Shown in pieces: positions 1-64,000 of a stretch of DNA of 64,000 nucleotides (positions within the stretch are counted from its first letter, which is position 1; each line of letters opens with the position of its first letter). Source of the DNA: a virus; IMG/VR virus record IMGVR_UViG_3300031759_000004, positions 1 to 64,000 of that record. One strand, 5' to 3'. The notes under the pieces were generated by a model. It did not search any database, was not told the origin of the DNA, and worked only from the letters and a program-made list of their open reading frames with translations. Both the position numbers and the translations under genes were made by a program.

Positions 1-7253
<7,253 letters not shown>

Positions 7254-7259
7254 GCGTCA

Positions 7260-7655
7260 TCAGTTGTTGGTGCTGTGGCGCTGTGCTTTCAAAGCGGTCA
7301 AGGCGGTCACCGTCTGAAGCAGGTTGGAATTGACGTTGCCGTTGGAGTCCTTGATGAACATGTAGATCGACTGCTCGCAGGCTTCCTTGCCGATGGCCAT
7401 CCGCTGGTACAGTCCGCCGGTGGTGAAAATGCTATTCCAACGCATCTCCGTGAGGACGTCCACGTTGTTGGTGGGAACCAGCGCCAGCTCCGCTCGGACA
7501 TAGCCGAGGCGCGCCTGGTACAAACCGGTCGTGGCGTTCTGTGCCACTTCCAGGCCGAGCACCGTGGTGGTGCTGACGATCACGTGGTTGCGGATGACGG
7601 AGCAGCCGGTGAGGCTGAGGGCGAGCAGACAGGTCAATGTTTTTAGCGTTTTCAT
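7260..7655 (-). CDS. Probable lipoprotein
   Basis: 131 aa. The N-terminus MKTLKTLTCLLALSLTGCS is a lipoprotein signal: basic start, hydrophobic core, and lipobox L-T-G-C with the acylated Cys near residue 18. The mature part has no motif I recognise. It overlaps the end of the upstream small lipoprotein by 4 bp (ATGA-type coupling) and precedes the fibre genes. A phage lipoprotein could act in superinfection exclusion or as a spanin-like lysis subunit; neither is shown by sequence. Confidence 0.7.
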   Translation of the reverse strand: MKTLKTLTCLLALSLTGCSVIRNHVIVSTTTVLGLEVAQNATTGLYQARLGYVRAELALVPTNNVDVLTEMRWNSIFTTGGLYQRMAIGKEACEQSIYMFIKDSNGNVNSNLLQTVTALTALKAQRHSTNN

Positions 7656-7903
7656 TTTATTTCCAGTATGGCGTTGCTGTTGGTGGTGGCGTTGATGAAC
7701 ACGTTTTCACCAAAGCCGACCACGGCGCTGCCGGTCAGGGTGCTGACGGAGGCTCCCACTGTGGTCGTTTTTACAGCGGTGACGCCGGGGCTGGTGCGCA
7801 CGATCACCCAACCAAGACCGAGAATGGGATAGCAGCGCCCGTGCTCGGTAGCACAGCCGCTGCACAGGCCACAGCACAGCGCCGTCAGCAGCAACTGTTT
7901 CAT
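7652..7903 (-). CDS. Small lipoprotein
   Basis: 83 aa from ATG 7903. The frame is open further upstream, but this start puts a lipoprotein signal MKQLLLTALCCGLCSGC at the N-terminus with a lipobox-like L-C-S-G-C. The start is preceded by GTACTTAAGGGC, one of the start-proximal elements recurring in this window. It is the first gene of the minus-strand unit 7903 to <1 and is divergent from 7953. Two adjacent outer-membrane-type lipoproteins may work together. Function unknown. Confidence 0.65.
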   Translation of the reverse strand: MKQLLLTALCCGLCSGCATEHGRCYPILGLGWVIVRTSPGVTAVKTTTVGASVSTLTGSAVVGFGENVFINATTNSNAILEIK

Positions 7904-7952
7904 GCCCTTAAGTACGCACGGCAAAGAGGTTTGATACACACGTAGCTAGAAC

Positions 7953-8348
7953 ATGAAACACGTGTTCACGGATTCGCGATTTCCCGGCTGTTCAGTGGAA
8001 AACAGGGGCGATGAACGCTTTGTGGTGGCGGAGAATGGCCAGCCGGTGGCCGCGTTCCGTTCCAGCGAACGACCGGGTGCTAAGGTGGTTAGTGAAGACT
8101 ACGCTCGCCGCCAGGCCGAGGCTTACTTTGACCGCATGGAGCGCTGGGCGCTGATGGAGTCGCCGCTGACACGGCAGGCTGACGGGCCGCGCTCAACGCC
8201 GGTGGAAGTGGAGCGGGCGATGGCCCGGGTGCGCGCGGAGCTGGACCCGACGCGCAAGAAGGCGCTGGAGCAGCGGGTGGTTCAGCTCATGCAGCGCGAA
8301 GAGTCCCTGGTGGACCAGGTTGTCCACCACCTGCTTTACGAGCGGTAG
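7953..8348 (+). CDS. Hypothetical protein, basic and helical C-terminus
   Basis: 131 aa, starting MKHVFTDSRFPGC. The first half looks like a small beta domain; the second half (from about residue 80) is Arg/Glu-rich and predicted helical. No family recognised. The start follows cgtagctagaac, related to the CGTAGTTAGG start element. The 3' end overlaps the convergent gene 8336-8746 by 13 bp. The stop is TAG. Confidence 0.6.
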   Translation: MKHVFTDSRFPGCSVENRGDERFVVAENGQPVAAFRSSERPGAKVVSEDYARRQAEAYFDRMERWALMESPLTRQADGPRSTPVEVERAMARVRAELDPTRKKALEQRVVQLMQREESLVDQVVHHLLYER

Positions 8349-8746
8349 GGCCGGGTCAGGCGCTTGTCGGCGGCCTGGATGCGGCGGCGGGCCAGCCGGG
8401 CCTGCTTGGCGGCCTTGCGGGCACGGGCGCGTTCCAGCTGGCGGCTGAGGGCCTGGTTGCGCAGGCAGTAGCTGTAGACGTCGGCCAGGGTGATGGTTAC
8501 CTCCGCCGTGCGGCGCAGGCGGCCCTCGGGGCGCAGGGCGAGGACGTCGCCGCTGAGCAGGCCGACGATCAACCGGCGGCCCCGGTCGGCGCAGAAGTGC
8601 CCGTTCAGTTTGTCCCGGGTGATGCGCCACACCTCGCCGGGCATGGTCTTGACCTGGGGTTGACCTTGTTCATCCAGCACCGGCTGGGCACTCTTGCCAA
8701 AGCCCTTGGTGATCCGGACCGTTTTCGCTTTGCCGATTTCAATCAT
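8336..8746 (-). CDS. Hypothetical basic protein
   Basis: 136 aa, MIEIGKAKTVRITKG. The middle (LIVGLLSGDVLALRPEGRLR) looks like a small beta fold. The C-terminal third is a highly basic Ala/Arg/Lys helix (RARARKAAKQARLARRR), suggesting nucleic-acid contact. It has its own promoter (8753-8795) whose -10 box ends 6 nt before the ATG, so the mRNA is probably leaderless. Function not known. Confidence 0.65.
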   Translation of the reverse strand: MIEIGKAKTVRITKGFGKSAQPVLDEQGQPQVKTMPGEVWRITRDKLNGHFCADRGRRLIVGLLSGDVLALRPEGRLRRTAEVTITLADVYSYCLRNQALSRQLERARARKAAKQARLARRRIQAADKRLTRPYRS

Positions 8747-8752
8747 GCCGCC

Positions 8753-8795
8753 ATTGTATACAAAAATCGGCAGCTTGTCAACATTAAAATTTAAT
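8753..8795 (-). promoter_or_regulatory. Sigma70-like early promoter with AT-rich upstream element
   Basis: On the minus strand: AT-rich tract, -35 TTGACA (8781-8776), 17-bp spacer, -10 TACAAT (8758-8753). The -10 box is 6 nt from ATG 8746, which predicts initiation at or next to the start codon. Confidence 0.75.
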
Positions 8796-9085
8796 CAAGA
8801 CCAGTCGAGGACGCACGGTCCGACGGCGTAAATGCTGATTTTCTTGCCCTTCTCCGCCGCGTCGGCGATGACCTCGAAGACGTCGCTGGACTTCACCGCG
8901 AACGTCATCGGCTCGTCGCCGTCCTCCGTGGTGGTGAAGTCCTTCACCAGAAATCCGTTGGTTTCGGAGAAGCGCCATGACGCCAGGGAAGCGCGGTCAA
9001 GGCTGGTTGCCTTGGGCGGGGCTGGCGCGGCGATTTGAGCTTTTGACTCGGGTAGTATGTTTAGACTTTGGGATGGTGGTGCCAT
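8795..9085 (-). CDS. Hypothetical protein
   Basis: 96 aa, MAPPSQSLNILPESK. An Ala/Pro-rich N-terminal linker of about 30 residues precedes a compact acidic domain (SWRFSETNGFLVKDF, then DVFEVIADAAEKGKKI). It starts 18 bp downstream of the AcrVA2-like gene on the same strand and is probably co-transcribed with it. If that neighbour is an anti-CRISPR, this could be an accessory; that is only guilt by association. Confidence 0.55.
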   Translation of the reverse strand: MAPPSQSLNILPESKAQIAAPAPPKATSLDRASLASWRFSETNGFLVKDFTTTEDGDEPMTFAVKSSDVFEVIADAAEKGKKISIYAVGPCVLDWS

Positions 9086-9103
9086 AGGCTTAAAAGAACG
9101 TGT

Positions 9104-10153
9104 TCAAGCTTCCGGCGCGTTGACGAGCACCGGCTCGAACCACTCCAGTTTGCGGATGCGCCCGTTTACGTCTAGCGGCTGTTTGGTCTCCTTGTCGATC
9201 CGAGGCCCGGACAGCACCGTGTGCCAGTGGCCCATGCGCCAGTGCAGGCGCGGCGAGGCGTGCGTGCCCCCTGCGGCTGCGCCGTTATGCCGGGCGGCCT
9301 GGTAATCCCAGCCGATGGTGTTGGGCGACCAGAGCGCGTCCCGCGACCGGTTGTGCTTGACGCTGGCTTTACGGGTCATCTGGCCCTGCTTGACCAGGCG
9401 CGGGCGGGTCACCAAGGTCAGCATCAGATTCAGCGCGAACAGGTTCACCCGGTTGTGGAATTCGGCGTCCTGCTCGGGCGAAGGCAGCTGCGGGTTGGGC
9501 CGGTTGATGTCTACGCCAAACTGGTCGGCCTCCCAGTAGGTGGCGTCGTAAAACCGGAAGGTCTTCATGCTGCCGATGTTTTGCTCCATGTTGAAGACCA
9601 CGTGGTAGTCCATGGGGGCGACCGTGTCGGTGACCACGTTGAAGCAGATGATCAGCCGGTCAGCTTCGTTGATCAAGGGGTTGAGCGGACTCCGGGTGCC
9701 ATCCAGCGGCGGCAGCTTGACGCAGTCCGGATAGGTTCCCTTGGCGGCACGCACGACGGAGATGAAGGGCACGAAGAAACCGAAGTATTTCAGGCTGAAT
9801 TCCGTGGGCAGTACGAACAGCATTGCGTCCAGTGGGCACTTGATCTCGGAAATCTTGAAGTCCTCCGGCGGCTTGGTCTGGGCCACGGCCTGGGCAAATT
9901 CCGGGTGTACGAAAAAGGTGGGCACCCCAAGTTCCAGGTGCTTGAACGAGTTCAGCATGGCGCATAGGTGGGGCAGCATGCGCATTTCCGAGCTGGTGGC
10001 AACCTCCAGTCCGCCGCGCAAGGCGATGGCGTAGTACTTCGGGTTGAGGTAGCCTGCGGGCGGCACAATGCGGCGCGGGTAACACGCCGCATAAGTGACT
10101 GGCTCGTAATGAGGTAGCTCGTTTTCGATGAAATTTTTGTGATCTGGGTTCAT
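9104..10153 (-). CDS. Candidate AcrVA2-family anti-CRISPR protein
   Basis: 349 aa from ATG 10153 (MNPDHKNFIENELPHYEP), chosen because a good promoter lies just upstream although the frame is open further. The C-terminus has SPRLHWRMGHWH, a Gly about 5 residues on, then a W-F-x-P-V-L-V-N ending. From memory this resembles the C-terminus of Moraxella AcrVA2 (RPHxRRGHWH, then a W-x-P-x-x-V-N ending) and its widespread phage and plasmid relatives. AcrVA2 blocks Cas12a biogenesis. The length (about 320-350 aa) fits. Many AcrVA2 homologues are untested, so activity is inferred. It probably forms an operon with 8795-9085. Confidence 0.5.
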   Translation of the reverse strand: MNPDHKNFIENELPHYEPVTYAACYPRRIVPPAGYLNPKYYAIALRGGLEVATSSEMRMLPHLCAMLNSFKHLELGVPTFFVHPEFAQAVAQTKPPEDFKISEIKCPLDAMLFVLPTEFSLKYFGFFVPFISVVRAAKGTYPDCVKLPPLDGTRSPLNPLINEADRLIICFNVVTDTVAPMDYHVVFNMEQNIGSMKTFRFYDATYWEADQFGVDINRPNPQLPSPEQDAEFHNRVNLFALNLMLTLVTRPRLVKQGQMTRKASVKHNRSRDALWSPNTIGWDYQAARHNGAAAGGTHASPRLHWRMGHWHTVLSGPRIDKETKQPLDVNGRIRKLEWFEPVLVNAPEA

Positions 10154-10177
10154 GTTGTGCAAAAGTAGTCTGGGTTC

Positions 10178-10219
10178 ACTGTAGCGGCAGCCGACGGCGC
10201 GGTCAACATTTAATTTTAA
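10178..10219 (-). promoter_or_regulatory. Sigma70-like promoter for the AcrVA2-like gene
   Basis: Minus strand: AT tract (TTAAAATTAAATG), -35 TTGACC (10206-10201), 17-bp spacer, -10 TACAGT (10183-10178). The leader to ATG 10153 would be about 18 nt, longer than at most promoters of this family here. Confidence 0.7.
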
Positions 10220-10246
10220 CAAAATCCGCACGTAGTTAGGATACGC

Positions 10247-10690
10247 ATGAGCGAACACTTGAAAAACGAAACACCCGAACAGGGAATGGCCTTTTCCGGG
10301 CATCGGTACGAGCAGGTAGTCATGCAGGACTTCAGGAGCACCATCCCGCCGCATCTGTTGGCGAAACTGCCTGAAGACGAGCGTTTTCTGGTGGAAGCTG
10401 TCAGTCGGCTGGAAAACCAGTTCGACTGGACCGTGCGTACGCTGATAAAAGTAAACGGCGACGCCCTGGACTTGCACAGCCGGGTGAATGGGCTGGAGAA
10501 GCACGTTCCCGTGGTTGTGAAGCTACAAGATGAACTTGTACTTACCATCAAGCCGAAAGTGGAGGCGCTGTGGGACTGGAAGCAGTTTTTCTCTGGAAAA
10601 TGGGCCGTGCTCGCCGTCGTGGGCGTCGCCGTGCTCGGTGTCCTCCTGAAAGTGGCGATTGACCTTGTGCTTAAACTGTTCAAGCTTTAA
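10247..10690 (+). CDS. Small C-terminally membrane-anchored protein
   Basis: 147 aa. Residues 1-115 are soluble and probably helical or coiled coil (PPHLLAKLPEDERFLVEAVS). Residues about 118-147 form one hydrophobic segment (WAVLAVVGVAVLGVLLKVA) with a basic end. The topology could fit a holin-like or spanin-like lysis protein or a tail-anchored membrane protein; no family is recognised. The start is preceded by the exact 10-mer CGTAGTTAGG (10231-10240). It is followed 2 bp later by 10693. Confidence 0.6.
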   Translation: MSEHLKNETPEQGMAFSGHRYEQVVMQDFRSTIPPHLLAKLPEDERFLVEAVSRLENQFDWTVRTLIKVNGDALDLHSRVNGLEKHVPVVVKLQDELVLTIKPKVEALWDWKQFFSGKWAVLAVVGVAVLGVLLKVAIDLVLKLFKL

Positions 10691-10692
10691 CT

Positions 10693-11118
10693 ATGACCAC
10701 AACGGTTGAACTGTTAAACCGGTTGTTCAAACCGGTACAGGTGCTGTTAGTGGACACGAACGAGGAGCTGGAGCGCATGCTGAATCGGATTTGTGCCTGC
10801 ACTATTGAGCACTATACCGGAGCACCACCGAAAAAAGTCTACGATGTCGTATTTGCGGACAGTGAGGCCAGCGAAGCCACCTTGGACCGGATCAAAGACT
10901 GTGGCCCTTTGATTCTGATCGGTTCCTATTTCGGACGTGTAGACTATCCCGTGGTGCTGCTCCCAAAAATAGACGAACACGCGCTGGAGCGCGTGTTCAC
11001 GTGTTTGAAGGTAAAGCTGCGAACGCCCGACGTCGTCGAGGCTATTTCGGAGCTGACGGCGTGCTCAGCTTCTGATGCACTTTGTTCAGCACCGCGCTGT
11101 GTGATGCGGGCAGCGTGA
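10693..11118 (+). CDS. Degenerate response-regulator receiver-like protein
   Basis: 141 aa. The order VLLVD near residue 17, YDVVFAD near 50, LILIGSY near 75 and a Lys in LLPKIDEHAL near 92 matches the beta-1, beta-3, beta-4 and beta-5 landmarks of a receiver (REC) domain. The paired N-terminal acidic residues are reduced to one Asp, so phosphorylation is doubtful. It might bind a host kinase or act as a phosphorylation-independent partner. The 3' end overlaps the convergent gene 11042-11692 by 77 bp. The fold is tentative. Confidence 0.4.
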   Translation: MTTTVELLNRLFKPVQVLLVDTNEELERMLNRICACTIEHYTGAPPKKVYDVVFADSEASEATLDRIKDCGPLILIGSYFGRVDYPVVLLPKIDEHALERVFTCLKVKLRTPDVVEAISELTACSASDALCSAPRCVMRAA

Positions 11119-11692
11119 GGCGGCGGCACTCGTCCATGATGTGACCGAGCTGGCTGTTGTCCAGCTCCTGGCCGTCCATCAAAGCTTTCACAATGCCGCC
11201 ATCCAGCTCGCTGCCGGTCTGTTGGACGAACATGAGCAGCAGGATGTCCTTCAGCTGGGAGATTTCGCGCGGATTCAGGAAGCCTGACTTTTCGCCCCGT
11301 CCCAGGACCCGGTCTACGTCGCCCGGTCCTTCCATGTCCTCGGGTCCGCCAGGACCGCCGCCAGGCGGCATCACCCGGCGCGGAAAAGGCCGACGCGGCA
11401 CCGGGCGTCCCTGGGGAACAGTGCTGCCGGGCGGCTGGCCACCGGCAGGTGGTCCGAACATCTCCTCCCCGGCCTCGGCGAGCTTTTGAATCATGGTGGG
11501 TTTCACTTTTTCCCAGCGCGCTTCGGCCACTTCCTGGCTCACCGGCTCAAAGTACTGGCCGGTCTGCGGGTGCTGGAAACCTTCGGTCCGCTCCTGGATA
11601 AAGCGGGCGTGTATTTGTTCGAGCAGCTCGGTGCGTTTAGTCTCCAGTACCGGTCCGCCTTCAATGATCTGTTTAGCGTTCATTTCGTCCAT
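11042..11692 (-). CDS. Hypothetical protein with Gly/Pro-rich linker and motif shared with 14739-16016
   Basis: 216 aa from ATG 11692 (MDEMNAKQIIEGG). Residues about 25-65 contain RFIQERTEGFQHPQTGQY and a following PVSQE.AEARW, nearly repeated in the protein at 14739-16016 (RFIDERKYGFQHPDTKEY, then PVSAEAATARW). The middle is a Pro/Gly/Arg linker; the C-terminal 80 residues are helical (ISQLKDILLLMFVQQ). The frame is open through the upstream tRNA, but that extension is not credible. Function unknown; the shared motif suggests a common partner. Confidence 0.6.
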   Translation of the reverse strand: MDEMNAKQIIEGGPVLETKRTELLEQIHARFIQERTEGFQHPQTGQYFEPVSQEVAEARWEKVKPTMIQKLAEAGEEMFGPPAGGQPPGSTVPQGRPVPRRPFPRRVMPPGGGPGGPEDMEGPGDVDRVLGRGEKSGFLNPREISQLKDILLLMFVQQTGSELDGGIVKALMDGQELDNSQLGHIMDECRRLTLPASHSAVLNKVHQKLSTPSAPK

Positions 11693-11714
11693 AAGTATAG
11701 TTTCGGTTTTAAGT

Positions 11715-11791
11715 TGGCGCTCCAGGCCGGGATCGAACCGGCGACATGACCGCTTTAGAGGCGGCTCCTTTAACCACTCAGGCACTGGAGC
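11715..11791 (-). tRNA. tRNA with CUA anticodon (amber suppressor type)
   Basis: Full cloverleaf on the minus strand: acceptor GCTCCAG/CTGGAGC (7 of 7 pairs), a 3-bp D stem, anticodon stem GCCGC/GCGGT, loop CTCTAAA, 6-nt variable loop, T arm GCCGG-TTCGATC-CCGGC, discriminator G and encoded CCA. Loop positions 34-36 read CUA (complement of 11756-11758), which would decode UAG. Many genes here end in TAG, so the whole genome is not recoded. The amino acid cannot be read from sequence. Confidence 0.88.
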
Positions 11792-11835
11792 AATGTCTGG
11801 GTGAGAGCCTACACGTAAAAATCCCGCTGTCAATG

Positions 11836-11873
11836 AAATTTTATGTTGACTGGGAAAATTAAATGTATACGCT
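11836..11873 (+). promoter_or_regulatory. Sigma70-like promoter for the AAA ATPase
   Basis: AT tract, -35 TTGACT (11846-11851), 16-bp spacer, -10 TACGCT (11868-11873), 6 nt before ATG 11880: a leaderless arrangement. An alternative -10 (TATACG) overlaps. Confidence 0.75.
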
Positions 11874-11879
11874 AGCGGC

Positions 11880-13553
11880 ATGAAACTACGCATTCGTAAC
11901 GACTGGCTGGCCGCGCTCGGCCAAAAATGGAAAGACACCTGCCGCTACTCCACCCCGGACAAATGGCAGGAAGTGAACCTGGAGGATTTCACGCCCGCAG
12001 AACTGGACGCGCTGCTGGCGCAAGTTGAAAAGTTCAAGGACGTCAAGGGTGTGCTGGCCATCAAGCAGAAGATCAAGCTGTACCGGGGCCTGGCGGCGGA
12101 CACGTCCACCAAGATCACCAAGCTGGAAGCGGTGCCGCTGGCCGTCCGCAAGCTGCTGGAAAATCTGCCGCACCACTGGCTGTTTGCCGATGGCGACGGC
12201 GATGGCCACCTGGTTCCGTGGTTTGTCTACAAGGCGGAGTACACGCCGCCGGACGCCCGGAACGCTTGCCCGGCGCGGGTGACCATCGACCTGGCCGCGA
12301 CCCGGCATAACGCCACGGTGTCCACCTCGATCTCGTACGGGGCCGAGGACATCCACGTTTCCATCGTGGAAATGCTGCGCAAGCACGGGTACTACGCGGA
12401 ATCCCCGGAAATGCTGGAGGCGTACGACAAGGAACTGGCCTGGTACGGCGAAATCTGCAACCAGACAGGCGCGCAGTTCAACGCCACTGGCCAGGGCCAG
12501 GACATGTCGGACCGCTGGAACCGCGCGCAGCTCAACCTGGTCAAGGACGGCAATCCCACCAAGGTGGTGATGGATAACGAGGACGAGGAAGGTCTGACTG
12601 TCCGCCACAGCCAGCGGAGTGACCGGGTCACGAACCGCTACTGGCAGCACGAGGACAAAACTTCCGGCGAGGAGGACACGGACAACGTGGTCCTGCTGCC
12701 GCAGCAGCCGTACCTGAAGGTGTTCGACTTGGAAAACCACCGGTTCCTGTCGGTGCATGCCACGGAGCTTTCGCCCTACGTGTGGGACGAAAACTTGCCG
12801 GAGAAGCTGGTGCTGCCGACGGCGCAGAAGGAGTTGATCAAGGTCCTGGTGACTGGCGCGGACCAGGTGCTGGACGACATCGTCAAAGGCAAGACCGGCG
12901 GTATCATCGTAATCTGCACCGGGCCGCCGGGCACCGGCAAGACCCTCACGTCGGAGGTCTTCAGTGAGGGCGTGCGGAAGCCGCTGTACAAGGTCCAGTG
13001 CTCGCAGCTCGGCACCAACGAGGTCAAGCTGGAGGAGAACCTCAAGATCGTCATGGCCCGGGCGGAGCGCTGGAAAGCGGTGCTATTAACGGACGAGGCC
13101 GATGTCTACATCCACAAGCGCGGGCGGGACCTTCAGCAGAACGCCATCGTGGGCACCTGGCTGCGGGTGCTGGAATACTACCGGGGCATCCTGTTTTTGA
13201 CCAGCAACCGGTCCACCGTGATCGACGACGCTATCCTGTCGCGGGCGACGGCCTGGATTCGCTACACCATCCCGACGCCGGAGAATCTGCGCCACATCTG
13301 GCGGGTGCTGTCACGGCAGTTCAAGGTTGGGCTGACCAACGCGGATATTAACACCCTGGTCGGCGATCCAAAGTTCTGCCGCATCTCCGGGCGCAGCGTC
13401 AAGAGCCTGCTCAAGCTGGCATATCTACTGTCCGCCAAGGAAGCGAAACCGGTCACGGTTGAGACCATCCGGTACGTGTCCCAGTTCTTAGACATCGAAG
13501 ATCGTGAACAAAAAAGCGCGCAAACTGAGGCAGACGAGGAAGCAGCTGAATAA
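11880..13553 (+). CDS. AAA+ family ATPase
   Basis: 557 aa. The C-terminal half is an AAA ATPase domain: Walker A GPPGTGKT near residue 347, Walker B VLLTDEADVY near 402, sensor-1 FLTSNRS near 440 and an arginine-finger-like ILSRATAWIRY near 453. The first 320 residues form an N-terminal domain I do not recognise; it may bind a substrate. The single AAA module resembles the BCS1/FtsH/clamp-loader-like group, so it is probably a hexameric remodelling ATPase. It has its own leaderless promoter, and its last 50 bp overlap the next gene. Confidence 0.85.
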   Translation: MKLRIRNDWLAALGQKWKDTCRYSTPDKWQEVNLEDFTPAELDALLAQVEKFKDVKGVLAIKQKIKLYRGLAADTSTKITKLEAVPLAVRKLLENLPHHWLFADGDGDGHLVPWFVYKAEYTPPDARNACPARVTIDLAATRHNATVSTSISYGAEDIHVSIVEMLRKHGYYAESPEMLEAYDKELAWYGEICNQTGAQFNATGQGQDMSDRWNRAQLNLVKDGNPTKVVMDNEDEEGLTVRHSQRSDRVTNRYWQHEDKTSGEEDTDNVVLLPQQPYLKVFDLENHRFLSVHATELSPYVWDENLPEKLVLPTAQKELIKVLVTGADQVLDDIVKGKTGGIIVICTGPPGTGKTLTSEVFSEGVRKPLYKVQCSQLGTNEVKLEENLKIVMARAERWKAVLLTDEADVYIHKRGRDLQQNAIVGTWLRVLEYYRGILFLTSNRSTVIDDAILSRATAWIRYTIPTPENLRHIWRVLSRQFKVGLTNADINTLVGDPKFCRISGRSVKSLLKLAYLLSAKEAKPVTVETIRYVSQFLDIEDREQKSAQTEADEEAAE

Positions 13554-13839
13554 GCGCAACCGGTGTAAAAATCGTCAGGCAGCCCTGGCCTCCCTGCGGG
13601 TGGGGCTGCCTGATGATCCGACGGAGGAGCACTGGTCCGCCATTTTGGCGGCCATGAAGCCGATGCCGAAACTGGACCCGGCGATGCACGCGCGGCGAAT
13701 GCTCGCCAAAATTCTGCTGCACGGCAGCAGCTATGGAACTTCAGTGGATGCCCTGCTTACGCAGGCTGACTATGGTGTTTTGGCTACAAGTGAGGTAAGC
13801 AGCGCCGACGTAATCGACTGGATCACCAGAATTTTGTAG
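13504..13839 (+). CDS. Hypothetical small protein, basic N-terminus
   Basis: 111 aa with a GTG start. Residues 1-28 are strongly basic (KKARKLRQTRKQLNKRNR), as in nucleic-acid-binding tails. The rest is helical (AMHARRMLAKILLHGSSYG). It overlaps the AAA ATPase by 50 bp in another frame, suggesting translational coupling. The stop is TAG; the 3' end overlaps the convergent gene by 17 bp. No family recognised. Confidence 0.55.
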   Translation: MNKKARKLRQTRKQLNKRNRCKNRQAALASLRVGLPDDPTEEHWSAILAAMKPMPKLDPAMHARRMLAKILLHGSSYGTSVDALLTQADYGVLATSEVSSADVIDWITRIL

Positions 13840-14170
13840 CCGTGGAGTGCAAGGTGGAGTTGGACGTTTCCTGGACCCACTTTTGACCCACCGTCAGGGT
13901 GGGCTGCTTTTGGCCGGTCAGCAGCGCCATCTGGACGTAGACGCCCAACTTCTCGTCCGTGGCCGTGCTCAGCTTGCCGATGTCGCCGGTCAAGGTGGAC
14001 GTCACCAGGCCCTCCACCTCCACCGGTTCGTCCAGGCCGCGCTTGGCGGCGAGGTACAGCCGGTTTAGCAGGCCAGGGGTCAGCCCGTTGGCGGCGTGGG
14101 CGCGTTGGGCGGTGCTAAGCGCCACCTGATGCTGCGGAAAAATGTAGGTAGACTGTGCGGACATGCTCAT
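13823..14170 (-). CDS. Hypothetical protein
   Basis: 115 aa from ATG 14170 (MSMSAQSTYIFPQHQ), which overlaps the rusA stop as ATGA and is preceded by GTTCTAT, a recurring start-proximal element here. The sequence is polar and helical (LTPGLLNRLYLAAKRGLDE). I recognise no family. Coupling to rusA suggests a role around DNA recombination or replication, by context only. Confidence 0.6.
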   Translation of the reverse strand: MSMSAQSTYIFPQHQVALSTAQRAHAANGLTPGLLNRLYLAAKRGLDEPVEVEGLVTSTLTGDIGKLSTATDEKLGVYVQMALLTGQKQPTLTVGQKWVQETSNSTLHSTATKFW

Positions 14171-14721
14171 ATAGAACTGGTTTTTCGGTCGAAGCGCAGG
14201 GTGACTTCCGTGCGCTCCTGGCCCTCCGCGCACCAGCGCTTGATGCAGTGGCCGTCCCACAGTTTGGAATCCTGCTTAAACAAGGCGTCGTTCACCGCCT
14301 TGAGAATGTTATCATGGTCCGGCTTAACGCGGTGGCCCTGGCCAAGTGCGGCGGCCTTTTTCTTGGCGGACCACGACGGTGGAACAGACAGGAACGCACA
14401 TACCAGGATGGCGTAGCAGTCCACCTGGCCGAGGTAGGCCGGGGCAGCGGCCCGGAGCCGGTCGCAGTAGTCGCGGTAGACCAGCACGCAGGGGCGCTTT
14501 TGCCACACGTCTCTTTGGGTCATGCGCGGCTTGCCGAAGGGCTGCCCGGGAGCGGTGAACGTGACCTGGCCGTCCGCCGGAATGTCTGCGTCCGGAATCG
14601 TCGCCGCCTGGGCGCTAATTTTGTCTACCTTTTTAGTTGTCGCCGATTGTAATTTAGTGTTTACTGACAACAATGATTTGCGCTTGGGGTGACCAAGCAA
14701 CTGATCTAAAGACCAAGCCAT
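14167..14721 (-). CDS. rusA: RusA-type Holliday junction resolvase
   Basis: 184 aa from ATG 14721. The RusA core begins near residue 52 with the strand containing GQPFGKPRMTQRDVW. The diagnostic metal-binding segment KPDHDNILKAVNDAL lies near 130-145, followed by WDGHCIKRW and a final beta strand EVTLRF. These Asp residues are the catalytic ligands of the family, which resolves four-way DNA junctions during phage recombination and packaging. The first 50 residues are an extra, poorly conserved N-terminal segment. It is divergent from 14739, with only 17 bp between starts. Confidence 0.88.
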   Translation of the reverse strand: MAWSLDQLLGHPKRKSLLSVNTKLQSATTKKVDKISAQAATIPDADIPADGQVTFTAPGQPFGKPRMTQRDVWQKRPCVLVYRDYCDRLRAAAPAYLGQVDCYAILVCAFLSVPPSWSAKKKAAALGQGHRVKPDHDNILKAVNDALFKQDSKLWDGHCIKRWCAEGQERTEVTLRFDRKTSSI

Positions 14722-14738
14722 AGCCAAAAGAACTGAAT

Positions 14739-16016
14739 ATGAACTATCCCGAGAACGTGCTGCAAGTACTGAAGAAATACCGCATCCTCAAGCCGGACGG
14801 CACGTGGCGCACCAGCGTCCTGCAAAGTCCGCCCTCCAGCCCGCTGGGACCTGGGCCGATCCTGGCCGAGGACGTGATCAAGCGCCTGGTGGCCGCCGAC
14901 TCCACGCCGGACGGGAAGTGGCTGGATTGGATTTTCTACCAGGCGGCGGGCGGCGAAAAGGGCGAGCAGATGCGCGAGGGGGCCATCAGTCAGATCAGGG
15001 AGCGCTTCATTGACGAGCGCAAGTACGGCTTTCAGCACCCGGACACCAAGGAGTACGTGCCGCCGGTCAGCGCCGAGGCGGCCACGGCCCGCTGGAACGC
15101 CATGGAGCCGAAATTCCGCGACATCATGTACGTCTGCGACCAGGATTCGGTCACCAAGCTCAACACTTTTGGCTACTACCGCAACTGGCCGGGCAGCGAC
15201 CGCATCTACGAAAACGTGGTCTCGGCGGTCACCAATTATCAGGCTCGCTTCAAAAAGCTGCTGCGCATGAACAAGGAGATGGCCAAGGAGGACAAGCCGC
15301 CGCTGCCCATTGATCCGGCGGACATCAAGACGGTCGAGGAGATGGTGAACATCACCAAGAAAGTGGAACGCTATTTCGGCAGCAAGAAGGCGCGCGAGGA
15401 CATCCAGCTCAGCAACCACGGCGAGCGTCAGGACGGCCTGATCTACGCCGACGACTACGTGGAGGTCCTGGTGCCGCTGACCTGGGCGGCGGCGGTCTAC
15501 TACGGTTACGACCAGTGGGCCTGGGCCAACCGCGAGCAGTTCGACACTTTCATCAGCTCGGAGGACGCGCCGGACTACAAGAACGAGTGGAAGCAGCGCA
15601 CCACCGGCGGCAAGGTGTACGTCTACATCACGTTCCGGGTGCCTGCGCCGGTCTGGGTCTCGCGCAAAAACGGAAAATTCAACTGGCACGAGCTGACCAG
15701 CCTGGCGCTGGAGCTGAACACCGCCGAGATGCGCAAGCTGGCCACGACCAATCCGGACACCTGGAAGGTTTGGGACGAGGAGAACCGCAACACCATGACC
15801 ATCCGCGACGTGAAGCAGATGCTGCTGGACGAGCCGACCCGCCAGGACCCGCAGGATGACGAGCTGCCCATCCGGCGCGGAGCCAACGTCTACAAGACGC
15901 CGGAAGAGGCCCAGGCCGTGGTGCAACATCTGGATATGGCGCTGAAAGCCATCGTGGACTGGAGCGCCAAATTTGACCCCAAGACGGTTAAGCGGGATGC
16001 TATGGCCCTGGACTGA
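14739..16016 (+). CDS. Unknown protein, paralogue A (flanks phosphatase)
   Basis: 425 aa. It shares length, order and many blocks with 16505-17692: K[KI]YRI near residue 13, W[LI]DWIFYQA near 65, FGYYR.WPG near 145, APLTWAA near 245, and a C-terminal HLDMALKA.VDW / FDP block. Here a segment with ERKYGFQHPDTKEY is also present, shared with 11042-11692 but absent from the paralogue. No known family is recognised and no catalytic motif is obvious. The gene ends 2 bp before the phosphatase gene, so the three genes form an operon. Confidence 0.7.
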   Translation: MNYPENVLQVLKKYRILKPDGTWRTSVLQSPPSSPLGPGPILAEDVIKRLVAADSTPDGKWLDWIFYQAAGGEKGEQMREGAISQIRERFIDERKYGFQHPDTKEYVPPVSAEAATARWNAMEPKFRDIMYVCDQDSVTKLNTFGYYRNWPGSDRIYENVVSAVTNYQARFKKLLRMNKEMAKEDKPPLPIDPADIKTVEEMVNITKKVERYFGSKKAREDIQLSNHGERQDGLIYADDYVEVLVPLTWAAAVYYGYDQWAWANREQFDTFISSEDAPDYKNEWKQRTTGGKVYVYITFRVPAPVWVSRKNGKFNWHELTSLALELNTAEMRKLATTNPDTWKVWDEENRNTMTIRDVKQMLLDEPTRQDPQDDELPIRRGANVYKTPEEAQAVVQHLDMALKAIVDWSAKFDPKTVKRDAMALD

Positions 16017-16018
16017 CT

Positions 16019-16498
16019 ATGATACCAAACCTATTACAGGTGGACAAAGGCATCTGGCGCGGCGGCCAGCCGGAAACGGCGGTGGACTGGCAGCAGCTGG
16101 CCCAGGAACTCAAACTGGCGTTCGTGCTAAAGCTGAACGTGGCTGACAATCCCCAGATACCGGAGCCGGGGGCGACGGTCATGGGCATGAAGGTGATCTA
16201 CATGCCCTTGGACTGGGTGGAGCAGACTTTCGGCGAACCGCCGATAGACTACCTGGTGAAAACCAGCGAGCTGATCAACACCTGCCGGTTGCCGATGCCC
16301 GATGGCGGCGTCTTCGTCCACTGCACGCACGGCCAGGACCGCACCGGCGTGGTTGTCGGAGCCTACCGCGTGCTGTCGCAAGGCTGGACGAAGGAAGCCG
16401 CGTACAAGGAGATGCTGGACAATGGCTTTCACCCGCTTTTACGCGGCCTTTGCTGGGCCTGGGACGCGCTGCCGGACAATCCGACAAGCCGTAGTTAG
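16019..16498 (+). CDS. Dual-specificity / tyrosine phosphatase-like protein
   Basis: 159 aa. The signature HCTHGQDRTGV near residues 100-111 is the CX5R active-site loop of cysteine phosphatases; the preceding strand is GGVFV. The general-acid loop may be near MPLDWVEQTFGE (residues 61-72). The family removes phosphate from Tyr/Ser/Thr, or from RNA 5' ends or lipids in some branches. The N-terminus (QVDKGIWRGGQP) is typical of small atypical DUSPs. It is sandwiched between two paralogous unknown proteins with gaps of 2 and 6 bp, suggesting they are its partners or substrates. Confidence 0.85.
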   Translation: MIPNLLQVDKGIWRGGQPETAVDWQQLAQELKLAFVLKLNVADNPQIPEPGATVMGMKVIYMPLDWVEQTFGEPPIDYLVKTSELINTCRLPMPDGGVFVHCTHGQDRTGVVVGAYRVLSQGWTKEAAYKEMLDNGFHPLLRGLCWAWDALPDNPTSRS

Positions 16499-16504
16499 CC
16501 TGGT

Positions 16505-17692
16505 ATGCCCTATTCCCCGCTCGTCACGCAGGTTTTGATCAAGTACCGGATTTACATGCCCAACGGTGCGCCGTACCTGATCAAGATCGAGGGTCAGTTG
16601 GTGCCCAAGCTGGAGCCTGATGTCATCGACCGCCTGGTGACGGCGGACCGGTCGCACGACCAGAAGTGGATCGACTGGATTTTCTACCAGGCGGGCGGCG
16701 GACCGGAGGCGGAGGCGAAGCGCGAGCGCGCCCTGGCCAGCACCAAGCTGGAGTTTTTCCGCATGGGCGCTCGGGACGGCGTGCCGCAGGCCACCTTGGA
16801 CAAGCGCTGGGCGCGCCAGGAGCCGATTTTTGCGGACTATCTGATCTCCGCGCCCGAGGACAAGCTGGAGTACTTTAAGGGCACGTTCGGCTACTACCGG
16901 GAATGGCCGGGCCGCAACCATGTCTACGAAACTATCGAGCGGAGTTTGACGGAATTCCAGTCCAACTTCCGTCAGGTTGTCCGCCTGGCCCGGCTGGAGC
17001 CGGAGCGTGACATCGGCACCAAGCCGGAGGATTTTCACACGGTGATTGAGCTGATGCAGACCGTGTCCCGGGTGAAGCGCTTTTGGAAGTTCAACGAGAT
17101 CAAGACCTCGGCGCACCCGCAGCGCAAGGACGACTTGATCTACGACGACGAGGTGCTCCACGTCATTGCGCCGCTCACCTGGGCCGCTTCCGTGAAGTAC
17201 GGCCACCCGGCCTGGCTGCTGTCCGATCCGAACGAGCTGGAGCGCAGCCGCAGTTCCGTGGCGGACTATTCGCCCTGGACGTCGGCCTACCAGACCGGAA
17301 ACGTCTACGTTTTTCTGAACTTCAAGGTGCCCATGCCGGTGGCGGTCAACCTCAAGGGCAACGACTACGAGCATTCGTCCTTGCAGATGGTGCGCCTAAA
17401 CTTGCATCGGGATCAGTTGAAGGGCCTTGGCGACCACAACAAGTGGGAGGTTATCACGGAAGCCGGGGACGAGGGTACGGTGGAGACGCTGAAGCAAACC
17501 ATCCTGGCCGAGCCTACGTACGAGATGACGCCCGAGGAGCAGGCGCAACCGTTTAATCGCGGAGCGCGCCGGATCAAGACGGAGGACCAGGCGCGGCACA
17601 TCATCCGCCACCTGGACATGGCGCTGGCTGCCGTGGCGGAATGGGCGGCGCAGTTTGACCCGCGCACGCTGAAGGTAGACCCGTACAACTAG
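16505..17692 (+). CDS. Unknown protein, paralogue B (flanks phosphatase)
   Basis: 395 aa, paralogous to 14739-16016 along its length (WIDWIFYQAGGG, TFGYYREWPGRN, VIAPLTWAAS, IIRHLDMALAAVAEWAAQFDP). It lacks the GFQHP segment of paralogue A, whose place is taken by a divergent block (FFRMGARDGVPQATL). Tandem duplication with divergence around a phosphatase gene is the best explanation. The stop TAG lies in a CTAG shared with the stop of the convergent gene 17689-18390. Confidence 0.7.
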   Translation: MPYSPLVTQVLIKYRIYMPNGAPYLIKIEGQLVPKLEPDVIDRLVTADRSHDQKWIDWIFYQAGGGPEAEAKRERALASTKLEFFRMGARDGVPQATLDKRWARQEPIFADYLISAPEDKLEYFKGTFGYYREWPGRNHVYETIERSLTEFQSNFRQVVRLARLEPERDIGTKPEDFHTVIELMQTVSRVKRFWKFNEIKTSAHPQRKDDLIYDDEVLHVIAPLTWAASVKYGHPAWLLSDPNELERSRSSVADYSPWTSAYQTGNVYVFLNFKVPMPVAVNLKGNDYEHSSLQMVRLNLHRDQLKGLGDHNKWEVITEAGDEGTVETLKQTILAEPTYEMTPEEQAQPFNRGARRIKTEDQARHIIRHLDMALAAVAEWAAQFDPRTLKVDPYN

Positions 17693-18390
17693 CCGGTGGC
17701 CTGCTTGACGATCCGTTGGATGATTCCACGCAAGGCGTAGGCCACGCTCTTGTCCCGCACTTCTTTCAAGCCGTTCATCACCAGTGCCGCCAGGGCGACG
17801 CCAAAGTCAGCCCCAACCTCCGCCGGGGCGTAAGCGCTGACCAGCGGGATCAGCGAGTGGTATTTCTTCCGGTTGCAGTACTCCGCCGTGGGACCCCAGC
17901 TCTTGATGTCGACGCCTTCGCTGTCACCGTAGCTGATGTTGTTGGCCAGGAGGGCGTTGACGATGTTGATGTAGACGAGCCGTTCGACGCTGTGGCCACG
18001 GTTCGGGTAGGCTTCCAGCACGTCGGTGTACTGGCTGCTGCGGGCGCGGATGGCCGCGTCGCCCAGCAAGGTGTCCGCCTGGTTGATCGCCTCCTCGGTC
18101 GGCAGGTCCAGCTTCTTGTCCCAGACGGATTTTCCGCCCGTCCCGGCGCGCTGCAACAGCAGCTTGCCGAATTCTCGCAGCACCAGGGCCTCGGGGGCCT
18201 TGGATTCCCGCAGCGGCGGGTACAGGCTGATGCCCATGTCGCCGTTGGCGGAAAGCGCCGCGTCGGTGCCGCCAGCAGTTTCGTGGGCGGACCACTCGAT
18301 CTTTTTCCAGGTCTGGTTCAGCAGGTCGGCCAGCGGGCACTCCTCGATGTGCTTGCTGGCGCTCCGAATGATGTCTTGGTACGTTGTCAT
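17689..18390 (-). CDS. Hypothetical protein
   Basis: 233 aa from ATG 18390 (MTTYQDIIRSASKHIEEC), which overlaps the upstream stop as TAATG. The open frame further upstream is a shadow of the neighbouring gene. Mostly helical; segments such as ALVLREFGKLLLQRAG and ALRGIIQRIVKQATG have no known family. It is the last gene of the minus-strand operon from 25526 down. Confidence 0.6.
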   Translation of the reverse strand: MTTYQDIIRSASKHIEECPLADLLNQTWKKIEWSAHETAGGTDAALSANGDMGISLYPPLRESKAPEALVLREFGKLLLQRAGTGGKSVWDKKLDLPTEEAINQADTLLGDAAIRARSSQYTDVLEAYPNRGHSVERLVYINIVNALLANNISYGDSEGVDIKSWGPTAEYCNRKKYHSLIPLVSAYAPAEVGADFGVALAALVMNGLKEVRDKSVAYALRGIIQRIVKQATG

Positions 18391-19499
18391 TAGTTTATGC
18401 GGCAGGCGACGAATCCCTTGGGCAGGTCCGTGGAGTTGTGATCGTAGCTGGCCAGGGTGTTCTGCCAGCCGTCGTTGGACACCACGTCCTCGGCCACTTT
18501 GCGGTCGTCTACGTCTACCAGTTCCAGGGCTTGTTTGCGGGCGTCTCTGCCGTACACGTCCTCCAGCCATTCCCACGGATCGACGTTTGGCTTGGTTTTT
18601 TCGATCCAGTTGTCCACGATGCTGTTCAGCTGGGCGACCCGGGCCTTGTTGGCCACGCGCGGCTCGCCGTTCTTCTTAAAGAACACCAGGTCGTCGCTTT
18701 CAATCTCGTCTTCCTCCACCATCTTTTGCAGCTGCTCCTCGTAGTCCATGTTGTTGACTTCGTCGCCGTAGTCCTCGTACGGGTCGCCAACGGCCTGCGC
18801 CAGTTTTTCCTTGTCGATGTAGTTGGCCAGGAAGTCGGCCCCAAACATGTCCGGTTCGTCGCGGACATCCTGGGCCACCCGGTCGACGGCAATCTTGCGG
18901 GCGGTGTCGTCGTCCTTGAACACCCACCACTGCTCGCGGCCATAGTCGACAACGAAGTTGGTGGTATCGTCCGGTGCGTTCTCGTCGTAGTCGCCGTTCG
19001 TGTCGTTAATCTCAAGCTCGTCCAGGTTGCAGTCCAATTCCTGGGACAGGCCGTAAAGGGCCTCCTGCACCCAGCTGGAAAATAGAATCTGGCTGATGGC
19101 CGCCCAGGGGTCGGCAGCCACGGCGGCGTCAAGGGCCGCTTCCTCGTCCTCGGGCGCGGTCGGCTCGGGCGCTGGCTCGGGATTCCCGGGCGGCAGCGGC
19201 ACCGGCGGCTCTTCGTTTTCCTTGACGATGTCGGCCAGCGGCTTGACCTTTTTCTCCGGCTCATGGATCACCTGCCGAATCTGCTTTTTGATCTTTTCGG
19301 TCTGCTCCAGCGAGCAGTCGTTGCAGAGCCGGTTGCGTCGGGCGTCGGCCAGGGTCTTGAAGCCGCCTTGCACGTGGCTGCACCCGGGGCACTCGGCGTA
19401 GTATTCGACGCTGTCCGGGTAGAGCTTCAGGTCCGCGTAGATGCCCGCGTTGCTGTGCTGATCCGTTGTCGGACGTTCGCGTTCAAGCAGGGAGATCAT
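18390..19499 (-). CDS. Acidic protein with N-terminal zinc-ribbon-like Cys pairs
   Basis: 369 aa from ATG 19499 (MISLLERERPTTDQ). Two Cys pairs (CPGC near residue 34 and CNDC near 58) could form a zinc ribbon. The rest is strongly acidic, with a Pro/Glu linker (PLPPGNPEPAPEPTAPEDEE) and long Asp/Glu-rich helices. Acidic low-complexity proteins in phages often act as DNA mimics or scaffolds, but nothing proves this. It overlaps its neighbours at both ends (TAATG downstream, 17 bp upstream). Confidence 0.6.
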   Translation of the reverse strand: MISLLERERPTTDQHSNAGIYADLKLYPDSVEYYAECPGCSHVQGGFKTLADARRNRLCNDCSLEQTEKIKKQIRQVIHEPEKKVKPLADIVKENEEPPVPLPPGNPEPAPEPTAPEDEEAALDAAVAADPWAAISQILFSSWVQEALYGLSQELDCNLDELEINDTNGDYDENAPDDTTNFVVDYGREQWWVFKDDDTARKIAVDRVAQDVRDEPDMFGADFLANYIDKEKLAQAVGDPYEDYGDEVNNMDYEEQLQKMVEEDEIESDDLVFFKKNGEPRVANKARVAQLNSIVDNWIEKTKPNVDPWEWLEDVYGRDARKQALELVDVDDRKVAEDVVSNDGWQNTLASYDHNSTDLPKGFVACRIN

Positions 19500-20076
19500 C
19501 TGGGTTGGCACGCTTGCGGCGCTTGGTGGGGTAAACCGGCTGAGCCTGCATGACGAGCGTTCCGTTGGCGAGGATGGTGTCTCCGTCTGTAAATGGAAGC
19601 ACGCGCTGATCTCCCCACGCGCCGGATTTGGAGCCGTAGTTGCACCAGAATAAATTCCAGTTGTACGCGTGCTCTTTCCTCGGCTTTCGGCCAAACACGT
19701 GCCAGCCGCCGGGAGCAGCCCAGTTGATTCGTTCCATCGTGGTCTTGCTGCAAAATCCATCCGTGGCGACAGTGACCTTGTTGGTATTGTCTACGGTGAC
19801 GACGTACGTGTTGTGGTACTGTAGCGCGATGTGTTCTGCGTCTACCTGCACCAGCTTGGTTTCCGTGCCTTGGACCCGCTTGCTCTGGCGTCCGTTAAGC
19901 CGTTCGCCCCACCTTTGCCAGAGAAACACCGGACTGCCCGGCAGCATGAAGGGCACCTTGCCGGAAACGTACTGGGTCAGCAGCTTTTCTGGGTCTGGGT
20001 CAACAGGTGTAGCGGCTGGGTCGACGGGTTGCTCGTCGTCCAGCAGCATTTTGGTGATGGCGAAAGCATTAAGCAT
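19483..20076 (-). CDS. Hypothetical protein with N-terminal LLDD tag
   Basis: 197 aa from ATG 20076. The N-terminus MLNAFAITKMLLDDEQP followed by DPDPEKLLTQY matches the tag found on many proteins here (x-I-x-x-[LM]-L-[ED], then DP..L..Y). The C-terminal domain contains GGWHVFGRKPRKEHAYNW and a beta-rich end. No family recognised. It overlaps the upstream gene by 8 bp. Confidence 0.55.
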   Translation of the reverse strand: MLNAFAITKMLLDDEQPVDPAATPVDPDPEKLLTQYVSGKVPFMLPGSPVFLWQRWGERLNGRQSKRVQGTETKLVQVDAEHIALQYHNTYVVTVDNTNKVTVATDGFCSKTTMERINWAAPGGWHVFGRKPRKEHAYNWNLFWCNYGSKSGAWGDQRVLPFTDGDTILANGTLVMQAQPVYPTKRRKRANPDDLPA

Positions 20077-20662
20077 TGGGTACGGCAGCGCCAACCATGC
20101 GAATTTCGTTGGGGTTGTACTCGCGGTCCATGTGGGGCTTGTTATTGCCGAAACTCAAGCGGTAGCGCCCGTCCTGGCCCACGCTGGCCACTTTGCCGGT
20201 GTACGTTTTTCCGTCGTCGGTGACCATCGTGTCATCCCCGATCTGCGGGGCCTTGGGCGGTTGCGTGGTCGGACTGACAGGCGTCGGCGTCCGGGGTTCG
20301 ATGGGCGCGCCGGTCATGCTGGAGCCGGGTGAAGCCGGGCTGGAAAGTCCCATGCCCGCCCAGGCTTCGCGCATGCCTTTGGGCATGGCCTGGCCGCACT
20401 TTTCATCGTCGCACGGCTCGCACTCGCAGGCGCACTCGCCGCACTTGGGGCACTTGCACGCCTCGGTGACTTCCGACAGCTTGCCCTGATTCAGGTTGAC
20501 CATCAAGAAGCCGGTGTCCATGTCCGGCACCAGCCAGTTTTTCCGCAGGGCTTCCTGCACGCCGTCGGGTCCGATGGCGGAGATCAGCTCTCCCGTCGTG
20601 ACGACTGGGTTGGGCCGGAGGCGGCGCTCGCTGATGTAACGGGCAACGTAGATCGTATTCAT
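20069..20662 (-). CDS. Cys-rich protein with C-terminal beta domain
   Basis: 197 aa, MNTIYVARYISERRLRPN. A Cys cluster CKCPKCGECACECEPC near residues 70-85 could bind zinc or iron. A Pro/Thr linker follows, then a C-terminal KOW/Tudor-like strand pattern (DGKTYTGKVASVGQDGRYRL). The start follows GTATTTAGTTCATA, one of the recurrent start elements. Function unknown. Confidence 0.55.
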   Translation of the reverse strand: MNTIYVARYISERRLRPNPVVTTGELISAIGPDGVQEALRKNWLVPDMDTGFLMVNLNQGKLSEVTEACKCPKCGECACECEPCDDEKCGQAMPKGMREAWAGMGLSSPASPGSSMTGAPIEPRTPTPVSPTTQPPKAPQIGDDTMVTDDGKTYTGKVASVGQDGRYRLSFGNNKPHMDREYNPNEIRMVGAAVPNA

Positions 20663-20675
20663 TATGAACTAAATA

Positions 20676-20978
20676 CTAGAAGTAGCCTTGGCGCACCATG
20701 GAGAGGAAACTGGGATCGCTATCGTAACGAGCCAGCACCGCTTCGGCCTCGGCAAAGGTGTGGGCGGAGCGCAGGCTCCGCAGGTCGGCCTGGGTAAAGT
20801 CTGGATTGATCCAGCGGATGTAGCCCGCTGCCTGGCGCTTGAACTGGCGCAAGATGTCCGCCTCTTTCGCGGCGTTCTCCTGGCCGATGGCGCTGGCGTA
20901 CTGGGCGAACAGGCGCTCGGGATCGTCCGGCGGCGGGCCGCCGTTAAGCAGGGCGTCTACAATCTGGCCAGCCTTCAT
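20676..20978 (-). CDS. Small helical protein with IVxxLL N-terminal tag
   Basis: 100 aa. The N-terminus MKAGQIVDALLNGG, then DDPERLFAQY, is a clear copy of the recurrent tag. The remaining 75 residues are helical (FKRQAAGYIRWINPDFTQ). The start overlaps the upstream stop as ATGA. Unknown function; the tag suggests a shared destination or partner. Confidence 0.6.
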   Translation of the reverse strand: MKAGQIVDALLNGGPPPDDPERLFAQYASAIGQENAAKEADILRQFKRQAAGYIRWINPDFTQADLRSLRSAHTFAEAEAVLARYDSDPSFLSMVRQGYF

Positions 20979-21163
20979 GAACGGTCCAGCAGGCGGCTGA
21001 CGATGCTTTCAGCCGTAGGCTTGGCGTCCTCTTTGTCCTCTGCCGGTTCAGCTTTGTCGGCCTTGTCGGCTTTAGCCGTTTTGCCGCGCAGGTGAATCTT
21101 GCCTTTGTTCTGGCAGAACCCGCAGGTGCAGCCTTTCTTGTGTGCTTCGTTTAATCGGCTCAT
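20975..21163 (-). CDS. Very small Lys/Ala/Glu-rich protein with C-terminal tag-like end
   Basis: 62 aa. N-terminal Cys pair (CTCGFC near residues 12-17), a charged KADKADKAEPAEDKED linker, and a C-terminus AESIVSRLLDRS that resembles the IVxxLLE tag but at the wrong end. It sits in the middle of the minus-strand operon with ATGA coupling downstream. Confidence 0.55.
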   Translation of the reverse strand: MSRLNEAHKKGCTCGFCQNKGKIHLRGKTAKADKADKAEPAEDKEDAKPTAESIVSRLLDRS

Positions 21164-21166
21164 ACG

Positions 21167-21910
21167 TTAAAGTTCGCCAACGTCGGTTTTCTCGTCGGGC
21201 ATGTCTTCCGGGTTCAGCTCTTCGCCGCCCTCGCCGCCAGGTTCCGGTGAACCAGGCTCTGCGCCGGGTGCGCCTTCTTCGCCCGGGGGAATGTCGCCGG
21301 GACCGCCAGGGCCGCCGCCTTCAGGGCCACCAGGTGCGCCTTCAGGGCCGCCTTCGGGACCGCCTTCGGGACCGCCAGGACCGCCCGGAGGTCCGCCTGC
21401 GCCGCCCATGCCGCCACCGCCGCCGCCACCCTCGCCGCCAGGGCCGCCCTTCTCGTCCGGTCCAAAATCAGGACTCATGGGCGGCCCGCCACCGCCGTGG
21501 CCACCACCGCCGCCCGCGTACGGATCGTTTTGGTTCATGTCCACGTCGCGGGGCAGCTCTTCTTCGGAGGCGATCAAGACCCGCAACTGATCCCTGAGCG
21601 ACCGGAAGTAGCTGGCCAGGTTCCAGGTGTCTACGGACAACATGTCCGCCGCCGCCTTCAAGGTGTCCAGAATCTCCCGGTTGATGGACCCGGTGATCTC
21701 ATTGCCGCGCCAGATTTTCAGGAATTCGCGCAGCTTGTCCGCGTACGGGAAGTTGCGGCCCTTCTCGGCGTCGTCGAGCAGGTTCTTGAGCTGCCCTTCG
21801 ATCTTGCCGTGCCAGCGCACCACTGATTTTCCGTCAAAGGTTTCAGCCAGGCCCGACAGCAGGCGCAGCCTGGCGTATTCCTGGGATTCGTAGTCGTAGG
21901 CGGTATTCAT
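21167..21910 (-). CDS. Protein with Gly/Pro-rich C-terminal low-complexity tail
   Basis: 247 aa. Residues 1-125 are a helical globular domain (LLSGLAETFDGKSVVRWHG). Residues about 130-247 are nearly pure Gly/Pro/Glu (runs such as GGPEGGPEGGPEGAPGG), with an acidic end. The tail is probably disordered and could be a flexible linker or a phase-separating segment. No family recognised for the head domain. Confidence 0.6.
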   Translation of the reverse strand: MNTAYDYESQEYARLRLLSGLAETFDGKSVVRWHGKIEGQLKNLLDDAEKGRNFPYADKLREFLKIWRGNEITGSINREILDTLKAAADMLSVDTWNLASYFRSLRDQLRVLIASEEELPRDVDMNQNDPYAGGGGGHGGGGPPMSPDFGPDEKGGPGGEGGGGGGGMGGAGGPPGGPGGPEGGPEGGPEGAPGGPEGGGPGGPGDIPPGEEGAPGAEPGSPEPGGEGGEELNPEDMPDEKTDVGEL

Positions 21911-21916
21911 AGTCGA

Positions 21917-22438
21917 TTAAAAAATAAAGCGTGCCCGATGCTCGTGGAACAGGTCCAGCTGATTCGGGTCTGGCGGCGGTGCCGGAGGGGCGTCCGGATC
22001 ACGCTGTACCGGGCCGTTTTGAATTGTAGACAGCTGGCGCTTGCGGGCCTCCTCGGCGGCAGCCGCCTCCCGCTCGCGGAAATCCGGGACGGTGGACCAC
22101 TCGTCCGCGTTGTTCTGGTCGATGTAGCCGTAGCTCTTGAATCCGATTTTGATCGGTATCTTGAATTCGCCGGGCCGGGACTTCCAGGTCTTGGTGGCCC
22201 CGTTGCGCCGCGCCTGGTACGGTGCGCCTTCCACGCCGCGCTTGCGGCTCTTGTAGCGCTCGGTGCGGTGGTAGAAAGTGTTGGCCGAGTGGCAGTTGTA
22301 GGCCGTGATTTTACCTGTCGACGCCTCCTGGTGCATGGCGTCGATGAAGTGGCCGGGGTCGACGTTATCCAGCTCTTCGGTGTTGTCGAATTCGTCGGCT
22401 TCCAGCAGCGCGCTGACAATGAGGCTAGCGTTTGCCAC
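21917..22438 (-). CDS. Hypothetical protein with IVxxLLE N-terminal tag
   Basis: 173 aa from GTG 22438. The start is chosen because it puts the tag at the N-terminus: M-A-N-A-S-L-I-V-S-A-L-L-E-A-D, then NVDPGHFIDAM, just as in 27948 and 52079. It overlaps the upstream gene by 14 bp. The rest has Arg-rich stretches and ends in a short acidic/Pro tail. Function unknown. Confidence 0.55.
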   Translation of the reverse strand: MANASLIVSALLEADEFDNTEELDNVDPGHFIDAMHQEASTGKITAYNCHSANTFYHRTERYKSRKRGVEGAPYQARRNGATKTWKSRPGEFKIPIKIGFKSYGYIDQNNADEWSTVPDFREREAAAAEEARKRQLSTIQNGPVQRDPDAPPAPPPDPNQLDLFHEHRARFIF

Positions 22439-23351
22439 GGCTGTCTCCCCGGCGCTTGCGCATGCGCTCCAGGCGCTTGTTCCAGTCCACTTTGGGCTGT
22501 GCGGCTGGAACCGGCGGGGGACCGTCAATCGCCGGAATGGCTCCTGCCGAGGTCATCTCCAGCAGTGACTCAGCCACGTCTTTGGGCGTGCTTTTGCTGC
22601 CGGGATTGGCCTTGTAAAACTCGCGCGACCGGAGCGACGAAGATTTGGGATAGGCCAGATCGCCGCCGCAGTGGGCGCAGCAAGCCTTGTTGCCGACGTA
22701 CTTGGCGGAAGTCGCTTTCTGGCAGGATTTGCACCAGTGGCCGCCCAGCTCATGCAGGATGGACTCGCTGGTTTTCTTGCTGCCTTTGGGTGTGCCTTCG
22801 GGCTGTTTGCCTTCGGCTTCCTTGCCGACGCCTTTTTTGTGGTCGTCGCTGGTCTTGTCATCAAACTCGACCGGATTCATGTCCTCGTCGTGCTCCGGCT
22901 CCGTGGCCGCAAATTTCTGGGCGTCCTTGAGAATCTTCTCCAGTTCCGGGGCTTCGTCCTTGTCGGACGGGTCGTTGGTGGCGATCTCGATGAAGCTGAT
23001 CAGCATGTCGGCAGGCTCGAAGGACATGGCCAGGTCGCCCGACTTGGCAGGCACCCAGCCTTTGGTGGCCAGGGTGTGCAGATTCTCCGGGTCAAAGAGT
23101 TTCTGGACGCTGTGCTTGTACTCCAGCGGGTCGTCGAAATACAGCTCGGCGCTCGACGGGCCAGCTTCCAGCTTGCCGCCGATGTCCAGGTCCTTGAGCA
23201 CCGTGGCCAGCGGCTGTTTGTTGGCCACCATCTCCTCGGTTTCTTTTTCGGCAGCTTCCTCGAACAACTGCACGATCTGCTCGCCCAGGCCCGGCTCAGA
23301 AGCGGACACCGCCGACTCTCCGAACAAAAATTTCAGCAAATTGGCTCTCAT
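22425..23351 (-). CDS. Protein with zinc ribbon
   Basis: 308 aa. A zinc-ribbon pattern CKSC then CCAHC (near residues 211-235) follows a Lys/Glu/Ser-rich linker. The N-terminal half is acidic and helical. Near the C-terminus DVAESLLEMTSAG again resembles the tag. No enzyme motif seen. Its place in the operon beside a DinG-like helicase suggests nucleic-acid work, by context only. Confidence 0.55.
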   Translation of the reverse strand: MRANLLKFLFGESAVSASEPGLGEQIVQLFEEAAEKETEEMVANKQPLATVLKDLDIGGKLEAGPSSAELYFDDPLEYKHSVQKLFDPENLHTLATKGWVPAKSGDLAMSFEPADMLISFIEIATNDPSDKDEAPELEKILKDAQKFAATEPEHDEDMNPVEFDDKTSDDHKKGVGKEAEGKQPEGTPKGSKKTSESILHELGGHWCKSCQKATSAKYVGNKACCAHCGGDLAYPKSSSLRSREFYKANPGSKSTPKDVAESLLEMTSAGAIPAIDGPPPVPAAQPKVDWNKRLERMRKRRGDSRGKR

Positions 23352-23361
23352 TACGCCTTAA

Positions 23362-23871
23362 CTACGCGGCTGGCTTGTCGCACAGTTTGACCTCATTGGC
23401 CAGCTGGGCCTCGATGATCGGCTTAAGGTTGGCTCGGCGGTAGCTGGGTCCCTTGATCCACTTTCCGTCCTCGCGCTTGTGGCCGTCAATGAACTTGGAC
23501 ATGTTGCTGCCGTGCACTTCCTGCCAGCCCGGTTCCAGCGCGGTGCCGCTGGCCACGCCGTTGCCGATGGTAAATACCAGCAGGTCGATGTTGGCGTCGT
23601 AAGCGTCTACAATGGCCGAAAGGGCCTGGGCCGGGTCCCGCTCGTCGTACATGGGCTTGTCGGCGGCCCAACAGGAGAAGTTGTCGACGGCGGTGCCGCG
23701 ATTGTTGGTCTCAAATTCCAGGCCCCAGGCGTTGGCCAGTTCGCACAGCTCCTCGGCCAGCCAGCGCAATCGGCCCATCCGCGTTTCCAGCGGCGGCAGG
23801 CAGGGTTTGGACGGGATCGCCTGTTCGGCGTGGACCATGAAGTCTTTAACTTGGGCTTGAGCGTTTATCAT
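23362..23871 (-). CDS. MazG-like nucleotide pyrophosphohydrolase
   Basis: 169 aa from ATG 23871, overlapping the helicase stop as ATGA. The all-alpha NTP-PPase pattern is visible: an ELCELANA helix (WLAEELCELANAWG near 35-48), an Asp-rich second helix (IVDAYDANIDLLVF near 85-98), then the phage signature EVHGSNMSKF and DGKWIKGPSYRRANL near 120-155. The family hydrolyses nucleoside triphosphates to monophosphates; in phages it cleans the nucleotide pool or lowers host alarmones. Confidence 0.8.
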   Translation of the reverse strand: MINAQAQVKDFMVHAEQAIPSKPCLPPLETRMGRLRWLAEELCELANAWGLEFETNNRGTAVDNFSCWAADKPMYDERDPAQALSAIVDAYDANIDLLVFTIGNGVASGTALEPGWQEVHGSNMSKFIDGHKREDGKWIKGPSYRRANLKPIIEAQLANEVKLCDKPAA

Positions 23872-25526
23872 TTTAGTATCAGGGATTTGGTGAACCAGGT
23901 GGGAAAAAAGTCTTCGTTTCGCTCGTAAATTCGGACGAAATCGCTGTCCAGGATGTAAGTGTGGCCGTGGTCGGTTTCGCTGCGCACGATGCGGCCACAC
24001 GCCTGGATCACCGTCATAACGGCCTGCAAGGTGTACCAGTCCGGGTCCCGGTCGCGGTGGGCCGCCACCTGCCGGTCGCCCAGGTTGGGGAACGGCATCT
24101 TGGAGATGATCTGGAACCGGGCCAGGTCGTCGTCAAAGCTGTAGCCCTCGGTCACGCTGGGGCTGAGGATCACGGTTGGCTCCTTGGCGCGCGCGTGCCG
24201 CTGCATGATCTGGGGCCGCTGGGACGCCGTGGTGGCGAAGAGCACCCGGGACGCGTGCTGCGTGCCCATCAGGTACTTGTAAATCTTCTGGCCCAGCTGG
24301 TAGCTGTGGCAGTGGATGATGCCTTTGTCGGCGGCGTGCAGTTCCAGGAGAATGTCCGTCAGGCGGCAGAACCCCGGGAAGGAGTGATCCACGCTGTTGC
24401 GGCTCATGCTGCCAACAGGCCGGACTTCGACCGGGCGGTTCTCCACGGGAAACGGGCTGTCTACATCCATCCAGGCCACGGTGCGCGGGTCCAGGCCCAG
24501 GCTGCGGCAGAAAATCTTCTTGGAGCCGGGGTAGGCGCTCATGTACAGCCGCGCCTTGGCCCGGTTTTGGACCAGCTCCGGGAAGAAGGCGCTGGCGTCG
24601 ATGGGCTTGGCGGTGCAAGCGCGATGGCTCTCCGGATTGCCTTCCCGGTCGTTGTTTTGCCAGTAGACCCAGTCGCCGGGGTATTCCTGCAAGGATTGGG
24701 TTACCACGCGCACGCGGCTGACATGGTTGTCCAGCTGGCTGAATTCCGCCTGGTCCGCCCGCCGGGAAGGACTGTCCGGGGCGTCGTCGGAAGTTTCCAG
24801 CTTCTGCATCAGCATCTCCATCCGTGATTCCAGGGCGGCGAGGTAGTCCTTGCTCAGCCACTCGCAAAAATGACCGGCGTCCGGCAGGTCGGGTATTTCG
24901 CCCAGCTGAGGTGCCCACTTCTGCATGCTGGGTTCCGTGACGGACAGCTCGACGAAGCTGGTGATCTGGCGCTCCAGGGTGTGGCACTCGTCGCACACCA
25001 GGCCCAGGCGCATGGGCAGCTTCTGGGCGTACGTGGCTTCCGTGAAAAAGTACGGGTAATTGGTCACGGCCAGGTCGGCGTTCTGGAACTTGAACTTCGT
25101 GACCAAATAGGGGCAGGTGTGAATTTTGCGGCGCTCGCACATTCCTTTGGACTTGATCTTGGAACCCAGCGAGCAGTTGCCGTAAGCGTGGCAGGTGTAC
25201 TCCGTGGCCGACTTCAGACTCTGGGCCGAGTTGCGGAAGGCTGGCCGGTACCGTGGAAAGTCGCGGTCTAGCTGATCTTGCAGCAGTTTCTGGGTGACCA
25301 GATAGTATCCGCCCGAGGCGATGTACTCGCTGCTCGCGCCGCGCATGTAGTAGCAGAAAGCGGCTCCGATGGCGGTTTTGCCGACACCGGTGGGCGCGGC
25401 CAGGATGATGTCGTTGTAACCGTCAAAGAGGTGCTGCTCGACGTCGTTCAGGATCGAGACCTGGGTGGGACGCGCATTCTCCATGGGGAAGGCGTCGATC
25501 ATGCTGGCAAAGGTGGCGGCTGACAT
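23868..25526 (-). CDS. DinG/XPD-type superfamily 2 helicase
   Basis: 552 aa. Walker A LAAPTGVGKTAIG near residue 42, Walker B-type box CDECHTLE near 178, and a C-terminal helicase domain (GIIHCHSYQLGQK near 400; motif V/VI-like SPSVTEGYSFDDD and QACGRIVRS near 455-515). Four Cys in CHAYGNCS, GMCERRK and HTCPY (near 115-140), between motifs I and II, match the iron-sulphur cluster site of DinG/XPD. Such helicases unwind DNA 5' to 3' at forks or R-loops. The start is divergent from the baseplate gene, with 43 bp between. Confidence 0.88.
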   Translation of the reverse strand: MSAATFASMIDAFPMENARPTQVSILNDVEQHLFDGYNDIILAAPTGVGKTAIGAAFCYYMRGASSEYIASGGYYLVTQKLLQDQLDRDFPRYRPAFRNSAQSLKSATEYTCHAYGNCSLGSKIKSKGMCERRKIHTCPYLVTKFKFQNADLAVTNYPYFFTEATYAQKLPMRLGLVCDECHTLERQITSFVELSVTEPSMQKWAPQLGEIPDLPDAGHFCEWLSKDYLAALESRMEMLMQKLETSDDAPDSPSRRADQAEFSQLDNHVSRVRVVTQSLQEYPGDWVYWQNNDREGNPESHRACTAKPIDASAFFPELVQNRAKARLYMSAYPGSKKIFCRSLGLDPRTVAWMDVDSPFPVENRPVEVRPVGSMSRNSVDHSFPGFCRLTDILLELHAADKGIIHCHSYQLGQKIYKYLMGTQHASRVLFATTASQRPQIMQRHARAKEPTVILSPSVTEGYSFDDDLARFQIISKMPFPNLGDRQVAAHRDRDPDWYTLQAVMTVIQACGRIVRSETDHGHTYILDSDFVRIYERNEDFFPTWFTKSLILK

Positions 25527-25569
25527 GCGTGAATTTAGAACGGTATTCGCCGTCCGTAGTTAGGTCATT

Positions 25570-27948
25570 ATGGCGAGCCAAACGCTCCAGTATCTTAAAC
25601 TCGACTACCAGAGCCAGAAAGACGCGATGCTACAACGCATTCGCGACCGCTGGCCCCAGCGCTGGAACGATTTCCTGGCCAATAGTTTTGGCATTGTTCT
25701 TGTAGACATTGTCGCCTGGGCGCTGGCGACGCTGGCTTTCACCGTCAACCGGGTGGCGGGTGAAAATTTCATCCCGACCATGACGCTGCGGGAGTCCGCC
25801 GTTCGCGTGGGCGCGCTGACGGGCTACGAGCTGCGCGGGCCGGTTCCGGCCACCCTCTCCTGCGAAGCCGCCATCAGCACGGCGTTCGACCGCAGCACCG
25901 GCCCTGACGTGGTCATCGCCCAGGGCACCTTGATCCGCAGCTCCGACACCAGCGCGCTGCCTTACGAGGTGGTGCAAGACTACACGATCATGCACGGCTA
26001 CGTCACGCCCCGGACCCTGGTGGCGGTGTTTTCGCCGATCCTGAGCGGCACCAACGTGATCAACACCTTCATGGTGCTGACCAACGGGTCGTCCCTGGCG
26101 ACGCCGGTGGACTCCACCATCGACCTGTCGGCGTACCTCAGCGTCGGCCAGGACCTGATCCAGATCGGGGTCGACGACACGGTGGAGAGCAACTACTACA
26201 ATATCACCAACCTGAACGCGGCCCCGGGGGCGGTGTCGGCGTACAGTCAAATTGTCCTGAACACCCCCTGGGCTGGAACCACCGGGCGCTACCAGGTTAA
26301 TGTATACGAACGTCGGATACAAGTGATTCAGGGACAAACCGTGACGGACCAGTTTGTCGCGCCGATCAACACAACCGGCTACTCGGTCATGCTCAGCCAG
26401 ACGCCGGTGATTTTCGGCAGCATCCAGGTGACGGTTAACGGCGAGCCGTGGACGCAGGCTCCCACCATTGGAATTTTGAACGACCTGGCGACCGTGTTCC
26501 AGGCCAAGACCTATGTCACGGGCGACACTTCCGTGCAATTTGGCGACGGCATCTTCGGCGCGTTGGTGCCGTCCGAGGCGGCCATCAGCGTAACGTACCG
26601 GGTGGGTGGCGGCTCCGCCGGAAACATCGGTTTGAACACTATCAGCACCACAATCACCGGGCTGGTGGAAACGATTTCCAGCCCGATCACCGTGCAAGTG
26701 ACCAACACAACCTCGGTCGGCCAGGGCGGCCAGGACGCTGAGACTTTGAACCAGGCTCGGGTGAACATCCCCTACTACACCCGGACCAACGACCGGGCCG
26801 TGACGCTGGACGACTACCAGACCATCGCACAGCAGTACAGCAACGCTCAGTACGGGTCGGTGGCCTACGCGCGGTCGACTGTGCGGACGGAAAACGCGCT
26901 CCTGGAGGGCAACATCGTTTCGATCTATGCCTGGACCACCGGCCCGGGCGGCGGCTTGATTCCGCTAGGCGGCCAGCTCAAAGGGGCGGTGCGCGATTAC
27001 ATGCAGACCAAAGCCGTGGGCACGGACTACGTGCAGATGCTGGACGGGACTTCCAGGCCCGTGCCGATCAGCTTGCAGTTCGCCGTGCTGCCCGGCTTCA
27101 GCATTTCGGACATCAAGAGCCTGGTGGTCCAGACCATTGCCAGCCAGATCACGGCGTTGCGCCCGGGCGATCCTGTGATTTATTCGGACCTGGTCTCCGC
27201 CCTGGTTAACACTGCCGGGGTGGACAACCTGGTGATGGCCACGCCGATCAATAACCTGTACCCCGCAGACGCCACGGAGCTGTTTACGGTGCCCGACGAC
27301 ACGTACGTGTATACGCTGGACACCAGCAGTGCCGGAGCCGTGACGGCGGCGGACGGAGCAGCCAGTCAGTACAGTGTACAGCTACCCATGTATCCGTTGC
27401 AGCCGTGGTCGCTGACGCTCATGCTGGGCGTGAACAGTCTGTCCCTGCTGCCCTTCCTGTCGCAGGATTCCAGCGGGCGGGTCCAGGTGCAACAGGCGCG
27501 GGTGGTGGGGGCCAACATCAGCACGGACGACAGCTACCCGTCCACGATCAACCTACTGACCGGCCAGGCTACTTTCTACGTGCTGGGTGCGCCGGGCGAC
27601 CTGACCATGGAGCTGGTGACGGCGGTGGGCTATTCGGCGGAGCGGGTGGTCAACCTGTACATCGGCTACCAGGGCGATCTGTCTCAGGCCGCTCGCCGCC
27701 AGATTCGGTCAGCGCTCTTGTCCTGGGGCCAGGGTTTCGGTGTGGGCAGCTCCATCTACGCGGCCCGCGCGACGGGCATTTCAGCCTCGGTGGTCAGCGT
27801 CAGCGACATGGTGGCCAGCATTCCCGGCGTGACTTCTGTGAACCGGGTGGCGCTGGATACGCCCGCCAATACCGACAACCTGGTCACGGCGGCTGACTAC
27901 GAACTGCTGCGCCTCGGGACTGTGGTGCTGAACAATCAACTTGACTGA
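25570..27948 (+). CDS. Baseplate wedge protein, gp6/J-like
   Basis: 792 aa. N-terminal features of baseplate J-like proteins are the VNRVAGENFIPTMTLRESA block near 58-76 and ALTGYELRG. In the centre is VTLDDYQTIAQQYSNAQYG (near 412), the usual 'x-T-x-x-D-Y' block of the family. The C-terminal third resembles a further baseplate domain (LSQAARRQIRSALLSWG). It builds the tail baseplate of contractile-tailed phages. The start follows CGTAGTTAGG (25555-25564), probably a late-type element. Its stop overlaps the next ATG (TGATG). Confidence 0.88.
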   Translation: MASQTLQYLKLDYQSQKDAMLQRIRDRWPQRWNDFLANSFGIVLVDIVAWALATLAFTVNRVAGENFIPTMTLRESAVRVGALTGYELRGPVPATLSCEAAISTAFDRSTGPDVVIAQGTLIRSSDTSALPYEVVQDYTIMHGYVTPRTLVAVFSPILSGTNVINTFMVLTNGSSLATPVDSTIDLSAYLSVGQDLIQIGVDDTVESNYYNITNLNAAPGAVSAYSQIVLNTPWAGTTGRYQVNVYERRIQVIQGQTVTDQFVAPINTTGYSVMLSQTPVIFGSIQVTVNGEPWTQAPTIGILNDLATVFQAKTYVTGDTSVQFGDGIFGALVPSEAAISVTYRVGGGSAGNIGLNTISTTITGLVETISSPITVQVTNTTSVGQGGQDAETLNQARVNIPYYTRTNDRAVTLDDYQTIAQQYSNAQYGSVAYARSTVRTENALLEGNIVSIYAWTTGPGGGLIPLGGQLKGAVRDYMQTKAVGTDYVQMLDGTSRPVPISLQFAVLPGFSISDIKSLVVQTIASQITALRPGDPVIYSDLVSALVNTAGVDNLVMATPINNLYPADATELFTVPDDTYVYTLDTSSAGAVTAADGAASQYSVQLPMYPLQPWSLTLMLGVNSLSLLPFLSQDSSGRVQVQQARVVGANISTDDSYPSTINLLTGQATFYVLGAPGDLTMELVTAVGYSAERVVNLYIGYQGDLSQAARRQIRSALLSWGQGFGVGSSIYAARATGISASVVSVSDMVASIPGVTSVNRVALDTPANTDNLVTAADYELLRLGTVVLNNQLD

Positions 27949-28262
27949 TGAACGCCAAACAAACCGTAGCCGCCCTGCTGGAAGCCGCCAACCCGGATGA
28001 CATTGATCCGACGCGGGAGGCGGCGCGCTACACGCAGACAATGGCCTTCGACAAAGGCATTGCCGACATAATGCGCGACGCCCGGCAGCTTTATCTCTCG
28101 CTGGAAAAGGACGGCACGCTGGCCACGCTGTTGAAAGAGGGAGACTACGACGAAAGTTCAGTCGCCCAGGCGATCATGTGGCGGGCGATTGAACGACGCA
28201 GCGCTCCCGGTGCGGCGCGGGCGCTTAAGCGACTCAAGCGCCTTTGTCCCTACAACTTCTGA
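27948..28262 (+). CDS. Small protein with IVxxLLE-type N-terminal tag
   Basis: 104 aa. MNAKQTVAALLEAANPDD followed by DPTREAARY is the prototype of the recurrent tag. The rest is helical (IADIMRDARQLYLSLEKDG) and ends in a basic Arg/Lys helix. It is coupled to the baseplate gene (stop/start overlap TGATG), so it is probably expressed late and may be virion-associated. Convergent overlap of 13 bp with 28250-28945. Confidence 0.65.
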   Translation: MNAKQTVAALLEAANPDDIDPTREAARYTQTMAFDKGIADIMRDARQLYLSLEKDGTLATLLKEGDYDESSVAQAIMWRAIERRSAPGAARALKRLKRLCPYNF

Positions 28263-28945
28263 TCGTGGTTGGCCAGGAGGGCGTCACCGCCGCAGTTGGC
28301 CAGCAGCTTCCAGCCTGGCAGCGCTTTGAGGATGTCAACCAGGGCGCTGGAATCTTTGTAAAACGTGCCGCTGTCGTACTCCGTCCATAGCAGCTTGGTC
28401 TTGGGCAGCATTTTCTGCGCGCCCTCAAAGACCAGGCGTTCCGCCCCTTGGACGTCCATCCAGATGAAGTCGATGTGGTCGAGCTGATGGAGCGCGCAGA
28501 AGTCGTCCATGCGCCAACAAGCCACCGGCACTTGAGCCTGCTCCTTGAGCCAGGGCCAGTTTTCCGTCAGCACCGGCGTGAACTCGCTGAGCGAAGAACT
28601 GCCGGTGGCTCCGCCCGGTTCCGGCGTAGACAAGTGAAAGGGAACGGTCCCGGTGACGTTGCCGACCGCAGCGGCGGTAAATGTGATGTACTGGTCCAGC
28701 CGCTGGCCGGTGATCTTGTTCAGGTTGCGCGGGTCCGGCTCAAACCCGAAGTAGCGCGGCTGGCTGCGGCACATGGACAGCAGCATTTTGGTGTGGTAAC
28801 CGTCGCACATGCCCAGCTCAAAGATGACCGGATTTTGGATGTTGCTCAGGTGCCCGTGGATCAGCAGATAGGCTTTTTCCAGCGAGTCGTACGCGGGCGC
28901 GTCAGTTCCATGTGGAACATTGGCGGAAGCTTCAGGGGTTTCCAT
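28250..28945 (-). CDS. FkbM-family SAM methyltransferase
   Basis: 231 aa. FkbM landmarks: SAM-binding strand and loop FELGMCDGYHT near residue 43, acidic end of beta-2 YFGFEPDP near 68, and HIDFIWMDVQGAE near 155. These enzymes O-methylate sugars or other small molecules. It lies 1 bp downstream of a second FkbM gene on the same strand; together with the glycosyltransferase at 48240 they suggest virion or host glycan modification. Substrate unknown. Confidence 0.82.
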   Translation of the reverse strand: METPEASANVPHGTDAPAYDSLEKAYLLIHGHLSNIQNPVIFELGMCDGYHTKMLLSMCRSQPRYFGFEPDPRNLNKITGQRLDQYITFTAAAVGNVTGTVPFHLSTPEPGGATGSSSLSEFTPVLTENWPWLKEQAQVPVACWRMDDFCALHQLDHIDFIWMDVQGAERLVFEGAQKMLPKTKLLWTEYDSGTFYKDSSALVDILKALPGWKLLANCGGDALLANHDQKL

Positions 28946-28946
28946 A

Positions 28947-29540
28947 TCAACGGGCCATGATCAGGTTTTCCGCGTTGAGGTCGACCAGGCGGAAGTCATA
29001 AGGGTTCAGCACGTTGAGCATGTGTTCGACGTTCCGGTCGTGCTCGACACAGACCAGCTTCAACTGCTTCAACAGGGGCCATGGCATGGCGTTGAAGAGG
29101 TCGAGGTTGGTGCTTTCCACGTCGATGTTTACAAAATTAAAGTCGTAGCCGTAGGCGTCCAGCAGGGCTTGCAGCGGCATGGTGTAAACACTGAACGGGG
29201 TGAAGCGCACGCCGGAGCCGGACTCCCAGCGCTTTACATGGTCCAGGCTGGTGGAGGACACGCCGTCGCCGTTGCTGTCGTACCAGGTGACCAGCTGGCT
29301 GGGACCGGCGCTGACGGGTGCGTTGACCAGCGCGATCTTGGAGTTGTGCCGGTGCAGTTCCAGCAGCTTCGGAAACACCACCGGGCTGGCCTCGACGCAA
29401 ACGCCGCTCCAGCCCTGCTCCACCAGGCGGAGCGTGTTGCTGAAGGTTTTGCCGTCATGCGCGCCGATCTCCAGGAAGCGGCCCACGAAGCCGCTGAAAT
29501 GCTTGCCGATGACGGCCTCTTCGTTGTTTTGCGAATACAT
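28947..29540 (-). CDS. FkbM-family SAM methyltransferase (second copy)
   Basis: 197 aa. FkbM pattern: FLEIGAHDGKTFSNT near residue 22, GVCVEASP near 45, FNFVNIDVEST near 133. MYSQNNEEAVI at the start is typical of this family (SQxxED-like opening). Not a recent duplicate of 28250-28945, since the two differ throughout. Adjacent methyltransferases may act on different hydroxyls of the same glycan. Confidence 0.82.
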   Translation of the reverse strand: MYSQNNEEAVIGKHFSGFVGRFLEIGAHDGKTFSNTLRLVEQGWSGVCVEASPVVFPKLLELHRHNSKIALVNAPVSAGPSQLVTWYDSNGDGVSSTSLDHVKRWESGSGVRFTPFSVYTMPLQALLDAYGYDFNFVNIDVESTNLDLFNAMPWPLLKQLKLVCVEHDRNVEHMLNVLNPYDFRLVDLNAENLIMAR

Positions 29541-29560
29541 GGTGAGAAGAACAGAACCTT

Positions 29561-29604
29561 TATTAAAATTTTATGTTGACTACGGGCCGGTCCCGGACTA
29601 AGGT
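29561..29604 (+). promoter_or_regulatory. Sigma70-like promoter for the M20-type peptidase
   Basis: AT tract (TTAAAATTTTATG), -35 TTGACT (29576-29581), 17-bp spacer, -10 TAAGGT (29599-29604), exactly 6 nt before ATG 29611: leaderless arrangement. Confidence 0.75.
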
Positions 29605-29610
29605 CCTGGC

Positions 29611-30465
29611 ATGAACGTAGACAAATTCAAAAAACTGCTGGCCGTGCCCACCTGTTCGGGCCGGGAAGAAGCCATGGTGGCCTACCTGCTGAACCACTTC
29701 CAGTCACGGCCTAACGTGCATGCGGTCGCGGACCGGCACAACAACGTGCTGGTCATCAAGGGCATGACCTGCCAGCCATTACCCTGTGTGGCGGCGCATA
29801 TCGACACCGTGCAACCCATCTGGGCTGAAGGTGTGATTCAGGTCGTTGAAAACGGCAACGTGATTCACGGCAGCATTTACGACGGCATCTCCGCCGGGCT
29901 GGGCGCGGACGACAAGACGGGCATCCAGGTCTGCCTGGAGCTGCTGGACCGGTTTGACAACATAGCCTTAGCCCTGTTCAGCGGCGAAGAGGTCGGCATG
30001 CAGGGCGCGCAAAAGGCGGACGCGGATTTCTTCAGCAAGATCGGGTACATGATCGAGTTCGACTGCCCCAGCCGCAACATGGTGTCGTATAGCTGCGGCG
30101 GCACCCGCTTGTTCGAGGATGACGCACCTTTTATCAGCCAGGCGCTACCGGTGTTGCAAAAGCACGGTTCCGTGCTCTGGCAGAACCATCCGTATACGGA
30201 CGTCAAGATGGTGCGGCAGCGCTTTCCCATCTCCTGTTTGAACCTGTCGAGCGGTTACTACAACTGGCACATGCCCAACGAGTTCATCAAAATTTCCGAA
30301 GTGGAAATGGCGGTGGAACTGGGCGCTGACTTGGTGCGCGAACTAGGCACCAACGCCTACCCGTGTCAGCGGTCGCTGCTGGAAAGCAAACCGGCCCTTG
30401 AGATCGGGCCGTTGCACGTGCCCAGCGCCAACGTGCGCATTCAGTCAGCCTGCGCCGCCTCGTAG
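29611..30465 (+). CDS. M20/M42-type zinc aminopeptidase
   Basis: 284 aa. Metal-site blocks in order: VAAHIDTV (His/Asp ligand, near residue 54), GLGADDKTGI (bridging Asp, near 96), SGEEVGMQGA (catalytic Glu pair, near 128), EFDCPSRN (near 150) and the final His in YYNWHMPNEFI (near 222). This is shorter than bacterial PepT (about 400 aa) because the dimerisation domain is reduced. It should cleave small peptides, perhaps host-derived peptides or peptide inhibitors. The role in a phage is unclear. It has its own strong promoter and converges on the DnaB-like gene, overlapping it by 25 bp. Confidence 0.85.
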   Translation: MNVDKFKKLLAVPTCSGREEAMVAYLLNHFQSRPNVHAVADRHNNVLVIKGMTCQPLPCVAAHIDTVQPIWAEGVIQVVENGNVIHGSIYDGISAGLGADDKTGIQVCLELLDRFDNIALALFSGEEVGMQGAQKADADFFSKIGYMIEFDCPSRNMVSYSCGGTRLFEDDAPFISQALPVLQKHGSVLWQNHPYTDVKMVRQRFPISCLNLSSGYYNWHMPNEFIKISEVEMAVELGADLVRELGTNAYPCQRSLLESKPALEIGPLHVPSANVRIQSACAAS

Positions 30466-31841
30466 TCCTTGGAGGCGCGGGACTTGATGTTCCGCCGGTA
30501 CTTTTGATTTTCCTTCTCGGAATCTTCCGGGTTGTACTCGATGACTTTGTCGATGGTCATGCGCATCAGCTTGGGGTCGACCTTGCCCTCGAAGTGCTGG
30601 GAGTCGGGGCCGTGCCGGTTCAAAAAGACGAAGTAGCGGATGCGGTTGTGCAAGTGCTCCTCCGGCGTGGAGCACAGGCCGATGGCAATGTCGACGACAC
30701 CGGCTTTCTCGAACGATCCCTGGAACGACTTCATGCTCGGCACTTTCTGGTCCACCGTGTCCTTGTTGCACCGGTCGGGCATGATGACGCAACATTCCAG
30801 CTCGCAGGCCATGGCTCGCGCCTGAACGTAGATGTCCGCCTGCTGCCGCCAGTCCGGGGTGTCCTTGCGCACCGCCATGGGCTTCACGGTTTCCGCGTAG
30901 TCCACGATGATGGCTTTGGGTTTCAGCCCGTGGATGGACATGACCTGCTTGGCGTGGCTCTTGATCTCGCCAATGGTGACGGACTTGGAGGCGAACCCTT
31001 TGAACCAGACGTTGTTGAACATTTTCATCTTCAGCGCCGCCGCCACCTTCTGCTTGTATTTTTCCGGCGCGTCCCAGATTTGCTCCTGGGTGTACCCGCT
31101 CATGTTGTAGATGGCGCGCATCATGGCCAGCTCCTGGCTGATCTCGCAGGCGTAGTAGAGCACGTCGCCGCCGCCGTGGCCGGACATGTTCATGGCCAGG
31201 TTGATGCAAAAGGCCGATTTGTAGCGCTTGGGCGGAGCCAGCGGCACCACCAGCCAGCCGGGGGCCAGGCCGAATTTCCAGATCGCGTCCAGGTGGGCGA
31301 AGCCGGTGTGGATGCCGTAGTTGCGTTCGGTCGCCTTGTCGATGGCCTTGTCGTAATCGTGGTAGAGCGACCAGCCCATGTCGTTGTAATTGGTGCCCAA
31401 CGCCAGGGCCTTTTCCATCATCTCGACGGCGTTGATCTTGTCCATCTTGCCTGCGGTCTGGTGCTCGTGGATCACCTTCAGGCCCTCGAAGACCGCGCGC
31501 TCCTTGGCGAAGTCGATGCACAGGTCCAGGACCGGCTTCCAGTCCGACGTGTCTACATTGGCGAGCTGGTTGACATATTTCAGCACGCTCTCCGCGTGCA
31601 ACTTGTCCAGGCGGGCGGCGTGCTGAAATGCGAGGTTGCCCAGGACGGAGAAGTTCGGGTACTTGCCGTACTTGGTGTAAAACTCCACCACCCGGTGGAC
31701 CACTTCCACGGCAATCGGGCCGTTGAAGAAACCGGGCTGGATCACCTGGCCAAAGCCAAAAAACTGCTCTGGATGCGTGATTAGACAGGCCAGGATCATG
31801 TCCTGGAAATCGTCCGTGAAGTTGTAGCTTTCGACGTTCAT
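30441..31841 (-). CDS. DnaB-like replicative helicase with unusual P-loop
   Basis: 466 aa. The N-terminal domain (about 1-150) resembles the DnaB primase-interacting domain. The RecA-like core begins near 190 (GWLVVPLAPPKRYKSAF), with AIIVDYAE (Walker B, near 307), DWRQQADIYVQARAMA (near 325) and VVDIAIGLCST (near 385). The P-loop reads A-P-P-K-R-Y-K-S, so Tyr replaces the usual Gly before Lys. It probably unwinds the fork for the polymerase at 33002-36448. The start follows GTTCTAGCTAGC. Confidence 0.8.
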   Translation of the reverse strand: MNVESYNFTDDFQDMILACLITHPEQFFGFGQVIQPGFFNGPIAVEVVHRVVEFYTKYGKYPNFSVLGNLAFQHAARLDKLHAESVLKYVNQLANVDTSDWKPVLDLCIDFAKERAVFEGLKVIHEHQTAGKMDKINAVEMMEKALALGTNYNDMGWSLYHDYDKAIDKATERNYGIHTGFAHLDAIWKFGLAPGWLVVPLAPPKRYKSAFCINLAMNMSGHGGGDVLYYACEISQELAMMRAIYNMSGYTQEQIWDAPEKYKQKVAAALKMKMFNNVWFKGFASKSVTIGEIKSHAKQVMSIHGLKPKAIIVDYAETVKPMAVRKDTPDWRQQADIYVQARAMACELECCVIMPDRCNKDTVDQKVPSMKSFQGSFEKAGVVDIAIGLCSTPEEHLHNRIRYFVFLNRHGPDSQHFEGKVDPKLMRMTIDKVIEYNPEDSEKENQKYRRNIKSRASKDYEAAQAD

Positions 31842-31874
31842 TTTCGTGAGCTAGCTAGAACAGCATCACCCGCG

Positions 31875-32987
31875 CTATACGTCAAACTGCGAAAGGTCAG
31901 GTTTTGCCGTGGTGTTTACGGCGCGGCTTACCGGGCGGCTGAAGACGCTGGGTTCACCTTCCAGGTACTGGTGGCACTGGTAATGTTGGATGGCGCGGCC
32001 CAGTTGGTTCCACAGTTCCAGGGCGCTAAGGACGGGCCGGTTCTCGATTAAAAAATCGTCGGGCCGGTAATGGGCGGTGGCCAGCACCCGGCTGACCGCC
32101 TCGGGCATGATGCGCTGGCGCATCACCCATAGCCGCCGAAAGTCGGTCGGGTTGCGCGCCAGCTGCCGCTGTACCTGGTTGACGCTGAACCGGTGCTGTA
32201 GCTGAACCTCGGTGCCCTCGCGCTTGACCCCGTCAGGCAGGAGATAACTGCGGTAGGTGGGTTCGAGCGCCAGCCAGTAGGGGTCCAGCTGCAACTCCTC
32301 CTGGGCGTACAGGGCCTCGTAGGGCGGGCCGCCGTGGCTGGTCTTGTAGGCCACGATGAAGCTGCCCGCCGTCACCTCGCTGGTCAGCATGTTACTCTCC
32401 ACCTCGGAACGCTCGTAGTCCGTGTCGGCCAATGTAGACAGAGAGGACAACGAGAAGGTGCCGAAATTTTTGCGGCAGAGCTTGGCGTAGGCTTCGCAGC
32501 GGCTGACCGCCAGCTTGGAAGTCAGGTGCTTGACCTTGAACTTGTGGGCGATGGCGCGGTCGGTGTGGTCGATCACCGATTCCTCGGACACCTGGTGGCC
32601 CACCATGTTGGCCAGGAAAAACATGCGCAGCGAGCAGTTGGACTTGGTCGCGTTGGCCAGGATTTGCTTGCGGTACAGGCTGATGCCGGACTTGTCCTGG
32701 GGCTTTTGCAGGAACACGCTGAAGAAGCAGTCCACGTAGAGCCGCTCCATGTAGGGGGCCTCGGGGTCGATGGCGGTCAGCTCCCGCGCGGCTTCGCGCT
32801 TGGCCATGGCCTCGGGCAGGATGTTGAAGCGTATACGGTCCAGCGGCAGCTTGCTGGCCCGGCTGCCCATGTATTTCAGACATTCCGGCTCGTGCGTGCA
32901 GTTGCGACAGATCGGGTCTAGCGGATCGTGCTCCAGGCCAAAGCAGGGCAGCGGCGCAGTGATCGGCGTACGCTCCAGCTCGGTCAT
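31875..32987 (-). CDS. Hypothetical protein with N-terminal 4-Cys cluster
   Basis: 370 aa from ATG 32987. Four Cys in CFGLEHDP...CRNCTHEPEC (near residues 14-36; spacing C-x13-C-x2-C-x5-C) could hold zinc or an Fe-S cluster. The rest is a helical body with no known motif. It lies between the DnaB-like helicase and the polymerase, start-to-start with the latter only 14 bp apart, so a replication role (for example helicase loader or primase-associated factor) is a context-based guess. Confidence 0.6.
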   Translation of the reverse strand: MTELERTPITAPLPCFGLEHDPLDPICRNCTHEPECLKYMGSRASKLPLDRIRFNILPEAMAKREAARELTAIDPEAPYMERLYVDCFFSVFLQKPQDKSGISLYRKQILANATKSNCSLRMFFLANMVGHQVSEESVIDHTDRAIAHKFKVKHLTSKLAVSRCEAYAKLCRKNFGTFSLSSLSTLADTDYERSEVESNMLTSEVTAGSFIVAYKTSHGGPPYEALYAQEELQLDPYWLALEPTYRSYLLPDGVKREGTEVQLQHRFSVNQVQRQLARNPTDFRRLWVMRQRIMPEAVSRVLATAHYRPDDFLIENRPVLSALELWNQLGRAIQHYQCHQYLEGEPSVFSRPVSRAVNTTAKPDLSQFDV

Positions 32988-33001
32988 GTTCTTTAGTGGC
33001 G

Positions 33002-36000
33002 ATGTCACGCGAGATAGAACAGCAGACCGATGCCGTCGAAACCAAACCGGAGCGCAAGCCCGCGAAGCCGCGCAAGCTGCGGATATTTCGCGACCTGGAC
33101 GGCAAGCCGCTGTACGCCAATGACAAGGGCTTCGCCAGCGCCAAGGAATACGGGCTGAGCAAGTTCGACCTGGACGTGCTGGTGTACTGGCACGGCGAGA
33201 AAAGGGTGGAGCTGCCCGGCTTGAAAAAGAGCACCCAGGCGCTGCTCACCCAGTTTGACCCGGACCAGCCGCTGCCGCAGCTGCGGCTGCGCCCCGGCCC
33301 CCAGTCGCCTATTTGTATACATTGCGACCTGTGCAGCCAGGGCTGCCGCCACCCGTTCCTGCCCAGCTCCGGCACCTTCAAGCCCCTGGTCACTGTGATC
33401 ATGGACGGCGTCGGCTTTGGTGAGGACGACCGGGGCGAGATCGCCACCAGCGGCGCGGCCAAGCGGCTGAAGGAGATTATCGAGGACAACGTGGCCAAAA
33501 CCGGAGTGCGCCCCGAGGAGGTGCGCTGGCTGGCCATGACCCGCTGCTCCAACCGGGGGTCCAAGAAGATCAATGTGAAGTCGCGCGGCCAATGGTGCCG
33601 CTACCACGTCATCGACGACTTGATCCGTTACCGCCCGCAGCTGATCATCCCGGTCGGCTCCAACACCCTGGGGCTGATGTCGCACAAGTCCAACGCCCAG
33701 GAGTGGAGCGGTCGCCTGCTGACCTACCGGGGCTGGCCGGACGATTTCCTGACCGATCCGCGCTACGCGCTGCCGCGTCCGGACCCGCGCGACCCGGCTA
33801 AGACCGTGGTTGGCCATCCCATTTTCGGCCAGATTCCCGACTGGCGCGTGCCCATGGTGCCAATCCAGCACCCGAAGCTTGTCTACAAAGACCAGAACCC
33901 GCTGCTGAACAAGCAGTACCGTAACAGCATCATCCGGGCGCTGACCATGGCCCGCGAGGGCGTGGAGGAGCCGAACTATCTGCGGCCCTGGTACCGGTTC
34001 ACAGACGATCCGGCGGTGGTGGAGGCCGGGCTGGACGAAATCCTGAAGCACCCCGGGATGCTGGTCTGTTACGACACGGAAACCACCGGGTTGCGCCCCT
34101 GGGAGACGGTGTGGCGCAAGATCAATGTGCCTGACTTCGCCCTGGGCGCGGTCCCGGAAAGTCGCAAGATGGTGCTGGAGCGGGGCAACGCCCGGATCGT
34201 CAGCATGATGTTCCGCTGGCTTGACCCGGAGACCAGCGAGCCGCGCTCCCTGGGCTTTCCCTGGGACACCGACCGGTGGGAAATGCACAAGCACATGGAC
34301 CGGCTGCGCAAGCCCCTCTGGAAGGTGCTGACCCAGTCCACGTTGATCGGCCACAACATCACGTTCGACATGCTGTTCAGCTGGGCCACGCTGAACCCTG
34401 AGTACACTTCCGGCGCGAAGAGCGGCTACGGTAATCGAAAAATCAACATGGAGCGGGACCGGGTGATGCGGGCGCTGGCCGACGCCTGTCGTTACGACAC
34501 CTGGCACATGGCGTTCGCCCACAAGCAGGAGCGCGGCAGCCTGGGCCTGGAGGTGCTGGCCTACAAGGAGGTGCCGGACCTGGCGGGCTACGAGGAGGAC
34601 ATGACCTTGATGATTGATCTGCACGGCGAGGACATGAATCCCGCTGACGGTCAAGGCGGCCACTACTTGAACTGCCCGAAGGATAAGACGGATAGCCACC
34701 TGGTGCCCTACATAATGGGTGACGTGGAAGTGGCCTACCGGGCGTACGAGCGGCTGAAAGAGAAGCTGGAGATTTCGCAGCGGTACGAGATTCCCATCGC
34801 GGACCCCGAGGCGCTGGGCCGCTTCCGCTATTACCAGCCGCAGGATCGCAACTGGGTCTACGAAAACATCATGAGTCCGGCGGCCCGGGTGCTGATGAAG
34901 ATGATGGCCCGGGGGCTGTACATTGACCAGGAGGCCCTGGCGGAGTTCAGCAACATCATGCCCAAGCAGATCGCCGAAGAGCGGGAAAACCTGGCGAAGA
35001 TCAGCGAGGCCATCCGCACCTACTGCTCGGACAAGCGCAACGACGATCCCAGCTGGAACCTGGACCTGGAAAACAAGACCCAGCTCAAGGAGCTGCTGTT
35101 CGACCGCCTGCGCCTGCCGGTGCTGCGCCTGACCAAGCAGGGCCGCCTTTATTACGCGACGACGTACGGCACGGACAACGTAGACGCCATCAAGCAGCGC
35201 ATGTTCAACTCGCACGCGCTGTCCACGGTGTCGCCCAGCGAGCGGGACCACTACGTCAACCAGGCGCTGGTGCCCTACGCCGCCGTAGACAAATTTACGC
35301 TCAACAAACTGACCGTGCAGTTTGAGCACCTGCGTCCCCTGCGCAACTACCGCAAGCTGTTCAAGCTGTACTCCACCTACATCCGCCCGCTGCAAAACAT
35401 CAAGACCGAGGTGGACAAGAAGGCGCGCAAGGCCGACGCCCACCTGTGTTTCGACGGCTGCATTCACGCCAGCTTCCTGATGACCGGCACGCGGGGTGGC
35501 CGCCTGTCGTGCAAGGACCCCAACCTGCAACAGCTGCCCCGGGACGGTGTGGTCAAGGCGCTGTTCACTTCCCGGTTTGGCGCGCGCGGGTGCGTGTTCA
35601 ACGCGGACTTGTCCCAGATCGAACTGCGGCTGCTGGCCGCCATCTCCGGCGACCCGACAATGGTCAAGGCGTACCACGACAACGTCGATTTGCACACGCT
35701 GACAGCCAGCCGCATTTTTGAAATGCAGTACGACGAATTCTCCAAGGAGCACATGAAAAAGCTCCAGGATTCGGGCAAGGACGACATCGCCAAGGAGTTG
35801 GACACCAAGCGGAATATCGCCAAGACCTGCAACTTTCTCACCGGTTACGGCGGCGGCGCGTTCGGCCTGCAAAATGTGCTGGCCATGAAAGACATCGACA
35901 AGCCGCTGGAAGAGTGCGAGCAAATCATTGAACTGTTTTTCGACAGCTACCCGTCGGTGCGCCGTCTGCTCAGCAACTACAAGAGCTTCATCGAGAAGGA

Positions 36001-36448
36001 AGCCCTGGCCGTTTCTATGTTTGGCCGGGTGCGCCTGTTCGACGAGATTCGGGGCGAGGATCGCGAGGCCCGCAGCAAGGCCCTGCGCGCCGGATGCAAC
36101 CACCTGATTCAGTCTACGGCCTCGGACATGATGCTCACCGCCTTGTTCTGCATCGAGCAGCTGATGCGGGACGCCGGGCTGGAGTCGCTCCTGGTTTCCA
36201 CGGTCCACGACTCCCTACTGATCGACACGGTGCGGGCAGAGCTGCCCCAGGTTTACCAGATCGTGACGGACGTGCTGAACAACTTCCCGACCGTTTTCGA
36301 CCAGCTGTTTGGCTCGGAGTTCGACCAGTCGTGGATGATCCTGCCCTTCACCGGGGATGCGGAAATCGGCATCGACTACCTCAAGATGAAAAAGGTCCAG
36401 GGCGATAATCCGGATTGGGACAAGCTGCTGTCTCCGGCGGCGCATTGA
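33002..36448 (+). CDS. UDG-like / 3'-5' exonuclease / DNA polymerase A fusion
   Basis: 1148 aa. Region 1 (about 95-300) resembles a family-4-type uracil-DNA glycosylase: CIHCDLCSQGC for an Fe-S cluster, VIMDGVGFGEDD, and IIPVGSNTLG. Region 2 is a DEDD exonuclease: YDTETTG near 357, LIGHNITFD near 450, DTWHMA near 500. Region 3 is family A polymerase: TGTRGGRLS near 825, motif A DLSQIELR near 868, motif B RNIAKTCNFLTGYG near 937, motif C VHDS near 1067. It is the presumed phage replicase. A glycosylase-like domain fused to Pol A may read or remove uracil ahead of synthesis. The start is ATG 33002; a GTG two codons upstream is also possible. Confidence 0.9.
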   Translation: MSREIEQQTDAVETKPERKPAKPRKLRIFRDLDGKPLYANDKGFASAKEYGLSKFDLDVLVYWHGEKRVELPGLKKSTQALLTQFDPDQPLPQLRLRPGPQSPICIHCDLCSQGCRHPFLPSSGTFKPLVTVIMDGVGFGEDDRGEIATSGAAKRLKEIIEDNVAKTGVRPEEVRWLAMTRCSNRGSKKINVKSRGQWCRYHVIDDLIRYRPQLIIPVGSNTLGLMSHKSNAQEWSGRLLTYRGWPDDFLTDPRYALPRPDPRDPAKTVVGHPIFGQIPDWRVPMVPIQHPKLVYKDQNPLLNKQYRNSIIRALTMAREGVEEPNYLRPWYRFTDDPAVVEAGLDEILKHPGMLVCYDTETTGLRPWETVWRKINVPDFALGAVPESRKMVLERGNARIVSMMFRWLDPETSEPRSLGFPWDTDRWEMHKHMDRLRKPLWKVLTQSTLIGHNITFDMLFSWATLNPEYTSGAKSGYGNRKINMERDRVMRALADACRYDTWHMAFAHKQERGSLGLEVLAYKEVPDLAGYEEDMTLMIDLHGEDMNPADGQGGHYLNCPKDKTDSHLVPYIMGDVEVAYRAYERLKEKLEISQRYEIPIADPEALGRFRYYQPQDRNWVYENIMSPAARVLMKMMARGLYIDQEALAEFSNIMPKQIAEERENLAKISEAIRTYCSDKRNDDPSWNLDLENKTQLKELLFDRLRLPVLRLTKQGRLYYATTYGTDNVDAIKQRMFNSHALSTVSPSERDHYVNQALVPYAAVDKFTLNKLTVQFEHLRPLRNYRKLFKLYSTYIRPLQNIKTEVDKKARKADAHLCFDGCIHASFLMTGTRGGRLSCKDPNLQQLPRDGVVKALFTSRFGARGCVFNADLSQIELRLLAAISGDPTMVKAYHDNVDLHTLTASRIFEMQYDEFSKEHMKKLQDSGKDDIAKELDTKRNIAKTCNFLTGYGGGAFGLQNVLAMKDIDKPLEECEQIIELFFDSYPSVRRLLSNYKSFIEKEALAVSMFGRVRLFDEIRGEDREARSKALRAGCNHLIQSTASDMMLTALFCIEQLMRDAGLESLLVSTVHDSLLIDTVRAELPQVYQIVTDVLNNFPTVFDQLFGSEFDQSWMILPFTGDAEIGIDYLKMKKVQGDNPDWDKLLSPAAH

Positions 36449-36466
36449 GGCTGTACTTATTGAAGC

Positions 36467-36727
36467 ATGAGAGCACGTGAACTATTTGAACGCCTTGGTC
36501 CAACCGAAGCCCCGCCCGCGCCGGTAAAAGCGCCGCCCAAAACGGCTCCCGGACCTGGCACGTCGCCCGGCACCGCGCCTGGGCGTCCCCAGCGTTTCCC
36601 TAACCCGTTTATCCGCCCTGGCAAGCCGGGCGTGCATCCGGGTCCGTTGCCGCGCCCCAAAGCGTGTGAACCGTGCGCGCCATGCCGCGCGTCGCGAGCC
36701 AAAGCAATGATTCAAGGACGGCAATGA
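36467..36727 (+). CDS. Small Pro-rich basic protein
   Basis: 86 aa, MRARELFERLGPTEAPP followed by a Pro/Lys/Gly-rich disordered stretch and a C-terminal Cys pair (CEPCAPC). It overlaps the next start as ATGA and begins 18 bp after the polymerase stop, so it is probably in the same unit. Its opening MRARELFERL weakly resembles the short tags on other proteins here. Function unknown. Confidence 0.5.
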   Translation: MRARELFERLGPTEAPPAPVKAPPKTAPGPGTSPGTAPGRPQRFPNPFIRPGKPGVHPGPLPRPKACEPCAPCRASRAKAMIQGRQ

Positions 36728-38049
36728 AAAAGTCGCTGGCCAAGCTCGTTCTTACCGAGATGGCGATGGATTTGAACAACGCGCCGGACTTTATTGATCC
36801 GGCGAAGAAGCAGAAAATTGGACGGCGCGCCGATCCGCACAGCCAGAACGCGGCGTGGCCGCAGCAGAAACCGGCCCGGCGTCCCGGCGCGCCCTACCGG
36901 CCCGAGGAACCGGCCCAGCGCGTCGACCCCACCCAGAATTACGGAGAGCTGGTGGCGTCGCACGTGTACCCGGGCATCATGCAGAAAGTGCAGCAGTATA
37001 CCGGTCGCGATCCCCGCCGCACCCACCCGATGCAGCTGGCGGGTGAGATGCAGCAGGCCATTATGCAAGCCATGCGTATCGAAGCGCCGCATCGTCGACA
37101 GCTGGAGCAGGCCGCCGTTCGTGTGGTGCTTGGCTTGCCCGAATTCCGGGACGTGGCCGCCGCCCTTGAAAGCGGTGCGCTGCGCATTGAAGCCAGGCTG
37201 GTTGATCCGCCTGAGATGCGCAACGTGGGCCGCCGGGATGAACCGGAAGGTGAAGAGCCGGAAGAGAACGAGCGCGGCCAGGGAGCGCTGGGGCGAATGC
37301 AGGTAGACCCGCAGGAGCCGGACGAGGAAAAGGCCCAGGAGATGGGCTTGCAGGTCCCGGAAATTCGCCAGGAGCTGGACGTGGAGTCCGGCAAGCGCCA
37401 GTTCATCAACATGATGATCCAGGGCGCGGCGATCAATAAAAACTACGCGTACCACGAGATTGCCGACGAGCTGCGCGCCATTGATCCACAGATTTTGAAC
37501 ACCTACGGCAAGGCCGTGTCCATCGGCGAGTTGATGTACTGGGCCATGCCGGAGCCGACCTTGAACCAGATGATGGGTTCCGGCGAGGGCGCGGGCGGGA
37601 TGGAGGAAATTGAGCAAGACCCTGGCGACGGAGCCTGGGTGGTCAAGGCGTACGCCATCTGCTTCCCGATTCTGATCCAGGAGATCGTGAAGGGCCTATA
37701 CGAGTTTCTGGCCCACAACGAGGACGACCCGAACGAAACCCGGGAGTACGCCTACAACAAATCTGACACCTTGGGCAACGAGCAGTGGGACATCATGCAA
37801 GGTCCCGGCGTCTGGCGGCACCTGAATCACATCGTCAACCAGGCCGACGGCAGCGAGTTCATGACGCGCATTTTCCGGCACCTGGTTACCTTGCCCTCCG
37901 GCGAGTTCAACCAGCGCATGCAGGAAATTTTGAGCGAAAGCCCCGAGGGTCGTCAGTACATCGCGGAGCTGGTGCGCGCCATGCGCGACGAGCAAGCCGG
38001 TCAGCAACAGGAAAGCCTGGCGCGGCGGCTCATTCGGCCCCGCCGTTAG
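36724..38049 (+). CDS. Hypothetical acidic protein
   Basis: 441 aa from ATG 36724. A Pro/Arg-rich N-terminal region of about 65 residues precedes two helical domains (about 80-180 and 230-400) separated by a Glu-rich linker (EPEGEEPEENERGQG). Contains MQLAGEMQQAIMQAM and IVKGLYEFLAHNEDD. No family recognised. Position after the polymerase suggests a replication or virion role. The stop is TAG; it overlaps the convergent gene by 20 bp. Confidence 0.6.
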   Translation: MKKSLAKLVLTEMAMDLNNAPDFIDPAKKQKIGRRADPHSQNAAWPQQKPARRPGAPYRPEEPAQRVDPTQNYGELVASHVYPGIMQKVQQYTGRDPRRTHPMQLAGEMQQAIMQAMRIEAPHRRQLEQAAVRVVLGLPEFRDVAAALESGALRIEARLVDPPEMRNVGRRDEPEGEEPEENERGQGALGRMQVDPQEPDEEKAQEMGLQVPEIRQELDVESGKRQFINMMIQGAAINKNYAYHEIADELRAIDPQILNTYGKAVSIGELMYWAMPEPTLNQMMGSGEGAGGMEEIEQDPGDGAWVVKAYAICFPILIQEIVKGLYEFLAHNEDDPNETREYAYNKSDTLGNEQWDIMQGPGVWRHLNHIVNQADGSEFMTRIFRHLVTLPSGEFNQRMQEILSESPEGRQYIAELVRAMRDEQAGQQQESLARRLIRPRR

Positions 38050-38302
38050 GCAGGTACGTCTTCGTCCGGCAGCGCGGACATTCGTAGACGACCAGGGAAA
38101 CCTGGTCCGTGGCCAGGGCGCTGACGGGATCAGCCCGCAGTGGCTGGGCGCACCCGGCGCAAAACGGGCCGACTTCCGGTCGGCTGACCGACCCTCTTCC
38201 CAGCATCACCACCACCAGTGCAAGCATGGCCAGCAGCAGCGTGGGTATCAGCAGGCAGATCGCGGCCAGCAGCGCGTAGTGTTCGATTTGTTGTTCGAGC
38301 AT
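38030..38302 (-). CDS. Small membrane protein with zinc ribbon
   Basis: 90 aa. One hydrophobic segment near residues 9-34 (LLAAICLLIPTLLLAMLALV) precedes a cytosolic zinc-ribbon pattern CAGC (near 48) and CPRC (near 75). The arrangement suits a small membrane-tethered adaptor. Convergent with 36724-38049. Confidence 0.6.
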   Translation of the reverse strand: MLEQQIEHYALLAAICLLIPTLLLAMLALVVVMLGRGSVSRPEVGPFCAGCAQPLRADPVSALATDQVSLVVYECPRCRTKTYLPNGGAE

Positions 38303-38342
38303 AAAATTTAATGTTTACTTTGGGGCGGAGCTGCGCTATGCT
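38301..38342 (+). promoter_or_regulatory. Sigma70-like promoter upstream of ligA
   Basis: AT tract ATAAAATTTAATG, -35 TTTACT (38314-38319), 17-bp spacer, -10 TATGCT (38337-38342). Transcription would begin near 38349, leaving a leader of about 125 nt, unlike the leaderless members of this family. Confidence 0.6.
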
Positions 38343-38348
38343 GCGCCG

Positions 38349-38474
38349 CTAGATTGAGAACTGAAAAGTGATGATGGCTGCAATTAAGTCCTTTAGTTCT
38401 TAAGCTTTAATTGAAAATTGTGTTGCCTTGTTTTTGTAAACGTATACATTTAACCGTACCGATGCCAACAACCT
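38349..38474 (+). promoter_or_regulatory. AT-rich ligA leader
   Basis: Non-coding. It contains the inverted repeat CAATTAA...TTAATTG (about 38381-38415) around GTCCTTTAGTTCTTAAGC and, nearer the gene, gtaaacgtatacattta, which could be a second -10 region. No Shine-Dalgarno sequence precedes ATG 38475. It may be a regulatory leader or a double promoter. Confidence 0.35.
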
Positions 38475-40493
38475 ATGGATGCTAATCTACGCGTGCGCCA
38501 GCTGCGCGAACTATTGCACTCAGCCAGTTACGCCTACTATGTTCGGGCCGATTCCGCCTTCACGGATGCCGACTACGACCGCCTGTATCAGGAGCTGGTC
38601 GCCCTCGAAACACGTTACCCGGAATTGATCGACCCAGATTCCCCGACCCAGCGGATCGGCGCGCCGGTGACGGACGCGGCCCCGGTCCGGCATTCCGTGC
38701 GCATGCTCTCCCTGGAGAACACGTTCACTGCCGCCGAGCTGCTGGCGTACCTCGGCACCGGCACCACCGTCTGCTTGGAACCAAAGATTGATGGTTGTTC
38801 GTTGAAGCTGTTTTACCGCAAGGGCCGGTTCGTCCAGGCGATCACCCGGGGCGACGGCAACGAGGGCGAGGACGTTACCACGGCAGCCAAGACCATCAAG
38901 ACGATACCGCTGCGGTTGACGGAGCCGTTGGACCTGACGGTGGTCGGAGAAGTCTACATGCGCTACACGGTGTTCAACGAGTTGAATGCCCAGCTGGAAG
39001 CCCAGGGCGAGCCGCTGTTCGCCAACCCCCGTAACGCCGCCACCGGCTCGCTCAAGTTGAAGCAACCCAAGGAGGTGGCCGCGCGTAAACTAAGCTTCGT
39101 GGCCTACGGGCTGATCACCGAATTGACCGGCGTGACCAGCCAGACGCTGGTCACCGACAAACTGGCGCTGCTAGGTTTCCAGAACGTGCGGTGGCTGCCC
39201 AAGACCGGCACCGACCTGTGCGTGTCGAGTCGCCTTACGTTCACCACGGTGGAGGCCCTGGAGAGACAAATCGCGGCGGCAGATGACGCCCGCAAATTCC
39301 TGGACCTGCCTACCGACGGCCTGGTGTTCAAGGTGGACAGCCTGGTCAAGCAGCGTGAACTGGGCGAGGGCACGAAGTACCCCAAGTACGCCTGCTGTTT
39401 CAAGTTCCCGCCGGAGCGTAAAGCCACCGAGCTGCTGGAGATCACGCTACAGGTGGGCCGCAGCGGCAAGATCACGCCGGTGGCGGAACTCAAGCCGGTG
39501 TACTTGAGCGGCACCATCGTGCGCCGGGCTTCCTTGTGCAACGCCGACGAGATCGCGCGTCTGGGCCTTGGCATTGGCGACGACGTGCTGGTGGAAAAGT
39601 CAGCGGAGATCATTCCCAAGGTGATGGGCGTGGCCAAAAAGAAAGTGCCGGGCGTCTATCACCTGCCCATGTCCTGCCCGTGCTGCAAGGCCAAACTGTA
39701 TCGGCCTAAAGACTACGTTGACTGGTACTGCCCCAACCAGGACTGCGCTGACCAGGTGCTGGCCAGGCTGAAGCACGCGTGCGGCAAGTCCGCCCTGGAC
39801 ATCGACGGCTGCGGCGAGGCTTTGATCATGGAGCTGATGCGCCATGGTGTGCGCAGCCTGTACGATCTGCTGACAGTGGAGCACCTGGACTACCTCAAGC
39901 CAGCGGCCCGCCAGAAGTTGATTACAGGCCGGGAGAAGGCCAAGCAGGCTCCGTACTGGCGCAAGCTACACGCCCTGGGCGTGGATGGCCTGGGCGTCAA
40001 TTACTGCCAGGACATTGCGGCCCGCTGGTCGTGCCTGGGCGAGGCCGTGGAGACCGCGTACTGGACTCCGGACGACTTGGCGATGCGCAACGCGGAAGGT
40101 GCAGACACGACTACCCTGCAAGCCTTGATCGGGGAGTCTTGTACCCGCGAGCTGGTTAACTGGCTGGAGCAGCATTTCGCTGAAGTGGAGCAGCTCTCCG
40201 CCATTGGATTTGAAATGCGGCGCGTCGGCGGGAGTGCCGGGGTGCTGTCAGGCAAAGTTTTCTGTATCACCGGCGCACACTCGGTTCCTCGGGAAAAACT
40301 CCAGGACCTGATTGTCGCTGCCGGTGGCACAGTAAAGGGAAGCGTGACCAAGGCCGTGACCTACCTAGTGGCCGGGTCAGACGCAGGAGCAACTAAAACC
40401 GAGGCTGCCCGTAAACGCGGCGTCAACGTCATCGACGAAGATCAGCTCTACGAGATGATGGGTGAAGCGCGGGTGGCCGCAACCACAGAATAG
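38475..40493 (+). CDS. ligA: NAD-dependent DNA ligase
   Basis: 672 aa, full LigA length. The N-terminal Ia domain has YAYYVRADSAFTDADYD. Adenylation lysine is in EPKIDG near residue 103, followed by RGDGNEGEDV, GEVYM, NPRNAATGSLK and DGLVFKVDSL. An OB-fold region follows. The zinc finger has CPCC near 398 and CPNQDC near 413. A helix-hairpin-helix region lies near 430-560 and a BRCT domain near 588-672 (GKVFCITGAHSVPREKL). It seals nicks using NAD+ during replication and repair. All domains are present and intact. The leader is unusually long. The next gene starts 2 bp after its TAG stop. Confidence 0.95.
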   Translation: MDANLRVRQLRELLHSASYAYYVRADSAFTDADYDRLYQELVALETRYPELIDPDSPTQRIGAPVTDAAPVRHSVRMLSLENTFTAAELLAYLGTGTTVCLEPKIDGCSLKLFYRKGRFVQAITRGDGNEGEDVTTAAKTIKTIPLRLTEPLDLTVVGEVYMRYTVFNELNAQLEAQGEPLFANPRNAATGSLKLKQPKEVAARKLSFVAYGLITELTGVTSQTLVTDKLALLGFQNVRWLPKTGTDLCVSSRLTFTTVEALERQIAAADDARKFLDLPTDGLVFKVDSLVKQRELGEGTKYPKYACCFKFPPERKATELLEITLQVGRSGKITPVAELKPVYLSGTIVRRASLCNADEIARLGLGIGDDVLVEKSAEIIPKVMGVAKKKVPGVYHLPMSCPCCKAKLYRPKDYVDWYCPNQDCADQVLARLKHACGKSALDIDGCGEALIMELMRHGVRSLYDLLTVEHLDYLKPAARQKLITGREKAKQAPYWRKLHALGVDGLGVNYCQDIAARWSCLGEAVETAYWTPDDLAMRNAEGADTTTLQALIGESCTRELVNWLEQHFAEVEQLSAIGFEMRRVGGSAGVLSGKVFCITGAHSVPREKLQDLIVAAGGTVKGSVTKAVTYLVAGSDAGATKTEAARKRGVNVIDEDQLYEMMGEARVAATTE

Positions 40494-40495
40494 AC

Positions 40496-41044
40496 ATGAA
40501 GACATCATTACGTACCTCAAAATGTCGCCAGTGCGACAAAACATTCACCAAGGAAACTGAGCTGAGCGCCGAGCAGGCGCTCCGGATGCACACCCTGCGG
40601 GCGCATCCAGCGCTCACGAAAACACGCAACGGCTACGGCACGGGCTACGACCCGGCAGTGCTGCTGGGACGGCGCAAGCGCAAGCGCGTGCGCATTACCC
40701 CGGAACAGCGCCAGGCGGCCCTGGCGTTTATCGTCAAGCACCACGAGGAGTATCCGACCCAGGCTGCCTGCGTGGAGGCCGCGTTCGACGCCACCGGCAT
40801 CGAGGCGCTGGCTTCCAACAGCACGTCCAGCAAGTTTTACAATGAGGCCAAAGCCCTGGACTCCAAGCCGGAAAAACCGGCCAAGCCCGAAGCGCCCGCA
40901 CCCATCACCCTGAAAATGGCTTTCTGTCCGGACTGCGGCTGTGACTTGCGCGCCGCGATGTTCGGGCGCGAAATTGGCACCTTGATCCTGCAAGGCCATG
41001 ATGTCCGTGTAGACGGAAGAAAGGTGACCTATGTCAAGGAGTAG
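40496..41044 (+). CDS. Two-zinc-finger protein, possible DNA-binding regulator
   Basis: 182 aa. N-terminal C2H2-like finger CRQCDKTFTKE with His-x4-His (HTLRAH) near residues 10-38. The centre is basic (RRKRKRVRITPEQR) and helical; the C-terminus has CPDCGC near 143. Such combinations suit nucleic-acid binding. Immediately after ligA, so co-expressed with it. The stop TAG overlaps the next gene by 14 bp. Confidence 0.6.
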   Translation: MKTSLRTSKCRQCDKTFTKETELSAEQALRMHTLRAHPALTKTRNGYGTGYDPAVLLGRRKRKRVRITPEQRQAALAFIVKHHEEYPTQAACVEAAFDATGIEALASNSTSSKFYNEAKALDSKPEKPAKPEAPAPITLKMAFCPDCGCDLRAAMFGREIGTLILQGHDVRVDGRKVTYVKE

Positions 41045-41366
41045 CAAAAACGGCGTCAAGACGCACCGGCACTGGCTGGTCTTTTCGGCGGACAGTCAGG
41101 AAACGCAGGTGGCCGTCTGGGCGCAGTGCGGCCTGTCCACGCGCGCGATTGCCAGCAAGGCCAACATCACGGTGGCCCAGGCGCAGTACCGCATCTCCAA
41201 GGCGCAGCGGGCCGTGGGCGCGAAGTTCCGGGCGGACTACCGCAACGGCTCAGAGCTAGCCTACGCGGCTGCCGATTTCCTGGCCCCGCGTCTGCGGAAG
41301 GTGATCATGGACACGGTGGCACCTAAGTTCATGCCGCTGGCCGCCGAGGGCGTACTTAAGAAGTGA
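41031..41366 (+). CDS. Small helix-turn-helix-like protein
   Basis: 111 aa. Residues about 28-60 (VAVWAQCGLSTRAIASKA, then ITVAQAQYRI) look like a helix-turn-helix of the sigma-factor or terminase-small-subunit type. No dimerisation domain recognised. It could be a transcription factor or DNA-packaging factor. Overlaps on both sides (14 bp upstream, 4 bp downstream) indicate coupled translation. Confidence 0.5.
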   Translation: MSRSSKNGVKTHRHWLVFSADSQETQVAVWAQCGLSTRAIASKANITVAQAQYRISKAQRAVGAKFRADYRNGSELAYAAADFLAPRLRKVIMDTVAPKFMPLAAEGVLKK

Positions 41367-41641
41367 CGAGCAGGGCTAAGCGGCTAATCCAAGATTCCGA
41401 TGACATTGACCTTGAGCTGGCGCAAAGCCAGCTCAAGGACTTGGCCCGCCTGGTGATCGTCAGCGAGCGCCATCCCTGGGCGAGCCATTCAGAACGACTG
41501 TACTGGTCCAACGAGTACGGCTGGGTGGACAACCTGGAGTCAGCTGACCGGTTTTTGCCCAACGAACTTACTTCGATGCCGCACGAGGCCACCGGACTGT
41601 TGAATCCCTACACCGGCGAGCTAAGCTGGTTTCAAGAATGA
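41363..41641 (+). CDS. Small acidic protein with RLIQ-type N-terminal tag
   Basis: 92 aa with a GTG start, MTSRAKRLIQDSDDIDLEL; the opening is close to MSRARQLIQEMDVDDPSQYL of 50380-50700, a variant of the recurrent tag. The remaining sequence (ERHPWASHSERLYWSNEYG) is not recognised. It overlaps the patatin gene start by 4 bp (ATGA). Confidence 0.55.
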   Translation: MTSRAKRLIQDSDDIDLELAQSQLKDLARLVIVSERHPWASHSERLYWSNEYGWVDNLESADRFLPNELTSMPHEATGLLNPYTGELSWFQE

Positions 41642-42522
41642 AAACCATCTGTTCCATCGACGGCGGCGGCATGCGGGGCTACGTGCCGTGCTCGGTACTG
41701 GCCGACCTGGAATTGCAAACCGGCAAAGCCTGCACCGAAATCTTCGACATGTTCGCAGGCACGTCCATCGGCGGCATCCTGGCCTGCCTGCTGGCCAGCG
41801 GTAAAACGGCGCACACCGCGATGGGATTTTTCACGTACGACGGCCCGATCATTTTTGGGCGTCGGCAGTTTTTGGGCTGGAGGGGAATCTTGCGCCCGCG
41901 CTATTCCGGAGCCGTCATTGAACGGCAGCTGCGCGCCCGTCTGGGCGAGGTAACCCTGTCCCAGTGTAAGAAAAGCCTGCTGGTGCCTGCCTTCGACATG
42001 AACGCGTATGCGCCGTATTTTTTTAAGTCGCCCGCCAATCAGCACGAAGACTACAAGCTCTGGCAGGTGAGCCGGGCCAGTAGCGCCGCCCAGTCGTACT
42101 TCCCGGCCTACGAAATCGGCAACCGGGTGTTCTGGGACGGCGGCAATGTCGCCAATAATCCGACGCTGTGCGCCGTGGCGGAAGCGGTCAGGCTGTGGCC
42201 TGGCGAGCCGCTGCGCATTTTATCCCTGTCCTGCGGCGAGAGCAGCAGTTGCTACGCGGCCAAGCGCCTGGTGAGCGCCAACATTTTCAAGGTGGCCGTG
42301 GAGACCTTCAACCTCACGTTCGCCGCCAATGACGAGCTGCCGGACTACATTCTGCGCCAGGTGCTGCCGGGAGGCTACTTTCGGGTAGCGCCGACGGACA
42401 CGACGGACATTGCGCTGGATGGCGTGGCCGCTGAGGACCTGCGGCGACTGTACACGGCGGCCACCCGGTGTCAGCTGGATTCTCAGGAAACCCTGAAGGC
42501 GTTCATCAACTACCGTGATTGA
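41638..42522 (+). CDS. Patatin-like phospholipase
   Basis: 294 aa. Oxyanion-hole motif DGGGMRGY near residues 8-15, nucleophile elbow GTSIGG near 42, and catalytic Asp in FWDGGN near 163: the complete Ser-Asp dyad of patatins. The family hydrolyses acyl chains of membrane lipids. In bacteria patatins serve as toxins and as effectors of anti-phage systems; in a phage it could aid lysis or remodel host membranes. No signal peptide is visible, so it acts in the cytosol or at the inner membrane face. Confidence 0.88.
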   Translation: MKTICSIDGGGMRGYVPCSVLADLELQTGKACTEIFDMFAGTSIGGILACLLASGKTAHTAMGFFTYDGPIIFGRRQFLGWRGILRPRYSGAVIERQLRARLGEVTLSQCKKSLLVPAFDMNAYAPYFFKSPANQHEDYKLWQVSRASSAAQSYFPAYEIGNRVFWDGGNVANNPTLCAVAEAVRLWPGEPLRILSLSCGESSSCYAAKRLVSANIFKVAVETFNLTFAANDELPDYILRQVLPGGYFRVAPTDTTDIALDGVAAEDLRRLYTAATRCQLDSQETLKAFINYRD

Positions 42523-42561
42523 CGACGACAACCAGGACGTCTTCTACAACGAAGGCTTCTA

Positions 42562-42798
42562 TCACTGACGTGGTTTGGGGAAGGGCGCGTCGTCCTTGCG
42601 CGTCGGGGCTTCGGGTTTGAGTTCACGGTCGGAGTCCATGTGGCACTCGTCCAAAGCCCGGGTCAGCGCGACCGTCAGGTAGTACGTGGCGCGCGTGCTC
42701 GGCTCAAAGAAAACATTGGGCCGGTCAGGGTGGGGTTCCCAGCCGCGCTGTTGCAGCCACTTGGCTTGTTGCTCTTTTGGCAGTTTAAGGATGTCCAT
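42562..42798 (-). CDS. Hypothetical small protein
   Basis: 78 aa, MDILKLPKEQQAKWLQQRGWEPHPD. A short globular N-terminal part and a charged, Pro-rich tail (KPEAPTRKDDAPFPKP). The start follows GTTCTATACCGC, a recurrent start element with 6 nt to the ATG. No family recognised. Confidence 0.5.
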   Translation of the reverse strand: MDILKLPKEQQAKWLQQRGWEPHPDRPNVFFEPSTRATYYLTVALTRALDECHMDSDRELKPEAPTRKDDAPFPKPRQ

Positions 42799-42813
42799 GC
42801 GGTATAGAACTGC

Positions 42814-43275
42814 TTACGCGTCCATGACGACCTCGCCGGTAACCACCGTGTCCAGGCAACCTTCCGGGTAAATGAACGCCACCAGCGCCCCGCTGCTCAG
42901 CGCCCGGCCCAGCGCCCGGCTGGTCTTGACCTCGCCGGAAGGCTGGCACATCCAGCGCACCTGGCGGCTGCGCACGTTTAAGCCGCTGTCCTTCGTTTCC
43001 TTGATTTTGTTCCAAAAGGCGGTGACATGCGCGAGGTCTTCCGGCAGCCAGATGTCGGACCACTTGCCCGCTTTGATCTGCTCCATAGTCAAGCCGTGCC
43101 AGTGCGTATACGCCCGGTTGACGAAAATGATGACTTCGGCGTCGGCGTCCCGGATGACTACCGGGACCGGGCAGGCTTGCAGGGCGTCCTCCATGTCGTT
43201 GAGCCGCTGCCGATACGTCTCCAGCTTCGTAGCGATACGCTCGGCCAGGGTTGTGGGATCACGCAGCACAGGCAT
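42814..43275 (-). CDS. Stand-alone PAS-domain protein
   Basis: 153 aa. After a helix of about 30 residues (AERIATKLETYRQRLNDME), the PAS core is visible: PVPVVIRDADAEVIIFVNRAY near 36-56, then the WSDIWLPEDLAHV loop near 73-85, and strands VRWMCQPSG and GALVAFIYP. PAS domains bind small ligands or haem/flavin, or mediate dimerisation. No kinase, cyclase or DNA-binding partner domain is attached. A second stand-alone PAS protein occurs at 55500-55955. Confidence 0.75.
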   Translation of the reverse strand: MPVLRDPTTLAERIATKLETYRQRLNDMEDALQACPVPVVIRDADAEVIIFVNRAYTHWHGLTMEQIKAGKWSDIWLPEDLAHVTAFWNKIKETKDSGLNVRSRQVRWMCQPSGEVKTSRALGRALSSGALVAFIYPEGCLDTVVTGEVVMDA

Positions 43276-43384
43276 TGGTTTTGGCTAAGGGATAGCGCCA
43301 ACGCGGCGTGGACCGTGCCGGTCAGCCGGGTGAGCGGGGCCAGGGACGGTCAAGGTTGAGGTTCTTAAGCGCATAGCCGTAAAA

Positions 43385-44599
43385 TCACTTGAACCCTCCG
43401 CCGTATCCCGCACAATTCGTAATCTCACTGGCCGCCAACGCCCGGTTGTAGAACCGCAACTCCTCCATTGTGCCGACCCAGGTCCGAGGGTAGCTGACAT
43501 TGATAAAGATTTGCGGGTCAGACCCCACGTACCAAGGAGTGCCTGCGTCATAAACCATTGAAGCCGCGTTGGTCACAATCCCCTGAAGTGACCCGTTAAC
43601 GTATAGCCTGAACGCAGTTCCGTCGTAGGTGTACGCCACGTTGTAGGCAGCTCCAGGTGGAAACAAGTTAGAAGAGGTAATGCCCGCCCCGGTCCCGGTG
43701 TTGGCGATAAACCGGTTGTCCGGGCTTTGTTTCCAGCTCACGCCGTAGCTATGGCTGCCGCCCTCGTCGTAAAGATGGCCAAAAAGAACCATGCCGCCAC
43801 CGTCATTTTGCGGGGGAGGTCCCACGGGATAGCACCACGCCATCCAAGTGAAGTTTGTGGTGTCCAGGCTTGCAGAGTTGGTGAGGAAAATAAATCCGGT
43901 AGAGGCCACGCTGTACGTAACTGCGCCGTTGAACAGGCCGTTGGTGAAGGTGATAGCGTTCGTAGCCGTTGTCTGGTTGGTGCCCACCAGGTCGTATACG
44001 TTGGTGTTCAACTGATAGTAGCTTACCAATCCGTTAGTCGGATAAATTCCATCGTTGGGAGAGTAGTAGCGAACTCTTTTTTGTGTCGCTAGCAGGTCTC
44101 GTTCAATCATTGAAGGCAGCTGGGTGGCGCTGGACGCTACATTTGTCGGATAGTCCCGAATAAGGAGAACCGGCGTGGGAACGGCATTTGACCACTGCGG
44201 CTGTTGCACTATCATGCTGCCATAAATAGCGTTGGTAACGTACGGAGGTGGGACGTTTGAGACGCTGAGAGTGCCCCAGTTGGTCTTTGAAATGTAGTAG
44301 CTATAGTTGTAGTTGAACCACATGTACTGCTGCGCAAATCCGGTCCACAACTGCGTGCTGGCATGTCCGTACATATCCATTGCGGTCCACCCTGAATCGT
44401 AGTAGGTGGAACTGGATTGAGGAATTTCAAGCTCGTACCAAGTATAACCAATGTTATCTGAATTAAACGTATAGCGATAAGTTATCTCGATGCCGAAAGG
44501 GTACGGATTGGTTATGGTGTAGTACCAACTCGCGTACTGCCCGTAAGCTATGCCAGCCCACACGCAAATCAGACTTAGAAGTAGGGATAGCTTTCTCAT
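43385..44599 (-). CDS. Exported LamG/concanavalin-fold protein
   Basis: 404 aa. Signal peptide MRKLSLLLSLICVWAGIAYG (residues 1-20). The C-terminal 190 residues form a LamG-like jelly roll: NFTWMAWCYP near 258, LYVNGSLQGIV near 347, then WVGTMEELRFYNRALAASEI. The middle is Tyr/Asn/Thr-rich beta structure. Such proteins bind carbohydrates. Base composition is visibly lower in GC and codon use looser than in flanking genes, so recent acquisition is likely. Overlaps the upstream exported protein by 4 bp. Confidence 0.75.
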   Translation of the reverse strand: MRKLSLLLSLICVWAGIAYGQYASWYYTITNPYPFGIEITYRYTFNSDNIGYTWYELEIPQSSSTYYDSGWTAMDMYGHASTQLWTGFAQQYMWFNYNYSYYISKTNWGTLSVSNVPPPYVTNAIYGSMIVQQPQWSNAVPTPVLLIRDYPTNVASSATQLPSMIERDLLATQKRVRYYSPNDGIYPTNGLVSYYQLNTNVYDLVGTNQTTATNAITFTNGLFNGAVTYSVASTGFIFLTNSASLDTTNFTWMAWCYPVGPPPQNDGGGMVLFGHLYDEGGSHSYGVSWKQSPDNRFIANTGTGAGITSSNLFPPGAAYNVAYTYDGTAFRLYVNGSLQGIVTNAASMVYDAGTPWYVGSDPQIFINVSYPRTWVGTMEELRFYNRALAASEITNCAGYGGGFK

Positions 44600-45396
44600 T
44601 GCAGTTGGTAAACCTTGGCGGCGGTTGTCAGGTAGGCAACCTTGTCAAACACGAACACACTCCAGTTCGTGCTGGTATACGAGAAGGCAGCTACGGAAAA
44701 AAGATTGGTGTTGAGGTTCGCCGTGTTCCACGTCAACGTATAGCTGCCGGGCCAAATTTCAAGCCGCACAAAAGCGCCATTGCCGTTCCACCCCGCCCCA
44801 CCGACGTTAGTCCAGGTGAGCGTGGTGTTGTTGGTCAAAATGACTGCCTGATAATTTCCATTCGCCGGATCAATTATCATATTGGTGTTTGGGCTGACTT
44901 GGTATGGGCTATAAAATGCGCTCTGGGTTGTGTTGGTGACTGTCCCGCCGCTTGTCTGCGGTACCCATGCGCGGTCGAGGCCGGTGGTGTCGGTCGCCGA
45001 CAGGACGTAACCGGCGGCAGGGGTGTTGGTCGCCAGCGCCATGTTGTTCGAGGTTCCCGTCAGCGAGGACGCCGGTACGTTTGTCAGACCCGCACCGTTG
45101 CCCTGGAAGTAGCCGTTGACGTACGTGCCGTTGGTCTGGGTGGTGTTGTTAAGCCCGGACATGCCCACCAGGCTCGGCAGGTTGTAGGTCCAGGTCCACG
45201 CCGCCAGACTGGCTGCCGAAATTTGCTTGTTCGTGGTGCTGGTGCCGAACAAAAACGTGTCCGAGTTGGCCGGGACGCCCACCGGATAGTTCGTCCAGTT
45301 GATCGCGGAGACGGGCGCGGCGGGGAGCAGCGCCAACAGCGCCAACAGCCGACCGGTGCCTACAAGATATGCCGTATTTTTCATTTTCATTTTCAT
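44596..45396 (-). CDS. Exported fibre- or surface-like protein
   Basis: 266 aa from ATG 45396. Signal peptide MKMKMKNTAYLVGTGRLLAL to about APVSA (residues 1-31). The body contains GNGAGLTNVPASSLTG near 115, a pattern common in phage fibre and bacterial surface proteins, then beta-rich Asn/Thr sequence (LTNNTTLTWTNVGG). The frame upstream of 45396 is a low-complexity extension unlikely to be translated. Together with the LamG protein it may form a secreted or virion-surface module. Function inferred. Confidence 0.65.
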   Translation of the reverse strand: MKMKMKNTAYLVGTGRLLALLALLPAAPVSAINWTNYPVGVPANSDTFLFGTSTTNKQISAASLAAWTWTYNLPSLVGMSGLNNTTQTNGTYVNGYFQGNGAGLTNVPASSLTGTSNNMALATNTPAAGYVLSATDTTGLDRAWVPQTSGGTVTNTTQSAFYSPYQVSPNTNMIIDPANGNYQAVILTNNTTLTWTNVGGAGWNGNGAFVRLEIWPGSYTLTWNTANLNTNLFSVAAFSYTSTNWSVFVFDKVAYLTTAAKVYQLQ

Positions 45397-45406
45397 GGTA
45401 AATTGT

Positions 45407-45883
45407 TTAGCCGCCCACGCCGGAGACAGGGTCACCCCCAACGCCGGAGATGGCGTCGCCGCCCACGCCCATGAGCGTGCCGCTGCCGCCACTGCCACCG
45501 CCGCCGCCACTGCTGCCGTCGGTTGCCTTTACCACGTAATGCACCGGCTGCCCGATTTTATCGCTGGTCACGGCGCTGCCGGTGGTGACGGTTTCGACGG
45601 GAATCACAGTGACCGGCTGGTCCGCCTTGGCGGAGGTGGTGACGGGCACCGGGCTGCCGGAGCTGGCCGGGATGATAAACACCGGCATGCGCACCTGGGT
45701 CGAGGTGGGCGGAGTGTCTACAAACGTCGGGGTGTTGCTGTAGTCGGCTTTGGTCTTGTCCGGAATGTACGTTACAGGCTGGTCCGCCCTGGAGCTGGTG
45801 ATGTCAGTCGCCTCCACGGTCAGACAAAGGTCTGTGATCGCGGTGACGTTCATTCCTACCTGGCTCGATGCGGGTGCTGCCAT
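45407..45883 (-). CDS. Hypothetical repetitive protein with Gly-rich tail
   Basis: 158 aa. Three imperfect repeats of about 35 residues end in [AQ]xQPVTYIP / MPVFIIP / QPVTVIP / QPVHYVV-like strands, suggesting a small beta-solenoid or stacked repeats. The C-terminal 28 residues are Gly/Ser/Asp-rich (GVGGDAISGVGGDPVSGVGG). It starts after GTATTTAGGGC. It may be a capsid decoration or fibre accessory; unproven. Confidence 0.55.
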   Translation of the reverse strand: MAAPASSQVGMNVTAITDLCLTVEATDITSSRADQPVTYIPDKTKADYSNTPTFVDTPPTSTQVRMPVFIIPASSGSPVPVTTSAKADQPVTVIPVETVTTGSAVTSDKIGQPVHYVVKATDGSSGGGGGSGGSGTLMGVGGDAISGVGGDPVSGVGG

Positions 45884-45886
45884 GCC

Positions 45887-46477
45887 CTAAATACGCGTAG
45901 CCATGACCCCCCAGCGCCCGTATTCGTCGACCAGGTCAGGGCGGTCGGTCAAACTCCAGCCTTTCGTCCGCGCGTGCCAGTAAACGGCTCCGCGCACCTG
46001 TGCGCCGCGCTCTCGGTGGTCCACGTCGTCCAGGTAGATCAGGTGGCGGGTGTGCTCCAGCACCTGGGGCAGGAACTCGATGCGCTGGTCAAAGTTGCCG
46101 TAATCGTAAAAGGTGGCGTCCACCGGCTGGTCAAAATAGCCCGTAACGTAGGAATCCAGGGCCAGCTCGGGAGCCTGGAACTTGTCGGCCAGCCGGGCGC
46201 AAGTCTCCTTGACCAGCGCCATGTAGGCTGGATCGGAGTCGCAGGTGGTGACGTGGGGCGGAAACCACAGGCGCAGCAGGGCCGAGGAAACGCCCGAGCC
46301 AGCGTCCAGGATGCGTCCGCTTGGCCGGGCCAGGACGGCGGCTTTGAAGCCCAGGAGCGCCTCCAGGCTGGCGGCAAATCCGTTGGGCCTGCCTGTGACC
46401 TCAAACTGCTCGTTGGGTCCGGAGACCTCGCGAAAGGTCTTGAAAAACTCGGTGTAGACTTCGGCGGCGTTTAACAT
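45887..46477 (-). CDS. Class I SAM-dependent methyltransferase-like protein
   Basis: 196 aa from ATG 46477, placed 6 nt after GTTCTA. Motif I ILDAGSGVSSALL near residue 56, beta-2 acidic residue TTCDSDPAY near 77, then FDFYDYGN-like strand (TFYDYGNFDQR) near 121 and IYLDDVDH near 148. This is the Rossmann methyltransferase pattern; the substrate cannot be told. It lies downstream of the glycosylase-like gene 46483-47124 on the same strand. Confidence 0.7.
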   Translation of the reverse strand: MLNAAEVYTEFFKTFREVSGPNEQFEVTGRPNGFAASLEALLGFKAAVLARPSGRILDAGSGVSSALLRLWFPPHVTTCDSDPAYMALVKETCARLADKFQAPELALDSYVTGYFDQPVDATFYDYGNFDQRIEFLPQVLEHTRHLIYLDDVDHRERGAQVRGAVYWHARTKGWSLTDRPDLVDEYGRWGVMATRI

Positions 46478-46482
46478 GCCCG

Positions 46483-47124
46483 TTAGAACTGAAAACCCAG
46501 CTGGGCCGCCAGGTAGTCCGGGTCCCAGAATTCCTGCTGCGGGCTGGACCTGATCCAGTGCAGTTTTTTCCAGGTTATCCACAAGACCGCCTGCATCTGG
46601 CAGGGCAGCAACTTTCGCTCGGCGGCCACCTGGCGCACCCCTTCGGCCACCCGGTCGTAGTCCCGGGTCACGCCGCGCAGGCCCACCAGGTTGGCCCGCG
46701 TGCCGCGCCAGCAGTTGACCATGTGGCCGTCGATGGTGACGGGCAACGGATCGGTCGGGTCGTTGACATTCAGAAAGAAATTACGGGTCTTTTTGGCGAC
46801 GATCAGGTCGAGCGGCTCGGCTCCCTGGGCGATGGTCCAGGCTTTGCGCTTGTTGTTGTTGCCATACGTATGCACGGTAAACTGTTCCGCCGTCAGCCCG
46901 GCGGCCACGCTTCGCAGCAGGGTGTCCGTGTCCCGCAGGTTGCCGTGGTAGTTGTTGTTGGGCGAAAGCGCGGCGAAAACCGCCGCGCCGGTGCGGGGGC
47001 TGAAGCCGTGCTTGCGGGCAATCTGCGCCGTCAGCCGCTGGTATTTAGGGTAGGCACCCGCCGCCTCCTGGATCAAAGGCTCCGGGGCGAGGGCGGCTAT
47101 TTTTCTGAGGTTGTCTACGCTCAT
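46483..47124 (-). CDS. Putative HhH DNA-glycosylase-like protein
   Basis: 213 aa. The all-helical sequence includes AAVFAALSPNNNYHGNLRD near 49, a VTIDGHMVNCWRGTR segment near 129 and MQAVLWITWKKLH near 178. I recall this layout in phage proteins distantly like helix-hairpin-helix glycosylases/endonuclease III, with an Asp after a Thr-Ile in the active-site region; this is tentative and no Fe-S cluster is present. The start follows GTTCTAGCCCGC. Confidence 0.4.
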   Translation of the reverse strand: MSVDNLRKIAALAPEPLIQEAAGAYPKYQRLTAQIARKHGFSPRTGAAVFAALSPNNNYHGNLRDTDTLLRSVAAGLTAEQFTVHTYGNNNKRKAWTIAQGAEPLDLIVAKKTRNFFLNVNDPTDPLPVTIDGHMVNCWRGTRANLVGLRGVTRDYDRVAEGVRQVAAERKLLPCQMQAVLWITWKKLHWIRSSPQQEFWDPDYLAAQLGFQF

Positions 47125-47148
47125 GCGGGCTAGAACTCAATTTCAGAG

Positions 47149-47189
47149 TAAATTTTAAGGTTGACGGACGTTTTAAGTCGGTTTACGGT
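47149..47189 (+). promoter_or_regulatory. Sigma70-like promoter for the RelE-like gene unit
   Basis: AT tract TAAATTTTAAGG, -35 TTGACG (47161-47166), 17-bp spacer, -10 TACGGT (47184-47189), 8 nt before ATG 47198. Confidence 0.72.
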
Positions 47190-47197
47190 TTAACTAT

Positions 47198-47386
47198 ATG
47201 AAAAAGCAGCTTACACTCGCCGAGCAGCGCCAGCTCGCCCAGGCCAAGCAGGCGCGCACCCTGGACGAGGCCATCGAGGCGACGCCCAAATCCGCCTTGG
47301 AACAGCTCACTGAAATTGACCCGGCGCACCCGGAAGAGGGCGTGGCGGGCGACCTGTTTGACTCGCCGCTGTTTGCCGGTAATTAA
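47198..47386 (+). CDS. Small acidic protein upstream of RelE-like gene
   Basis: 62 aa, MKKQLTLAEQRQLAQAKQAR with an acidic second half (ALEQLTEIDPAHPEEG). First gene after the promoter at 47149-47189 and 4 bp before the RelE-like gene. Its position is that of an antitoxin, but it has no recognisable DNA-binding domain, so that role is only a possibility. Confidence 0.55.
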   Translation: MKKQLTLAEQRQLAQAKQARTLDEAIEATPKSALEQLTEIDPAHPEEGVAGDLFDSPLFAGN

Positions 47387-47390
47387 GTCA

Positions 47391-47798
47391 ATGACTGCCG
47401 ATAAAATCGTCACCTGCCTGCTGGAAGACAACTGGAAGGGCAAGCGATCTGCGCCCCAGCCTGCGCCCCAGCCTGCGCCCCGGAGCAGCGTGGTGGCCAA
47501 CAAGCACGCCAAGCGCAACCACAAGTTCGACAAGCTGTGCTGCGCGCTGCCGGGTGAAATTCAGAACCTGGCGCGAGAAGTCTACAACGCGTGGCGCACG
47601 ACTCCTTTCGCCCCGGAGCTGGAGTTCAAAAAGCTACAGCGCAACGACGCCTTCTGGTCCATTCGGATCGGGCGAGCCTACCGCGCGATCTGCTATAATG
47701 CCGACACCATGTGGATTTGGTGCTGGATCGGCACCCACGAGGAATACAACAAGGTGCTCAACCAGGTGGCCAGCTGGAAGCCACCGATGCTGCCGTGA
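47391..47798 (+). CDS. RelE/ParE-fold protein with N-terminal tag
   Basis: 135 aa from ATG 47391. Residues 1-13 are the recurrent tag (MTADKIVTCLLED), followed by a Pro/Gln linker with APQPAPQPAP. The last 90 residues fit the RelE/ParE/HigB fold: EVYNAWRTTPFAPELEFKKL, then FWSIRIGRAYRAIC and the final WCWIGTHEEYNKVL with His/Tyr. RelE toxins cut mRNA in the ribosome; ParE poisons gyrase. Which applies, or whether it is an inactive scaffold, is not visible. The tag suggests delivery or docking. Confidence 0.7.
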   Translation: MTADKIVTCLLEDNWKGKRSAPQPAPQPAPRSSVVANKHAKRNHKFDKLCCALPGEIQNLAREVYNAWRTTPFAPELEFKKLQRNDAFWSIRIGRAYRAICYNADTMWIWCWIGTHEEYNKVLNQVASWKPPMLP

Positions 47799-47814
47799 TG
47801 TTCCGCGTGGAACA
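47799..47814. other. Perfect 6-bp palindrome resembling parS
   Basis: TGTTCCGCGTGGAACA: arms TGTTCC/GGAACA around GCGT. It differs at one central base from a parS-like TGTTCCACGTGGAACA. It fills the gap between two genes, so it could also be an operator or a small hairpin before the GTG start. Confidence 0.35.
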
Positions 47815-47820
47815 CTGCCC

Positions 47821-48243
47821 GTGAAGACGAGCGCCGACATCGTCAGCTGGCTGCTGGAGGAGCGGACCAACACCCTGGTCAGCGTGGTGCTGGACGACCG
47901 CAGCCAGCGCGAGCTGCTCCGCCGGGTCCCGGCGCGCCACGAAAATGTATACGTCCACCACATGACGGTCGCGTTCAAGCCGGACGCGGACGTGTTCGAG
48001 CGGGAATACCTGCCCCGGCACGGCCAGCCGGTGGCGCTGACGGTCACCGGCTATGCCCTGGACAGCCAGGCGCAGGCGGTGGCGGTGGACGCATACAGTG
48101 AGAACCCGCACCCGCACATCACTATTTCCGTGGCGGACGGGGTGCTGCCGGTGTACAGCAACGAGCTGCTGGCCCGGGGCGGCTTGAAGCGCCTGCCGAG
48201 ATTTACACTGACCGGAAAGTTTACCGTGGAACCGTTGAGCTAG
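47821..48243 (+). CDS. 2H phosphoesterase-like protein with N-terminal tag
   Basis: 140 aa with a GTG start. The tag MKTSADIVSWLLEERT is at the N-terminus. Two His-x-[ST]-type motifs, HHMTVAF near residue 43 and HPHITISV near 99, match the paired HxT signature of 2H phosphoesterases (LigT/CPDase group), which open cyclic phosphates on RNA or nucleotides and in phages can counter cyclic-nucleotide defence signalling. The stop TAG forms a CTAG shared with the convergent glycosyltransferase stop. Confidence 0.65.
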   Translation: MKTSADIVSWLLEERTNTLVSVVLDDRSQRELLRRVPARHENVYVHHMTVAFKPDADVFEREYLPRHGQPVALTVTGYALDSQAQAVAVDAYSENPHPHITISVADGVLPVYSNELLARGGLKRLPRFTLTGKFTVEPLS

Positions 48244-49334
48244 ACGCGGTTGATAACCCAGCTGCTGTACCAGCCGTGGCCGCTTAGGCGCGTAAGGTTA
48301 ATGTAGGTGTTGCCGCAGGCGTAAGAAATGATGATTCCCTCCATCCAGGCATGCTGGTTGTCCAGCGAAGTGATCTTAAGCTTGTCGCCAACCACGTAGG
48401 CGGACAGCTTTGATCCCACCGGCGGTGTCATCGCAAAACCAATGATTCCCATGGCGTACTGGATGCTCATTCCGGTATCGCTGTAGGCGGCATAGGTTTT
48501 GCCGCAGTAGCCGTAGCCCATCGGCAGCGGCGTGCTTTCCGGCTCGACGCCAGGCGGGAGGGCCGCGCTTTCAGCGACGGTGCCAGGCTGGAACGGGGCG
48601 CTCTTCCGACCGTTCCAGTTGATGCCCATGCTGGCGTCCGCGCTCTCCAGGTGGAAGGCGCGAACCGTCGGCAGCAGGATGCGCTTGTGGCGCGGCCAGT
48701 GGAGCGCGAACTGCACGTCCATGTTCTCCGCGCTGCCCTCTGTGTCCGGATACCGCAGGTTGTACTGGTGCATGTAGCTGGAATTCCACAGCTGGAAAAA
48801 GCCGATGGGCGTATACCCGAACTGCTTGTGGACGACGTTGGCCCCGATGGGCAGGTGGTCCGGGCTGGTGATCAGATAATTGTAGCCGAACTGGGGCGTC
48901 TCATGCAGGTCCTTGCGCAGTCTCTGCCAGGTGGCCCAGCCTCTCACGTTGGCGCGCTCGCAGCCGTAGATGCAGTCCGGTTGCAACCCCGATTTGTCGA
49001 TCATGTTCCGGAACGTAACCGGCAGCACGATGTCGGCGTCCATCTGGATGATCCAGCCGCGCTGGCGCAGCCGGGCGATGCCGACGTTGATGGCGGCTCC
49101 CTTGTTTAGGGTGTCGCCTTTTTCGGTGAAAGCATCGGAGACCACGCACTCGACCGACCACTTGGCGCAGACGCTTCGTGTGTGCTCGTCGGCGTGGGGC
49201 GTGACCACGACCACCCGGTCCAGGTGGGCCAGGTTGTAGGGCAGCGTTTCCTGGAGGAAATCGCCATAGTTGGCGCAAACAATGACCGCTTCGAGCCGGT
49301 TATCGTACTTCTTGGTAGTGTCGACGTATGACAT
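48240..49334 (-). CDS. Glycosyltransferase, GT-A fold
   Basis: 364 aa. GT-A pattern: AVIVCANYGDFLQETLPYNL near residue 16, a donor-site region with KGAAINVGIARLRQRGW near 77, and the metal-binding DxD as QMDADIVLP near 96. An acceptor-side ENMDVQFALHWP follows near 205. The C-terminal 130 residues form a small beta-rich domain (YACGNTYINLTRLSG). It probably adds sugar to a phage or host structure; sugar and target unknown. The start follows GTTCTATCC. Confidence 0.78.
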   Translation of the reverse strand: MSYVDTTKKYDNRLEAVIVCANYGDFLQETLPYNLAHLDRVVVVTPHADEHTRSVCAKWSVECVVSDAFTEKGDTLNKGAAINVGIARLRQRGWIIQMDADIVLPVTFRNMIDKSGLQPDCIYGCERANVRGWATWQRLRKDLHETPQFGYNYLITSPDHLPIGANVVHKQFGYTPIGFFQLWNSSYMHQYNLRYPDTEGSAENMDVQFALHWPRHKRILLPTVRAFHLESADASMGINWNGRKSAPFQPGTVAESAALPPGVEPESTPLPMGYGYCGKTYAAYSDTGMSIQYAMGIIGFAMTPPVGSKLSAYVVGDKLKITSLDNQHAWMEGIIISYACGNTYINLTRLSGHGWYSSWVINRV

Positions 49335-49370
49335 ATTTATGGATAGAACAGGATCAGGGCCGCAACATTG

Positions 49371-49414
49371 TTTGTATTTTAATGTTGACGGCGGTACCGG
49401 TCATTGTATACATT
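49371..49414 (+). promoter_or_regulatory. Sigma70-like promoter upstream of 49421
   Basis: AT tract TTTGTATTTTAATG, -35 TTGACG (49385-49390), then TATACATT; -10 either TATACA (16-bp spacer) or TACATT (49409-49414, 18-bp spacer, 6 nt before ATG 49421). Confidence 0.72.
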
Positions 49415-49420
49415 AGGGCC

Positions 49421-49615
49421 ATGAAAAACAAGAACGAGCGGATCAACGGCAACCTGGAGCGCCAAGCGGGGCGCTGGGTGGTGCGCAGCGGCTACGGTAC
49501 CTTTCCACTGGTGCCGGGGTTGCAGAACAAACCGGAGACGGAGGGCGAGGTGGAGGCCACCGTGCGCCTGGGCGAGGTGGTCGACTACCATTTTTGCCTG
49601 GAGCTGAAGGCGTAA
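49421..49615 (+). CDS. Small basic protein
   Basis: 64 aa from ATG 49421, MKNKNERINGNLERQAGRW, then acidic beta-like sequence ending in HFCLELKA. First gene after a strong leaderless promoter, so likely early. No family. Followed 2 bp later by a tagged zinc protein. Confidence 0.6.
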   Translation: MKNKNERINGNLERQAGRWVVRSGYGTFPLVPGLQNKPETEGEVEATVRLGEVVDYHFCLELKA

Positions 49616-49617
49616 TT

Positions 49618-50127
49618 ATGAGCATGGACAATTCAAAGGCCGAGCAGGTCGTCACGAAGATGCTGGAGAACGAGCCGCTAAACCCGGATCGCTACCACAA
49701 GTTAGACCGGGCGCGCAAGTCGTTTACCGATCTGCGGAACCTGCGCCGCAAGGCCCTGGAGATCGACCAGCAGCTGGGCCAGTGCATCGACCTGGAGCGC
49801 ATGCTGGCCTACCACGGACTGGAACGGTCGGACGTGGCCCGGTATATCCCGGGTGAGGCGGTCGGATCGACGGACAACTACCGGATGAAAGTTGCCGCGC
49901 GGATTTGCAACCACGAGGGCTGGTGCCGGTTATCCGCTCGGCGGATTGTGCCAGCGGACTGGGGCGACACCTGCCCTGAATGTCAGAATCCAATCGTCGA
50001 CGGCGAAGTGCCGGTGGTGGGTAGCGACTTGCGCAAGACATACGCCCGCCACCTTGTTGGCGTCGAGCTGAAGGACGGGCGTAAGGTTTTCTTCAAGGAG
50101 ATGATCCTGCCGAAGCACCAGTACTGA
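49618..50127 (+). CDS. Zinc-binding protein with VVxxMLE-type N-terminal tag
   Basis: 169 aa from ATG 49618 (MSMDNSKAEQVVTKMLENEP, then NPDRYHKLDRA: tag followed by P-D-x-Y). A Cys set CNHEGWC near 99 and CPEC near 120 probably forms a zinc site. The C-terminus is a small beta unit (GVELKDGRKVFF). Function unknown. It overlaps nothing but sits 1 bp before the next gene. Confidence 0.58.
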   Translation: MSMDNSKAEQVVTKMLENEPLNPDRYHKLDRARKSFTDLRNLRRKALEIDQQLGQCIDLERMLAYHGLERSDVARYIPGEAVGSTDNYRMKVAARICNHEGWCRLSARRIVPADWGDTCPECQNPIVDGEVPVVGSDLRKTYARHLVGVELKDGRKVFFKEMILPKHQY

Positions 50128-50128
50128 T

Positions 50129-50383
50129 ATGGCCGCCAGCAAGCCAGTTCAGCAGGTGGTCAATGGCGGCGCTCCGCGCTTGACCTGGGTTTTTGAGGAC
50201 GGTACGCACGACCCGTTTTACGCGGTCTACGTGGACGGCAAGCTGGTGGCGACGAATCCGCGCAGCGACCTCAACCACGTGCTGGACGCTTTGGGCGTGC
50301 CCCAGGAAACTGTTTACGTGCCCAGGGGTTTTTCAGGTGACTTTCCACAGCTTTTGACGGCGCTAAAGACCTACACCAAATGA
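50129..50383 (+). CDS. Hypothetical small protein
   Basis: 84 aa, MAASKPVQQVVNGGAPRLTW. A small alpha/beta sequence (AVYVDGKLVATNPRSD, then LNHVLDALG) without known family. Overlaps the next gene by 4 bp (ATGA). Confidence 0.55.
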   Translation: MAASKPVQQVVNGGAPRLTWVFEDGTHDPFYAVYVDGKLVATNPRSDLNHVLDALGVPQETVYVPRGFSGDFPQLLTALKTYTK

Positions 50384-50700
50384 GCCGAGCCAGGCAGCTG
50401 ATCCAGGAGATGGACGTAGACGATCCGTCGCAGTACCTTAACCGGGCATACTCCGCGCGTCTGCTGTACTGCTACAGTTGCAATAGCGACTTGCGCCAGC
50501 CGGGAGCGGTTAACCGCACCTATCGCTGGGCCTGGAAAAGCAGCCCTAAGACTGTGGGCGGTCACTACGACTTTTTTACAGGTCAGTTCGTGCCGGACCA
50601 GGAAGTCGAGCTGCCTGTGCCGGGTCGGTACTGCCAAGACAACAGCGACAAATGCTCAGGTTGTGGCGACACCCTGGACGTACCGGCGCGTCAGTCTTAG
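50380..50700 (+). CDS. Small zinc protein with RLIQ-type N-terminal tag
   Basis: 106 aa. MSRARQLIQEMDVDDPSQYL is a variant of the recurrent tag and close to that of 41363-41641. Cys pairs CYSC near 32 and CSGC near 92 flank a Trp/Lys-rich segment (YRWAWKSSPKTVGGHYDF), a split zinc-ribbon arrangement. Its TAG stop is 10 bp before a long RNA hairpin. Confidence 0.55.
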   Translation: MSRARQLIQEMDVDDPSQYLNRAYSARLLYCYSCNSDLRQPGAVNRTYRWAWKSSPKTVGGHYDFFTGQFVPDQEVELPVPGRYCQDNSDKCSGCGDTLDVPARQS

Positions 50701-50710
50701 CGTTCTTCGT

Positions 50711-50821
50711 GCCTGCTGGCTGGGTAGAGCGCGCAAGTAAACTTCCCCTAAGTGGTCACGCCTGGGGATGAAGGCAAATCGTGAATTCTCCTTCCTTGCG
50801 CGTTCTACCCGGCCCGCAGGC
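50711..50821. ncRNA. Long hairpin between convergent genes (terminator or structured RNA)
   Basis: Left arm 50711-50737 pairs with right arm 50795-50821: 27 positions with 24 Watson-Crick, 2 G-U and 1 mismatch. The 57-nt interior can form a further CCCC/GGGG stem (50745-50748 with 50764-50767). No U-tract follows on either strand, so it is not a standard terminator. The last base touches the stop codon of the convergent gene. It could be a bidirectional terminator, an RNase III site or a small RNA. Confidence 0.55.
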
Positions 50822-51273
50822 TACTCCAGCCTGCGTTCCAGCCGGTTCCCGTTAATCTCCAGGTCGTTGAAGTTCGCCCGTGCGATCTCCACGGCGGCCT
50901 TGGCCGCCTGCATGAAGTTCAAATGCTGGGCGTAGGTGAACAGCGCGCGGCGGTTCTGGTCGTAGACGTTTACGGAATGCCTGCGGGCGTACTCGCTGGC
51001 GCTGCCGGTCTCGATGTTGACCAAGACCAGCCCGAAGTTGGGCGTGTCCACGTACCGGTACCAGGCTCCGTCGCTGGGATCGGCCAGGTCCGGGTTGTAG
51101 GGGATGTCCTCGTCCGCCATGAACGTGGAGTCGTACTGAAAACCCGCCTTTCGCAGCAGCTCGGTGGCCTGCTGCTTGGGCGACGGCATGCGCCGTAGAA
51201 ACTGCTCGGGATCGTCTAAGCGGTTTTCCGAGCCATCTTCCAGTAATCGACGGACAAGGACGGCGGCGTTCAC
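50821..51273 (-). CDS. Hypothetical protein with LVxxLLE N-terminal tag
   Basis: 150 aa from GTG 51273, overlapping the protease stop as GTGA. N-terminus M-N-A-A-V-L-V-R-R-L-L-E-D, then RLDDPEQFLRRM, is a clear tag. The remainder (MADEDIPYNPDLADPSDGAW, then ARRHSVNVYDQNRRAL) is not recognised. It is co-expressed with the papain-like protease, so a virion role is possible. Confidence 0.6.
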   Translation of the reverse strand: MNAAVLVRRLLEDGSENRLDDPEQFLRRMPSPKQQATELLRKAGFQYDSTFMADEDIPYNPDLADPSDGAWYRYVDTPNFGLVLVNIETGSASEYARRHSVNVYDQNRRALFTYAQHLNFMQAAKAAVEIARANFNDLEINGNRLERRLE

Positions 51274-52055
51274 GGAACGGCGGACGGCGTGATCGCGTGG
51301 ACCATCCAGAAGTCGCTGGCTAGGTCCGGGTTTAGCACGTACTCCCAGGGAATCTGAAAGAAGCCGTTCTGGCCCCAATCCGCGCCCCAGCTGTTCATGA
51401 TCAGCACATTGACGGGATCGTAGCCGACAATGAGCACCGCGTGGCCGCCCACCGCCTGCTCGTCCGGCCCAGGCATGGCCACGATGCCGCTGGCGGCCAC
51501 CGCGTCGGACTCGAAGGAGTCGTACAGCGTCAGCCCGACCGTGACCGGGAAACCGTCGGACAGGCAGCCTTTGATGGCGTCCGCCGTCTGGTTCACGCTG
51601 CGGTAGACCTTGGCCTCGTGGCGCTGGGCGTCGGTATAGCAAATCTGCGGCGGCGTCACGCTGAACAGTTCCGGATGGTACGGCCACAGGTTCTCCAGGC
51701 ACACACCCTGATTGACGATGGTCTTGATGCCGGTGCGCAGAGACGCGCCCGCGTCCTCGCCAACGGTTCCCTCCACCTTGCGCTCGTTGAAGTAGATGAA
51801 CAGGCGCGAGGGCAGGAACGAGATGCCGGTCTGCTTTTTGTCGACGAAGTAAAACAGCTCGGACAGCGAGTTCGCCGTGCAGGAACCAAGGTCGCCCTGG
51901 TCGAACACCGGCGGCAGGAAGCCGGTGGTGCGCAGGTCCACGTTGTCCAGGATGGGGTTGGGAATGGCGTCTTTAAGCGCCACGCCGCGCGTGAACTTGA
52001 AGTCGCGGAAATCCGGTAGATCGGGCCGCCAGCCGTACCATTTGTTCGTAATCAT
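51270..52055 (-). CDS. Papain-like (C1A) cysteine protease
   Basis: 261 aa. C1 active-site set: DQGDLGSCTANS near 52-63 (oxyanion Gln and catalytic Cys), GGHAVLIVGYD near 203 (His) and NSWGADWG near 220 (Asn). The opening KWYGWRPDLPDFRDF is common in this phage/bacterial group. No signal peptide or long pro-region, so it probably acts in the cytosol or in the virion. It could process tagged virion proteins or degrade host proteins; that is inferred. The start follows GTATTTAAGAC. Confidence 0.88.
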   Translation of the reverse strand: MITNKWYGWRPDLPDFRDFKFTRGVALKDAIPNPILDNVDLRTTGFLPPVFDQGDLGSCTANSLSELFYFVDKKQTGISFLPSRLFIYFNERKVEGTVGEDAGASLRTGIKTIVNQGVCLENLWPYHPELFSVTPPQICYTDAQRHEAKVYRSVNQTADAIKGCLSDGFPVTVGLTLYDSFESDAVAASGIVAMPGPDEQAVGGHAVLIVGYDPVNVLIMNSWGADWGQNGFFQIPWEYVLNPDLASDFWMVHAITPSAVP

Positions 52056-52078
52056 GTCTTAAATACGTAGTTAACGGC

Positions 52079-52585
52079 GTGAACGCACACGGACTTGTGA
52101 ACGCCCTGCTGGAAGCGCCGGGGGCGGACGATTTTGACCTGGACCAGTACGCCGCAGGCGCGCTCAACCGGCAGAGCTGGGAAGCGCCAAATCCGGAAAA
52201 GCACCTGTGGATCGAAGCACTGAAGCCGCTAGGCTTTCAAGCCTACCAGGGAAAATACAAAGACCACGGCCAGATCATTCGCTACTGGGCGGCGGCGAAA
52301 GAATTAAAAATGGTCAGCGGCCAGGACCTGAGCCTGGTGGCCTCGGCGTACAAGGACGGCAATGTCGGCCTGACGATTTACCACCAGCAGCACAACGGCA
52401 GAACACCGCTGGGAGTCTGGACCAGCCGACCGCTGACGCTTGCCGAGCTGCCGCAGGCGACGCGCACGATCATCGACCGGGCGCAGAAAGCGGAGGTGTA
52501 CATTGGCTTTAGCAGCACGTACGACGAACGCGACGCCCTCCAGCAGGCGCTGGGCGAATACTCGTTGATTTACCCGCTGGCGTGA
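52079..52585 (+). CDS. Hypothetical protein with VxxLLE N-terminal tag
   Basis: 168 aa with a GTG start, MNAHGLVNALLEAPGADD, then DLDQYAAGALN: the tag with its downstream Asp/Tyr signature. The rest is a small alpha/beta domain (TIYHQQHNGRTPLGVWTSR). Divergent from the papain-like protease; the 23-bp gap carries overlapping start elements on both strands around TACGTA. Confidence 0.6.
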   Translation: MNAHGLVNALLEAPGADDFDLDQYAAGALNRQSWEAPNPEKHLWIEALKPLGFQAYQGKYKDHGQIIRYWAAAKELKMVSGQDLSLVASAYKDGNVGLTIYHQQHNGRTPLGVWTSRPLTLAELPQATRTIIDRAQKAEVYIGFSSTYDERDALQQALGEYSLIYPLA

Positions 52586-52597
52586 GCCGGAAAAATT

Positions 52598-52640
52598 CTT
52601 AAAATAAAATGTTGACTGGAATTCAAACTTCGTCTACGCT
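52598..52640 (+). promoter_or_regulatory. Sigma70-like promoter of the structured RNA / Y RNA / Ro60 unit
   Basis: AT tract TTCTTAAAATAAAATG, -35 TTGACT (52612-52617), 17-bp spacer, -10 TACGCT (52635-52640). Transcription should begin near 52647. No start codon follows at the leaderless distance, which fits a non-coding transcript. Confidence 0.75.
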
Positions 52641-52646
52641 TTCTTC

Positions 52647-52998
52647 AGTTCTTTGAACCGGGCCGCAGTGAATCGGTTACCATGAAACGAACAACCAGCA
52701 AATCGCTGGGTGCGACAACCGGCATAACCCGTTAATTTGTCGCAGCGCTCGTCCAGGGCAACCTGGTAGGTAATGCCCAGTCAGCCAACCGCCGAAGCGA
52801 CGGTAATTGCAGGCGGAAATGGGCTGGGCTAAGCTATCAGAGCTTCGTGAGAAGTTTTGAGAGGGTAAAGACCCGAACCTCCGATTTGCAATTTTTGTCC
52901 GGTCTCAGGGGATTTTTAATGGGCTGGTGGTTGACGTGATGGCCGAAAGCCAGCGTCGCCAACCTTCGCAGTCGCAAGGCTGCCCAGCCCACCATGAG
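52647..52998 (+). ncRNA. Unidentified structured RNA, about 350 nt
   Basis: No credible gene. Many stems are visible: CCAGC/GCTGG (52696-52710), TGCGACA/TGTCGCA (52711-52744), CCAGG-GCAA-CCTGG (52753-52766), CTTC-GTGA-GAAG (52843-52854), TGGC-CGAAA-GCCA, and a long-range TGGGCTGGGC/GCCCAGCCCA pairing (about 52820 with 52982). GNRA-type tetraloops recur. It does not match the RNase P RNA, tmRNA or group I core motifs I looked for. It ends at the tRNA, so tRNA processing may set its 3' end. A 17-codon frame (ATG 52682) also lies here but is not convincing. Confidence 0.5.
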
Positions 52999-53072
52999 CG
53001 CGGGTTGGTGTACAGAGCACGACTGGCTCATAACCAGTAGGATGGTAGGTTCAACTCCTCCACCCGCAACCA
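52999..53072 (+). tRNA. tRNA-Met(CAU), initiator-like
   Basis: Acceptor CGCGGGT/ACCCGCA with a C1-A72 mismatch, the hallmark of bacterial initiator tRNA; D stem GTGT/GCAC with a very short loop (ACAGA); anticodon arm ACTGG-CTCATAA-CCAGT (CAU); T arm GTAGG-TTCAACT-CCTCC with one mismatch; discriminator A and encoded CCA. The three G-C pairs that initiators have in the anticodon stem are not fully present, and the D loop lacks GG, so it is atypical. It is followed at once by the Y RNA array. Confidence 0.8.
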
Positions 53073-53077
53073 ATTTT

Positions 53078-53138
53078 GTCGGGCCGAACGTCGAGGGTTA
53101 TCTTTGAATGAACACCCCTCGGCAATTACTTGTCCGAC
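53078..53138 (+). ncRNA. Y RNA 1 (Ro60-binding)
   Basis: 61 nt. Terminal stem GTCGGGC/GTCCGAC, then on the 5' strand CGAA and on the 3' strand ACTT: the Ro60 recognition element known from Y RNAs (5' GGNCCGA, 3' ACUUGNCC with a bulged C). An inner stem CGAGGG/CCCTCG carries the loop beginning TTATC. A TTTTAATTTT tail follows and may help termination or 3' processing. Confidence 0.82.
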
Positions 53139-53156
53139 TTTTAATTTTGACATTTT

Positions 53157-53217
53157 ATCGGGCCGAAGACCCAGGGTTATCTTTCCAAAATCACCCTGAG
53201 TCAAACACTTGTCCGAT
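53157..53217 (+). ncRNA. Y RNA 2 (Ro60-binding)
   Basis: 61 nt, same length as Y RNA 1. Terminal stem ATCGGGC/GTCCGAT, with the outer pair changed on both sides relative to Y RNA 1 (compensatory). CGAA/ACTT element conserved; inner stem CAGGGT/ACCCTG with loop starting TATC. Followed by TTTTAATTTT. Confidence 0.82.
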
Positions 53218-53227
53218 TTTTAATTTT

Positions 53228-53365
53228 AGCGGGCCGAAGCTGTTTGGTTATCACCCTAGCGCCTGTCGAGGTTCAAATCCTCGCCGAGGCTTTACGCCTC
53301 GGTGGTGTAACGGTAGCACAGCGCTCTCGGCGTAAGCCGGTCTCCGAACGCGACCCTTGCCCGCT
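53228..53365 (+). ncRNA. Y RNA 3, YrlA-type with tRNA-like module
   Basis: 138 nt. Terminal stem AGCGGGC/GCCCGCT with CGAA and CTT of the Ro60 element. Between them lies a circularly permuted tRNA fold (53254-53327): anticodon stem AGCGC/GCGCT, T arm CGAGG-TTCAAAT-CCTCG, acceptor stem CCGAGGC/GCCTCGG (7 of 7) closed by the loop TTTAC, and D arm GTGT-AACGGTA-GCAC with GG. A CGGC-GTAA-GCCG hairpin follows (53328-53339). This is the design of bacterial YrlA RNAs, whose tRNA-like domain mimics tRNA. The D arm resembles tRNA-Gly. Confidence 0.85.
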
Positions 53366-53370
53366 TTAAT

Positions 53371-53438
53371 TTCTACCGACGGTCGGCAGCGCCCTGCGCC
53401 TGGTGGCCACCAGGACATCGTGTGAACTGCGGTAGAAT
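53371..53438 (+). ncRNA. Hairpin between Y RNA 3 and the fourth Ro element
   Basis: Stem TTCTACC/GGTAGAA (53371-53377 with 53432-53438) encloses a GCAG/CTGC stem and the near-perfect CCTGGT-GGCC-ACCAGG hairpin. No Ro element inside. It may be a separate domain of the same transcript. Confidence 0.45.
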
Positions 53439-53444
53439 CTCTTT

Positions 53445-53467
53445 TCTGGGCCGACAACTTGCCCGGA
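53445..53467 (+). ncRNA. Minimal Ro60-binding hairpin
   Basis: TCTGGGC-CGA-CA-ACTT-GCCCGGA: 23 nt with the terminal stem, bulged C and CGA/ACTT element of the three Y RNAs, but almost no loop. It lies 74 bp before the Ro60 start codon. Ro60 bound here could sense its own level. Confidence 0.55.
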
Positions 53468-53489
53468 TTGGAATCAGTAACAACAGCCC

Positions 53490-53530
53490 GGGCATCGGCT
53501 GAGACGTACGGTAGTTGCGTGCGATTGCCC
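53490..53530 (+). promoter_or_regulatory. Hairpin just upstream of the Ro60 start codon
   Basis: GGGCA (53490-53494) pairs with TGCCC (53526-53530), 10 nt before ATG 53541. No Shine-Dalgarno is visible. A stem so close to the start could limit initiation. Confidence 0.3.
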
Positions 53531-53540
53531 TTTAACCAGT

Positions 53541-55238
53541 ATGGCGAAGATCAATGTTTCCCAGTTCGATACGCGGTCGGCCAAGCGCTCGCTCAAGCTG
53601 CCGGTCACTGAACCCCTCCCCGACCGTGGCCAGGTGCTCAACAGCACCGGCGGCTACACCTGGGCGGTAGACGACTGGAAGCGCCTGGAGCGCTTCCTGG
53701 TCCTGGGTTCGGAGGGCGGCACCTATTACGTAGACGAGCCGGACCTGACCAAGCAGAACCACGACGGCGTGCTGGCCTGTCTGAAGGCGGATGCCCGCCG
53801 GACGATCCAGACGGTGGTAGACATCAGCGTCCAGGGCCGGGCCTACCGCAACGAACCCGCGCTGTTTGTGCTCGCCCTGGCGGCGGCCTCGGACTGCCCG
53901 GAGACGCGCGCCCTGGCGCTGGAGGCGCTGCCGCAGGTGGCGCGTATCGGCACGCACCTGTACCACTTCATGGCGTACGTGACCGCCTTTCGCGGCACGG
54001 GCCGTGGCGTGCGCAACGCGATTGGCCGGTGGTTTACGTCCAAGGCTCCGGAAGAGCTGGCCCACCAGGTGGTCAAGTACCAGCAGCGCGACGGCTGGTC
54101 TGCTCGCGACATGCTGCGGCTGGCCCACCCCAAGGCGTATAATGATGCCCAGGAGGCGGTCTTCCGCTGGGTGATCGGCGGCCTGGCGGCCACCGGCCCC
54201 CGGTCCGTACAGCGCAAGCTGGCAGGCGTTAAGACCTACCCGGACGTGCGGCAACACCTGCCGGTGTTCATCGAGGCGTTCGAGCAGGCTAAGTTCGCGG
54301 ACGAAGCCGAGCTGGTCAAGCTGATCGCGGCGCACAAGCTGCCCCGCGAGGCCGTGCCGACGGACAAGCTTAATTCGGTGGCCGTATGGGAGGTCCTGCT
54401 CCAGAACATGCCGCTGACGGCCATGATTCGGAACCTGGGCAAGATGACGGCGGTGGGCCTGGTGCGCCCGCTGAGCCAGGCGGCCAAGCTGGTGACCGAG
54501 CGGCTCACCAACGCGGGCTACTTGCGCAAGTCGCGGATTCACCCGATGCAGGTCCTGGTGGCCTCCCGCGTCTACGGCGGCAACGCCGGACTGCGCGGCA
54601 AGCTGGCCTGGACGGCGGTGCCGTCGATCCTGTCGGCGCTGGACGAAGCGTTTTACGCGACGTTCCCGAACGTCCATCCCTGCGGCAAGCCGCTGCTGAT
54701 TGGCCTGGACGTTTCTGGCTCCATGAACAGCTCCATGGCCGGTGCCACGGCGCTGCGCGCCTGCGAGGCCACGGCGGCCCTGGCCCTGGTTCACGCCAGC
54801 GTCGAGCCGGAGTGTCACATCTTCGGCTTCGCGGACACGTTCCGGGAGCTGGGCATTCGCAAGGGCATGACCTTGGAGACGGCCATGCGGCAGGCCGCCG
54901 ACATGAACTTCGGTTCCACGGACATCAGCCTGTGCTTCGAGTACGCGCGGAAGGCCAAGCTCAAGGTGGGCGGCTTTATCTGCATGACGGATAACGAAGT
55001 CAACTGTGGCCGTCACCCGGCGCTGGCGCTGCGCGACTATCGGGCGAACTTCGTGCCGGATGCCCGCAGCGTCATGCTGGCGACGACGTCGACGCCGTTT
55101 ACGTGCAACGATCCGGAGGACGCGTACGGCTTGGACGTGGTGGGTTTCGACTCGTCGGTCCCGTCGGTCGTGGCGGACTTCATCCGGGGCGAAGCCGCCT
55201 CGGTGGTAGGAGACGCGGAAGTATACAGCCAGGACTAA
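53541..55238 (+). CDS. rsr: Ro60-family protein (TROVE domain plus vWA), Rsr
   Basis: 565 aa. The TROVE module has RFLVLGSEGGTYYVDEPDL near 51-69, ALFVLALAAA near 113, RIGTHLYHFMAYV near 137 and GRGVRNAIGRWF near 156. The C-terminal vWA domain has an intact MIDAS: DVSGSMNSS near 392, STDIS near 461 and MTDNE near 483. Ro60/Rsr is a ring-shaped protein of HEAT-like repeats that binds Y RNAs on its outer surface and misfolded RNA ends in its cavity; in bacteria it works with exoribonucleases and in RNA repair. The Y RNA array directly upstream is its expected partner. Length matches family (about 530-560). Confidence 0.93.
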   Translation: MAKINVSQFDTRSAKRSLKLPVTEPLPDRGQVLNSTGGYTWAVDDWKRLERFLVLGSEGGTYYVDEPDLTKQNHDGVLACLKADARRTIQTVVDISVQGRAYRNEPALFVLALAAASDCPETRALALEALPQVARIGTHLYHFMAYVTAFRGTGRGVRNAIGRWFTSKAPEELAHQVVKYQQRDGWSARDMLRLAHPKAYNDAQEAVFRWVIGGLAATGPRSVQRKLAGVKTYPDVRQHLPVFIEAFEQAKFADEAELVKLIAAHKLPREAVPTDKLNSVAVWEVLLQNMPLTAMIRNLGKMTAVGLVRPLSQAAKLVTERLTNAGYLRKSRIHPMQVLVASRVYGGNAGLRGKLAWTAVPSILSALDEAFYATFPNVHPCGKPLLIGLDVSGSMNSSMAGATALRACEATAALALVHASVEPECHIFGFADTFRELGIRKGMTLETAMRQAADMNFGSTDISLCFEYARKAKLKVGGFICMTDNEVNCGRHPALALRDYRANFVPDARSVMLATTSTPFTCNDPEDAYGLDVVGFDSSVPSVVADFIRGEAASVVGDAEVYSQD

Positions 55239-55516
55239 TGAGCGTCCGGGCTGACATTCTGAACGCGCAACGGAGGTGGTCAAGCACACCAGGCACCCAT
55301 CGTGTCTGGTGTGTTTTTAATTTGAAAACCGGCGAGCTGGTGCGGATCGTCAACTGGCGCACGGCGTACATGAACTACGCGCCGGACGACAGCTACGTGG
55401 CGCTTTCAGCTCGGGGTGGTAAGTTTCAACAGCGTTGGTTTTCCACCGGATTGGTCGCCAAGGCGGCGGAGTGCGCCGCCACTTTGGACCAACTGGAGGC
55501 TAGGGCAGCTTGCTGA
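55238..55516 (+). CDS. Hypothetical small protein
   Basis: 92 aa from ATG 55238, overlapping the rsr stop (TAATG). Sequence: MSVRADILNAQRRWSS, then a compact beta-like part (VWCVFNLKTGELVRIVNW). A strong terminator-like hairpin lies within codons about 17-28. Convergent overlap of 17 bp with the PAS gene. No family; if translated it is coupled to rsr. Confidence 0.5.
   Translation: MSVRADILNAQRRWSSTPGTHRVWCVFNLKTGELVRIVNWRTAYMNYAPDDSYVALSARGGKFQQRWFSTGLVAKAAECAATLDQLEARAAC
55285..55320 (+). terminator. Rho-independent terminator-like hairpin inside a coding frame
   Basis: Arms 55285-55296 and 55302-55313 pair over 12 positions (one G-U) with a 5-nt loop, followed by TTTTTAATTT. It should end the Ro60 transcript although it lies inside gene 55238-55516. 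Confidence 0.7.
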
Positions 55517-55955
55517 GGTAGTTTTCGATCACGTGCCGCACCGGGCAGTTGTCGCTGGAGGAGCACTGGAAAAGAATGTAGCCGATGAAACCGTTGCCGG
55601 GGACGTGGGTGATGCGGAACACGCTGGTTATTGGTTCGTTTCCGACGATGGTCCGGATGGTGATGGTCGCGGCGGTACGGTCGCGGCGCAGCAGGTTGAC
55701 CCACAGGGCTTTGTAGGTTTCCAAATCTTCGGGATGCACCAGCCTTTCCCACTGGCCTTCGTTTACTTGATCCAGACGGGCGTCAAACGCCTGCTGGTAG
55801 GCTTCGTTGATGAAGATGGTTTCGCCCTCCTTGTTCACGATAAAGCACGGGATCGGACAAACGTCGATGTAGCGCTCCAGAATGCTCTGGCGGGCTACAA
55901 AATGTTCAGCTAGTTGGGTTGCGAAGCTCACACCTATAGATACTCGGCCAGTCAA
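55500..55955 (-). CDS. Stand-alone PAS-domain protein (second)
   Basis: 151 aa. A helix of about 25 residues, then a PAS core: CPIPCFIVNKEGETIFINEAY near 33-53, the WERLVHPEDLETY loop near 69-81, then strands TITIRTIVGNEP and GFIGYILFQCS near 118-130. The same fold as 42814-43275 but only distantly similar. No output domain. Its start overlaps the HNH gene stop (ATGA). Confidence 0.78.
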   Translation of the reverse strand: MTGRVSIGVSFATQLAEHFVARQSILERYIDVCPIPCFIVNKEGETIFINEAYQQAFDARLDQVNEGQWERLVHPEDLETYKALWVNLLRRDRTAATITIRTIVGNEPITSVFRITHVPGNGFIGYILFQCSSSDNCPVRHVIENYLSKLP

Positions 55956-56470
55956 AAAGGGTTGTTTCCAGTGTCACTCGGCTCCGACGAAGTTTCCCAG
56001 CGCTCCTGCGCTTCCTCTCGTGGCGTGTTATCGCTGCCCTGGGCGCTGTTATCCGCGTGGGTCATGATCTGGATGTTCCAGTGGTGGTAGCCGTCGGTAC
56101 GGTCAATTCGGTCGACCGTCAGGCTGCTCGGATTCTTGCCCCGGAGTTCCAGGTAGTTGGTTTTGGCGCAGAACGCCTTGAACTGGTCCAGGGTCAGGGT
56201 GAAGGGCAGGTTGCGCTTGCGCGCGCTGTGCCGCAGCATGTTCAGGACGTAGGTGTGGGGATGCCGCTCCGCCAGGTGGCGCGCCTTGCACTTCCAGCAG
56301 TACGGCAGCGTGCATTCGTAGACGCCTACCTTGCCCGATGCCGTGCGGTAGCGGGAGCGCTTGGTGGCCCGCCGGTTCTTGCACCACTTGCTTTTGCACT
56401 TCTCCGCTTTGGTGCGCGCTTTGGGCGCAACCCGTGTTTTCTTTTTGCGGCGGTAGCCGCTCCAGTTCAT
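55952..56470 (-). CDS. HNH-like endonuclease with Cys cluster
   Basis: 172 aa. Basic N-terminus (YRRKKKTRVAPKARTKAEK) with CKSKWCKN near 24 and CTLPYCWKCKARH near 53 (zinc sites). HNH-type signature near 117-140: SLTVDRIDRTDGYHHWNIQI then THADNSAQG, with the DR and N positions present and the classic first His absent or shifted. Probably a homing or free-standing nuclease, or a zinc protein of the HNH superfamily. Start follows GTTCTTACCCGC. Confidence 0.62.
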   Translation of the reverse strand: MNWSGYRRKKKTRVAPKARTKAEKCKSKWCKNRRATKRSRYRTASGKVGVYECTLPYCWKCKARHLAERHPHTYVLNMLRHSARKRNLPFTLTLDQFKAFCAKTNYLELRGKNPSSLTVDRIDRTDGYHHWNIQIMTHADNSAQGSDNTPREEAQERWETSSEPSDTGNNPF

Positions 56471-56520
56471 GCGGGTAAGAACCCATCAGTAGCGTTTACA
56501 CGGACGTGGCCCGGTGCTGA

Positions 56521-56561
56521 CAAAAGTTTACATTGACGGATGTCTACGCCGGTGGTAACCT
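56521..56561 (+). promoter_or_regulatory. Sigma70-like promoter upstream of 56568
   Basis: CAAAAGTTTACA, -35 TTGACG (56533-56538), 17-bp spacer, -10 TAACCT (56556-56561), 6 nt before ATG 56568: leaderless arrangement. Confidence 0.75.
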
Positions 56562-56567
56562 GTTGCC

Positions 56568-56759
56568 ATGGTAGACATTATTACCATCTGTACGTGTGAA
56601 ATCTGTCAGCCCGATCTGACGCAGGGTTTGGTCCTGCGTGATTTTGAGCGGACGGAGGACGCCACGCTGGAGGCCGCCCATCAGCGCAAGATCGAGGCCA
56701 GTCGCCTGCGCCAGCAGTTGGAGGCGCAGGACGACCTGGTTTTGTGTGCGCAGAACTAG
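56568..56759 (+). CDS. Small protein with N-terminal Cys pairs
   Basis: 63 aa, MVDIITICTCEICQPD (CTCEIC), then a charged helix (EAAHQRKIEASRLRQQLEAQ). Its own leaderless promoter suggests early expression. The stop TAG is part of a CTAG shared with the convergent gene. Confidence 0.6.
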   Translation: MVDIITICTCEICQPDLTQGLVLRDFERTEDATLEAAHQRKIEASRLRQQLEAQDDLVLCAQN

Positions 56760-57952
56760 ACCGGGTTGCCTACCGGCACGTTTTTAAGGAAGCCTTCGCG
56801 GCTGCCTGAGAGGTCCACTTTCCCCGCTGCCAGAATGCGCTCGGCCTCGGCTTCCTGGCAGTAGTTGATCACGATCAAACCTTCCGGCTCGCTCTGCCAG
56901 TAGTCCAACCCGTGCGGGTCGTCGTAGACGCGCTGGTCGAGGCGCGCCCCGGCGGCGATCTCCAGCTTTTTGGTGACCACGGGTTCGGGCGTGGGTGAGC
57001 GGTCACGGTCGGCGGCCATCCAGTTGAGGCTGCCGTCGTCATCGTCGCTGGGGGCGCAGAGGTGGCGGGCCATGATCTTGCCGAGTGGCTTACCCATCTT
57101 GACGGACCCTTTCGTCGCCGTCGGGTTGGACATCTTCATGGTCATGTCCGCTGCTGGTTCAGCGCTGCTGCACGTCAGCGACATGAAATTAACACTGCTT
57201 CCGTACGTTGCACCGGGCGGGCTATTGCTGAAGTCGTCGCAGTAGCTGTGCAATTCGTTGTCGTGGGTGCAGTCCATCAGGCTGTGGCTCGTGCTGCCAA
57301 ATGTGCGGCGGACTGCCGGTGCCCGTGGGCGTACTTCCTTGGAGAGGAAGAAGGACAGGCCCAGGGCGTGGACGCGGTCACCGCCGATCAGGGCATTGGC
57401 CACGCCGCGCGTTTTCTGCTCGGTCAGCACGTACTGGCGGACGGTGCCGTCCTCGGCCCGGAAGCCGTCCAACCACAGGCCGCCCGGGGGCGTGCACGTG
57501 CTGGCGAGGTAGTTCTGCTTGGGCCACTTGTGGCCGCAGTCAGCGCAGAACCGGTCCGGCCCGAAGTCTTTCTTGTGGGTGGGGCACTGGTCTCGGTACT
57601 GCTCCAGCTGGGCGTCCTTGCAAGGCAGCCCGGTGATGGCGTTGATGCCTTGGACAGACACGACGATGGCGACATGCTGGGGCACGCCGCGCAGGCAGCT
57701 GTTGAAGTCCAGCCACATGCCGCGCCCTTCGACGATGGGCACGAAGTAGCTCTTGATGCGGCCACTGCTGCGGAGCCACTCCGTCGGGCAGGCCGGGTAT
57801 TCGTCCACTAGGTACGCCTGGCGGCGGTGGTATGGCGGCAGACCCTGAACGAGGGTGGAGTCATGGAGGGCCTGCGGCATGTTGAAGGAGACGCTGCAAC
57901 CGTTGACGGTCATCAGGCACTCCTGGTGGGAGGCTAAGCTAAATTTGGACAT
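56756..57952 (-). CDS. Hypothetical protein with zinc-like Cys motif
   Basis: 398 aa. Contains CPTHKKDFGPDRFCADCGHKW near 123-143 (Cys/His cluster) and SFFLSKEVRPRAPA near 201. N-terminal strand-rich region with LPPYHRRQAYLVDEYPACP. C-terminal part is acidic. No catalytic family recognised. It is downstream of 57997-58941 on the same strand (44-bp gap). Confidence 0.6.
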   Translation of the reverse strand: MSKFSLASHQECLMTVNGCSVSFNMPQALHDSTLVQGLPPYHRRQAYLVDEYPACPTEWLRSSGRIKSYFVPIVEGRGMWLDFNSCLRGVPQHVAIVVSVQGINAITGLPCKDAQLEQYRDQCPTHKKDFGPDRFCADCGHKWPKQNYLASTCTPPGGLWLDGFRAEDGTVRQYVLTEQKTRGVANALIGGDRVHALGLSFFLSKEVRPRAPAVRRTFGSTSHSLMDCTHDNELHSYCDDFSNSPPGATYGSSVNFMSLTCSSAEPAADMTMKMSNPTATKGSVKMGKPLGKIMARHLCAPSDDDDGSLNWMAADRDRSPTPEPVVTKKLEIAAGARLDQRVYDDPHGLDYWQSEPEGLIVINYCQEAEAERILAAGKVDLSGSREGFLKNVPVGNPV

Positions 57953-57996
57953 AATGAGGGTGTCGGCGGAGCAAACGCCCCGCCGACGGATGGGGG

Positions 57997-58941
57997 TTAG
58001 TATTGACGACGGACGCCGAAGGGGTTCTGCGGCTTGGTCAGTGCGCCCAGCTCAACCTTGAGCTTGGGCAGCGTGTCTTTCTTGGCGCGTTCCCGGAATT
58101 CCAGGTCGGCTCCAGGGTAAGCGACGTCGAGGGAACTGGCTTCGGCCCGTTCCAGCAGCCGCAGCACGGCGTCCTGGTTGTTCGGGTCGATGTCGCCGCG
58201 TTCCACGATGATCCGGCACATCTGGCGCTCGCACAGACTGACCTTGGCCCAGTTGCGGTGGTTGACGGTGCTGTAGTTGTTGCGCAGCGGCTGGCCAGGG
58301 AAGAGCGGGTCTTCCTCCACCATGGTGCTGGGCCTTACGCCGACCGGCCAGAGCTTGGCCAGCTTGCCGTCGACCATGACGTTTTCGCTGGCGGGGTAGC
58401 CCTGCTCCAAGTCGGAGAGGTACTGGATGGTTTCAGTCAGCGCCACGGTGCCGTCGTCGCGGAAGGCCACGACCGGCTTGTCCTGGTAGCGTTTCTTGAG
58501 GGCCGTGCTGACCGGGTCAGACGGCTTGTCAGGCAGGTACAGCTTGAACAGCTGCATCGGATCGGCGTCCTCCAGCCGGACCTTTAGGCCCAAGGCGCGC
58601 AGGGCGGCGGTGCGGTCGTCCACCTCCTCGGTGCCTTTTCCGGTGTGGACGCTGATGTCTTTTTTGGCTCCGCGCAAACCGGCCCACGACATCCGAACGA
58701 TGACAATGGGGACGTCTTTCATTATCTCGCGGTAGTCTCCGAATTTGACTTTTTCATCGTCATTGAGTCCTTCAAGACCGATGATGGATTCAATTAAACC
58801 CAGTTTTTTGGTGAGGTTATCGTTGAAATCTTCACGCAGTTCAGCGAAAACTTCATTCGGAGTTCCAGTGGACTCAAGGTAGGTTTCTACGGGTTTCCAG
58901 GCCGCGTCTACGCGGGCCTGCCATTCAGCAGTATTTTTCAT
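57997..58941 (-). CDS. Hypothetical protein
   Basis: 314 aa, MKNTAEWQARVDAAWKPVE. Helical N-terminus, then an alpha/beta middle (VPIVIVRMSWAGLRGAKKD) and a C-terminal part with KVSLCERQMCRIIVERGD. The repeated Pro/Asp turns do not match a family I know. It forms a two-gene unit with 56756-57952. Role unknown; neighbours include Ro60 and PAS genes. Confidence 0.6.
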   Translation of the reverse strand: MKNTAEWQARVDAAWKPVETYLESTGTPNEVFAELREDFNDNLTKKLGLIESIIGLEGLNDDEKVKFGDYREIMKDVPIVIVRMSWAGLRGAKKDISVHTGKGTEEVDDRTAALRALGLKVRLEDADPMQLFKLYLPDKPSDPVSTALKKRYQDKPVVAFRDDGTVALTETIQYLSDLEQGYPASENVMVDGKLAKLWPVGVRPSTMVEEDPLFPGQPLRNNYSTVNHRNWAKVSLCERQMCRIIVERGDIDPNNQDAVLRLLERAEASSLDVAYPGADLEFRERAKKDTLPKLKVELGALTKPQNPFGVRRQY

Positions 58942-59072
58942 ATTTCAATCTTTCAGTCGTTCACTCTCGTCGATAGGTTAACCTGGTGGACGGTTCGACG
59001 GCGACCGTCCGCAGGCAGCACATTGGGTGCTGACATACCTACAGAACTGTTTTTCTCGCGTAGTTACCGGGA
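58942..59072. promoter_or_regulatory. Divergent intergenic region with two hairpins
   Basis: Hairpin 1: GGACGGT/ACCGTCC (58988-59010). Hairpin 2: CAGCAC/GTGCTG (59016-59032). Then cgcgtagttaccggga before ATG 59073, a CGTAGTTA-type start element. No clear -35 box on either strand. Confidence 0.45.
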
Positions 59073-59546
59073 ATGAATGAACGCGCGCTAGCGACCGCCG
59101 CCCGACTGCTGGAAACCGAGGACTGGGAGTTTACTACCCAGCTGGGGCCGAAGGCGATCACTGTATACGGCACGGCGCACGACGAGACGGAGGAATTCAA
59201 CCTGACGATTCGCTGGGCGCTGATGGTGGACTTGCGGGAATGGGGCGTAAAGAGCATGGACGTAGACATTCGCTCAGTCCAGGGCCACGGCACGATTAAC
59301 CACGACGAGGACGGTTCGCTGGTGCGCGCGGTGACGATCAGCTGGCCGCAGAGGCCGCGTCCAACCGGCACCCTGGACGATCCCACGGAGGAACTGGCGG
59401 CCTACATGGCCGAGCCGAACTGGAAGATCAAGACCACCTTCCGGCGGGACAACGATGTTGACGGTAAAACCATGAGCCTGACGGTCAAGCCGTCGTTTGC
59501 GGAGATTGACCTACGCAGACAGATTATTGAAATCGAGTTCTACTGA
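59073..59546 (+). CDS. Hypothetical protein with RLLETED-type N-terminus
   Basis: 157 aa. The opening MNERALATAARLLETEDWEF resembles the recurrent tag loosely. The body is an acidic beta-rich domain (ITVYGTAHDETEEFNLTI, then SLTVKPSFAEIDLRRQ). No family. First gene of a plus-strand run of five. Confidence 0.6.
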   Translation: MNERALATAARLLETEDWEFTTQLGPKAITVYGTAHDETEEFNLTIRWALMVDLREWGVKSMDVDIRSVQGHGTINHDEDGSLVRAVTISWPQRPRPTGTLDDPTEELAAYMAEPNWKIKTTFRRDNDVDGKTMSLTVKPSFAEIDLRRQIIEIEFY

Positions 59547-59551
59547 GGCGC

Positions 59552-59884
59552 ATGTTTCGTTACCGTTTAGCGGGCCGACACTTTTCCCGGACCTGGCGTC
59601 GGGGCAAGGTGTACAGTGAAAAAGACCTGCTGCACATCGCCCGGCGGACAGGCTGCCAGCTGGAGCGGCGGACGGGAGGCATCACCGTTAAAAAGGGCGA
59701 CAATGTTGTTGCCATTTTCAACGAATTCCTTCAGGATGAAGGAGCTAACACAAAAGACCCTACCAATGTCTACGCTCAAATACGCCCTAGCGGCTGGAAT
59801 TATACTCCTGGCCGCACCGATCTGCCGGTCCCAAACCTGGCAGGTGAAAGTCATCGCCGCAGTCCTGGTGGCCGAAGCCGGTAG
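59552..59884 (+). CDS. Small basic protein
   Basis: 110 aa, MFRYRLAGRHFSRTWRRGKVY, then a small domain (DLLHIARRTGCQLERRTGG) with a KKGDNVVAIF strand. The last third overlaps the hydrolase gene by 119 bp in another frame and looks like out-of-frame sequence, so the C-terminus may not be under selection. Confidence 0.45.
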   Translation: MFRYRLAGRHFSRTWRRGKVYSEKDLLHIARRTGCQLERRTGGITVKKGDNVVAIFNEFLQDEGANTKDPTNVYAQIRPSGWNYTPGRTDLPVPNLAGESHRRSPGGRSR

Positions 59885-60233
59885 CCAGGGCCGTGACGGC
59901 ATGGAGGCCGTCGGCGAAGTTATCCACCGGCGCTGCGTAGACAAAGGACGCACCCCGCTTTTCACGGTAACCCGCCAAGTCGGCTCCGTTCACGCCTTTT
60001 CCTGCCTGAACCGGACCTCGGTCGAGCACCTGGTGGAGCGCAACTGGGCCAGCCCGGCGTGGCCGCTGGCCCTGGAGCTGGCGGACGTGGTGGTCAACCA
60101 CCCGGAACGCCTGGGCAACCTAACTCACGGGGCCACGCATTTCACGCGAAGCGACGAAAAGCCAACATGGGCGATAAACCACAAGCCGGTGGTGGTGATC
60201 CACGACCACAGCTTTTACCGCATACCGTACTGA
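59766..60233 (+). CDS. SleB-like cell-wall hydrolase, secreted
   Basis: 155 aa from ATG 59766; an in-frame ATG 9 codons upstream (59736-59739 region) is also possible. Signal peptide MSTLKYALAAGIILLAAPI (to about residue 22). Core: AVLVAEAGSQGRDGMEAVG (catalytic Glu, near 33), HAFSCLN near 78, then THGATHFTRSDEKP near 125 and HDHSFYRI near 147. This matches the SleB/CwlJ hydrolase_2 domain, which cuts peptidoglycan. It probably releases progeny or assists entry. Confidence 0.82.
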   Translation: MSTLKYALAAGIILLAAPICRSQTWQVKVIAAVLVAEAGSQGRDGMEAVGEVIHRRCVDKGRTPLFTVTRQVGSVHAFSCLNRTSVEHLVERNWASPAWPLALELADVVVNHPERLGNLTHGATHFTRSDEKPTWAINHKPVVVIHDHSFYRIPY

Positions 60234-60505
60234 TCCAGACGGGCCTGCTGGACACGTGCGAAGCCGGGGTTTACCTGACCCCGGTGGTGCGGTCCATGCT
60301 CCACGTCAATGTCGGCGACTACCTGGAACTGCGTCATCCGGGCCACGGCACCGCCATCACCCGCAGGCTGCGGGAACTGCATCTCAGCGAGCCGGTGCCT
60401 GATGTATACGTCTACATTGATCCGGTCAGCGCCCACTATCTCTGTGTCGCGCCATACGAGCAGCTGGAGATCAGGCGCGCCACCCTGGATTTCGACGCGC
60501 CATAA
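60167..60505 (+). CDS. Small beta-rich protein overlapping the hydrolase
   Basis: 112 aa from ATG 60167 (MGDKPQAGGGDPRPQ), which lies inside the hydrolase gene (67-bp overlap). The body VLIQTGLLDTCEAGVYLTPV and PDVYVYIDPVSAHYLCVAP is strand-rich. Overlap with a lysis enzyme gene may allow coupled expression. No family. Confidence 0.5.
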   Translation: MGDKPQAGGGDPRPQLLPHTVLIQTGLLDTCEAGVYLTPVVRSMLHVNVGDYLELRHPGHGTAITRRLRELHLSEPVPDVYVYIDPVSAHYLCVAPYEQLEIRRATLDFDAP

Positions 60506-60523
60506 AAGCCAGTTCTTGGCGGG

Positions 60524-60877
60524 ATGAAAAATAAAGCCAAGCCCGCGTCGAAGCCAGCCGCCAAGTCTCCTCCAATACCAGCCAGCAAAGCCAAAGCGCC
60601 AAAGGCCAAGCCCAGTCCCTGGCGCGAATACGACTGCGAGGAGGACCTGCTCTTTCTGGGCGATCCCGGCAATTACGAGTTCGACTGCGCCATTATCGGC
60701 CTGGCGGAACGCTTCGGCGGCACGCGGGCGATAGCGTACGACACGGACAAGGTGATCGAGGTGTTGATTCGCAACGGCATGGATTTTGAAAGTGCCCGGG
60801 AGTGGTACGAGTTCAACATCATCGGTTCCTTCCTGGGTGATCACACTCCGATTTTTATTTGCACCGACCCGATGTAA
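60524..60877 (+). CDS. Small protein with Lys/Pro/Ala-rich N-terminus
   Basis: 117 aa. Residues 1-38 are Lys/Ala/Pro-rich (KNKAKPASKPAAKSPPIPAS), possibly disordered and nucleic-acid binding. The rest is a compact acidic domain (EEDLLFLGDPGNYEFDC, then DFESAREWYEFNIIGSFLG). No family recognised. Confidence 0.6.
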   Translation: MKNKAKPASKPAAKSPPIPASKAKAPKAKPSPWREYDCEEDLLFLGDPGNYEFDCAIIGLAERFGGTRAIAYDTDKVIEVLIRNGMDFESAREWYEFNIIGSFLGDHTPIFICTDPM

Positions 60878-60902
60878 ACCTGGTTTTCTGTTCTTTGACT
60901 GT

Positions 60903-62117
60903 ATGAGCGAAAATCTACCGGCGGGAATGACGCACGTTTCAGGCTACTTCAACGGTGCCAAGTGGCCGATCCACCTGGTCATTTCCCGACTAAACATCAC
61001 TTTGTATTTGAAGCCAGGCGAGTACGTTCTGGATCGCGCGGATCAGAAGATTAACGACCCGTACCTGGAAATTTATGCGGACGCCAAGCAGCTGAGCCGC
61101 GAGCTGTCGGAGACGCCGGTGCCGATCAACGGCATCCCGGTAGTGGCCAACCAGCAGCCGCAGGTTTCCGCCAACCCGGTTCAGGCCACGTCCAAGTTCG
61201 AGCTGAATTCCAAGGGCCAGCGCGCGCCGGTCATGCCCAAAGCCGTATTCAGGCCGCCGGTGGCCGCCGACGCCAATCCGATCAAGGCCATGTCCATGGA
61301 CGAGGCGCGCAGGCAGGGCCTGGTGCGCCGGGTGCGCGAAGTGCCAGAGGATTACGGGGACACGGACACCTCGGGCCGCCCCAACAATAATCCGCCGTCG
61401 ATCAAGTACGCGATTGATCCCAGCATGCTCAAGAAACCGGCCCCGCTGCCCAGCCATCTGACGCAGGTGGAAAGCGGCGCATCCAACGTGCCGACCCGCA
61501 ACATGCTGATCCAGCAGATGGCCAAAAGCTCGTCGTCAGCCGCCGCCCCGGAGTCCGCCACGGCGCTGCTCCGCGAAGCCCAGGCCAATCCGACGCAGGC
61601 GGCACCGGTCGCGCCACCGCCCACACCTTTCGGCAACCAGGCCACCATGCACGCACCGGCGGATTCACCGCTGCGCGCCGGGCAGCCAAAGCCCCGGCGC
61701 TTAAAAGCTACGCCTGCGAGCCAGCCTGTTATCCCGGCCACAGCCGTACCGCAGTCGGTGATCCGGAATACGGTGTCACCCGGGTTGAACCAGGAAATTG
61801 AGCCGGAACTGGAACCGGAAACCCAGGAGGCGGAGCCGGTGATTACCTTGGCGGATGAAAAGCAGCTCAACGAAGGCATGGCGCTGCCAGAGCCGGAGTT
61901 GACGGAGTTGAACGACGACGTCACCCCGGTCACCGCCGGGGAGGAGCCTGCGCCACCGCCGCTTAAGCCGCTCACGCCTGCGGATCAGTTTGTCTGCGCC
62001 CTGTGCGGCGCGCAGTTCAAGTTTCGCTCACAGTTGACCAAGCACGCGCGGGCCAAGCATCCGGACAACATGCACGAGGTGCTGGCGGCCTATCCGGAGG
62101 ACCCGCAGGCGGTTTGA
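60903..62117 (+). CDS. Protein with C-terminal C2H2 zinc finger
   Basis: 404 aa from ATG 60903 (MSENLPAGMTHVSGYFNG). Residues 1-70 form a beta-rich domain. Residues about 75-355 are low-complexity Pro/Ala/Glu with no fold. The C-terminal finger FVCALCGAQFKFRSQLTKH with final His near 388 is a standard C2H2 finger, uncommon in phages. Strongly disordered middle plus a finger suggests DNA or RNA tethering. A terminator follows at 62141. Confidence 0.7.
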   Translation: MSENLPAGMTHVSGYFNGAKWPIHLVISRLNITLYLKPGEYVLDRADQKINDPYLEIYADAKQLSRELSETPVPINGIPVVANQQPQVSANPVQATSKFELNSKGQRAPVMPKAVFRPPVAADANPIKAMSMDEARRQGLVRRVREVPEDYGDTDTSGRPNNNPPSIKYAIDPSMLKKPAPLPSHLTQVESGASNVPTRNMLIQQMAKSSSSAAAPESATALLREAQANPTQAAPVAPPPTPFGNQATMHAPADSPLRAGQPKPRRLKATPASQPVIPATAVPQSVIRNTVSPGLNQEIEPELEPETQEAEPVITLADEKQLNEGMALPEPELTELNDDVTPVTAGEEPAPPPLKPLTPADQFVCALCGAQFKFRSQLTKHARAKHPDNMHEVLAAYPEDPQAV

Positions 62118-62140
62118 TCTTGGTGACTTTGGGGTCCGGG

Positions 62141-62182
62141 AAAGTGCGGTCGTTATTCGCTGCGACCGCACTTTTGTTTTTT
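62141..62182 (+). terminator. Rho-independent terminator
   Basis: Perfect 12-bp stem (62141-62152 with 62163-62174), 10-nt loop, then TGTTTTTT. Ends the plus-strand unit from 59073; the next gene has its own CGTAGTTAGG element (62188-62197). Confidence 0.88.
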
Positions 62183-62202
62183 CAAATCGTAGTTAGGCCA
62201 CT

Positions 62203-62964
62203 ATGGCAACCAGCAACGCTAGCGAGCCGCGAGTGACAGCGGCTCAAAGCCCCGACACGCTGCCTCTGCGCGGCTACGCCGTGGAGCAGCTGGCCAACTA
62301 CATCATGCGTCAGCTTGGCGCGCCGACCTGGAACGTCGAGCTGACCAACCAGCAAATTTACGACTGCATCCAGGACTCCTTGGGTTTGATTTCTCAGTGG
62401 GTCCCTTTGACGAAAGTTGGCACCCTCCCGCTCGTACGGGGCCAATTCAAATATCTACAAGGAGTGGACGTCGGCCTTGGCGTAGCTCGTATCGACTTTG
62501 TCGAACCCAACCCAGTCCCCACTGAGATTTTTTATGGCAACCTGATCAACCCCGCGCCGCTGTTTCGGACCGGGTTGGACGAGTACGACACCTTTCTGCG
62601 CTGGCGCAAAACCTGGCAGCGGGTCACGTCCATCAGGCCCGACTGGTTTTACGACGAAGTCGAAGAGGCCCTGTACATCCACAATCCGATTGAGCGCTAT
62701 CAGGCGGGCGTGATCTGCTACTTCCCGCAGACGGACACCACCAAGCTGAACCTGACGGCGGCAGACTGGGTCAAGCGCATGTCACTGGCCAAGTCCCGTT
62801 TGCTGCTGGGCGAAGTGTGGATGAAATTTTCTGGCGCAATTCCGGGGCCGATGCAGAACATCCAGCTGGACCAGACGAAGCGGGAGAAGGCCCAGGAAGA
62901 AGTGGACCGGCTGATGGAGCAGCTCAAAGGCATGCAGCTGTCTACACCAGCCATGATCGACTGA
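62203..62964 (+). CDS. Putative virion structural protein (neck or connector type)
   Basis: 253 aa, MATSNASEPRVTAAQSPD. Residues about 25-60 (GYAVEQLANYIMRQLGAPTW) and 90-170 (GVARIDFVEPNPVP, then FLRWRKTWQRVTSIRPDWFY) give an alpha/beta fold I associate with neck or head-tail connector proteins of large phages; this is a weak recognition. It ends in a coiled-coil helix (REKAQEEVDRLMEQLKGM). First gene after a terminator, preceded by the CGTAGTTAGG element shared with the baseplate gene. Confidence 0.55.
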   Translation: MATSNASEPRVTAAQSPDTLPLRGYAVEQLANYIMRQLGAPTWNVELTNQQIYDCIQDSLGLISQWVPLTKVGTLPLVRGQFKYLQGVDVGLGVARIDFVEPNPVPTEIFYGNLINPAPLFRTGLDEYDTFLRWRKTWQRVTSIRPDWFYDEVEEALYIHNPIERYQAGVICYFPQTDTTKLNLTAADWVKRMSLAKSRLLLGEVWMKFSGAIPGPMQNIQLDQTKREKAQEEVDRLMEQLKGMQLSTPAMID

Positions 62965-62965
62965 C

Positions 62966-63808
62966 GTGAACAAGTACAATCCAAAAGGTCTGCGCCGCGA
63001 CCACCGGGGCCGCCTCCTGGACAAATGGGGCCGCACAATGGAAGTGGACTGGGACGAATTCGAGAAGCGCCGCCGGACACCCGGCAAGCCGCTGAAATAC
63101 CCGCAGGTAGTCAACCCGCTGCATGCGGCGGCCAAGCTCAAGTCGACCGTTGAGGCCGTAAACTTTGACGATCCGGATCAGCTGCTGACGCGTTTTACCA
63201 ACTTTGTCGTTTTCACTGAAGTGCAGAAGCGCAACCACCGCTTCCAGTCGTACATGCTGAAGTATTACTACACCGACAGGGTGTGCTCGTACGGTGAAGG
63301 GCACGAGGGACACTGGACAATTCACGAGCCGTGGGCTAAGCGTTTTCTAACGGTTAAGGCAGCTGAAGCTGCCATAATGGAAATCATCAAAGGTCAGCGC
63401 TACATGGACATTTTCTTGGCCTGGGACGACCCGCGCGGCTATCAAATAGCCGAAGTTTCGCCGAACGGCACTGACATTGTGCGCCGCGTGCCTCACCAGC
63501 TTCGGCATCCGCAGGCGCGCACGGCGGAGTCCATTGTAGACGCTCTCCTGGAGAGCAACCTGGAGGACCGGCTGATGGCCGTGGCCCGGAAGATCAAGCA
63601 CTGCGGCGACTACGGCTGCCTGTTTTACCACCCGGGACTGAAGACGGTCCACTGGACTGCCGCCGACTCTGATGGTTCTCCGGACTTTACTGACTTGGAC
63701 GAGATTAAAAAGATGCTGAAGCTGCCGGGTGTGGAGGAGGTTGTGATCGGCGACGAGTGGTCGCCAGGCAAGGAAAAAGGCTACCAGCGCTTGCGCTATG
63801 AAAGCTGA
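62966..63808 (+). CDS. Hypothetical protein with internal tag-like segment
   Basis: 280 aa with a GTG start, MNKYNPKGLRRDHRGRLLD. A basic N-terminus precedes an alpha/beta domain. Near residue 187, ARTAESIVDALLESNLEDR is a perfect tag in the middle of the protein, and the 90 residues after it look like an independent domain (GDYGCLFYHPGLKTVHW). It may be a fusion of two genes or a polyprotein cleaved there. Overlaps the next gene by 11 bp. Confidence 0.6.
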   Translation: MNKYNPKGLRRDHRGRLLDKWGRTMEVDWDEFEKRRRTPGKPLKYPQVVNPLHAAAKLKSTVEAVNFDDPDQLLTRFTNFVVFTEVQKRNHRFQSYMLKYYYTDRVCSYGEGHEGHWTIHEPWAKRFLTVKAAEAAIMEIIKGQRYMDIFLAWDDPRGYQIAEVSPNGTDIVRRVPHQLRHPQARTAESIVDALLESNLEDRLMAVARKIKHCGDYGCLFYHPGLKTVHWTAADSDGSPDFTDLDEIKKMLKLPGVEEVVIGDEWSPGKEKGYQRLRYES

Positions 63809-64000
63809 AGCCATAGTGGCCACCCTCCTGGAAGTGGCGGACCCGGACGACCTCGATCCGCTGGCGTACGCCGACGCCACCGTGAATCCGCAGCCCAACA
63901 CGGACACCGATCCGGAGCGGCTGACGCGGGCGCTCCGCGACGCCCTGGTGGAGCGCGGCTGGCGCAACATCCGCGTGTTTCCGCCCGAGGAAGAAGGTGT
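63798..64000 (+). CDS. Tagged small protein (3' end outside window)
   Basis: The frame is open from ATG 63798 to the window edge (at least 67 codons). MKAEAIVATLLEVADPDDLD, then DPERLTRALRDAL, is one of the best copies of the recurrent tag. The rest is unknown. Confidence 0.65.
   Translation, partial: MKAEAIVATLLEVADPDDLDPLAYADATVNPQPNTDTDPERLTRALRDALVERGWRNIRVFPPEEEG

What the first reader, a model, noticed from the sequence alone, without database searches (positions are those of the whole stretch)
52647..55238. A phage Ro60-Y RNA cassette with a tandem array of four Ro-binding RNAs
A TROVE/Ro60 gene is preceded, in the same orientation and behind one promoter, by four RNA units that share 5' GGGCCGA and 3' ACTTGYCC around a stem. 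The stems differ by compensatory changes: GTC/GAC, ATC/GAT, AGC/GCT. This is the Ro60 recognition element of Y RNAs. Ro60-Y RNA pairs are known in bacteria and in some phages. An array of several Y RNAs of different type, sharing a transcript with a tRNA and a 350-nt structured RNA, is unusual and may form a phage RNA quality-control or RNA-hijacking machine.
Basis: partly seen in the sequence, partly recalled or inferred. Interest (0 to 1): 0.92.

Follow-up and report, generated by a model that had tools for sequence, protein, structure and literature searches.

The report
Phage Ro60 with four Y RNAs
A bacterial virus carries the gene for Ro60, a ring-shaped RNA-binding protein known as a human autoimmune antigen, together with four of its partner RNAs; this pairing is already known in bacteria and phages, but one of the partners is an unusually large RNA of a type I could not match to anything described.

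Summary
The Ro60/Y RNA cassette is real, but the unit count needs correcting. The protein (53541-55238) is an intact TROVE + vWA Ro60. Upstream on the same strand lie two short Y RNAs (U1, U2: E = 3e-11 and 1e-13 with a covariance model built without them) and one YrlA-type Y RNA (U3) with a circularly permuted tRNA-like domain. It is a 23-nt leader hairpin carrying only the Ro60-binding core, also found, with compensatory changes, in the nearest relative. The Y 5' element occurs four times in the 129-kb genome, all here. Arrays are not unusual: many phage and bacterial Ro60 loci carry several Y RNAs, and jumbo phages have 11-12 same-strand Y-like 5' elements. Ro60 of this phage groups inside Verrucomicrobiota. 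New elements are the giant Y RNA, the leader site and, in relatives, Y RNAs copying 23S rRNA helix 69-71. Function is inferred: Ro60 with several RNA adapters. No binding or expression was tested.

The parts
52660..52900 (+). giant Y RNA (241 nt): Ro60-binding stem closing a ~200-nt multibranched insert without T-arm
   Evidence: Y 5' element by pattern; MFE pairs the Y stem, z -3.9 and -4.85 for the longer stretch; 3' partner found in 11/20,000 shuffles; CGC...TTTTG strand variant recurs in relatives
52920..52991 (+). three-way-junction structured RNA of unknown identity between giant Y RNA and tRNA
   Evidence: fold z -4.1, 0/200 shuffles as good; no Rfam hit
52999..53072 (+). tRNA-Met (CAT), CCA encoded
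   Evidence: ARAGORN, Rfam tRNA 43.9 bits
53081..53135 (+). short Y RNA (U1)
   Evidence: CM R1 built without window sequences: 48.5 bits, E 2.6e-11
53160..53214 (+). short Y RNA (U2)
   Evidence: CM R1: 56.7 bits, E 1.2e-13
53231..53362 (+). YrlA-type Y RNA (U3) with circularly permuted tRNA-like domain (T-arm, 7-bp acceptor stem closed by UUUAC, D-arm)
   Evidence: pattern; ARAGORN calls a tRNA once the permutation is undone, 0/200 shuffles
   Evidence: 7-bp stem, loop CGACAACTT; same hairpin with 3 double-sided pair changes in L250/L251; R1 E 0.045
53541..55238 (+). Ro60 / Rsr protein (TROVE + vWA), 565 aa
   Evidence: Pfam; PDB 1yvp, 9nen, 2nvo; invariant MIDAS residues D390, S392, S394 and D484
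55282..55316 (+). terminator-like hairpin after Ro60
   Evidence: 15-pair stem + T tract
53139..53147 (+). TTTTAATTT spacer motif after U1 (also 53218-53226 after U2, 55315-55323 after Ro60)
   Evidence: 3 matches in the window, 0.08 expected

Best explanation
This is a phage-borne Ro ribonucleoprotein module: one Ro60 ring protein made together with several alternative Y RNA partners, captured from a Verrucomicrobiota-like host. Each Y RNA presents the same Ro60-binding stem with a different far end. The short ones (U1, U2) probably cap, stabilise or gate the ring. The YrlA-type one (U3) presents a tRNA-like surface that can recruit host tRNA-binding enzymes or PNPase, or act as a tRNA decoy. 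The giant one presents a large module of unknown partner. A mini site in the Ro60 mRNA leader would let free Ro60 repress its own synthesis when Y RNAs are scarce. Shown here: the protein family, the Y stems and their covariation, the permuted tRNA fold by sequence, conservation across phages, and the leader hairpin in two viruses. Inferred: binding, co-transcription and processing, recruitment, autoregulation, and any benefit to infection (steering structured-RNA decay or blunting tRNA-targeting defence). Confidence below is for the identity of the module; for the adapter mechanism as a whole I would say 0.4.
For: Pfam and PDB matches. CM made only from other loci finds U1 and U2 at E 3e-11 and 1e-13. 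Covariation in 25 related Y RNAs: 89% of cells paired against 70% in shuffles, score 0.55 against 0.21 shuffled and 0.10-0.23 in slid controls. Of 86 CM matches around 63 viral Ro60 genes, 85 lie on the Ro60 strand. U3 is read as a tRNA after undoing the permutation. Giant Y stem. Leader hairpin with compensatory changes in the nearest relative. Tree places the phage Ro60 with Verrucomicrobiota, support 99. Tethering of PNPase by Y RNA and a competitive-inhibitor role for the YrlA tRNA-like domain come from the literature (PMC8394870; PMC7790460).
Against: No expression, processing or binding data exist for this metagenomic phage. No Rfam Y RNA model hits. The giant Y RNA has no homologue found, so its stem has no covariation test of its own. 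The leader hairpin is known from only two virus lineages. No promoter was found. RtcB is absent from the record, so a link to RNA repair is not supported.
Confidence: 0.8

Rival explanations
1. The giant RNA is not a Y RNA: a phage structured ncRNA (tRNA-array leader, intron or ribozyme) happens to begin with a Y-like string, and only U1-U3 are Ro60 partners.
For: No homologue found; its 3' strand (TTTTTGTCC) departs from the ACTTGNCC consensus; R1 gives no full-length match there.
Against: The 5' element occurs four times in 129 kb, all in this cassette. The 9-bp upper helix plus outer helix form in the free fold and are rare in shuffles (11/20,000). CGC/CGT 5' strands go with an extra T in the 3' strand in other loci (Fisher p 2e-6, not corrected for relatedness), for example G001 28013. 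No Rfam family matches, introns included.
Confidence: 0.15
2. The module is passenger DNA from the host (rsr plus Y RNA genes) without a role in infection.
For: Ro60 groups inside Verrucomicrobiota, whose loci also hold several Y RNAs. Many phages carry random host genes.
Against: 417 confirmed stretches encoding Ro60 in viral contigs and 346 phage records, with intact MIDAS residues in the aligned set, Y RNAs retained on the Ro60 strand, and clustering with tRNA genes in several phages argue for selection.
Confidence: 0.12
3. The main job is tRNA defence: the tRNA-like Y RNAs are decoys or competitive inhibitors for host anticodon nucleases and Ro60 only stabilises them.
For: Salmonella YrlA is not cut by the anticodon nuclease and was proposed as a competitive inhibitor (PMC7790460). 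Y RNAs sit beside a tRNA here and inside tRNA arrays in jumbo phages.
Against: Three of the four Y RNAs here, and many elsewhere, have no tRNA-like part.
Confidence: 0.3

Closest known systems
Bacterial Rsr with YrlA and other Y RNAs (Deinococcus, Salmonella, Mycobacterium; Chen et al. 2013, 2014, cited through PMC8394870)
   Same: Ro60 ring protein; neighbouring Y RNAs with the conserved stem; one Y RNA with a circularly permuted tRNA-like domain
   Different: four Y RNAs, one with a 200-nt non-tRNA insert; leader hairpin; no rtcBA nearby
Ro-like proteins of actinobacteriophages and jumbo phages (e.g. Mycobacterium phage Sebata, Streptomyces phage Gilson, Sinorhizobium phage Phosso)
   Same: phage Ro60 gene; Gilson, Big4, Cashline and Myrna also show 2-5 unannotated Y-like elements beside it
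   Different: 33-46% protein identity; different Y RNA sets
Ro60 loci of viral contigs L250/L251 (63% identity) and of Verrucomicrobiota
   Same: nearest Ro60 by sequence and tree; U3-like YrlA, short Y RNAs, and in L250/L251 the same leader hairpin
   Different: L250/L251 carry a tmRNA and many tRNAs nearby; no giant Y RNA seen
Nematode stem-bulge RNAs and vertebrate Y RNAs
   Same: lower stem with bulged C; UUAUC at the 5' end of the loop, described for sbRNAs and vertebrate Y RNAs (PMC4450293, PMC4726728)
   Different: cellular eukaryotic RNAs; the cited review calls bacterial Y RNAs not homologous with vertebrate ones

Membership tests
Ro60 / Rsr protein | TROVE ring domain plus vWA domain | tested here: met
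   full-length match to 1yvp and 2nvo
Ro60 / Rsr protein | MIDAS residues DxSxS, T, D | tested here: met
   D390, S392, S394, T460, T483, D484 invariant in the 15 aligned proteins
Ro60 / Rsr protein | Y-RNA-contacting residues K170, R174, H187 (numbering recalled) | tested here: met
   K179, R183, H196 align with KYKQR...LSH of 1yvp; that these are the contact residues is from memory
Y RNA | Ro60-binding stem: 5' GGNYCGA with bulged C, 3' CTTGNCC, covarying upper stem | tested here: met
   U1, U2 by CM; covariation; U3 by pattern and stem pairing
Y RNA | same stem in the giant RNA | tested here: inconclusive
   stem present and rare by chance; 3' strand is the TTTTG variant; no homologues for a covariation test
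Y RNA | match to a curated Rfam Y RNA model | tested here: not met
   none at gathering score; weak sbRNA hits only; bacterial Y RNAs may not be modelled in Rfam
Y RNA | bound by Ro60 in the cell | not testable with these tools
   needs pulldown or binding assay
YrlA | circularly permuted tRNA-like domain | tested here: met
   U3; the permutation of known YrlA is described in PMC11472068
RYPER (Ro60-Y RNA-PNPase) | Y RNA tethers PNPase | not testable with these tools
   no assay; presence of PNPase in the phage was not searched
rtcBA RNA-repair operon | RtcB ligase encoded with rsr and Y RNAs | tested here: not met
   no RtcB in the 129-kb record

The most novel reading that the evidence does not exclude
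Ro60 in phages and bacteria is a hub for an open-ended set of RNA adapters. Besides the known tRNA-mimic Y RNAs there are Y RNAs with other large modules: the 200-nt module here, and in Myxococcota a copy of 23S rRNA helix 69-71. The phage encodes a mini Ro60 site in its own leader that senses how much Y RNA is free.
Probability: 0.4. Interest if true: 0.75.

Novelty: new variant of a known kind. Interest (0 to 1): 0.52.

Why it matters
Bacterial Ro60 works with Y RNAs whose far end decides which enzyme or substrate is brought to the ring, but only the tRNA-like end is well described. A phage that carries four Y RNAs of three kinds, one of them large and of unknown kind, gives a compact natural set with which to ask what the adapters do, and why viruses carry them. 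The UUAUC box that nematode and vertebrate Y RNAs share, and that sbRNAs need for their replication activity (PMC4726728), also sits at the same place in most phage and bacterial Y RNAs found here, which makes the question of a common origin testable.

Tried and rejected
Single-protein search of viral contigs with the window Ro60: no relative; alignment-based search worked. The 350-nt RNA as tmRNA, RNase P RNA, group I intron or other Rfam family: no match even at E 10. The giant insert as an rRNA mimic: a 16-nt match to E. coli 23S at E 0.04 and a Verrucomicrobiota rRNA comparison no better than shuffles, so rejected. Giant insert homologues: none in phages, plasmids or viral contigs. Leader hairpin as a general phage feature: pattern hits elsewhere lack Ro60, except the L250 relative. 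RtcB in the same genome: none. TAG recoding suggested by a CTA tRNA: TAG is a normal stop here (29 of 117 ORFs). Further Y RNAs elsewhere in the 129 kb: none. The 23S-like Y RNA in viral contigs: none. The key paper on bacterial Y RNAs (Chen et al. 2014) could not be read, so priority of the side findings is unchecked.

Full report
WHAT IS THERE. The 565-aa protein at 53541-55238 is a Ro60 orthologue: TROVE E 7e-37 and Ro60 vWA E 7e-41; the Xenopus, RO60 and Deinococcus Rsr structures match over nearly the full length (1yvp 2e-107, 9nen 8e-106, 2nvo 7e-98). MIDAS residues are invariant among the 15 aligned viral proteins. Upstream, on the same strand, the 5' element GGGYCG-N(9-13)-GTTAYC occurs at 52660, 53081, 53160 and 53231, and nowhere else in the 129,045-base record. 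These are four Y RNAs.

U1 (53081-53135) and U2 (53160-53214) are short Y RNAs. A covariance model built from 25 Y RNAs of other viruses and bacteria, without window sequences, finds them at E 2.6e-11 and 1.2e-13 over 64 kb. The upper stems differ letter by letter but stay paired: over 33 Y RNAs own arms score 8.1 and swapped arms 4.4 +/- 0.2; on the model alignment 89% of cells pair against 70% in shuffles, and every upper-stem pair has double-sided changes.

U3 (53231-53362) is YrlA-like. Inside the Y stem come a T-arm (CGAGG-TTCAAAT-CCTCG), a 7-bp acceptor stem closed by UUUAC, and a D-arm, that is, a tRNA cut at the anticodon and closed at the acceptor. ARAGORN does not see it as it stands, but calls a tRNA once the permutation is undone with a dummy anticodon loop; 0 of 200 shuffles do so. 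The circular permutation between tRNA and bacterial Y RNA is known (PMC11472068).

Its 5' strand GGGCCGCA-GTGAATCGG-TTACC and 3' strand CCGATTTGC-AA-TTTTTGTCC form a 9-bp upper and a 7-bp outer helix in the free fold (z -3.9 for 254 nt). Given the 5' strand, such a partner arises in 11 of 20,000 shuffles. The strand variant (C at position 7 with an extra T before TTG) recurs in other loci, for instance in the sister phage at G001 28013. The insert of about 200 nt has no T-arm, no Rfam match and no homologue found. A further three-way-junction RNA (52920-52991, z -4.1) and a tRNA-Met (52999-53072) lie between it and U1.

The nearest relative L250/L251 has CGCAGGC/GCCTGCG with loop CGCCAACTT shortly before its Ro60 gene: three pairs changed on both sides, one on one side, none broken. 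It was not seen at other Ro60 loci. It holds just the Ro60-binding core of a Y RNA, so a feedback site in the mRNA leader is the natural guess.

HOW COMMON IT IS. Scanning viral contigs for the RNA motif alone brought in Ro60 loci again and again, and scanning for Ro60 alone brought in the motif. Around 63 viral Ro60 genes the model gives 86 matches, 85 on the Ro60 strand. By a strict unit finder, of 53 viral loci with any unit 32 have two or more and 7 have four or more; of 64 bacterial loci 44 and 15 (loci partly redundant). Jumbo phages G006 and G007 hold 12-14 matches to the 5' element each, 11-12 of them on one strand, several inside arrays of 40-50 tRNA genes. Cultured actinophages show unannotated Y-like elements beside Ro60. 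So the array is ordinary for this system; the giant Y RNA and the leader hairpin are what stand out.

ORIGIN. In a tree of 153 Ro60 proteins the window sequence joins L251 (100) and L252 (99), and these three viruses fall with 21 cellular rows, nearly all Verrucomicrobiota (99). Host transfer, and a Verrucomicrobiota host, are inferences from this. Other genes of the window (baseplate wedge, DNA polymerase, NAD-dependent ligase, DnaB helicase) mark a tailed phage with a contractile-type baseplate.

HOW IT MAY WORK. From the literature, bacterial Y RNA binds Rsr with its basal stem and tethers PNPase with its effector domain, steering decay of structured RNA (PMC8394870); the YrlA tRNA-like domain was also proposed as a competitive inhibitor of an anticodon nuclease (PMC7790460). 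The phage set fits one ring with several adapters: short Y RNAs as caps or gates, U3 as tRNA mimic, the giant RNA as a different adapter, and the leader hairpin as feedback. Anatomy and covariation are shown; binding, processing, recruitment and benefit are inferred.

SIDE FINDINGS IN RELATIVES. (a) Y RNAs whose insert copies 23S rRNA nt 1908-1937 (helix 69 and the start of 70/71): 27-30 nt at 93-97% identity, E 3e-6 to 2e-10, beside Ro60 in Myxococcota; 6 of 35 genomes of that order hold the pattern. (b) tRNA genes in normal order whose anticodon arm is replaced by a Y stem closed with a small loop, several ending in CCA: 8 viral and 7 bacterial cases by strict criteria, all on the Ro60 strand; more by looser criteria. 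I could not check whether either is already described, because the main papers are not held.

VERDICT. A real Ro60-Y RNA module in a phage: known in kind, with one new variant RNA and one putative leader site, and good leads outside the window.

Noticed in passing
L387 5840-6006 +, L391 2911-3076 +, L545, L547, L548: Y RNAs beside Ro60 in Myxococcota carry a near-exact copy of 23S rRNA helix 69-71 (E. coli 23S 1908-1937), a possible new class of rRNA-mimic Y RNA.
   Followed up: partly
L125 3507-3628 +, L128 6987 +, L282 3532 and 3671 +, L283 5738 +, L384 3770 +, L395 7057 +, L050 minus strand ~1190-1068: tRNA genes in normal order in which the anticodon arm is replaced by a Y RNA stem closed by a small loop (GCAA, UUUU, GCUCGC), some with encoded CCA: the reverse permutation of YrlA.
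   Followed up: partly
G006 (L531, L532), G007 (L533): Jumbo phage contigs of about 460 kb with 11-12 same-strand Y-like 5' elements, several inside arrays of 40-50 tRNA genes.
   Followed up: partly
window 53098-53102, 53177-53181, 53248-53252 and many loci: The UUAUC box at the 5' end of the loop, described for nematode sbRNAs and vertebrate Y RNAs, is conserved at the same place in phage and bacterial Y RNAs.
   Followed up: partly
L542 1077-1144 (Microbacterium phage Big4): Annotated tRNA-Ser(cga) coincides with the 5' half of a Y RNA; probably a misannotation.
   Followed up: no
window 11715-11791 -: tRNA with a CTA anticodon (called tRNA-Pyl), a possible amber suppressor; TAG is nevertheless a common stop in this phage.
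   Followed up: partly
window 52999-53072 +: The tRNA-Met has a C1-A72 mismatch as in initiator tRNAs but lacks the three G-C pairs in the anticodon stem.
   Followed up: no
L250 2078-2503: A phage-encoded tmRNA lies 1.5 kb upstream of Ro60 in the nearest relative.
   Followed up: no

What the first reader, a model, noticed from the sequence alone, without database searches (positions are those of the whole stretch)
53254..53327. Circularly permuted tRNA-Gly-like module within Y RNA 3
The 3' half of a tRNA (anticodon 3' strand, variable loop, T arm, acceptor 3' strand) lies upstream of the 5' half, joined by TTTAC. Acceptor (7/7), T (5/5), anticodon (5/5) and D (4/4) stems all pair; U8, G18G19 and TTCAAAT are in place. 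YrlA RNAs are known tRNA mimics, but this copy is so tRNA-like that RNase P and RNase Z could cut at TTTAC and release a real acceptor end.
Basis: partly seen in the sequence, partly recalled or inferred. Interest (0 to 1): 0.8.

Follow-up and report, generated by a model that had tools for sequence, protein, structure and literature searches.

The report
Phage Y RNA with tRNA-like module
Next to a phage gene for the Ro60 RNA-binding protein lies a small RNA, one part of which folds like a tRNA with its two halves in swapped order; this is the normal build of a known RNA family (YrlA), so the find is real but ordinary, and nothing here shows that it is cut into a real tRNA end.

Summary
At 53258-53325, acceptor, T, D and anticodon helices pair 7/7, 5/5, 4/4 and 5/5 in permuted order; no simulated window came close. 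It is the tRNA-like module of the third of three Y RNAs (53078-53142, 53156-53222, 53229-53365) just upstream of a phage Ro60 gene (53541-55238). It is not exceptional. Around some 160 Ro60 loci of phages and bacteria I found 78 distinct modules by T and D arm only; 68 pair at least 6 of 7 'acceptor' positions (5.6 expected), with compensatory changes at every position. One lies inside an Rfam YrlA hit. A model built without the window finds it at E = 2e-9, but scores it below its closest relatives. The 'Gly' label fails: there is no anticodon loop, and the D arm is Gln/Trp-like. RNase P/RNase Z processing is untested; as a family function it is disfavoured: 18 of 68 loops are UUCG or GNRA caps, an extra pair seals the stem in 40 of 50 longer loops, and the discriminator base is random. 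Five relatives have NCCA at the loop start; the window copy does not. Most likely role: a Ro60-bound tether whose tRNA-like end recruits a partner such as PNPase.

The parts
53229..53365 (+). Y RNA 3: Ro60-binding stem plus permuted tRNA-like module plus GNRA hairpin
   Evidence: shared Ro60-stem motif with Y1/Y2; module; orthologue in L083/L084
53258..53325 (+). permuted tRNA-like module
   Evidence: 42 bits, E 1.8e-9 with a model built without it
53258..53262 (+). 'anticodon' stem 3' strand AGCGC
53267..53283 (+). T arm CGAGG-TTCAAAT-CCTCG
53284..53290 (+). 'acceptor' 3' strand CCGAGGC
53291..53295 (+). loop TTTAC closing the 'acceptor' stem (no CCA, U at the discriminator place)
   Evidence: sequence
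53296..53302 (+). 'acceptor' 5' strand GCCTCGG
53305..53319 (+). D arm GTGT-AACGGTA-GCAC
53321..53325 (+). 'anticodon' stem 5' strand GCGCT; no anticodon loop, continues into the GNRA hairpin and Ro60 stem
   Evidence: sequence
53328..53339 (+). hairpin CGGC-GTAA-GCCG, also present in L083 (GGCGAAAGCC)
53078..53142 (+). Y RNA 1, stem only (no tRNA module)
   Evidence: fold z -3.0; weak match to nematode stem-bulge RNA model RF01656
53156..53222 (+). Y RNA 2, stem only
   Evidence: fold z -2.7; weak RF01656 match
53541..55238 (+). Ro60 (Rsr) orthologue, TROVE + vWA domains, 565 aa
   Evidence: Pfam PF05731 and PF25045 over cut-off; phmmer E 2e-107 to 1yvp, E 7e-98 to 2nvo Rsr

Best explanation
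It is an ordinary YrlA-type Y RNA of a phage that carries its own Ro60. Shown by sequence: the outer stem carries the Ro60-stem motif (CGGGCCGAA ... GGTTATC ... CTTG.CCG) shared with the two stem-only Y RNAs beside it, and its far end carries a tRNA-like module in permuted order, in which the 'anticodon' end is joined to the Ro60 stem and the 'acceptor' end is closed by a short loop. Inferred from the studied bacterial cases: Ro60 holds the RNA by the stem, while the tRNA-like elbow (D, T and acceptor arms, probably with D and pseudouridine added by host enzymes) protrudes as an effector handle that tethers a partner, such as the PNPase exonuclease, and gates the Ro60 ring. Permutation is the necessary result of fusing a tRNA shape to another stem through its anticodon end; it needs no cleavage at the acceptor loop.
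For: Ro60 gene 216 nt downstream. Motif shared by Y1-Y3, only three copies in the 129-kb contig. Same arrangement in the closest relatives L083/L084 (63% Ro60 identity), with different but pairing acceptor sequences, and in L085 (57%). 78 distinct modules in 58 loci; 68 pair >=6/7 at the acceptor although selected only by T and D arms, against 5.6 on average and at most 12 with shuffled partners; all 7 positions change on both sides, helix 93% paired, whole-structure covariation 0.741 vs 0.200 shuffled and <=0.197 slid. Unconstrained RNAalifold recovers the T, acceptor and D arms. A module in Lysobacter (L071 5584-5657) lies inside an Rfam RF02553 YrlA hit. Published summary: YrlA has a basal Rsr-binding stem and a domain resembling the D, T and acceptor arms, modified by DusA and TruB, binding PNPase (PMC8394870).
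Against: No RNA or protein data for this phage. The Rfam YrlA model does not hit the window even at E 10, though it also misses most other loci searched. The single-sequence MFE is not the full cloverleaf. Whether the partner is PNPase is unknown; no RtcB was found in the contig.
Confidence: 0.82

Rival explanations
1. RNase P cuts before G53296 and RNase Z after the acceptor 3' strand, removing TTTAC and giving a nicked Y RNA with a real, CCA-tailed acceptor end.
For: 7-bp acceptor stacked on a 5-bp T stem with G1:C72; algal permuted pre-tRNAs lose intervening sequences at this place, probably by RNase P and tRNase Z, with known lengths of 1-74 nt (PMC3978253). NCCA stands at the loop start in 5 of 68 relatives.
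Against: Across the family 18/68 loops are UUCG or GNRA caps; an 8th pair forms in 40/50 longer loops against 20.1 expected, and pairing of leader with the 3' end is an RNase P anti-determinant (PMC9433436); the discriminator base is random (C20 T18 G16 A14) while tRNAs in the same loci have A142 G85 T29 C20. The window copy has U there and no CCA. Salmonella YrlA fragments were not detected (PMC7790460; tested for another nuclease).
Confidence: 0.06
2. The module is a decoy that occupies host enzymes acting on tRNA (for example anti-phage tRNA nucleases), rather than a tether.
For: Phage-borne; a competitive-inhibitor role for the YrlA tRNA-like domain was suggested for Salmonella (PMC7790460). 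The elbow is intact.
Against: No anticodon loop, the usual target of such nucleases; the same module is common next to Ro60 in bacterial contigs (33 of 68 modules), not only phages.
Confidence: 0.1
3. A junction of two tandem tRNA genes or a decayed tRNA array that only looks permuted.
For: Tandem tRNA junctions do give weak permuted scores (L085 7035-7107, 28.5 bits).
Against: ARAGORN and Rfam find no tRNA within Y3; the strands are embedded between the two Ro60-stem strands; the orthologue in L083 keeps the arrangement.
Confidence: 0.02

Closest known systems
YrlA-type bacterial and phage Y RNAs (Chen et al. 2014; Rfam RF02553)
   Same: Ro60/Rsr gene adjacent, basal Ro60-binding stem, tRNA-like module with D, T and acceptor arms in permuted order; phage YrlA already reported (PMC7765460 citing Sim and Wolin 2018)
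   Different: D arm GTGT...GCAC rather than the usual GCTC...GAGC (59 of 68 modules); not detected by the Rfam model; two stem-only Y RNAs in the same cluster
Circularly permuted tRNA genes of red/green algae and archaea
   Same: 3' half upstream of 5' half with a short intervening sequence at the acceptor end
   Different: No anticodon; the outer ends lie in a Ro60-binding stem instead of a splice junction; no evidence of a mature tRNA
Vertebrate Y RNAs and nematode stem-bulge RNAs (RF01656)
   Same: Y1 and Y2 have the GGCCGAA ... GGTTATC ... ACTTG stem pattern; weak model match; a Y RNA of relative L015 passes the gathering score
   Different: No tRNA-like module in those families

Membership tests
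YrlA-type Y RNA | lies beside a Ro60/Rsr gene | tested here: met
   TROVE + vWA protein at 53541-55238
YrlA-type Y RNA | 5' and 3' ends pair into a Ro60-binding stem with conserved motif | tested here: met
   (sequence and fold only)
YrlA-type Y RNA | tRNA-like domain with D, T and acceptor arms | tested here: met
YrlA-type Y RNA | binds Ro60 and a partner such as PNPase; carries D and pseudouridine | not testable with these tools
   needs biochemistry
Rfam RF02553 (YrlA covariance model) | score at or above gathering | tested here: not met
   no hit; the model is narrow, it hit only L071 among 17 loci
Circularly permuted tRNA gene | an anticodon loop, so that a mature decoding tRNA can result | tested here: not met
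   after GCGCT the sequence runs into a GNRA hairpin and the Ro60 stem
Circularly permuted tRNA gene | BHB splice junction and circular intermediate | not tested
   no BHB scan was made; no RNA data
Functional tRNA acceptor end | purine-rich discriminator and CCA (encoded or added) | tested here: inconclusive
   U at the discriminator place, no encoded CCA in the window; family-wide discriminator random; CCA addition not testable

The most novel reading that the evidence does not exclude
In a subset of phage and bacterial Y RNAs, those with NCCA right after the acceptor 3' strand (L008 2219-2291, L015 2079-2149 and 2381-2451, L100 3449-3522, L154 3679-3752; L010 2766-2835 looks the same), the loop is really cut, giving a Ro60-bound permuted tRNA with a CCA end that could be aminoacylated or bound by EF-Tu or other CCA-reading proteins. 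The window copy would be at best a weak case because it lacks CCA.
Probability: 0.05. Interest if true: 0.7.

Novelty: new member of a known kind. Interest (0 to 1): 0.22.

Why it matters
It shows that the permuted, full-length acceptor-like helix is a general, covarying feature of YrlA RNAs in phages and bacteria and not a peculiarity of one copy. The loop statistics turn the cleavage idea into a question that can be tested on the few relatives with CCA.

Tried and rejected
Rfam at gathering and at E 10: no YrlA hit in the window. Direct DNA search in phages: only tandem tRNA junctions in Streptomyces phages. The first viral scan with the single protein found nothing; with an alignment 418 stretches were found and 80 kept. 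The rotated module searched as DNA: longest match a tRNA-Gln at 73%, E 2, not significant; plasmids gave nothing useful. A first anchored scan missed modules because of a greedy pattern and was redone; the leader-hairpin scan had the same fault and was redone. Key papers (Chen 2014, Wang 2018, Sim and Wolin 2018) are not held, so whether they already discuss permutation or RNase P is unknown to me. RtcB in the contig: none. Promoter and terminator scan: nothing on the plus strand.

Full report
What was claimed and what is there. Every helix is present; exact limits are 53258-53325. With halves swapped back and any anticodon loop inserted, ARAGORN calls a tRNA. A scanner for permuted tRNAs scores it 22.5, while 400 simulated windows of the same dinucleotide make-up reach at most 19.

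Where it sits. The window is part of a 129,045-base virus record. The gene downstream (53541-55238) is a Ro60/Rsr orthologue with TROVE and vWA domains. Upstream are three RNAs with the same outer-stem motif, CGGGCCGAA ... GGTTATC ... CTTG.CCG, whose 5' half is found three times in the whole record, all here. Y1 and Y2 are plain stems; Y3 carries the module. The Y1/Y2 stems weakly match the nematode stem-bulge RNA model, a relative of Y RNAs.

Is it special? I collected Ro60 loci from phage records, 68 from bacterial genomes and 80 viral contigs. To avoid circularity I picked modules by T arm and D arm only and asked afterwards whether the 'acceptor' strands pair. Of 78 distinct modules in 58 loci, 68 pair at 6 or 7 of 7 positions (52 at 7); shuffled partners give 5.6 on average and 12 at most. 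Each position shows 5-6 standard pair types. On a MAFFT alignment of 57 modules the four-helix structure pairs in 88.8% of cells against 61% shuffled and at most 48% slid, covariation 0.741 against 0.200. T and D arms are 100% by selection; the acceptor's 93% is not selected for; the anticodon stem is 62.5%, mainly its first pairs. RNAalifold without constraint finds T, acceptor and D arms. A covariance model built without the window and without L083-L085 finds the window copy at 42 bits, E 1.8e-9, but L083/L084 at 68.6 and L085 at 59.2. Thirteen other modules near Ro60 also have all four helices complete. So the window copy is a typical, even slightly atypical, member.

Link to the known family. 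In a Lysobacter genome the module L071 5584-5657 (acceptor 7/7, loop GAATCTGT) lies within an Rfam YrlA hit, L071 5551-5683, 77.6 bits. The published description of YrlA is a basal Rsr-binding stem and a domain mimicking D, T and acceptor arms, modified by DusA and TruB, that binds PNPase (PMC8394870). Phage YrlA has been reported (PMC7765460), and Ro/TROVE proteins in jumbo phages are noted with a tRNA-like partner in cellular organisms (PMC7824862). The original papers are not held; that they describe YrlA tRNA mimicry in detail is recalled, not checked.

Gly? The anticodon loop does not exist, since that end is joined to the Ro60 stem, so an isotype has no meaning. By similarity to 315 tRNAs in the loci, Trp and Gln have the highest mean scores among well-sampled isotypes and Gly is near the bottom; the best single match was a tRNA-Thr. 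The D arm TGGTGTAACGGTAGCACA resembles the tRNA-Gln of relative L083. Only 2 of 68 modules have a GTGT D stem.

Is the acceptor end opened? Against it as a family function: 7 UUCG and 11 GNRA-type caps among 68 loops; an eighth pair in 40 of 50 loops of 5 nt or more, against 20.1 shuffled, maximum 30, where a true tRNA has an unpaired discriminator; discriminator letters evenly spread, unlike tRNAs in the same loci. Leader/3'-end pairing slows RNase P (PMC9433436), although the threshold there was two pairs and loss of RCCA did not stop cleavage, so this is not decisive. For it: algal permuted tRNAs are opened at this place, and spacers of 1-74 nt are known (PMC3978253); 5 of 68 modules have NCCA at the loop start, about five times the chance number for CCA at that place (my estimate, 1/64 per loop). 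The window copy has no eighth pair, but also no CCA and a U at the discriminator place. I put processing of this copy at about 6%.

Mechanism. Inferred from the bacterial cases: Ro60 binds the stem and the tRNA-like end is a handle for a partner, with PNPase the best studied. Permutation follows from attaching a tRNA shape through its anticodon end. Not shown here: expression, Ro60 binding, partner, modifications.

Noticed in passing
L085 3548-3730 (also L166, L167, L175, L177 near tRNA clusters): A second Y RNA in L085 carries, directly after GGTTATC, the 20-mer ATAACGGTCCTAAGGTAGCG, a highly conserved 23S rRNA stretch (helix 69/70, core of the I-CeuI site, from memory; L173 holds it in what looks like a real 23S gene). 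The same 20-mer stands near tRNA clusters in other phage contigs. It could be an rRNA-mimic element.
   Followed up: partly
window 53446-53466: Hairpin TGGG-CCGACAACTT-GCCCG in the Ro60 leader, about 90 nt before the start codon; L083/L084 have CAGG-CCGCCAACTT-GCCTG at a similar place. It resembles a miniature Ro60-binding stem, perhaps for autoregulation.
   Followed up: partly
window 52590-52998: Non-coding, structured stretch (52905-52998 folds at z -3.2, with GGGCTGG/CCAGCCC-ACCA ends). Relatives L083 and L085 have a tmRNA upstream of their Y RNAs; none is detected here.
   Followed up: no
window 11715-11791, minus strand: tRNA with anticodon CUA (ARAGORN: Pyl), possibly a phage suppressor tRNA reading UAG.
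   Followed up: no
L159 3121-3930: A row of about seven Y RNAs, stem-only and tRNA-module types mixed, upstream of one Ro60 gene.
   Followed up: no
L008 2219-2291, L010 2766-2835, L015 2079-2149 and 2381-2451, L154 3679-3752, L116 about 3650: Permuted modules whose acceptor 3' strand is followed by ACCA; hints at origin from tandem tRNA genes with encoded CCA, or at real end processing.
   Followed up: partly
L066, L068, L071, L073, L080: Permuted modules also accompany very divergent TROVE proteins (about 21-24% identity), placed about 340-400 nt downstream of the matched part of the gene.
   Followed up: no
L014 2944-4518 (Microbacterium phage SM23): The Ro60 region is annotated as two separate ORFs, so the gene looks broken or misassembled.
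   Followed up: no
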